36,687 nucleotides of DNA, taken from assembly GCA_024220525.1 (NCBI GenBank), contig JAMYWO010000075.1, forward strand, positions 126,100 through 162,786, read 5' to 3'. The DNA comes from Cochliopodium minus. Taxonomy: Eukaryota > Discosea > Himatismenida > Cochliopodiidae. How positions within the stretch are numbered: position 1 is the stretch's first letter; every line of letters starts with the position of its first letter. Shown one piece after another: positions 1 through 36,687 of the stretch. The translations under genes were made by a program, and so were the position numbers. Under the pieces are notes generated by a model, which saw only the letters and a program-made list of their open reading frames with translations, was not told the DNA's origin and did not search any database.

Positions 1-676
1 TCTTCCATTATATTTATCTCATTATAAACGTTATTAGTAGTGTTATTGTTATTATTTTCGGGTATTGTATTATAATTAACGGTAGAAATATTTGAGTTAT
101 AAACAATATTGTTATTTTCAATTATATTATTTATTTCATTATTATTTTCATTTCTTATATCCATATTATCATCATCCAAAAAATTAATTGCCTCAAAAAA
201 GGGTTCTTCGCAATTGGCATAGTAGATGTAATACTAGAGTTTCCATTGGAATAGGTTTGTGTGTTCATAAATTGTTGCGTTATTGGGAATGAAGTAGGAT
301 AAGTTTCATTGTTTGGTGGGAGATTTAATCTTTCAGATCCTCCCTTCAATCCTAATGCAAATTGTTTCTTTTGTACTGCTTTCAAGATTGATCCATTGAT
401 TATTTTTTCTCGATTTAAAGTGCTGTCGATATCAAGGAGATTCCTATCAAAAGTGATGCAAAAAGAATCACAGAGGAGGTTTTTTTTTGAAAGGAAATCA
501 TAAATGAAAGATATTTTCTCATTTTTAGGTACAGTTATAACTTTTGTTTTTATATTGGATGGATTTATCAAATTTTCAACTATTATATCAATCATTTCTT
601 CTTTAAGTTGCATATTATCATCTAACAATTTTAATTTTCCTGCAAAATCATCATTTCGGTCATAATCAAGATGCAT
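1..676 (-). CDS. Ubiquitin-like N-terminus plus Asn-rich tail, partial
   Basis: The ATG at 676 opens a 173-codon frame. Residues of about 40-105 have the look of a ubiquitin-like beta-grasp domain: an opening strand (KTKVITVPKN), a strand with FCITFDRNLLDID, and a closing GSILKAV strand. A Thr/Asn/Gln-rich stretch follows. The frame stops at 155, but another minus frame picks up at about 205-225 (CEEPFFEAINFLDDDN) and continues as an Asn-rich, acidic tail through base 1, so the gene leaves the window. The two frames differ by one base near 210-225. I see no good GT-AG intron there, so this is either an indel or an assembly error. The ubiquitin-like reading rests on pattern only; function unknown. 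Confidence 0.4.
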
Positions 677-1051
677 CTTCTAAACAACTCAATGAAAACA
701 GAAGTGAAAAAAAAATATGATATTTCTAATTGGTTGGGCAAAAAATCCAATTTTTTTTTTTTTTTTTTTTATTTGGGATTCGCATAATAATTCACATTAT
801 TTTTCCTTATGCATAATTCATTTTTATTTGATTTTTTGTTTTATGTGTTAATCTAAATAAGTTATTTCTTCCAATAAATCAATTGGTGTTTCTCCTTCCT
901 CATTCTGATGTATATTGTTCAAATAATGCTATTTGAAAAATATATTTGCAAAATAACAAAGTATTGATTCCTTATAATAAGGATATTGATTGTGTTAATA
1001 AAATAAGAAAAATATTGTATGAAATATGGTTTAATGAAATATTTGAGAAAA
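677..1051. other. Non-coding spacer
   Basis: AT-rich spacer with an 18-20 base T run near 750-770. I see no convincing coding or RNA feature. Confidence 0.5.
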
Positions 1052-1559
1052 TTAATTTTCATCTTTTTTTTCTTCTATAGATTTTTCTGGATTGTTTGAT
1101 AATCCTTGAACATCTTGATTGTTCATTTGTCTATTTGGATTGTTTAATCCTTGAACATTTGGATTGTTTAGCAATTGTTGAAGAAATAGTTCTTTCATCT
1201 TTTTATCTTCCTTTTTGATGTAACCTTCAGTTTTTTTTAATCTTTCATCAATCTCAGATATTTTGAGTTGTTGGTTATTGATGGACTGTTTTATTTCTAC
1301 CAATTCCTTCATGATAATTTCCTTTGATTCTCCAACCAATTTCTTTGTTTCTTCCAATAATTTTTTGCTATCATCTATTTTATCTAAAAAACTATATTGC
1401 CATTTTTAGACTTGAATTCTCTATCTGTGAACACTGATACAATCATCCCAACCAATGGAACTATTACAGATGCACCAATAGCAAAATATACACCAGATGG
1501 TACACTTATTTTCAAGTCTAAAGCTTTTTCTTCTTTATCTTTATCCCTTTATTGCTCAT
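1052..1559 (-). pseudogene. Broken gene: one membrane helix plus coiled coil
   Basis: Two minus frames belong together. The upstream part (about 1385-1540) encodes a short charged stretch and one hydrophobic helix (VYFAIGASVIVPLVGMIVSVF is the core), then a polar linker. The downstream part (1052-1390) encodes a Lys/Glu-rich coiled coil followed by short Asn-Asn-Pro repeats (NNPNVQGL, NNQDVQGL) and a charged C-terminus. They differ by one base at a T/A homopolymer around 1386, where one more T would join them. A possible ATG at 1559 is also out of frame by one base. A very short 20-nt GT-AG intron is an alternative at 1386, but it would be far shorter than others here. Family not recognised; either decaying or mis-sequenced. 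Confidence 0.4.
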
Positions 1560-1650
1560 AAATTTTTTTTTTTTTTTTTTATTTTTGACTAAAATATATA
1601 TATATAATACCAACTAGTTCAAAAAATAATTATTGAGAAAACCCAAAGAA

Positions 1651-1872
1651 TTAAGACAAATGATTTAATAAAATTTTAGCATCATTATTTAATTCCCATT
1701 TGTTGTTTATAAATTTGTATTTATATGTTGAGTAGCCACATTGCTTAATATATTCTTTATTTGTCCTTGGATTGCATTCTTTTGTCTTATTATGTGCAAA
1801 ACCATTATCACAATTATTTATATATGGATTGCCGACAGTATTTTTATCACATTTACAACAATAAGTTTCCAT
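1651..1872 (-). CDS. Small Cys-rich protein
   Basis: This 73-codon ORF starts with ATG at 1872. It has eight Cys, including CCKCDKN near the N-terminus, then NNCDNG, KECNPR and KQCGYS, and ends in a Trp-containing tail. No signal peptide is evident. The Cys spacing could bind a metal or form disulfides. It overlaps on the opposite strand the putative 5' end of the adhesin-like gene, so either this ORF or that gene's apparent N-terminal extension is not real. I favour this ORF because its composition is protein-like, while the opposing frame there is a run of hydrophobic shadow sequence. Function unknown. Confidence 0.35.
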   Translation of the reverse strand: METYCCKCDKNTVGNPYINNCDNGFAHNKTKECNPRTNKEYIKQCGYSTYKYKFINNKWELNNDAKILLNHLS

Positions 1873-1889
1873 AAATTTTTTCTGTCACT

Positions 1890-4488
1890 CATTTCTCAAG
1901 GACTCTCCAATGAAACATTTATTTTCAAATCAACAACAAGTATTTCCTTTGATCAAGATATCAAACCTGACTTGAGAATTCCTTGTAACATCTTTTTCTA
2001 CACCTCAAAAAACATTCAAGTTGGAAATGGTGTGTCTCCCATTGTCATTTATGGAACTTTCATAAGTGATTCCTTTATCACCGGTGCATTTGAAACTAAA
2101 GTAGTTGGAAAGATAATAACCAATGAAATATTTACCGGATCAAATCCAAATGTTGTTAATTGTGATTGCCAAAATCAAACTACCAACATTCTTAGCATCT
2201 CTTCAACTCTTGTTTCCCAAACACCTCCTTCTCTTGTCAATACCACTGATGGTTCCTATTCTGTCAACGTTACTGTCTGTAACAATGCAATTAGTTACCT
2301 TTATTATCCTATTAATATTGATATCAGTGATACTATTGGACAACCCAATGTTCCTCTTGGATTTCAATGCAGCGACTATTCTTGCTACTCGGATAGTTCC
2401 AACATATTACCCAATCAATGTGTTGTTATTCCTATCGTATTCAATAACGTTTCATGTTCTTCATCAAATTGCTCAATCTCTCAAAATGCAAATGCTACTG
2501 TTGGTTTTATCAATGCAACGTTTGTTACTACTCCAAACAATCCTTCTTACACTGTATCTTATATCAACATTCCTACTCCATCGCCTCCTACAACATTGGC
2601 ACCAACAACTCAAGCACCAACAACATTGGCACCAACGACTCAAGCACCAACAACTCAAGCACCAACAACTCAAGCACCAACAACTCAAGCACCAACGACT
2701 CAAGCACCAAAAACTCAAGCACCAACAACATTGGCACCAACAACTCAATCACCAACAACTCAAGCACCAACCCCTACTCCTGCGCCTACTTCAGCTCCTG
2801 TAGCTCCGCTGAATTGCACAAACACATGTCAAGGAAGTGGTATTGTTCCTCTTTTGAGTATCACCTCTCTATTTATCAATAGTAGTAACATCAACCTGAA
2901 TGGTAATTTGGCTTCGAATGTGTTGATTACTTGTCAATTGGATACCGTTTCTCTATTAACAAATACCAAATCAAATATATTGAATTTTACTATCAGTAAC
3001 TCTGGAGTTCGAGCACTGGTTTGTTCTAATTCTTCCTCATCCCCTTTCACCTGTACTTCGACTCTCTTATCAACTTCTCTTCAACTCACATGCTGTGCAA
3101 ATGTTTCTACCAATATTACCGGTGTTTCTGTCTCTTTGGTTTCTGTTGCCGGTCTTTCTCTTTTAAACGCACCTATCACTTGTTCCAGTAGAACTCAGCC
3201 TTCTTCTATTATCACTTGCCCTTCTGGAACTTGCACAGGGTCAGCCACTCGTCTCAGTCTTGTAAACATTCTGAATGTCTTATCTAGTGTTACTGTCGAT
3301 CCTCTTTCCATTGTTCCAACAATCTCACCTGGAATATGTGATGTCTATACTGATATTAGTGTTCCTCTCATTGGTTCTATTCTCGGGACATTCATCACCA
3401 GAATTGCATATATATAGTAATAACAGTTTTGGTTTTGTCTATTGTAACGGGGCTGTTGTGGGCGGGGCTTGTCAGTCTTTGGTATCTGCTGGAATACAAT
3501 TGAATGTAAAATGTTGCTTTGATGGATTTTCTTCAAGTGCTCCTTCTGGTGGTTCTCTGACAGTGGTCTTTAGAAATATCGCAGGGATATTTGTGACAAA
3601 TATTACAACAAACATCAATCAGTGTCCTTTTCCTCCAGCAAACATTCCTACCCCTCTTAGATCCTCTGTGATATCTACCCCGAACAATTGCAAAGTATGC
3701 AACTCTAAAGTTTACAGTTTACTGAACCACAGACCCACAAACCTTTTTGGTGGTTTCCTCTCATCCATAGCCGGATTTTTGTTGAATGGAAATCTTGTGC
3801 ATTATGATATTTTTTCATCGTCTATATCAATCTCCAACACCCTTTCGGGAAGGTTGACACTCCGTTATAAACATTCAATTGGGTACACTACATTGAACCG
3901 TGGTCAACACCAAGTTTCTTGTAATTCACAGGCGTACGATAGGGAAGACATTGACAATTCAGAAGCATCTTACTTTGGAGATATTTACAATTCATTGACA
4001 AACTGTACTTGTGATTTCAGTAGTTCTTCAATGGGACCATCCGAAACACTGACACCGGGGGTGTCTTGTATAAAAATAGGAAATACATCAACAATGTACC
4101 ATTTTGATGCTCGAGGAGATTCATCGGCCATTTTGTTTATCTATCCAGTTCATTGCCGTATTTGGGGGTTGATAATTTTTCAGGAAGTTTGCTTAATGGA
4201 GCTATGCTTTGCAACATTTACTGGGTATTCACGAATAACAATACTATCATCAAAAATAACGCTCCCCAGCAAACATACTCATTGCATGGAAATTTCATCG
4301 GAGGGACGTTGTCTTTTTATCTACTCGATGGAGACATTATCAATCTATCTGGGAACATAATTACCAAAAAGTTACAATACATGGGATCTGTGAGCAAGAT
4401 GGATGCAATTGCTATTCAAAATAATAACCAACAAAAAAAAAATATATTCGAATTAATTAGGGATGTTCAAAATTTTACAACAGTTTAA
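1890..4488 (+). pseudogene. Secreted adhesin-like protein, choice-of-anchor-A-like C-terminus, frame-broken
   Basis: Three consecutive plus frames encode one long extracellular-type protein. First comes a Cys- and N-glycosylation-rich N-terminal part (about 1890-2580, with NXT/S sites throughout), then a stalk of 5-residue APTTQ repeats, then a second Cys/Asn/Ser-rich part to about 3410. The C-terminal part to 4488 resembles the choice-of-anchor A beta-helical domain: an SGRLTLRYKHSIGYTTL segment, ASYFGDIYNSLTN, and a final NIYWVFTNNNT...HGNFIGGTL...SGNIIT pattern. The frame changes at a TA microsatellite (about 3407-3416; two bases short) and at a G run (about 4163-4168; one base short). No clear signal peptide exon is visible; it may lie upstream in a missing exon. 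The last eight codons lie inside a dispersed hairpin repeat. Either a recent pseudogene or mis-sequenced; the domain call is from pattern. Confidence 0.5.
2589..2782 (+). repeat. 15-bp coding tandem repeat (APTTQ/APTTL)
   Basis: About a dozen 15-bp units encode Ala-Pro-Thr-Thr-Gln with variants (Leu for Gln, Lys for Thr, Ser for Ala). This is a typical O-glycosylated, extended stalk between two extracellular domains. The units are near-identical in DNA as well as protein, so the tract is probably length-variable. Confidence 0.9.
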
Positions 4489-4538
4489 ATTTTGTTAATT
4501 AATATCCGCTAACAAAGTTGTAAATTTTGGACATGTCT
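4461..4538 (+). repeat. Dispersed hairpin element, copy A
   Basis: An approximately 78-bp imperfect inverted repeat. The left arm runs from GGATGTTCAAAATTTTACAA to TTTGTTA; the right arm has CCGCTAACAAAGTTGTAAA and ends at GGACATGTC. Related copies lie at 30024-30103 (same orientation) and 16091-16147 (inverted, more diverged), all sharing CCGCTAACAAAGTT. The left arm overlaps the stop codon of the adhesin-like gene, so DVQNFTTV and the stop are read from the repeat. It may be a miniature non-autonomous element or a structured RNA; no coding capacity. Confidence 0.7.
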
Positions 4539-4605
4539 ACGAATGAATGAATAAAATATATATATTATTTAAAAAAAAAAAGAGGATTTGATTTATTATT
4601 TTTCA

Positions 4606-5346
4606 ATGCTTTCAAAATTCGGACACAAATCAAAAAACAAAACTTTGGTGGTTTGCGTGACAGGAGCTCCATGTGTGGGCAAATCTACGCTTTTAAAAAA
4701 CATGCGAACAAACTCAACTATCAACTCTACTCAAAGGATATTAGTAATACCAGAGCCTGTAGAGTGGACTCCTCATCTAGAGAGGATGTACACAGCAGTG
4801 AATTCAAACAAAGATGTTGATACGATAGAAAAGAGTATATTAAATGTACATCTTTTATGTGTGCATCACTTTTTGAATGTTGAATTCATTTTGGAAGAAA
4901 AGGGACATGAATATGACTTTGTTTTGCTGGAGAGATCGATACTGGATACTTCACTCATATTTTTGCCAGCTCTGTTAAAACACATTGGAAAGATTGGAGG
5001 TCCTCTTCTGGATATTTGCAAGTATGTCTCTCAAGGCTTTTGGAAAGAGATAATTTATGTGTATTTGAAGAACACAGATATCAACAAATTGCGTAACCGC
5101 ACAGAAGAAAGAGATGGGACTGCACACAAAGCTCACTCTGATGTAGAGTATCACGGCAAAATAGACGAAAAGTACCACAGTGAAGTGGTTGATATCTATG
5201 ACCAGGTTTTTTCAGAAGATAATTTCAAAAAGCTCGACATTGATACACAAAGATTGATAGTCTGTGACGCAACGAACAAATCCCCTGAAGAAGTTTGCAA
5301 TCATTTCATTGATGTTCTACTCGAAAAAAAAAACACTGCAATATGA
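4606..5346 (+). CDS. Deoxynucleoside-kinase-like P-loop kinase
   Basis: A 246-aa intronless ORF. The frame extends a few codons upstream without ATG, so I take the ATG at 4606. The Walker A loop is GAPCVGKST at residues 20-28. An EPVEW motif (50-54) sits where dNK/thymidine-kinase-2-type enzymes have their EPxxxW substrate-site motif. LLERSILD (ERS at 109-111) matches the conserved ERS motif with the catalytic-site Arg. A charged RNRTEERDG segment (about 165) fits the LID, followed by YHGKIDEKY. The expected reaction is ATP-dependent phosphorylation of a deoxynucleoside, feeding the salvage dNTP pool. It stands alone beside the adhesin-like gene, and it lacks introns while most complete genes here have them. 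dNK-type kinases occur both in eukaryotes and in large DNA viruses; origin unresolved. Confidence 0.65.
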   Translation: MLSKFGHKSKNKTLVVCVTGAPCVGKSTLLKNMRTNSTINSTQRILVIPEPVEWTPHLERMYTAVNSNKDVDTIEKSILNVHLLCVHHFLNVEFILEEKGHEYDFVLLERSILDTSLIFLPALLKHIGKIGGPLLDICKYVSQGFWKEIIYVYLKNTDINKLRNRTEERDGTAHKAHSDVEYHGKIDEKYHSEVVDIYDQVFSEDNFKKLDIDTQRLIVCDATNKSPEEVCNHFIDVLLEKKNTAI

Positions 5347-5771
5347 AAAAAAAAAATAAACAATTACAAGCAAAACAAAATAAAGAAAAAATTATTGATC
5401 AAATTCACCGGTATTTGTAATATTTCCATTTATCTCGCATGAATCATAATGATCAATCATTTTTATTTTTCATCTTTCATCTCGAGCGATTTTTGTGAAT
5501 CATTTGCCAATGATATTATCGAGACCAAAAATCAAGACTGATTGGAATCAAGACTAAATTTTTCAGTCTTGATTATTTTAATGAGAATCTAAAGATAATT
5601 CTGATCAAAATGAATTGAACTGACCCCAAGATGGACAATTTTTGATAGAGAAGAGATCAGGGTAAGCAAGGACCTGAAGGGAAAGGTCAATTAATACAAA
5701 CAGGAAATAATACTTGAAAAAAAGCTAGCTTTTGTAATAGAATTTATTAAATTTGTTCATTTTAAATAGAG
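5347..5771. other. Spacer with AATCAAGAC repeats
   Basis: There is no ORF of note. It holds the repeat and hairpin described at 5526-5572. Confidence 0.5.
5526..5572 (+). repeat. AATCAAGAC repeat pair with perfect hairpin
   Basis: Two AATCAAGACT units lie close together. The second (5544-5553) is the exact reverse complement of AGTCTTGATT at 5563-5572, giving a 10-bp perfect stem with a 9-nt loop. A 26-bp stretch starting at about 5527 recurs identically at about 6870-6895, on the other side of the helicase-OTU fragment. Confidence 0.8.
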
Positions 5772-6610
5772 TTATTTTGGGTCAAATCTCAAACCAACAT
5801 AATGGATTTCAGGATGAAAACCAACATGAATGGTGTTCTTATGAAATTGGTCTTCAGGAATGAGATTTGTAGTTCCATCTTGTCTATAAACAATTATATT
5901 CACCTTATAGATTTCACCGAAAGCAACGAGAGTAGAGTTATCCCCCCAAACATCTCGATTTGAAGTTCTAATACCCTCTAAAAATTTCAAGAACTCTTCC
6001 TCGTTTCCCTCAATATGAAATCTTTGCCGATTGTCCTTAAGGTAATCAGCAATTTCTCCGCGTACTTTAATTACTTCTTTCATGGGAACCTCATCATCAG
6101 CAAACTTAATAGGATCTAAAGAGAGAAGGAGTGCATGAGTCTGGCACAGACCATCTCTAGGTGTTTCCATTTCTTCCAAACCAACTTCTTCAAGAAAAGG
6201 AATTTTGAAAGTACTTTCATGGGATATTTTGGAATAAACAGGTAGAATCTTAGGTTTGTGAATACAAAAGTCTTCAAGATTTACTGTATCAATCATTCTT
6301 AGGAAATGTTGAGAGTCGACATTCCCTGCATACAATGTGGTCAATGTTTCCTTTGTGTATGAAGAAATGTTGTGTTCTTGATTGAAATCCTTATGGGTGA
6401 TAACAATCGCCTTGGCATCATCTGATTTCCCGTTTGATCTATCAATTCGAACTGCTCTACCAACAAATTGAGAGAATAGATTTACATCTTTGCTGATTTT
6501 TCTACAAATTCCAAGCACAGATAAACCCTTTATATCTCTGAGATAAATCCTTGCAATTCAATCATTCTTCTGGGATTTTCGACAATTAAAAATATCATCT
6601 TATTTAACAT
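5772..6610 (-). pseudogene. Helicase remnant fused to OTU-type cysteine protease domain
   Basis: The main frame (5772 to about 6557) begins in a superfamily 2 helicase C-terminal lobe: NLFSQFVGRAVRID is the motif VI type Q-x-x-GR-x-x-R. It then crosses a linker into an OTU-like domain, with DGLCQTHALLL matching the catalytic D-G-x-C box, a WGDNSTLVAFGEIYKVNIIVY middle segment and a C-terminal EIHYVGL carrying the catalytic His. Upstream, another frame (to ATG 6610) encodes NKMIFLIVENPRRMIELQGF, which looks like helicase motif Ia. Motifs I, II and most of III-V are missing and the two parts differ by one frame. So the helicase core has an internal deletion, while the OTU half looks intact. Helicase-OTU architecture suggests a viral or selfish-element protein, but this is inference. 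Confidence 0.6.
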
Positions 6611-6616
6611 TTGTTT

Positions 6617-6850
6617 TTAATACTCAAAGCCGTATTTTGACCTAATATGGCGGATGTAAAATGTTTTTGTTTTGTTGATTTTTTCATCGGAAGAAGATGT
6701 TCCGGCATTGAAAAGATGCATCACTTGTTGCATATCTATATCTGCAGCACTTTTATTTTCATAGAGTTTGATTCCACACGATGGCAAACAAAAATTTGCA
6801 TTTGATCGATTCATCAGTAGCGATCTGGAATTAAGACTAAAAATCAAGAC
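6617..6850 (-). pseudogene. Orphan coding fragment
   Basis: An open minus frame ends at 6617, with protein-like composition (CGIKLYENKSAADIDMQQV, then HLFNAGTSSSDEKINK). It lies directly upstream of the helicase-OTU fragment and may be an earlier part of the same gene. It runs upstream into the AATCAAGAC minisatellite, which translates as low-complexity sequence. No motif recognised. Confidence 0.3.
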
Positions 6851-7063
6851 TGTGATATTTTCAAGACTGAAAATCAAGACTGATTGGAATCAAGACAAAA
6901 AATCAAGACAAGAATTTTTGTTTGAATTTTGAAAATCAAGACTAAAATTTTTGTTTGTATTTTGAATAAAATCAAGACAAGAATTTTTGTTTGAATTTTG
7001 AATGAAATCAAGACAAGAATATATAAGTTTTGTTTGAATTTTGAATTGAAATCAAAACTAGAG
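6828..7063. repeat. AATCAAGAC minisatellite
   Basis: Eight or nine AATCAAGAC units (some degenerate) lie here. From about 6900 on they form a longer 35-40 bp unit in which AATCAAGAC is followed by AAGAATTTTTGTTTGAATTT-like sequence. The 26-bp stretch at 6870-6895 is identical to one at about 5527, so this tract and the smaller one bracket the helicase-OTU fragment. Confidence 0.8.
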
Positions 7064-7094
7064 GGTATGTTAGTCTTTCTTTAAACAGGGTACA

Positions 7095-7126
7095 TTTTCT
7101 ATAGTGCATTTATATAAATGGGTCAT
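7095..7126 (+). repeat. GTGCATTTATATAAATGGGTC repeat, copy 1
   Basis: A 30-bp sequence with an internal palindrome (ATTTATATAAAT). It recurs almost unchanged at 9568-9599 and 9609-9633, in the same orientation. A related, shorter motif follows directly (ATAGTACATTTATATAAG, about 7131-7148). Confidence 0.8.
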
Positions 7127-7179
7127 TTATATAGTACATTTATATAAGAAGTGTATAGGCTGTTTTATTTGCAATATAT

Positions 7180-7534
7180 TTATTTAGTATGAGCAAGCCA
7201 AGAAGCTCCCAAAGAATGAACCGAATTTGTATGCCATGTTTGATATTTCATATCGAAACCAGTGGTGGTAATATTTTCGCAAGTTACTGTCAATCTTAAA
7301 AAATCTTCGCTTGATAAGTTGATGTGTTGAGTGGAAACAATTACTTTGGGTATAGTTTTGAATGTGAAATTAAAACTAACTCTCTTACTACAACTCCTTG
7401 GAAGGTGCTGTGTCAAAAGACTCGAATTGGGAATTGGGTGTACTTCCGTAAGATGAATAAAAGTTTTTTTCCTTCTGCAAGAAATCTCTCATAATATTTG
7501 AGTGATTCCTTTCGATACTCAATATATCAAACAT
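7180..7534 (-). pseudogene. H-type lectin domain protein, frameshifted
   Basis: The downstream frame (7180 to about 7390) matches the H-type lectin fold: VSFNFTFKTIPKVIVS, then RLTVTCENITTTGFDMKYQT and a final LGASWLAHT, the pattern of beta strands and aromatic residues found in discoidin C-terminal and snail agglutinin domains. The upstream frame, starting with ATG 7534, ends with SFDTAPSKEL, a plausible first strand of the same domain. The frames differ by one or two bases at about 7395, and the first stops at a TAG TAA pair, so the gene as read is broken. There is no signal peptide. H-type lectins bind GalNAc/Gal-type sugars in the family. Confidence 0.55.
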
Positions 7535-7586
7535 GCCAACCCTTGAATAATTACAATGGAAGCCAATAGCCAACAAGTTTTTTTAT

Positions 7587-7847
7587 TTATAATGAGTTCC
7601 CTGAGCAAATCAAAGGCTTTATCTGAATCTTGCTTGATTCCAATGCCAAAAAAACATTTTGATTATATAGAACCTCTTTTGTTCCGTTATCCCCTTTTTT
7701 TTGGGCAAGAGTGATTGTTGTAATCTTCACCTTCTTTCCATTCTCTTTTTCGACGATCTCAATCTTCCTCTTCTCTTGCATTTTTTTATTTTTATATAGA
7801 ACCAAATTTACAGGAAAAATTTTTGAATAATTCATAATCTGGATCAA
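7587..7847 (-). CDS. Hypothetical small basic protein
   Basis: An 86-codon ORF ends eleven bases before the lectin frame. It has a Lys/Glu-rich central part (KKMQEKRKIEIVEKENGKK) followed by KITTITLAQKKGDNGT. No motif is recognised. It could be a separate short gene or the 5' part of a decayed lectin locus. Confidence 0.25.
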   Translation of the reverse strand: MIQIMNYSKIFPVNLVLYKNKKMQEKRKIEIVEKENGKKVKITTITLAQKKGDNGTKEVLYNQNVFLALESSKIQIKPLICSGNSL

Positions 7848-7973
7848 ATAAATTGGATAGAAGAAAGTTTCTTATATTTTATTGACCAATCATATCTATA
7901 AATCAAATTTTTCCAATAAACATTTATCCAAAGTTTTGTGTTCATGCATCTCATTTTGCTCTTCCAGTTCATT

Positions 7974-8162
7974 ATGGATGATAAAAATCGTTACTGTGAA
8001 AATATTGGAAGAGAGCATCTTTCAAATAAGGTATATTTCGTTGTTAATCTGAAAGAGAAAATATTTTATCAAAAATGCTATGATTCCATGATGGAGAAAA
8101 TATATAAAATTATGGAACAATCTCATGAAAATGGATTTATATTTATTTTAATTATTTATTAA
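7974..8162 (+). pseudogene. PrimPol/UL52-type primase zinc-motif fragment
   Basis: The frame from ATG 7974 encodes RYCENIGREHLSN, a hydrophobic strand (VYFVVNLKEK), then IFYQKCYDSMM. The order Cys, His, Cys with CENIGR-x-H-x-SN and FYQKC-x-D closely resembles the C-terminal zinc knuckle of eukaryotic PrimPol and herpes-like UL52 primases. The expected fourth ligand, a Cys after YQKCxDxx, is replaced by Met. No polymerase core is present upstream, so this is a detached fragment. PrimPol reprimes stalled replication forks in cells; related primases occur in large DNA viruses. Confidence 0.5.
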
Positions 8163-8173
8163 ATGATTTGCTT

Positions 8174-8920
8174 TTATAAAGTATTTTTTTCATTTCCTCC
8201 AAAAATATCTTTTATCTCATTTTTGTTTCCTTCCAATACTGATTCAATGAATAAATGGAGATTATATCTTAGATGTGAAAAATGGGCCTTGATCACCCTT
8301 ATATCATAAGCTTCAATGACCCGTTTCTTTATGATTGGATGATGGTCGATTATATAAATTCTATAATCTTGGTGAGGATCATTGTTTTGGTCTATTTGAA
8401 AATATCCATTCAAAAATTGATAAACTTCATGAGGAAGAATCTCTTTTAACATTTTATAATATTCAATGGGGGTAGCTTTTATATAGAATAACTGGCAGTG
8501 TTGAAATCCATTTCGAAGTGTGTATAAAATAGGGAAGATGGGGTTTGGGTTGGGTTGAATATTATTATTTTTGGTTTCCGCTTTGATGTGGTATAGATTT
8601 TTGGTATTATTTTGATAAATATTATGAATAAATTTCATGGCAACAGGATAATCTTTTTCAAAATTGTTGGAATTTGTTTTCAATGAAAATCTTTCATAAA
8701 TATGTGCATATACACCCATGAAATATAAACAGTCCATTGTAATGGTTTCTTCTGGATAAGTATATCTTTCCTCTTTGGGAGCATTTTCTCCATTATCATG
8801 GGAGCGTTTTATTCCATTTGTCGCTTTCTTATACAAAACCATAAGATTCCTTATATAATTATCATCATTCAGAGGAGATTTGGAATTCTCTATCGCATTT
8901 GGAGTATTATTATTGTTCAT
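8174..8920 (-). CDS. Hypothetical 248-aa protein
   Basis: An intact single-exon ORF with ATG at 8920. The first 60 residues are polar and Asn-rich. The rest is rich in Tyr, His and Ile, with several predicted helices (for example YPVAMKFIHNIYQNN) and an odd DHHPIIKKRVIEAYDIR segment. No signal peptide or membrane helix. The ORF lies between copies of the GTGCATTTATATAAATGGGTC repeat and ends 12 bases from the PrimPol-like fragment on the opposite strand. I do not recognise the family. Its length with no frame break in an area full of broken genes suggests it is still expressed. Confidence 0.5.
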   Translation of the reverse strand: MNNNNTPNAIENSKSPLNDDNYIRNLMVLYKKATNGIKRSHDNGENAPKEERYTYPEETITMDCLYFMGVYAHIYERFSLKTNSNNFEKDYPVAMKFIHNIYQNNTKNLYHIKAETKNNNIQPNPNPIFPILYTLRNGFQHCQLFYIKATPIEYYKMLKEILPHEVYQFLNGYFQIDQNNDPHQDYRIYIIDHHPIIKKRVIEAYDIRVIKAHFSHLRYNLHLFIESVLEGNKNEIKDIFGGNEKNTL

Positions 8921-9242
8921 TTTTTTTTTTTATAATTATTTGATAATTAAAATGCATTTTTTTAATTATTTGAGAATCTTCAAATATCTTAAATTCGGGA
9001 TGCGTACATTCGGGATACAATTCATCTCTTACAGAATTTAGAAAAATATACTTTATCAAATTTAATTCCATCATTTTATCTCTTTAATATTTGATAATTT
9101 AATCTCAATAAAAACCATTTGATAAGTAATATACATCCGATAATAAATATACAGATAATTTGAGATTATTGGCCATTTCCTACATCTCTAATGATATCAA
9201 ATGATATCATTCAAATTAAACAGCTTTGATAAATAAAATAAA
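8921..9242. other. Non-coding spacer
   Basis: AT-rich spacer with several TTTGATAAT-like short motifs. No gene seen. Confidence 0.4.
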
Positions 9243-9549
9243 ATGGAAAATCATTTGAAGGATGCATTAACTCAAAACAATCCAAAGATTGAATCAACAT
9301 TCGATATTGGGAAATTTACAATTACCTTCCCCAGCGATGCAGGCTATTTAGAATTTATCAGAAACAACATAGAATTTTTTACTTTCGATGGAAACATTTT
9401 TAGCAAAGAATGAAACTAATAAAAATGATAGAGAAAATGCTAACAAAGCGACATCAGAATTGACAAATATAAGGCAAAAGTTACCCAAAATTAAACTCTG
9501 GCCTATTCATCAAATATATATCCAATTAAACAAAACTTATACCAAATAA
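9243..9549 (+). pseudogene. Short broken ORF
   Basis: The ATG at 9243 opens 56 codons (ending NIFSKE). A one-base shift near 9400 leads into another open stretch that continues as LAKNETNKNDRENANK to TAA at 9549. Together they give about 100 codons of polar, helix-prone sequence. It lies just upstream of two copies of the GTGCATTTATATAAATGGGTC repeat. No family recognised. Confidence 0.3.
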
Positions 9550-9567
9550 CAAATTTATTAAATTTAA

Positions 9568-9633
9568 TTTTCTATAGTGCATTTATATAAATGGGTCATA
9601 TTTTCCAAATAGTGCATTTATATAAATGGGTCT
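9568..9633 (+). repeat. GTGCATTTATATAAATGGGTC repeat, copies 2 and 3
   Basis: Two close direct copies (9568-9599 and 9609-9633) of the sequence also found at 7095-7126. The three copies bound a 2.5-kb segment holding the lectin, PrimPol-fragment and hypothetical ORFs. Confidence 0.8.
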
Positions 9634-9929
9634 TTTTTTTTTCGCATCTCTTATTTTGCATAAATCAATGGAGAATAAATGGAATAAATTGATGTCAAAT
9701 TTGTAATTTTTCATAGTAATTTTACTGTATCTTTTTTTTGGATATCGTTCAACAAGATTTGGACTTATTGGGTAGATCAGATTGAAAANATAATACTGAA
9801 TATGAATCTAAATAAACATCGGCTTTCAAAGTATGATCTATTAAGGAGATGATTGAAAAACAAAAAGAAAAGATGAAAGATGATCAATGTATTTAAGCTA
9901 TAGCAAGGTATAAGATGATTCATATCAAA
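9634..9929. other. Spacer with one unresolved base
   Basis: No gene seen. Base 9789 is n, a possible scaffold join or an ambiguous call. Confidence 0.4.
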
Positions 9930-10367
9930 TTAAATTTTACCCTTCTTATTTTTAAAGCTCGAATATACAGATGCAGGACACATCACCGAAAATGAAGGCT
10001 CCTTTTCTTTAATGAAGCAATTGATAGCCAAATCAGAATCAATCCCTATGAAGGAAGAGATCTTCAACTTCATCTCATCCTTTTTATCCTTCTTCTCTTG
10101 TTTATGAATCGGGTATTTATGTCTAAGGCCAAGATTATCTTCTTTTTGCTTCAAATTTTTTTTTATATTTTTTTTTCAGCTATTTAAAAAAGAATTTTTA
10201 AATTGTTTTCATATTTGTGTTACAGATTCTTGTTTGCAATTCATTGCAAAATTCTCGATGAATTCATCCACTGTTTGATTTACTTGGATATCGAATGATG
10301 GTTCTTCATTGGTTAAAGTAATTACATAATCATCAATCTGGAAGGATTCAAAGAAGGATTGTTGCAT
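9930..10367 (-). CDS. Hypothetical small two-part protein
   Basis: An upstream frame from ATG 10367 encodes about 50 residues (YVITLTNEEPSFDIQVNQTV, then DEFIENFAMNCKQES). A downstream frame (9930-10154) encodes a Lys-rich stretch and a C-terminal ISSFIGIDSDLAINCFIKEK segment. They may be exons of one gene: a GT is present after CKQES at about 10220 and an AAATAG precedes 10178, but the joined frame is not clean. Both parts contain a similar EPSF motif. No family recognised. Confidence 0.3.
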
Positions 10368-10493
10368 TTTTTATTTTGGTTGAAAGATGAAGAAAATAAG
10401 CTCACTTTTTTTTTTTTTTTTATTTAATTTTTTACAAGAAAATATATTTTTGGAAAAAAATGATTTGAATTATAATAATACTTCTTTTGAGAT

Positions 10494-12240
10494 TTAAATA
10501 TCGAAACAAGGAAACCTTGCTTTAAAAGATTGATCGTTTTTGATGTGTTGAAGATTATCCAACAAAGAGATTACACCACACAAACCTTCAAAAAGAGAAT
10601 AAGGTCCTAAAATTAAAAGATAAAGTTAGTTTGTATTCATTTTGTTGATTTTTTTTTTTTTTTACTGTCAACATTCATTAAGTTGGATAAATTCTCCGAA
10701 ATGAACCATAAATACTTTTCTGCTCTTTCTAAATCATTTTTGTCATTTGAAACTTCATAAAGCTAAAATTTTGGAATGAAATTAATAAAAAAGATTTATG
10801 AATTGAAAAGTATTACTTTCAGAAAAAAGAAACTAACATTAAAAAACATTAAATTTTTTAAATACAATTTATTTATTCAAAAATATTTTACGCATTTCCA
10901 GAAATACCATGGCAAAGTTGGATTCCTTTTCTTAATAATCCATGTTCGTAAACATAATTTCCTATTGACTTGCTCTCTTGCATTAGCTTCTGTATTAAAT
11001 GTTCTTGATTAGATTCAAACTTGTAAAGAGCAGCTTTAATAAACAACAATCCCACACCCATTGCTAAAAATATTTAGTTTCAAAAAATAAAGAAATGGAA
11101 AGAATTTTACATCCGTGACAAAATTGAACTAACAAAACAATATTTAAAATAATGTTGAAAATTTTTTTCAAAATCAAACCATAATCAGCTGTTGTTGCGT
11201 CTTCTCTTGAAGGAAAATTTCTTTTTGGAAAAAAAAAAAAGTAAAATCACAAAAATAAATAAAATAAACATTTTTACCCATTTTCAAATTTAGTTTTAAG
11301 CAAGAAAAAAAGGGTATTAACAATTTTTTCCTCATATAAAAGTATTTTTTCTTTTCCTAAAGGACCATCTTCATTCATATTTCCGTATTCTTTCTCCATT
11401 TCAAGCCATTCTAGAATAATTTTGCAAATACCACTTACACCATGTGCAGCACCCAAATATTTTTTGTTGTGCCACTCATACATCAAGTAATCTTTTTCCA
11501 AAGAAACTTCTACTATCTTGGTGGCTACTTTTCTACTTAAATTTCTCAAAACTTTTCTATCAGGGTAATATTTTGACAAGAACAACAAGGAATAAAGATA
11601 TCCTGACCTAAAAAAAAAATGTAAATAAATTTTTTTTTTTAAAATTGATTAAACAAATATTAAATTACCTTCCATATAACAATTCTTGGCATGCACTATC
11701 AGAAAAACAGTCTTTTTGTATTTCCAAAACTTTTTTAAAATAATCTTCTTTCTCATTTATCAATTCTTTGGGGCAAAATTTTTCGTACGAAATAAGCGAT
11801 AATCCAAGACTGTATATACCAACATTCCCCTCCAGAAATGATAATTCTTTTTTTTTTTTTTAAGCAATGCAGATAATTCAAATTTTGGAGATTTCTTTTG
11901 AATATTTTGTACCTCTATCAAGATCTTTTGACAAGGATCGTTTGAAATAGAAAATACTTTTATCGAAATAGTTCTTTTTATCATTTTCATTTTTCGAATT
12001 CTCGAAAAGCTGGAGATATGTCAATGATTTTCCTGCTTCTCCAACATAAATTGATCCTTTTTTGCTATATTTTGGATAAAATAAGATTGCAATAAGTAAA
12101 GGGGGTTACAATTTTAGGTTATTTGACTCTTCCATTTTTTTATGGAGAATAACTGAAAAATTTGAAAGATTGATTGATTGAAAGCCATCCAAGAAAGAAA
12201 CATCAAAATAATTTTTAATTTTAACACTCTTCCTTTTCAT
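10494..12240 (-). CDS. lancl: LanC-like protein (LANCL)
   Basis: Nine exons (12240-12110, 12064-11913, 11846-11669, 11607-11278, 11220-11180, 11128-11111, 11063-10892, 10762-10666, 10606-10494) give about 410 aa, the usual LANCL length. Family motifs appear in order: SIYVGEAGKSL, ELSFLEGNVGIYSL, EWHNKKYLGAAHGVSGI (GAAHG), VQFCHGSMGVG, LCHGISGNA and, at the end, PYSLFEGLCGVI with ARFPCFDI. The two CHG motifs supply the zinc ligands (Cys, Cys, His) and a catalytic His. LANCL enzymes add glutathione to dehydroamino acids in damaged proteins. One 18-nt exon encodes just VQFCHG. The exon 7-8 junction (10892/10762) is one base out of frame; one more T at the start of exon 8 would fix it, so an indel is likely there. 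Confidence 0.88.
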
Positions 12241-12322
12241 TGAAGTTGAATAAATTTGTTGGAATAAAAGTTTTATGATTTCAATTTTTATTTATTTATT
12301 TTTATTGAAGAAATTTTTTTTT

Positions 12323-14284
12323 CTATATTTTAATTCCAAGGTAATAATCCAAGTTAGGGACACCCTGGATAGCAGAATCAAGCTCAACATAATCAAAAGG
12401 ATCACGAGGATCAATCTCATCCTCCTCTTCCTCAACATACTGATTCTGATAGCTCTTCCTGTTGTTGTTCTTGTTGTAGTTGGAAACAGGCTTAGGAGAA
12501 GGAACACGAGGAACAGGCTGAGCAATGCTAGGAGTATTATTAGGACGCTCGGGATCATTCAAGTAGTTTTCGGAGAACTGTTTCACCATGGCACTGTCAA
12601 TAGACTTTGCCAAAATCTCAGGATGTCTTGTGGTGAGATGCTTTTGAATGAAACCTTCTGCTTTGAAGGCTTTTGTACAAAGTCTGCACTTGTACTTCTC
12701 TTCTCCCATCTTGTTGATGTTATCCCCCAAAAACAAGGAGGTGATCTCTTCGGTGGCCTTCTTTCCAGTGATGACAAAAGGGTTCTTGAGATGATCAAGT
12801 TTGAAATAAAAGTTGTTATCAAAGGTGTCTGTGATCTTGTTTGTGTTTGGTGATTCTTCTTGTTTGGGAGAAGAGCGGATGAAAACTTTTCCAGTGTTGA
12901 AGACGAGTTCTTCTTCATCAATAAACCCTTTGAGGCTGTAATAACAAAAGTAGTGGACACGTCTCAAATAATAGACCAAACGATCAAGAAAGTCTACATC
13001 AGTGTCACTTTCTCTTCTAAACAAAACAGGGTTTTGATTCTCCGAGAAAGTATTTCTCAAACTATCCAATTTCGAAATCAAAATTTGAGATTGCTTGATA
13101 TCCTTACCAATTCTTTCAGGAGAAGCAAAAATAGGATTGGCTTGTTTAATAGGTCTGATCTTAGGAGTATAATGAGCCAAACTGATTTTGTAACCAGTCC
13201 TAATCTCCCTTTCATTCAAGTGTTTAAGAACCAATGCAGCTTGCTCTTCAGTAGCATAAGAAGCCCAACCCTGTCTAGTCCAGCCTCTTTTCTCAGTAGG
13301 ATTAGAAAGAGTGAGTTTCAAAAGAGGAGCCTCCTCAACAGAGTTCAAAAAACTGAAAACTTCATCCTTGAAGCAATTGGGGTGAACTGTGCTAATAAAT
13401 AAAGTATGAGGTGGATGCGCAAGAAAATTGATCGTTTCTGTCTCTCCTGATGGTGTTTCGATAGATGGCTCGGGGTTTTGCAAGAGGACTTCTAATTGGT
13501 TGGAATCATCTTCGTAGTTCTCCACCTCATTGATCTCTTGGCTCTTTTGATATTCCTCTGGGAAATTTTGCTTGTAAAATTCGATATATCTTTCGAAATC
13601 GAGAGGTGGGACCACCAATCTATTCTCCTCTATCTCCTTGTTGAAATGAGAGGCATTATTTCTTATTTTATCGATCAGATCGTTATATGTTTTGGAGAGA
13701 TAATTTGGCTCGTATCTTTCCCTGAACCATTCCTTATCCTTGTTATTTCTGAAGAAATTCATGGACATTCTTCTCATATATTCTTCCTTATATTCCTTAT
13801 ATCTTCTATGTGATTCCTCTGTTGACATTTCATCTCCTTGGAAGCTCATATACAAATCATACACTTTTAATGGACCCTCATAGATATCGAAATTGGAGGT
13901 TGAGTTTCTATTTCTGTTGTTGTTGTTTGAATATTTGTTGTTTCCTTTGCTATATCTCCCTCTATTATTCCCTCCTCCCCTTCTATCATCTCTATTATTC
14001 TGATAATCTCTCCTATTGTCGTTTCTTCTGTAATTGTTTGTTGATCTATTGTTATTGAAATTATCTTCCCTCTCATCATCGTATCTTCTTTTTTTATAGG
14101 ATGAATTTGGTGATCTATCTCTTGATTTGCTTTTTCTCTTTCTATCTCTTTCTGGCTCTCTGTCTAAAATAATATTTCATTTGAAATATTGTTTATTATT
14201 AATTTTTTTTCTTGAATGAATAACTTTACCATTTCTGTTTGATTTATAAATGTTTGAATTATAATTTATATAATCATCACTCAT
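12323..14284 (-). CDS. srrt: ARS2/SERRATE RNA effector protein
   Basis: Two exons (14284-14230 and 14163-12323; 66-nt GT-AG intron) encode 631 aa. Residues 1-117 are Arg/Asp/Asn-rich and disordered (DREPERDRKRKSKSRDRSP). From 120 on comes the SERRATE/ARS2 N-terminal domain (YMSFQGDEMSTEESHRRYKE, then MNFFRNNKDKEWFRERY). An RRM-like domain spans about 271-353 (TLFISTVHP, GWASYATEEQAALVL). A Leu-rich segment with VDFLDRLVYYLRRVHYFCYY follows, then a C2H2 finger at 510-532 (YKCRLCTKAFKAEGFIQKHL) and an acidic, Pro-rich C-terminal tail. ARS2 links the nuclear cap-binding complex to RNA processing, small-RNA biogenesis and decay. The downstream LANCL gene starts 83 bases away. Confidence 0.92.
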
Positions 14285-14653
14285 CTAAAAATAAATGTAT
14301 TAATTCTTTGTATCAAGTCATAATGTTGAAAATTTCTTGCCTTTTCAAAAACAATTTTTTTTATTTTTTTCTCTGATTAAAACAATTTTTAATAATTTTG
14401 ATTCTACACAAAAAATGATAAATTAAGCAGTCATAATGATTTAAAATCTTTGTGAATTCTTTTTTTGTTTTAAATACCTTATTTTTTCTTCACTTTTTTC
14501 AAAAAGATCTTGAGAAGATAAGTTTAAAAAAAAATTTGAAAAGCTCAACTTTTTTTCTTCATCTCGATTCTTTTTGTAAGTTAATATCAATATAAAATAA
14601 AAAAAATTGAAGAATATTTCAAAAAAAAAAAAGAAAAAGAAAAAAGAAAAGAA
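14285..14653. other. Intergenic region between divergent genes
   Basis: AT-rich spacer between ARS2 (minus) and the partial plus-strand gene, so it probably holds both promoters. No defined element is seen. Confidence 0.4.
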
Positions 14654-14919
14654 ATGAAATCAGGGGAAATCGAAGAATTAATCTTCAGAATATTCATTGA
14701 AAAGAACGAAAGTTTTGGAATTGAAGAAAGTATAGATTTGGTGACCGCATTAAAGAATGAGAAATTAATAAAAACAAAATATGATCTCCTCAATTTTTTG
14801 CCTTTCATCCATCTCAATAAAATTGAATCCCCCAAAATAAATGAAAAAAAGAGCGAAATATATAAATTTTCAATGAATCTTTTCAATATGATCTCCTCTT
14901 TGATTGGAGAATTTATAAA
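14654..14919 (+). CDS. N-terminal fragment of unknown protein, cut by gap
   Basis: The ATG at 14654 follows an A-rich leader. It opens 88 codons of helix-rich sequence (EIEELIFRIFIEKNE, IDLVTALKNEKLIKTKYDLL, FSMNLFNMISSLIGEF). The frame runs into the N gap at 14920. The protein starts without a signal peptide and has no recognised motif. Confidence 0.45.
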
Positions 14920-15574
14920 NNNNNNNNNNNNNNNNNNNNNNNNNNNNNNNNNNNNNNNNNNNNNNNNNNNNNNNNNNNNNNNNNNNNNNNNNNNNNNNNN
15001 NNNNNNNNNNNNNNNNNNNNNNNNNNNNNNNNNNNNNNNNNNNNNNNNNNNNNNNNNNNNNNNNNNNNNNNNNNNNNNNNNNNNNNNNNNNNNNNNNNNN
15101 NNNNNNNNNNNNNNNNNNNNNNNNNNNNNNNNNNNNNNNNNNNNNNNNNNNNNNNNNNNNNNNNNNNNNNNNNNNNNNNNNNNNNNNNNNNNNNNNNNNN
15201 NNNNNNNNNNNNNNNNNNNNNNNNNNNNNNNNNNNNNNNNNNNNNNNNNNNNNNNNNNNNNNNNNNNNNNNNNNNNNNNNNNNNNNNNNNNNNNNNNNNN
15301 NNNNNNNNNNNNNNNNNNNNNNNNNNNNNNNNNNNNNNNNNNNNNNNNNNNNNNNNNNNNNNNNNNNNNNNNNNNNNNNNNNNNNNNNNNNNNNNNNNNN
15401 NNNNNNNNNNNNNNNNNNNNNNNNNNNNNNNNNNNNNNNNNNNNNNNNNNNNNNNNNNNNNNNNNNNNNNNNNNNNNNNNNNNNNNNNNNNNNNNNNNNN
15501 NNNNNNNNNNNNNNNNNNNNNNNNNNNNNNNNNNNNNNNNNNNNNNNNNNNNNNNNNNNNNNNNNNNNNNNNNN
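14920..15574. other. Assembly gap (655 N)
   Basis: A run of N. The right edge is an A-T7 microsatellite, which probably caused the break; the gap length may be an estimate. Confidence 0.98.
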
Positions 15575-15649
15575 TTTATTTTTTTATTTTTTTATTTTTT
15601 TATTTTTTTATTTTTTTATTTTTTTATTTTTTTATTTTTTTATTTTTTG
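15575..15649 (+). repeat. Period-8 A-T7 microsatellite
   Basis: Tandem ATTTTTTT units, probably within an intron because an exon begins after the TAG at 15655. The same array occurs at 21177-21250 beside another n. Confidence 0.9.
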
Positions 15650-15655
15650 AAATAG

Positions 15656-15899
15656 AATTGTTTCTGATTCTTATGATCCTAATTGGAAACAAAGTTGTGG
15701 TATCAAAAGATCTAGGTGTTACAACGAAAACATAGAGGAAGACAGGCCCCACATTGAAGCTAGTCCCATCAACGCGTTTTGGTGGCTTTTTTCACTGTCT
15801 TCTTGCTTTCTCATCATCGGCTTTTCGATTCTCATCTTCTGGAAATGGAAAAAGGCTCCCAATGACATGAAATTAAAATCTAAAAACAGATTCAAGTGA
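15656..15899 (+). CDS. C-terminal exon of a single-pass membrane protein
   Basis: The exon starts after a T-rich tract ending TAG and runs 81 codons to TGA at 15897-15899. An extracellular-type part (SYDPNWKQSCGIKRSRC) with two Cys and an acidic stretch precedes one hydrophobic helix (WWLFSLSSCFLIIGFSILIF) and a short basic tail (WKWKKAP, KLKSKNRFK), the layout of a type I membrane protein. The N-terminal part is in or before the gap. It may belong to the fragment at 14654, but this cannot be shown. Confidence 0.55.
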
Positions 15900-16285
15900 T
15901 TAACTCCTCCCTTTCTTTTATTCTTTTCGGATAAAATGAAGTATTTGGATTCTCTCTTTTTGTTTTTATTTATTTTGTTTCAATAAAAAAAAAAAATTTG
16001 ATTAAAAAAGAAAAAGAAGAGTTGTTATTAGCTCTTTTTCTTTCAAACTGTAAGACAATCAATAGAAATAAGTCTACAAAGTTTTGATAGACCTGTCTAA
16101 AACTAACTTTGTTAGCGGATATTGATTTATTACTTTTGAACATCTCTAAAAGTTTTGAAACCAATAGAGGTTTTAAAACCAAAAGAAATTCTTTGAATCT
16201 ATTTGGTTGTTCTTCACATCTAGCTGGGATTTGAAAGGGAGTTTAAAATAAAAAAATTAATAATTTAATAATTTGAAAAAAAAAA
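15900..16285. other. Intergenic spacer with diverged hairpin element
   Basis: No gene seen. It contains the inverted, diverged hairpin repeat copy B at 16091-16147. Confidence 0.4.
16091..16147 (-). repeat. Dispersed hairpin element, copy B (diverged)
   Basis: Read on minus, it contains AGATGTTCAAAA, then AATATCCGCTAACAAAGTT and AGACAGGTCTA, matching the right half and outer end of copies A and C. The left inner arm is shortened. Confidence 0.6.
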
Positions 16286-18206
16286 ATGATTTCCTCACTA
16301 ACAATCACTAATTTCTTTATTATATTCTGCTATATTTCATCTTTTTATTCCAGCCCTTCATCAGATTATTATAATGCTGGGGTGGTAGAATTTGCACCAA
16401 CTTTTTCCTTTCAAAATGTGACAAAATCACAAGCGATAGGAATTATGGTAAAAATTTCATAATAAAGAGAAAGAGAATGAAAATTCTTAAAAAGATACTA
16501 TTTGAAAAGATGAAAAATTTAGATTCATATGAACAATTTATATCAAAATCAAAAGAGAATGATACTCAAATAATAGTGTTCCCAGGCAAATAAAAATAAA
16601 AATTTTTAATTTTAAATAATTTCGCTTAAAATTTTTAAAAATTAATAATAAATATTGAATTCAATTAATTTAAACAGAATATGGATTGTACGGATCATAT
16701 TTCTTATCAAGAGATTCTCTATTACCATACTTGGAAGAGATACCAAATCCATCAATAGATAGTTTGTGTAACAAAAAGAACACAGGAGAAGTGTTAGGAA
16801 GAATGGCATGCATTGCAAAGAAGTACAACATCATTTTGGTTGTCAACATGGGGGAGGTGGTGTATTGCAATGGAAGTGTGAGTGGGTGTCCTGTTGATGG
16901 AAGGTTTCAATACAACACCAATGTTGCAATTGGCGAAAATGGACAATTATTGGCCAAATATCATAAAACGTAAAAAAAAAAAAAAATCAAAAATCAAAAA
17001 TAAAAATTTATAATCCAAATATAATAAAATTATAAATTAAATTAGTTAATAAAAAAATAATTAAAAGTAAAATAAGTTAGTAGATAAAAAAAATTTAATA
17101 AATTTTAATCAATAAAAATAAAAATTCAAAAATAAATTCAAAAAAAAATTAATAAATTAAACTCTCGATAGAAATTTGTATTTCGAACCTTATTGGAACA
17201 AAGGAGACGGAGTGGGAGTTTATTTTAAGACAAGTTTTGGAGTGGAGGTAGGAATGATGATTTGCTTCGATATAATGTTTCCAGAACCTCAAACCTCGTT
17301 AAAGAAACAAGGGATAACCCACTTTGCCTTTTCTTCTTGGTGGGTGAATATCATTCAAGGTCCTCCTTTGATGACTGCAACTCAATCTCAACAGTCTTGG
17401 GCTTTCAATAATAATCTTACTTTAATGGCAAGTGGTATTGGTTTAAACTATGCTTCATCGGGGAGGTAAAGTTTTTATTTATTTAAAGTTTTATATTAAT
17501 AGTTGTATTTTAAATTTTTTTTTATTTTTTATAATTGATTTAAATTTATAGTGGAATTTATGAAGGTGATGGATCTTTTGTTTCTTTTTTTAACCCAACT
17601 TTCACATCTCAAAGCAGGTTAATCACAAAAAGAGTTTCCATTAATAATCAAAGGAATTCAGAAAAAATTTATGAAGAAAAGAAAATGGATATAAGGAAAG
17701 ATCAAAAAAAAATATATAAATTTAATGATTTGAAGTTTAAAACATTCGACAACAACATCCCTTTTCTTGCAGTAAAAGGTAGCTCTTCTAAAATTTCGCT
17801 TCAAAATGGAAATTTAACTTGTAACGCAGAATACAAAATATCTAACCTTTCAACCCTTATTTCTCAGCTTTATGCATTGGTTTCTTTCAATGGAGATTAT
17901 ATTGTGAATAACCAGACATTATTTCCTTTACAACTTTGTGCTATTGCAAAATGCGAAAATCAAACAAAGGAAAGCTGTTCTCTTTATTCTTTTGTTAGCG
18001 AAACAAAATTTGATTATTTCAGTGTATCTGGTAATTTTAATTTGAATGGAGAAATGATTTCGATGGCAGCTGGAAATAATCTCACCATTTTCGAATCTAA
18101 ATTTTTGCACACTTCAATTAATGGAGAAATTTTCACTCTCAAATCTTCTCCTCTATTCAAAAATGAGTATTTAATGAATGCTTGTTTGTGGAATGTAATT
18201 TGGTAA
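16286..18206 (+). CDS. Vanin/biotinidase-type nitrilase-superfamily amidase
   Basis: Five exons (16286-16447, 16495-16585, 16678-16969, 17172-17465, 17552-18206) encode 497 aa, close to the usual vanin/biotinidase length. Residues 1-24 are a hydrophobic signal peptide (FFIIFCYISSFYSS). The nitrilase catalytic triad is complete: Glu in VFPEYGLYG, Lys in LLAKYHKT and Cys in GMMICFDIMF. SWWVNIIQG and QQSWAFNNN follow, as in the vanin subfamily. The C-terminal vanin-like beta domain is rich in Cys and Asn. Family members cleave pantetheine or biocytin amides, secreted or at the cell surface. The second intron (16586-16677) begins GC rather than GT, and the codon it splits is that of the catalytic Glu. 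Confidence 0.88.
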
Positions 18207-18257
18207 ATGAAGATGGGGAAATAATAAATTAAAAAAATCTTTTTTGTAATTTTCAAT

Positions 18258-18921
18258 TCAATTTAATAATTTTTGGCTTGTAATCTTATTTACAAAAATA
18301 TAAGACTTTCTTACAAAATTAGCAAAAGAAACAAACAACAACATTCTTAATCCATATTGAAACTGGCTTTCAAATGTCTGAATTTTTCCCTTAACAAACT
18401 CTAAAACTTCACTTAACAAAAAGGGAAGAAACTTAATATTTTTTTCACGATATTTCTTTGAAAGATCTTTGAGTTCATTTTTGAAGAGATTATAAGCAGG
18501 GTGCATCCCAAAAAGGTCATCGAACGAAACGTCTGTCTTGTTGCTGTACCTTTTGCAAAAATTTCTGCATTTGTTCTTCAAATCAACAGATTGGAGTTTA
18601 ACCAAATCCCACTTGCTCATAAGATTTTCTTCTTGTGCTAAAAAAATAAAAAAATAAAAAAAATAAAAAAATAAAAAATAAATGAAAAAAAAATAAAAAA
18701 TAAAAAATAAATCAAAATGAAAAAAATAAATAAAAAAATATTTGGTTACAATCAGAACAATAAACGGAAGGATAATCAGGGTCATAGTTTGTCCAAGCAA
18801 CAACAAAGTTTTGGTACTTTAAGGGAGGATCAGAAACGATCTTTCCGAGTACCTGACCATACCTCCAGTCCATCCTCCTCTTCTCCTGAGAGGGTTTGTT
18901 GGGATCCACATAAGTGATAGG
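18258..18921 (-). CDS. Unknown protein, C-terminal part, cut at n
   Basis: Two exons (18921-18750 and 18637-18258; intron 18638-18749 is T/A microsatellite-rich). The first encodes PITYVDPNKPSQEKRRMDWR, then YGQVLGKIVSDPPLKYQNF and YDPDYPSVYCSD. The second is helical, with Cys (KNKCRNFCKRYSNKTD) and a C-terminal QFQYGLRMLLFVSFANFV segment. The reading frame is open up to the n at 18922, so the N-terminus is missing. No family recognised. Confidence 0.5.
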
Positions 18922-18967
18922 NAAAAAAGTTCAATCAAACTCATCCATTATTTTTTCCTTCAATTAG

Positions 18968-19210
18968 CACTCTAAAAGGGGAATGCTTTCTTATGCAAAC
19001 AGTGGACCAAACTCGAACGGAAGCCAATTTTTTATTACCTATGCTAAATCTCCTCATCTTAACGGACATTACACCATTTTTGGACAAGTTATTCATGGTT
19101 TTGAAACTTTGGATAACATGGAAAAACAACCTGTCAACAACTTAGACAGGCCTTTGACTCCCATCATTCTTGAAAAAGTAACTATACATGCTAATCCTCT
19201 TGCTAATTGA
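18968..19210 (+). CDS. ppil3: PPIL3-type cyclophilin, C-terminal part
   Basis: An exon beginning after CAATTAG at 18967 encodes HSKRGMLSYANSGPNSNGSQ, then FFITYAKSPHLNGHYTIFGQ and VIHGFETLDN, ending with VTIHANPLAN. This is the second half of a cyclophilin peptidyl-prolyl isomerase. The ending (LEKVTIHANP) and the spacing fit PPIL3, a spliceosome-associated cyclophilin. The N-terminal exons, with the catalytic Arg and Phe region, are not found upstream: the n at 18922 and a minus-strand gene occupy the place. The scaffold join probably removed them. Confidence 0.85.
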   Translation, partial: HSKRGMLSYANSGPNSNGSQFFITYAKSPHLNGHYTIFGQVIHGFETLDNMEKQPVNNLDRPLTPIILEKVTIHANPLAN

Positions 19211-19438
19211 TCTAATCAACTTTTTCTCTTCAACTTTTGTAAAAACCTCTTATAGAAATCCTCTTTATTCCTATTAAAAAATTTTTTTTTTATTCGAAAT
19301 AATTTTACTGGTTCAAACAAAGGAGTTCTTTTGAACATTATTTATAGTTATATTCTAGTTTTATTCAACTTTGTTTCTTTATGATTTTGAAGTGTATTTT
19401 GTGAGACGTGTTTTAATTAAAAATAAAAAATAAAAAAA

Positions 19439-21156
19439 ATGAGAAAGTTTTCAAGCCTAATTCTTTTCTCTTTCTTTTTATGTTTCATTCTATCAAAGGA
19501 GCCCAAATATGTTGTATATATTCTCAATGAAGTAGTAAGGTATTGCAACAATAATAATATTAGCCTCAAAAAAAAAAAAAATTATACTCCTCAATCTCTA
19601 TCTATTGAAATAATAAGAAGATATGTTGATACTTTTTTTATCATATTTTGCTAAATTTATATTTCACTTTGAAAAATAAAGTACACCAAGATATCCATTC
19701 AAAGGAACTGAAGATATTTGGAAAGATAAATCTATCCCCAAAAATGCATTGGGAGGAGGGATAACAACCAAAGGATTGGATCAAGCCATTCTCCTAGGAG
19801 AATCCATAATCTCCAAATTCAACATCATCCCCAATGAAACTTATTCTGCTTCTTTATTGGATAGCACATCCATCTTTGATCAAAGAAATATTTTGACAGC
19901 TCAGTCTGTTTTATTTGGGATGTATAGAGATGATATTGATATTGGTCCTATTACTAAAATGCCCCAGATATTCGCCATTCATACTAATAATATCAGTCTT
20001 GATTATTTATTGAATCCTGCTCCCAATTGTCCATTGTAAACAAAATTTTCCATCACATAATTATGTCTTTAATGGAGATTTAATTTAATTGAAGAATATT
20101 TTTATTATATCGGTGATTATAAAAATCCAATCAAATATAGAGAAAACACAGATATCTATTTGTGATATTTTATAAAGTTCGAAAAATCTTGAATTATAAG
20201 AAATTTTTTGGCATCATATTTTAGAGATCTGTTTATTTCAGATGATTTCAAGAATAATGGATTCAATTTTCACAATTCATATGATTTTTAGAAACATATC
20301 TTTGTTAGAAAGTGAAATTTTTTTGTTTGATTTCCTACGCAATTTATTTGGTTTTTTTTTTTACACTGTTTGAAAGATAAAGTTTATAAACATTCAATTT
20401 GTTTGAATCAACAAAAGATCATTATCAAAATTTATTTGATCAAAATTACTCACAAAAAAAATAAAATTTGAAAGATATGACTTTTTGGTTGATAATGAAA
20501 TTATGTTGGAAGAGGGGTTGAGGGTAATTCAAAAAAATAATTCAGACTTTATTGAATCCATCAAAAAGAAAATTGATGAACCAACCATCACCATGAAGAA
20601 TTTTACCCAAAAAGTTTACTACCCTCTCCTCGCTGCCAGTGAGTTGGGAATGAACTTCACTCATGGAATAACCCGTGATGATTTCTTGAAGATACAACAA
20701 ATTGTTGATCAAATCGATCCTTACTTTTACGCAAGTGAATACAGAATTTTGACTGGGGGAAATTTATTAAAAAGGTAAAAAAATATTAGATTGTTTATCT
20801 AAAAATATTTTTTTTTAAAGAAATAAATTAAAACATTATTTTTTTCTTTTCAAAAAATAAAAAAAAAAAAGAATTTCAAACGAAATACAAGACGTTGTAG
20901 ATCGTAATGGTATGAGTGATGTTTGGAAATACCCAACCAAGAAAATGGCATTCTTTTCAGTTGACTCACCTTCTTTTTCAGGGTTCTTGTCTGCTTTAAA
21001 GGCTCCTTTGAAGAGATACCCCAGATTTGGAGAATATTTTCAGATTGTTTTATATGATAATGAAAATGAGGGTTTACAAATCGAGTTTAAACTAAATGGA
21101 GAAAATCATATTGTATGTGATTCAACCAATGTATGTAGTCCAACTGCTTTTCAAAA
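19439..21156 (+). pseudogene. Histidine-acid-phosphatase-like protein without catalytic motifs
   Basis: Exon 1 (19439-19539) encodes a signal peptide (SLILFSFFLCFILS) and the first strand YVVYILNEVV. The next exon (from 19682) encodes STPRYPFKG, a Trp-containing loop and GGGITTKGLDQAILLGESII, typical of histidine acid phosphatases. The codons where RHGxRxP belongs read NEVVSTP, so Arg, His and the second Arg are gone. The exons at 20485-20776 and 20871-21156 give the C-terminal half; the HD box position reads SVDSPSF. A closing CDSTNVCSPTAF has the paired Cys seen in the family. The middle (20040-20480) has stops in all frames, with eroded coding traces. This is either a pseudogene or a secreted pseudophosphatase with unresolved introns. 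The 3' end meets the n at 21251. Confidence 0.6.
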
Positions 21157-21176
21157 GTAAAATTTTTTCATTTATA

Positions 21177-21250
21177 TTTTTTTATTTTTTTATTTTTTTA
21201 TTTTTTTATTTTTTTATTTTTTTATTTTTTTATTTTTTTATTTTTTTATT
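21177..21250 (+). repeat. Period-8 A-T7 microsatellite at scaffold join
   Basis: Tandem ATTTTTTT units run from the phosphatase-like gene's last intron to the n at 21251. The sequence on the other side belongs to the SPRY-like gene copy A. Confidence 0.9.
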
Positions 21251-21269
21251 NTTTTTTTTTTTTGAACAG

Positions 21270-22317
21270 TCACAAAGGAAACGGAATTGGAATGGTAAAA
21301 AAATAACAAAACAATTTTTTCTTTTGTTGATTCTGATCATTTGAATACAGATCGGAACATATTTTGGATGTGGAGACAGAACAAGAGAACAAATCAAAGT
21401 AATAATCGATATGAGTAAAAAGGAACTCACTTTGAAAAGAAAAACAACTGGGCAAGGAGCTGTTTACAAATTTGCACATCTCAGCAGTAATGGAGTTAGA
21501 CTCGCTTGTTCCCTCACTTACAAAGATGACTGCGTTTCAATTGACAATTCTGTCATTCAACCTCACCCTCCTAGATTTCAAAACTTTCCTCCATTGCAAT
21601 ATTTTCAATGGGAAACTAACAACGTTAACTCTCATTTGTTCAGATCAAGTGGAAAGAGAGTTGATTATCTTGGTAGAGACAAAACTACAACGTAAGCATT
21701 CCAAACCTATTTTCCTTTTATTTTTTTGAGTTTTCTCATTTCCTTTTTTTTTTAAAAATTTAAAACGAAGATGTGCATCCAATACTATCAATTCTGATTG
21801 TGAATTTGATGCAACTTATTATTGTTCAAGAGATGGTTTCTTCACTTTTGGAGTTGCAAAACCTTCTTACTCTAACTGGACACAATATTGCCACAAGGAT
21901 CAAGGTGTCGGAATGGTATGTTTCTTTAACTCTATCCCAAAGTTTATTTTCATTTTTTAAATTAACATTTCATTTACTTTTTTTTCTCAGATTGGTACTT
22001 ATATGGGAGGTGGAGTTTTCCAAAGAATTGATTTGAGAGTAAAGATTGATATCAACAGCAGAGAATTGACCATCACAAGGAAATCAAATGGAGAATCAGT
22101 TATTTACAGTTTTGGTAGTTTGTATTCAAACGGTATCAAACGTAAGAATCTCTTTTTTTTATCTTTTCTATTTTTTACCTAAACTTTTTCTTTTAACAAT
22201 AACACAATAGTTGCTGTCAGTTTTTCTGATATGTAAAAAATTTTTTTTTTAAAAAAGTTTTTATTTATTTAATTTAATTTTTTTTTAAATAGTGGAGATT
22301 ACATTGAAATCAATTAG
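21270..22317 (+). CDS. SPRY-like secreted or cytosolic repeat protein, copy A (5' truncated)
   Basis: Exons 21270-21294, 21351-21691, 21771-21915, 21991-22141, 22211-22232 and 22293-22317 read through in frame. Two related domains of about 120 aa are visible. Each ends with GIGMIGTYFG or GVGMIGTYMG, a RVKIDINSRELTI-type strand, an R/K-x-x-NG/TG turn and a closing NGIKLAVSF strand, like SPRY/B30.2. A linker contains LQYFQWETNN and CASNTINSDCEFDATYYC. The last exon encodes GDYIEIN. The first domain's N-terminal half is missing because the n at 21251 joins unrelated sequence. Exon boundaries and introns match copy B almost base for base. Confidence 0.6.
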
Positions 22318-22708
22318 ATCAAATACTATTATTATTGATTCTTAATAAATGAATTCAAAGAAAAAAATTTTGAAATTCATTAATTTTTGTGTCTTAAATT
22401 TGTTGAAATTTACTTGTTAAAACTCTTTCTATTCAAATTTCAACAACATTTCTTTGGATTAAATAGGTTTCACTAAGAAATACATTTAATTAATTAAAGT
22501 ATTCCCATCTTTTGAAAATAATTTGAAGAAACATTGTTTGATTTGTCATTTATTTTATTTATTTATTTCATACTTATCGGAGTTGCAATTATGATTAAAT
22601 TAATGTTGAAGTGATTGTTTCATAAAAAACTTTGATAAATCAAATTGGAGAAATATTGAAGAGAATATTAAAATTTTGAAAAAAAAATAAATTAAAAATA
22701 AAAAACTA
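22318..22708. other. Intergenic spacer
   Basis: AT-rich DNA between the two SPRY-like copies. The first 60 bases continue the duplication. No gene seen. Confidence 0.4.
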
Positions 22709-24450
22709 ATGAATAATCAACGTAAAAAGATTCAATATGATATTCTATATATGTCTAATCTCTTTTTTTTCTGATAACAGAAAATAATCCACCATATCCG
22801 CAACAAGGCCAATTCCCGCCTCAACAATACAACCAACAATTCAATCCCCAACAGCAATACTATCCACCACAAAATCAATATCCTCCACAACAGTTTAACT
22901 TGCAACAATATCCTCCACAAGGACAATTCAATCAACCTCTCCAACAAAATCAACCATATCCTCAACAAGGCCAATTCCCACCTCAACAATACAACCAAGA
23001 ATTCAATCCCCAACAGCAATACTACCCTCAACAACCCCATTTGAATCCAATCTATTTTGCATGGGAAAATAATAATGGTTCAGTCTTTCATGTTGATAAT
23101 AACAATTGCAATGTCAAATATCTCAGTAAAATTTCTTTTTCAAATCAACTTTTAATTTTTATTCTAATTTCTTCCAAAAGCAAATGATACTACCAACACC
23201 ATCGTCTCCCAAACTATTTTTTATGAGAATGTTAATGAATTTGATCTTTCCTACTATTGCGCCAAAGGAACTCATTTCACCCTTGGTGTTGTATCAAGCA
23301 ATTTTTCTGATTGGAAATCTTATTGGTGATTCTTTTCTTTTTTTTTCCATTTTTTTTTTATTTTGAAATCAAAAATTTTTTTTTTTTAACAGCCACAAAG
23401 GAAATGGAATTGGAATGGTAAAAAAAAAATAACAACAAAACAAATTTTTTTTTTGTTGATTCTGATCATTTTTTTGTGAATACAGATCGGAACATATTTT
23501 GGATGTGGAGATAGAACAAGAGAACAAATCAAAAGTAATAGTCGATATGAGTAAAAAGGAACTCACTTTGAAAAGAAAAACCAATGGACAAGGAGCTGTT
23601 TACAAATTTGCACATCTCAGCAGTAATGGAGTTAGACTCGCTTGTTCCCTCACTTACAAAGATGACTGCGTTTCAATTGACAATTCTGTCATTCTTCCTT
23701 CTTACCCCAGACCTGTTGAATTTTCTCCATTGCAATATTTTCAATGGGAAACTAACAACGTTAACTCCCATTTGTTCAAAGCAAGCGGAAAGAGAGTTGA
23801 TTATCTTGGTAAAGACAAAACTACAACGTAAACTTTCCAAAACTATTTTCCTTTAATTTTTTTGAGTTTTCTCATTTCCTTTTTTTTAAAAATTTTTAAA
23901 ATGAAGATGTGCATCCAATACTATCAATTCTGATTGTGAATTTGATGCAACTTATTATTGTTCAAGAGATGGTTTCTTCACTTTTGGAGTTGCAAAACCT
24001 TCTTACTCAAACTGGACTCAATATTGCCACAAGGATCAAGGTGTAGGAATGGTAAGTTTCTTTAAATCTAACCCAAAGTTTATTTTCATTTTTTAAATTA
24101 ACATTTCATTTACTTTTTTTTCTCAGATTGGTACTTATATGGGAGGTGGAGTTTTCCAAAGAATTGATTTGAGAGTAAAGATTGATATCAGCAGAAAAGA
24201 ATTGACCATCACAAGAAAATCAAATGGAGAATCAGTTATTTACAGTTTTGATAGTTTGTACTCAAACGGTATCAAACGTAAGAATCTCTTTTTTTTGTCT
24301 TTTCTATTTTTTACCTAAACTTTTTCTTTTTGAAAATAACACAATAGTTGTTGTCAGTTTTTCTGATGTGTAAAAATTTTTTTTAAATAGTTTTTATTTA
24401 TTTAATTTAATTTTTTTTTAAATAGTGGAGATTACATTGAAATCAATTAG
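22709..24450 (+). CDS. SPRY-like repeat protein with Gln/Pro-rich N-terminus, copy B
   Basis: Nine exons (22709-22721, 22781-23125, 23181-23325, 23393-23417, 23486-23827, 23907-24051, 24127-24277, 24348-24369, 24426-24450). The first short exon gives MNNQ. Exon 2 encodes about 90 residues of Pro/Gln/Tyr-rich repeats (QQGQFPPQQYNQ, PQQQYYP), like the prion-like tails of scaffold proteins. Two SPRY-like domains follow, opening with YFAWENNNGS and QYFQWETNN. No signal peptide. Relative to copy A there is one extra A at about 23530 in ATCAAAAGTAATAG, which puts exon 5 out of frame and brings an early stop. Either a sequencing error or inactivation of this copy. SPRY domains bind proteins; partner unknown. 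Confidence 0.6.
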
Positions 24451-24701
24451 ATCAAATACTATTTTTATTGATTCTTAATAAATGAATTCAAAGAAAAAAA
24501 ATTTTTGAAATTCATTTTAAACTTTTATATTGTTTCATATATGCTGGTAGAAAAGATTATCATTTTTTGACATTTACTTGTTAAACTCTGTCTGTTGATT
24601 AAAAATTGGATGAAATCCAAAAAAAAATAAAAAGAGTTTTCACCCAATTTTTAATCATTTAACAAATTAATGTTTTAAATTTAAAAGTAATTATTTTTAT
24701 T

Positions 24702-27187
24702 TTAATATTTTTTATCAAACTTTTTGTAATTATTATTATTATTTTTGGTTGGAAACAAATCCTTTTTGATATCAACCCTTAATTTGTTTCCATTAAGAAG
24801 AGATCCATTCAATTTCAAAGAATCGTTTCGGTCCATTTCATTCTTGAAAAAAACAAAGCCAGTATAGAAAGTATTTTTGTTGTTATTGTTATCTTTTGGT
24901 TTGTTTATCTTTGCGAATTTAGGATTAAACTTTGAAAAATGATTTTTGAAATCGCTTTCATTTTGATCTTTCAAGTTTGAAACGAAAATAGCAAATTCTT
25001 TTGGTTTATGATCATTTAGATAAGAAGATGATGTAGAAAAGAATTCCAACAATTTTTTAAAAGTAAAATCTTTTTTGATATTACCCAAAACTTGGAAATG
25101 AGGGTATTTAGAGTTTGGATAAGACTTATCGGGCCTATGTTTCACAAAAGAAAAAGTATCCCTTTTCAGATCAAAAGAAAACTCAACAATCTGACCTTCT
25201 AACATGTAGAGATCATTTCCCTCATCTTTTGAATCGAAAGTATAAATAATGTCTTCCCTACCTTTGACAGGAATAGATAATTCAAACAAATTATCTTTCT
25301 CGCAAGAATAAAATTGAAAATCAACAGTTTGTAAGTAAGGAGGTTTCCATTTGTAAAAATATTCATTTTTGTTTCCAAAAATATATGGAGTATTCTTCGA
25401 AATAATGATTCCATCAGAAGGAAATTCTTTTTCGTCTTTGTTTGTTAATTGAGAATAAATAGATTCTAATTTGTCGAATTTCTTTGGTTCTTCAATTACA
25501 TACTCAAAGCTGAAGTCTTTTGTTTTCAATTTCAATTTTTTGTCAAAATTTTTTTCTAAACTTGAAAATCTTTCCAACAAAGTTTTCCCACAAACATTTT
25601 CTCCTTTACAAACAAGAATATCAAAAACAACAAATTTTAATACTGATTTTTCTTTCAAAAATACAACCTCCCCTAAAAAATTTTTTATTTTAATGTTAGT
25701 TTTTAATTTATTGAAAATTTTTAAAAAATTTTTGTTTTTACCATCCAAAATTGTTTCGTTTAAACTGTTGACAAAACTTGTAGAATTGTTTTCTTCGATC
25801 AATTTTTGATCAAGTTGAAACAATTTCAAGGAAGTGTTAACAAAATATACAGAGCCATTATAAAAACAGCTGAAAAACCTCATTCCATCCGCTTGTAGGA
25901 AGAAAAAAAGGTCAGAAGAGTCCATACTTTGGGATTTTAAATCAAGCACAGCAGGGACTTTTCCGAAAAAAGATATATGATTAATTTCCTCCAAATTTAA
26001 CTTTTCAAAAAGTTTTTTTTTCAGAAAATAAGATTCCTCAAAGTCCAGCTTGCTCACTATTTTGTCAAGGTGGACATTGTTGGATTCCGTGAGAATAAAA
26101 TTTTTGCTTTTGAAGACAGTTTCTTTGTTGTGTTTTGTGTCTTTGCATTTAGAAAAAATCTCCTCAATATCAGATGTAACTTCTTCGATAGACTTTCTTG
26201 CATCCACAACATGATATTTCCCCACAGATTTAAAGTATTTTCTAATGAGAGCTAAAAAATCAAAAATTATATGAATTAAAATGAATTAATAATGAAAAAA
26301 AAAAATGAATGAAAATGAATTAACTTTGAATTAACAATGAAAAATAAAAATAAAAAAAGATTTACGCATATTTTGGTAAAATGTTTCCACTCTTCTTATG
26401 TGATTCTCTTCTTCATCATCCTTTCTCTTCAGCACATTTCCCTCACTCTTTTGATTAGGAGGAGGGTTGAATTTAGCGTGGAAAACATTTCCATTGTCAT
26501 CTTCAATTCTTCCACTCGCCCTCTCTTCAAGTATACCCCTTTCATCTCCCACATCAAACTCTATGAATGCCTTTATTTCAAAGGATGACTTTTCCAAAAT
26601 TTTTTCAAGTCGGGGTATTGAAGAGACGAAATTTGGAGAGCTTTCGAACAGTAGTCCTTTCCCCTTTTCTCCTGCTTCCAAAATCAACTTATCCTCTATT
26701 TCTAGCCCCAATTCTGTCAATGTTCTTCTGTTAAAGTTTTTGTCAATGTAATTCCCTAAAAAATTAAAATATAAAAAATATAATTAATGTGTTTTTTTTT
26801 TTCAGCTAAAATCATTTTGATTTTATATTTATTAATTTATAACTTTTACCTATTTCTGTATCTTCTCTCCTCTTGTTTCTCAATTCATTTCCAACATTCA
26901 CATGTATCAAATCATATAATTCTTTTAATATTTGGCATTGGGTACCCTATAAAAAGAAAAACGAAAAATTAATAGAACTTATAAAAATAAATCGATTTAT
27001 ATTCCAGATATTTAGATTATATATTGATCTCAAAGATATTATTTATTAATTATGCTTTTGATTTTTTTTTAAAATATAATATCATTTTCTATACCTTTCC
27101 AGATGCTGGTGGTCCAGATAATAGGATAGCTTGGTTTTTAAAATCTTTTTTATTATCAATCTTCATTTTTTTATTTTTGTTTTCCAT
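24702..27187 (-). CDS. Adenylate kinase-mRNA guanylyltransferase-RRM fusion with altered motif I
   Basis: Four exons (27187-27095, 26946-26850, 26755-26366, 26251-24702) give 709 aa. Residues 20-215 are an adenylate-kinase-like domain: P-loop GPPASGK (25-31), HVNVGNELR, the LID with ERASGR (141-146) and HAKFNPPP (156-163), RKDDEEEN and the final KYHVVDARKSIEEV. The usual GFPR Arg is absent. Residues 270-590 are a GTP:RNA guanylyltransferase: motif III FDILVCKG, motif IV DGIIIS (473-478), motif V YKWKPPYLQTVDF and OB-fold motif HRPDKSYPN (565-573). Motif I reads QADGMR (313-318), with Gln where KxDG has its GMP-accepting Lys. Residues 611-692 are an RRM (FAIFVSNL, YTGFVFF). It would act on 5' RNA ends in the nucleus if active. 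The C-terminal tail is Asn/Lys-rich. Confidence 0.85.
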
Positions 27188-27515
27188 GCTTTTTCTTTTT
27201 TTTTTTCTTTTTTATTTATTTTTTCATTTTTCTTTTTTAATTTTCGTTGAAAAAAAAAATAAATGTTTGAAAGAAAACATTTCATAAATTTTCAAATCAA
27301 AATGATTGAAAGAAAACTGAAACAATTTGTTTAAATAGTATTTAAAAACATTAGAAAAAATCATTAGTTAAAATTTCTCCTTCTTTGTTTTAAAAAAAGA
27401 AATTAATTTCACAAAGAGAATAAACTAAATTATCTATGAAACTTGTTATCTTTGTGTAAAAAAATAATTTGAAAATTAAAAAAAAAAGTGGGTTTTGATT
27501 TTTCTCACTCTATAA
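27188..27515. other. Divergent promoter region
   Basis: The spacer between the capping-like gene (minus) and TMEM135 (plus) presumably holds both promoters. AT-rich; no specific element is recognised. Confidence 0.4.
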
Positions 27516-29479
27516 ATGAGCACGAAAGAACAAACAATTAGAGAAGAATATGAAAAAACTGTATCTCCAGATATGAATATAAATAGATCTATCAAGATCT
27601 TTCTCAATGCTTTTTCTTTGGCATATTCCATCAGAGGGTAAAAAAAATTTTATATATTCCCATCTAATTACCTTTTTTAAAAACATATCAACAATATATA
27701 TATATATATCATAAAATTGAACATTTCATTGAATTTAGAGGAATTTCATTTTTGTTAAACACATTCAAATATTTGAGAAAAAGTAAATATGGCGAGATAT
27801 TTGCAATTAATAACATCAATCCAGAGGATAGTTTGAGATGGGGAATGTTTATAGGAGTATTTTGTGGAGGGTAAAAAAAATATTTTTAACATCAAGCAAA
27901 AAAAAATTAATATCACGTTCATAACATCCAAATTTCAAGATTTGAAGGTAAAATAAAATAAATATTGGGAATTCCAAAATACCCGAAATATAAAATTTAA
28001 AATTGATATATCATAAAAAATATGAAGCATTCAAATCACTATTCAATTGGTTGAGAGGAAAAAAAGATCACATAAATACAATCATCGCAGGTATAACTTG
28101 AATCATATCAAAAGAAAATAAAAATTAATTTGAAATAAAGGAGGATTATGTGGATTATCCATTTTATTTCTTGGGAATCACAAAGGTATATAAAAAACAT
28201 TTCAGTTAACTATAATTCCTTCAACTCAATATGTAATCCATTTAAATAGGGAATATGATAAGGCCAATAGCATTATATTTGATGGCTCGTGCTGCACAGT
28301 GTGTTTATAATTCCGTTAAATTAAGAGGATTGTGGAACTTCCCAGGATCTAAATGGTAAATTTAAAAGCAAGAAAAAAAATCACAATCATTCTAACCAAT
28401 TTTAATACAAAGGACTCACTTTGACTCTTTATTTTTTGTATTGGCAACCACTCAGTGTTTCTATGCATATGTAAATAAATAAAAAAAAATCTTTTTTTTT
28501 TTATAAATAAATGGAATTTAGTACATGAGACCTAACACTCTTGGTAAAATATATATTTTTCTTCATTAAAAAAATAGAACAGATTCACTAACTTCATTTT
28601 TAATGATAGCTCCTTCTTACCTCAAATTTTTGGAAAAACTTTCTCCTGTAAGTCCAGTTGCTATGAAAACAGGTACTTTTTTATTTGTTTTTTTTTTAAA
28701 ATGTAAAATAATATTCATATTTAAACAGTTTTGGAGAGCACCAGAGGTCTTCCTATTGAAAACTGGAAAGAGGTTAACGAATGGGCTAAAAAAACTGCGC
28801 TGCCTAACATCCTGAAACAAGCTCCTCTCTCCAGTCCTTTCCCAACAATCATTCCATGTAAAATATTTTTTAAACAATTCTTCCTTCAAAAATTTAAAAC
28901 AATCCAAAAAAAAATATTTTTTTTAAAGGCTCTCTTGTACATCCTCAAAGTGAGTCGTGTACCATCCAACAACTTTACACAATAAAAAAAGCAGTGAAAA
29001 TGATGTTTCCCATCTACTTGACCATCAACTTTGTGCCAATGGTCGTCACAAGGTTCTGGTCCCTCCTCAAAAACCCCACCAGCATGATCTACAAAATCAT
29101 CAAGTCCAGCGCCAGATCCACCCTCGTACTCACTCTCATCTCCATGATAACAATGGGTCTCTCTTGTTTAGTCCGAAAAGTTTTTGAAAGAGATTCCAAG
29201 TTTAAGTTTTATTTGATTTCTTTTTTGGCTCCTTGGCCTATGATGTTAGAACACAAAACCAAACGTGCAGAGTTTGCTTTGTATATGTTTCCTAGAGCTA
29301 TTGAGAGTTTTTATCACCAGATGACTCTTAAGAAGGTGATGCCTGATTTTCGTGGTGGCTCCATTTTGTTGTTTTGTGCCACCATTTCTTCTTTGATGTA
29401 TTTCAGGGAGTATGAGCCTTCCACCCTTTCCAACCTTTTGAAAAAAATCTTTGATCTTTTTTTGCCAAAGAGATTGTAA
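27516..29479 (+). CDS. tmem135: TMEM135 homologue (peroxisomal/mitochondrial membrane protein)
   Basis: Eleven exons (27516-27637, 27739-27870, 27940-27947, 28028-28090, 28141-28185, 28250-28355, 28413-28470, 28522-28543, 28583-28672, 28729-28857, 28929-29479) sum exactly to 441 aa. Family features: several hydrophobic helices, GMFIGVFCGGFEAFKSLFNW, IIAGGLCGLSILFLG, the family's conserved PCSLVHPQSESC motif, and a Tim17-like Gly-rich helical layout in both halves. TMEM135 proteins sit in peroxisome, mitochondrial and lipid-droplet membranes and affect fission and lipid or cholesterol export. The third exon is only 8 nt and is needed to keep the frame. All other junctions are GT-AG. The 3' half is one long exon. 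Confidence 0.88.
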
Positions 29480-29666
29480 AACAAAAAAAAAAAAAAGTTT
29501 TTTTTTTTTGAAAGAACTAAATAGAGAATGTGATTAAAAGTTTTAAAAACTTTGGAATTCTCAAGAGTTCTTTAAAAACTTGAATTCTTGAAAGATCTTT
29601 TGATAATTTAATATTTTTCAAAATAATTTAAAATAAAAAAATTGAAATAAATTTTTCAAAGAGAAA

Positions 29667-31346
29667 ATGATTATAGATGTAGATTTCCCTGAATTTATAT
29701 TCATTTACATTGTCATCCCTCTCTGCATCATTTTCTTCATTAAGCCCTATCACTCCAAAACAGATTCAAATCATACCATCATCAATTTCAGGAATTTCTC
29801 ATTAGTGGGTCTCTTCAATTGAACTCAAATTTAAATAATAATTAACTGAATTTTCAACAATATTTTTCCTCCTAATTTTTTTTTTTTGAATTATAGGCTG
29901 CTTATCTCCTGCATTTGCTTGTTTCATTACCCTCTTTTTATCACTTTATTATCATTTTGAAAATACAACAAGAACACATTGCCATGTAAAAAAAATAAAT
30001 TAAGAATAATTGGAAAAAGGGTGGGATGTCCAAAAATATTACAACAGTTTAAAATTTGTTAGTAAAAACTTTAAATCCGCTAACAAAGTTGTAATATGTC
30101 TAGAAAAAGGGGTGGAAATATAATATCACCATATTAAAATCAAATAGATCTTAATGAATAAGATTGATAAAGGCATAAAAGATATATAATTGACCAATTA
30201 TAGATTATTAATTTTGATTATGAAAAATGGATAGATGTAATATGTGTAAAAAGAATTATAAATCTCTTTCTCATTATGGTGATCACAAAGTTATTTAATC
30301 ACCTTTATTTTTTAAATTCCCAAATCCACTATCAAAAAAAAAAAAAAAAATTTTTTTTCATTATTTCTTTTAGGTACCCAACTTCCTTCCTTCCATTTCT
30401 TCCCAAATAGGAAATAACACACCAGAAGTGTATGTATGGAGACACGCAGTTCTCCTTTGTTCAAGCTTTCAAATAGTATCTGGTTTGATCTGGTACAACT
30501 TCTACAAGAAAATCATTGAGCCTACTAAATTGAATATTTATTTAAACAGGTAGAAGAAATAAGAAATAAAAAATAAAAAATAAAAAATAAAAAATAAAAA
30601 ATAAAAAATAAAAAATAAAAAATAAAAAATAAAAAATAAAAATTTTTTTTGATTTCTTTTTTTAGAATTTGTTGTTATGCTCATACTTTTGAAAATATGA
30701 TGTTATATGGATTAAGTTTCATCTCATCTAACGAAAATTTTCCAATGCATGAAAAAGGTAAAAAAAATGAAATTTAAAAAATAAAAAAAAATAATATTTT
30801 GAAATAAATAAAAAAAAAAAATATTTTGAAAAATAAAACAATAAATTAAAAAAAATAATTTTGAATAGGATTTATTTTTTGGGGAGTTTTCAGTACAACC
30901 AAAATGTTCATTCAAACATATTTGTTTTACATTTCTAAGAGACCTCTCAACAAGAATGAGAAGGATTTGAAAGCATTTCAATGGAAAAGAAACTGCACTA
31001 TTTTCTACGTCACAATGTTTTTGGTTGGAGGTGTTCTTTACTTCTGGCACAACATATATTGTAAACAAAAATCAAAAATAATTTTAAATATGAAAAATAA
31101 TTTAAATAAAAAGAAAAATTCTAAAAAAAAAATATTTCAATTTATTTTAAAACAAAATTATTTAAATTATTTTTCTTTTTATCAGGCACTCCTTATGTTT
31201 ACTCTTTTTATGGTATGGCAGAATGGGGAATCGTTTTTAGCAACATTGCTTTCAATTATGGAATCGTCTATGATCTCCACGAAACTCACCCTGTTGTTAT
31301 TTACGTTGGAGAGAATCCTGTTGGAAAAAAGAATGTTTCAATCTAA
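29667..31346 (+). CDS. pgap2: PGAP2/FRAG1-type GPI-remodelling membrane protein
   Basis: Six exons (29667-29808, 29897-29985, 30374-30549, 30666-30757, 30869-31060, 31186-31346) sum exactly to 283 aa. Features: a first hydrophobic helix (FIFIYIVIPLCIIFFI), THCHVPNFLPSIS across the exon 2-3 junction (the hallmark of PGAP2), VYVWRHAVLL, FENMMLYGLSFISSNENFPM with its HEKGF, and further helices ending MAEWGIVFSNIAF. PGAP2 acts in the Golgi on lipid remodelling of GPI-anchored proteins. Intron 2 (29986-30373) is 388 nt, several times longer than its neighbours, and holds the hairpin element copy C and a mini-ORF. Intron 3 holds a T-A6 microsatellite. Confidence 0.88.
30024..30103 (+). repeat. Dispersed hairpin element, copy C (in PGAP2 intron 2)
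   Basis: GGATGTCCAAAAATATTACA on the left, CAGTTTAAAATTTGTTAG, then CCGCTAACAAAGTTGTAATA and GTCTAG on the right. This is the same inverted-repeat layout as copy A at 4461-4538. It sits within the intron in sense orientation. Confidence 0.75.
30563..30641 (+). repeat. Period-7 T-A6 microsatellite
   Basis: Tandem TAAAAAA units inside PGAP2 intron 3, ending just before the T-rich acceptor tract. Confidence 0.9.
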
Positions 31347-31582
31347 AACTTTTCTAAAAAAAAATAAAAAATTTTTGTTTATTTCTCGTGTTAAAAATAG
31401 TATTTAAAAGGATTAGAAAAAGAGGAAGTACTCAAAAAGTAAGGGAGAAAAATAGTATAAAAATGAAAACATTTAAAAATGAATAAAAAGACAAAAATAG
31501 AAAAATTAAAGGATAAACTATCGAAATCTTGTAAAAATAGAAAAGTAAACAAAAAGAAAACAATTTCTTTCAATTAATCTAT

Positions 31583-31858
31583 TTAATTTGACTTTTGTGT
31601 TGGGTTAACTACTGCAAAAACTTTCCACTCAATAGATGAATTCTGACCAGTAAAGCCTCCAGTAGCTCTTGCATGAACAGTAACTAATTTCTCACCTTTT
31701 TTCCAAGGATCCATTTCTGCACTCGCTTCATTTTCTTTTTTTAGAAATTCAATTACTACATTTTCTGTCTTCTCAGGGACTTTATAGCTGTAATCTTTGC
31801 AAAGAGGTTCACAACCACTATTTTCCAATTTATCTGAGCCTATTTCAATTTTTTGCAT
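31583..31858 (-). CDS. Hypothetical 91-aa protein
   Basis: The ATG at 31858 opens 91 codons. Two Cys near the N-terminus (SGCEPLCKDYSYKVP) are followed by alternating hydrophobic residues (TENVVIEFLKKE, KLVTVHARATGGF, IEWKVFAVV), suggesting a small beta-sandwich. There is no signal peptide or membrane helix. It is convergent with PGAP2 and divergent from NSE2, and has its own spacer upstream, so it looks like a real gene. Family not recognised. Confidence 0.45.
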   Translation of the reverse strand: MQKIEIGSDKLENSGCEPLCKDYSYKVPEKTENVVIEFLKKENEASAEMDPWKKGEKLVTVHARATGGFTGQNSSIEWKVFAVVNPTQKSN

Positions 31859-32194
31859 TCAACTTTATTTTTTTGAGTTTTGTTTTTTAAATAATTAATT
31901 ATAATTATTTCTTTTTGATCAAAATTTTAATCAGACAAATGAAAATAAAAAAGTAAAAAAAATAAAATGTGGGAAATTTAGTTCAAAAACTTGTTTTTAA
32001 ACATTATTTAAATCAACTATTGTCAAATCATCTTTCTAAAATTTTTCAGCTCAAAGAAAATTTAAGATTTTGTTCCGCAAACTTTGTGTTGCCTAATTGT
32101 TCTAAAAACTTTTCTTAATTTTGATAGATAATTTCGACCATGAATAAAAAAAATTATTAAATTAAAAAAAAATAAGGAAGAATTTAGCAAAAAT
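31859..32194. other. Divergent promoter region
   Basis: AT-rich spacer between the 91-aa gene (minus) and NSE2 (plus). No defined element seen. Confidence 0.4.
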
Positions 32195-33066
32195 ATGTCA
32201 ATTAATAATCTCTCCAAATCAATACAGACACATAAAGATAATCAAGCAGAATTAAAGATGAATATGAACATCATTATCGACACTGCTGTCAACGAAGAAG
32301 AGCAAGGAAATGAAGAGAAGGTGCAGAATCTGAAGGATTGTCTCATAGACTTTATAAGATTGGAGAAAGAATTGGAATATAACATTGAGATTTTGAATAA
32401 ATTTAAACTTAAAGTTGAAAAAGACAATTTCCTAGATATTAAAGTGGAAGAATATTTCTCCAAGAAATTACAGGTATTGAAGGCCAAAGAGGATAAGGAA
32501 TTTTATAAGAAGCATGAAAAATTCAAGGGTTTTACTTTGAAGGTATGGAGGGTAAATCATAGAGATGAGCCATTGCCTGATGAAAATGATGATATTGTTG
32601 GTAAGGAAATAAATAATTACAAATTTATCACAATAAATCTATCTAAAATAACGATTTATTTTTATTTGTTCTCAACAAATATTAAATTGGAAAATATAAA
32701 TTTGTAAAGATAATGGATCAAATCATTTTAAATTTAGATTACCTCCATTCAAATTTTTTTTCCTTCTTATACTTATTTTATTAATGAACAGTTTATACTC
32801 AATCTGAAATATCTACCATTTGTCCAATAACACAATCAAATTTTGTAGAACCACTAAAAAGCTCAATATGCCAACACACCTTCTCCAAAGAGGCAATACT
32901 TAATTACTTGAAAAACAATCAAAGAAAATCATGTCCTGTGGCAGGGTGTGGACAGACTATCGACAAAATTTGTCTTGTTATTGACAAAGAAATGGTCCGT
33001 CACATGAAAAATAGAAAGACAAACAAACCCAAAAACAAAAAGAACATGTTGACTGTTGATATTTAA
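32195..33066 (+). CDS. nse2: NSE2/MMS21 SUMO E3 ligase of the SMC5/6 complex
   Basis: Two exons (32195-32600 and 32792-33066) sum to 226 aa. The N-terminal 110 residues are a long coiled coil (LKDCLIDFIRLEKELEYNIE and flanks), as in the SMC5-binding helices of NSE2. The C-terminal SP-RING reads CPITQSNFVEPLKSSICQHT, then FSKEAILNYL and SCPVAGCGQTI. It has the Cys/His ligands of this half-RING type (C-H-C-C) and the CPV-x-GC signature. It would SUMOylate SMC5/6 and DNA-repair partners. The C-terminus is short and basic (KNRKTNKPKNKK). The intron (32601-32791) interrupts just before the SP-RING. Confidence 0.9.
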
Positions 33067-33278
33067 AAACAAATAAATAATAATTTTGTATAAGAGTTTT
33101 TTTAACAAAAGAAAGTTTTTAGTTAAACAAATCCCTTGTTTTTATTAAATTTTTTTAACCTTTTTTGCAAAAAAAAATAATTCCTTTATTCTTTATAATA
33201 ACTATTGATATCTATCGATTGTGTTTTCAAAATAAAGTCTTGCTGTAATTTGATTGTTTTTTTATAAAAAAAGATTAA

Positions 33279-36200
33279 TTATATTAAAAAAAAAAGAAAA
33301 GATTTTTTTACATTTAAAATTAGAATGACAACATAAAACAAAGAAACCATATAATCATTTCCAAAAGAAACAATTAAACCATCACTACTTTCCAAGGAAT
33401 GAAACTTGGGAAAGGAAGCGACCAACTTCTCATCATACCACAACAAAGCAGAAGAACGAGAAAGAGACTTGGGAAGAGAAGTTTCCTTCAAAGAAGTGTT
33501 ATCCTCTGTATACTGAAGATCAAGATCATCCGTCTTTGCCTCAAACAAATTTAAGTTGTGTTTGTTGTAATATTTGAGGACATGAACATAGTATCTAATA
33601 ATCTTCTCCGTATTGATGTTAGGAAGGGTATTGAGAATAAAACGCATGGTGAACTCATCCGTCTCTACCTCATCCTCTGTTTTTTCTTGGGGGAAAAATT
33701 CCTTCTGCTCACAATGGTCAGACAACTTGAGGAGAAACTCCTTCTCCAACATTTGTATCAATTTACTGTCGGGAACAAGACATTCGTCATAAGTTTTCCA
33801 CCAATCATCACATTTAATGATAGGACTTTTTTTAAGAACAGTGTCTATTGTCCTTCTCAAAACGTCGAACCAATTACATCTCTTTCCAATTTTGTTGAGA
33901 ACTTTCTCATAAAATTGTTGGCAATGATCCTGTATGGAGTTTAGAACGTGATACGCTTCGTTGTGCGGATCTCCGAAAAAGCTTTCAGAAAGAAGGGAGA
34001 TTCCTATCAGGTTTGCGACTTTATTTCTCATTATGGGAGGCATTGATACAAGGATGAGAAATGGTCTCAACATTCCTTCTTTTCTTGACTTTTCCTTAAA
34101 TTCTGACGATTTTTCCTTTTAAAAAAATTAAAAAAAAAATTAAAAAAAAATTAAAAAAAATATTTATTACTAATTGAGACATTATTTGTTGGATTTTCCA
34201 ACGGTTTGGGTCGAGTACCATATTTCTTTTCAATTGCAAGTTTTTCCAGAAGGTGAGAGGATCCATCATTTTCTTTTGTAAAACTTGGAAGTGGCAAGAA
34301 GTGCAAAGAAAAGTGTTCAAAAGAGAAGAAAATTTCGCCATGTCTCTCATACATTTCATACAACAAATGGTCTATCGAAAAAAAAATAATTAAATAAAAA
34401 AAAAAAGTGAAAAAAATAAAAAAAGTGAAAAAAATATTTTTTACTTTATTTGTACAAGATTCACAAAAGTAAACATCCCTTGTGTAAAAGTTTTTCTGCA
34501 CCAATTGATGATCAGACTGCTCGACGCACCAAGAACACCACCTCTCCTTTTTGATGATTTTCATCTTGCTGGCACTCTCCCAACTAGGAAAGACTCCCTG
34601 ACATACGATACAGTTGTCCTCGTCCCACGTGTCGCTTCCCTTGGCGAATTCCGCGCACTTTTTGCATTCCAATGTCTTTTGTTTGCAGCTCAGGCATTGG
34701 TAGACTGATCTTCTCATCACATAGTTTCTGAACACCTTGTGTTCTGTTGTTTTGCAGCACCAAGAACATCTTTTTTTTAAAAAAGAAAAAAAAATCAAAA
34801 AAATTGTTATGTTTTATTGTCTATTTTGAATATTAAACAATAATGTTGATTTTTTTTATTTTTTTGAATAACTCTTTTTTAAAAAAAAAAAAGTATAATT
34901 AAATAGAAATCTTTACTTTCCAGATTTAATGAGACCATTGATGTTCCTGCTATGTTTTGCAAAGGTTCCATCACACTTAAAACAAAGTTTATCCGATCCC
35001 TAAACATTTAACAAATGAAAAAAAAAAAAATTAGTTTTTTAAAAGAAGAAATGATGAGTACAAAATCAAAAAAAAATGAAAATATTTATAATCTTTACAA
35101 AAAAATAATACTGAAAAGAAAAAAAAAAGTATAAATTTTTACACTGGTCGCGTAACTTCTGCACATCGCAGTATTACAACCAACACAAGGAATGGTCTCA
35201 TGAGAACAACCAATGCAAGTATGCTTATTTCTAGCCAACCAGTTCTTCTCAGTCTGCTCATGATCAGTGATCTCCCAGCACCAAGAACACCACCTCGTGC
35301 AAAAAACAAAGTGGATGGGTTTGGGTATCTTCAACTCGCTCTTCTGATCTATCTCTATGTCCAAGTTGAAAGAGGGAGGTGCGAACATCTCTGGCAGTTC
35401 TATCTCTATCCTGTTTGGATCTTTGGAGGTGGAGGGATCTATCGGATCTGAGTTCAGTTTGATCAATGGTTGTTGTGTATTGATTGATTGTTGTGATGAA
35501 GATGTTGGGGATGATTTGTTTTCCATTTTTTTGAAATCTTCCAAATTGATCACATTGGTGATATTATTATTATTATTCACACCGTTACTTTTTTCTTTAA
35601 GAGCATTAATGTTATTGTTTGGATTGTTGTTATAATTATTGTTATTGTTTGTATTTTTGTTTTCGTTTGGTTTGTTGGATGGAGTATTGCTATTGATACT
35701 CAATCCCTCAAATATGCTTTTGGAATTATTATCATTTACACTATTATTTTCCTTCTTCCCTTCTAATTGGACATAATTGGTCTTATTATCTTTCGTGGTT
35801 GTAATATTTCCATTCAAATTATCATTATTGCTTTTTGGAGGAGTGCTATCATCATTGAGAAGGAAGGAATAATTGTTCTGATTATTAGTTTTCTTCCTTT
35901 CATCACTGAATGAACCTTGTTGTTTATCGAATTTATTCAATTCCTCTTGTATCAATGATTTATTCTCATTATCCAAAAAGCTTAATTCACCAGCCAAATT
36001 TTTATTTGTAGATTTGCCCATTAGAAAAGAATTATCACCCAATTTTTTCTTTAGTTCAGATTCTAAATGGTTATTATTCCGATTATCAATCTTATTTTGT
36101 GTTTCCAATAAACTATTTTCACTCAAATTCAAATCTTGTGTGGATTTTTTCATATTGTTGAAGATCTCCATTATTTCGTTGAAATTATTCTCATTATGAT

Positions 36201-36372
36201 CAGTGTTACCATCTATCTCTGACACATTTAGATTGATGCCACTGGAAGAAAGGATTTTATCAAGTTCTTTATCATCAAATTCTTCAATTTCATTATTTTG
36301 ATTGGATTGATTTGAATTGGTAGTCAATTTCAAATCATCAAAATTGAATAGATTGAGATCTTTCCTGTTCAT
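33279..36372 (-). CDS. Asn-rich protein with three tandem CSWC cysteine repeats
   Basis: Five exons (36372-35143, 34999-34917, 34769-34445, 34371-34171, 34115-33279) sum to 891 aa. Residues 1-340 are Asn/Ser-rich and acidic. Three repeats follow. Each opens CSWC-x5-6-H, then an Arg-rich turn (ARNKHTC, MRRSVYQC, TRDVYFC), C-x2-C, a second C-x2-C (CVGC, CKKC, CMKC) and a last C-x2-C (CFKC, CIVC, CTSC): eight Cys and one His per unit, likely binding two zincs each. The C-terminal part (about 613-891) is helical (NKVANLIGISLLSESFF, ECLVPDSKLIQMLEKEF) and ends in a hydrophobic helix (MVSLFYVVILILNV). I do not know a named family for these repeats. Introns fall inside each repeat at different places. 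Confidence 0.7.
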
Positions 36373-36687
36373 TGAATGAACTTTTCTATTTCAAATTTTT
36401 TTTTAATTTTTTTTAAACTTAAATTAATAAAAAATGATGGTAGATCGTATATGGGACCTTTATTTTTGTTTGAGATTGGAATATAGGTGAATAAATTTCA
36501 AATGGAATGATTTCTATAAATATTATCCAATTCAATCAAAGTTATACCAATGTTTCCAAATCATTTAAATGATGATGTCAACAATTTTGATGGATATTAA
36601 AGATATAAATGCAATAATTTATTATGTTCATACGCTATTGAATATATTTTCATATACCGTTCAAATTTGGCTCAAATTGAGCTTATA
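36373..36687. other. Upstream region of the CSWC gene
   Basis: AT-rich; probably promoter and 5' leader of the minus-strand gene. No coding or RNA feature seen. Confidence 0.4.

Follow-up and report, generated by a model that had tools for sequence, protein, structure and literature searches.

Structure of the fusion gene

The window, that is, the whole stretch of 36,687 nucleotides that was analyzed, contains on its minus strand (27187-24702) a single gene for a three-domain protein: adenylate kinase family (AK), mRNA guanylyltransferase (GTase) and RRM. This gene is designated here as the fusion gene. An earlier note on this DNA described it as a four-exon frame of 709 codons, which is open as described. 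However, the frame conceals an additional intron, and the corrected model has five exons and 686 aa. The hidden in-frame intron has 69 nt (25741-25673), lies within motif III of the GTase domain, starts with GTAAAAAC and ends with TTTTTTAG. Its GC content, about 7%, is lower than that of the three other introns (11-15%) and of exon 4 in the earlier model taken as a whole (28%). Before the correction motif III reads as ILDG and EVV separated by 23 residues, whereas the removal of the 69 nt gives ILDGEVV and raises the score of the Pfam family mRNA_cap_enzyme (PF01331) from 50.5 to 68.6 bits. Judged by GC content at the three codon positions, the stretches for AK, GTase and RRM look coding, and the hidden intron does not. 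All four introns of the gene are predicted.

The features of the gene are all placed on the minus strand. Exon 1 (27095..27187) runs from the start codon to the P-loop SGPPASGK (27118-27095). Exons 2 (26850..26946) and 3 (26366..26755) encode the AK domain. The former contains the segment VGNELR (26895-26878) and the latter contains FESSPN (26648-26631), which replaces DGFPR/DGYPR, as well as the lid ERASGR (26525-26508), KRKDD (26429-26415) and HIRR (26402-26391). Exon 4 (25742..26251) completes the AK domain and begins the GTase domain, including motif I QADGMR (25895-25878), and breaks off partway through motif III. Exon 5 (24702..25672) covers the GTase domain from the end of motif III to motif VI, an OB-like region, the RRM and the stop codon. 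Since exon 4 carries both the last part of the AK domain and motif I of the GTase, the fusion does not depend on the joining of two genes, a split that the earlier note had considered. Three-base periodicity is present in all three domains across the 686 codons. The family scores above the cut-offs, the 686-codon frame and the periodicity set the observation beyond chance.

Domain assignment

The two enzymatic domains proposed earlier are both borne out by the profile scores. In the whole protein the Pfam family ADK (PF00406) scores 67.8 bits, over residues 23-202, against a cut-off of 26.8, and mRNA_cap_enzyme scores 68.6 bits in the corrected model (residues 312-473) against a cut-off of 29.6, which the four-exon model also exceeds with its 50.5 bits. 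The earlier statement that motifs III, IV, V and the OB domain are intact stands for motifs IV (SDGIII, 25418-25401) and V (KWKPP, 25352-25338), and for motif III in the corrected model only. The OB-fold C-terminal domain mRNA_cap_C (PF03919) scores 22.4 bits, below the cut-off of 26.5, although motif VI (HRPDKSYPN, 25139-25113) is plain. Motif IIIa reads FVVFD (25634-25620).

The RRM is confirmed on a C-terminal fragment. In a scan restricted to the last 109 aa, RRM_1 (PF00076) reaches 30.5 bits, against a cut-off of 20.7, over residues 592-662 (24777..24989), but it is absent from the full-length Pfam scans. An RNP2-like segment, AIFVSNL, begins at 24992 and an RNP1-like segment, YTGFVFF, is placed at 24866-24846. 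The comparison with RRM proteins of solved structure gave weak matches (best E 0.0016), and NCBIfam gave no match for the 109-aa fragment. An AlphaFold model of the exon 4-5 reading, computed with three paralog rows, had a mean pLDDT of 33.4 and was discarded.

Genomic surroundings

The neighbors of the fusion gene include, besides the ARS2 gene described below, TMEM135-like and Frag1-like open reading frames, both below the cut-off. A viral origin of the gene was considered and showed no sign, as the adjoining open reading frames look like host genes. A scan of a viral contig collection with the fusion protein, sensitive to close relatives only, found none. An adenosylhomocysteinase marker from the genome had its best matches in the PDB entries 6uk3 (808.5 bits) and 5v96 (766.8 bits), which belong to Acanthamoeba and Naegleria, respectively. 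An ARS2/SERRATE gene, which codes for a nuclear RNA protein, is located about 11 kb from the fusion gene (12323-14176, minus strand; Pfam 57.7 and 50.6 bits, above the cut-off). The window also contains open reading frames with a repeated Cys-rich motif CSWCxxxTxH...C on the minus strand (34151-34813 and 35095-36390), neither of which has a Pfam family, and a run of about 660 N at 14913-15575 that is read as X in the reading frames.

The missing catalytic lysine

In the guanylyltransferase family the covalent enzyme-GMP intermediate cannot form without the lysine of the KxDG motif. In the fusion gene the corresponding codon (25893..25895) is CAA and codes for Gln313, as the earlier note had reported. 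The phmmer alignment to the mammalian capping enzyme 3rtx agrees: FFLQADGMRFF is paired with VSWKADGTRYM, with the glutamine on the lysine of KADG. With MAFFT, the glutamine falls in the lysine column of the mammalian chain and of two further GTases of the same genome, C324 and C158. A 157-nt probe over the motif I site has a single match in the genome, which is its own locus. The restoration of the lysine by another hidden intron was evaluated with the in-frame donor/acceptor pairs inside exon 4 whose acceptor lies between 40 nt before and 6 nt after the glutamine codon. The three pairs found each leave a glutamine before xDG, and their GC fraction is 0.32-0.39, against 0.07-0.15 in the real introns. 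The alignments, the splice test and the single-match probe therefore indicate that the glutamine belongs to the assembly and occupies the correct column. The earlier proposal of a GTase that lacks its nucleotidyl lysine and is joined to an AK is thus supported by alignments and profile scores, and the predicted product is a GTase-family domain without this residue fused to an AK-type domain.

The remainder of the GTase domain is well preserved at the positions that define the family. Across motifs I-VI the fusion protein keeps 17/18 signature residues, the lysine alone being missing, and all 14 sites in motifs III, IIIa, IV, V and VI are kept. The 18 residues were taken from the mammalian chain and are the authors' own choice, based on the motif definitions of the family. 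Outside these sites, the identity to the mammalian capping enzyme is 16% over 219 columns. Judged from the sequence, this pattern would fit a domain that is still selected to bind its ligand and, equally, a functional enzyme in whose sequence a single base is wrong. The count by itself does not show a binding-only domain, as C324, which is presumed to be active, also has 17/18.

Other guanylyltransferases and cap genes of the genome

The search of the genome with the PF01331 profile gave six matches, five of them above the cut-off; the sixth, C18, is a putative DNA ligase gene. C324 is a complete stand-alone GTase with KTDG and the later motifs, in which one motif III glycine is changed and the lysine is present. 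It represents the second GTase with an intact KxDG for which the earlier note had proposed a search, and it is likely the capping enzyme of the host. The genome also has a cap N7-methyltransferase match on C15 (131.8 bits). Given this methyltransferase and a complete KTDG enzyme elsewhere, the fusion gene need not serve ordinary capping.

The other GTases differ in their state of conservation. C158 has KTDG and keeps 13/13 of the signature sites that it covers. C173 keeps 12/18, with Asn in place of the lysine (NPDG), and C11 keeps 11/18, with KSQS at motif I. In the predicted proteins, the paralogs C11 and C173 are eroded widely, whereas the fusion GTase has lost one signature residue. At C173 (15000-24999, plus strand) the GTase-like gene without the lysine has also changed the motif III glutamate and the motif IV aspartate in a hand-spliced model. 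The GTase-like gene with KSQS at C11 (70000-79999, minus strand) has upstream exons that we take, by a motif, to resemble a triphosphatase; Pfam gave no family. Its predicted product may be a further GTase without catalysis, joined to a different capping domain. At C158 (79000-88725) the KTDG gene is cut near the contig end and runs into a putative P450 sequence, so that the locus is a truncated gene or an assembly join.

The identities of the fusion GTase to the five others compared are 22-28%, with 25.6% for C324. It has the longest branch of six GTases (2.21 changes per column, followed by C173 with 2.07) in a tree in which no fork reached the good-support mark of the tool. The low identities and the long branch argue against a recent duplication of the genuine capping enzyme, where duplication is one of the origins suggested in the earlier note. 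C158 was also considered as a lysine-bearing copy of the fusion gene and rejected, as it pairs with C11 instead (94/95 support). Within its own genome, the fusion locus is the only match both of the 157-nt probe and of a search with the protein, with neither a second copy carrying the lysine nor, by the protein search, an orthologue; in the latter search the RRM end also matched C6 weakly. The genome search with the RNA triphosphatase family PF02940 found no match, but the control matched nowhere either and the result is uninformative.

The adenylate kinase domain

The roles of the AK arginines are known from the E. coli enzyme, where the arginine of the GFPR segment grips the AMP phosphate. 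The best PDB match of the kinase half is the adenylate kinase 2rgx, which has a lid domain and is matched over the full domain (residues 22-226, E 3.4e-25). This alignment shows an intact P-loop and retained arginines in GDxLR, ERASGR, KRKDD and HIRR. In contrast, the AMP-site FDGFPR of 2rgx is replaced by FESSPN and STGD by NVGN. The absence of the GFPR arginine, already remarked in the earlier note, is thus confirmed, and the other AK arginines that were looked for are present. Among the matches listed in the search of the genome for AK genes, DGYPR is found at 5/5 AK sites in four other AK loci; the fusion gene itself is absent among them. The NCBIfam adk score of the fusion protein is 108.5, below the cut-off of 168. 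From these residues the ATP side of the kinase half looks usable and the AMP side changed, which fits either a different acceptor of the phosphate or an inactive kinase.

Proteins of similar architecture

In TbCe1, the cytoplasmic recapping enzyme of Trypanosoma brucei, the kinase is N-terminal. The enzyme is described as having RNA kinase and guanylyltransferase activities, which convert 5'-monophosphate RNA to GpppRNA (PMC11417388). A second trypanosome protein, TbG5-IP (Tb927.11.14590), a partner of EIF4E6/EIF4G5, is reported to contain NTP-hydrolase and guanylyltransferase domains and to bind EIF4G5, and TbCe1 is described in the same source as structurally similar to it (PMC5750579). The guanylyltransferase domain of TbG5-IP has been suggested to be important for cap binding (PMC10810786). 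These two proteins have the closest known architecture to that of the fusion protein, and their kinase or NTPase plus GTase domains, as described in PMC11417388 and PMC5750579, bear out the remark of the earlier note on an N-terminal P-loop extension in kinetoplastid capping enzymes. The comparison was made from the published descriptions. As in TbCe1, kinase and GTase are found within one chain, but the fusion protein has a glutamine for the catalytic lysine and an additional RRM, and its gene has four cis-introns, a number that makes a trypanosomatid host unlikely. With TbG5-IP it shares a P-loop NTP-hydrolase and a guanylyltransferase domain, and it differs by the added RRM.

The GTase domain of the mammalian capping enzyme (3rtx, 3s24) is aligned with the fusion protein from motif I through motif VI (E 3.3e-9). 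The fusion protein differs from it by the absence of the nucleophile and by the AK and RRM domains, which replace the N-terminal triphosphatase domain. In mammals GMP is reported to be bound covalently at Lys294 of the capping enzyme, the 5'-kinase activity is distinct from it and associates with Nck1, and cytoplasmic capping is inhibited by an inactive K294A enzyme confined to the cytoplasm (PMC4138027). Among the matches listed in the literature on the topic, neither a lysine-less guanylyltransferase nor, by that name, an adenylate kinase-guanylyltransferase fusion was found.

Proposed role and alternative explanations

The explanation that is tentatively preferred, at somewhat less than even confidence, is that the fusion protein may be an RNA 5'-end kinase or binder of TbCe1-type build, whose GTase half would bind without covalent GMP. 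The RRM and the GTase pocket would hold GTP or the mRNA 5' end with no transfer of covalent GMP, while the kinase, with its site for free AMP remodeled, would act on the RNA 5' phosphate (e.g. pRNA to ppRNA). Ordinary capping would be left to the separate KTDG enzyme C324. The likeness to TbCe1 is drawn from the order of the domains, kinase then GTase. The C-terminal RRM, the complete KTDG GTase and the cap N7-methyltransferase also favor this explanation. The binding role of the GTase is suggested by the loss of the lysine alone among the 18 sites, despite 16% identity elsewhere, next to eroded paralogs. A kinase for RNA phosphate is suggested by ESSPN at the AMP site, where other AKs of the genome have DGYPR, together with the kept P-loop and lid arginines. 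The loss of the AMP-site arginine could equally mean a dead kinase, which counts against this explanation, as do the RRM, above the cut-off as a fragment only, and the OB domain, below it.

A more specific form of the TbCe1-type explanation, held as a rather less probable conjecture, is that the GTase is a natural, covalently dead domain under selection. The kinase-armed protein would then phosphorylate or hold decapped mRNA, and would pass it to the capping enzyme or withhold it. If true, the protein would be the cell's own version of the capping-enzyme inhibitor made in the laboratory by a change of the lysine to alanine, here in a non-trypanosomatid host.

It is also conceivable, though on balance unlikely, that the protein is a binding-only adaptor like the trypanosome G5-IP, in which the kinase and GTase folds would serve to hold nucleotides or the 5' ends of mRNA and would catalyze nothing; the setting might be a complex of translation or an mRNP. 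The precedent of G5-IP, which binds EIF4G5 and whose GTase is proposed as a cap-binding aid (PMC5750579, PMC10810786), is joined by the NMP-kinase fold reported as an exapted RNA-binding domain in RNA viruses (PMC11796362), and the AMP-site motif is indeed lost in the fusion protein. However, a domain for binding alone would have no need of the P-loop lysine and the four lid arginines, all of which are retained.

A base error at any one particular codon would generally be rare. The fusion protein may nevertheless be an ordinary active kinase-capping enzyme of the TbCe1 type, in which the glutamine stems from a one-base assembly error, itself unlikely, from a null allele or from a loss that happened very recently. 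CAA is one base from AAA, a single assembly is available and the other signature residues are intact. On the other hand, C173 and C11 also lack an intact KxDG, so that such a loss does occur in this genome, and the remainder of the fusion gene is free of frameshift; this explanation is considered improbable. More improbable still is a former capping enzyme that drifts towards loss and is retained meanwhile by its kinase or RRM part, which the longest branch of the six GTases favors but against which stand the intact frame, splice sites and 17/18 signature residues, and the wider erosion that C11 and C173 display.

Significance

The recapping of decapped mRNA requires a kinase that produces 5'-diphosphate ends, and the mammalian kinase of this type was called unidentified in the discussion of a 2024 paper (PMC11417388). 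As read from its domains, the fusion protein suggests a worker on mRNA 5' ends, or a sensor of them, that is unable to cap in the conventional way. The gene carries introns and so probably lies outside the trypanosomatids; its union of kinase and GTase would make AK-fold proteins candidates for the recapping kinase, and a GTase that lacks its nucleophile and keeps the other signature sites would be a natural capping domain used for binding only. Both ideas are testable with one purified protein.
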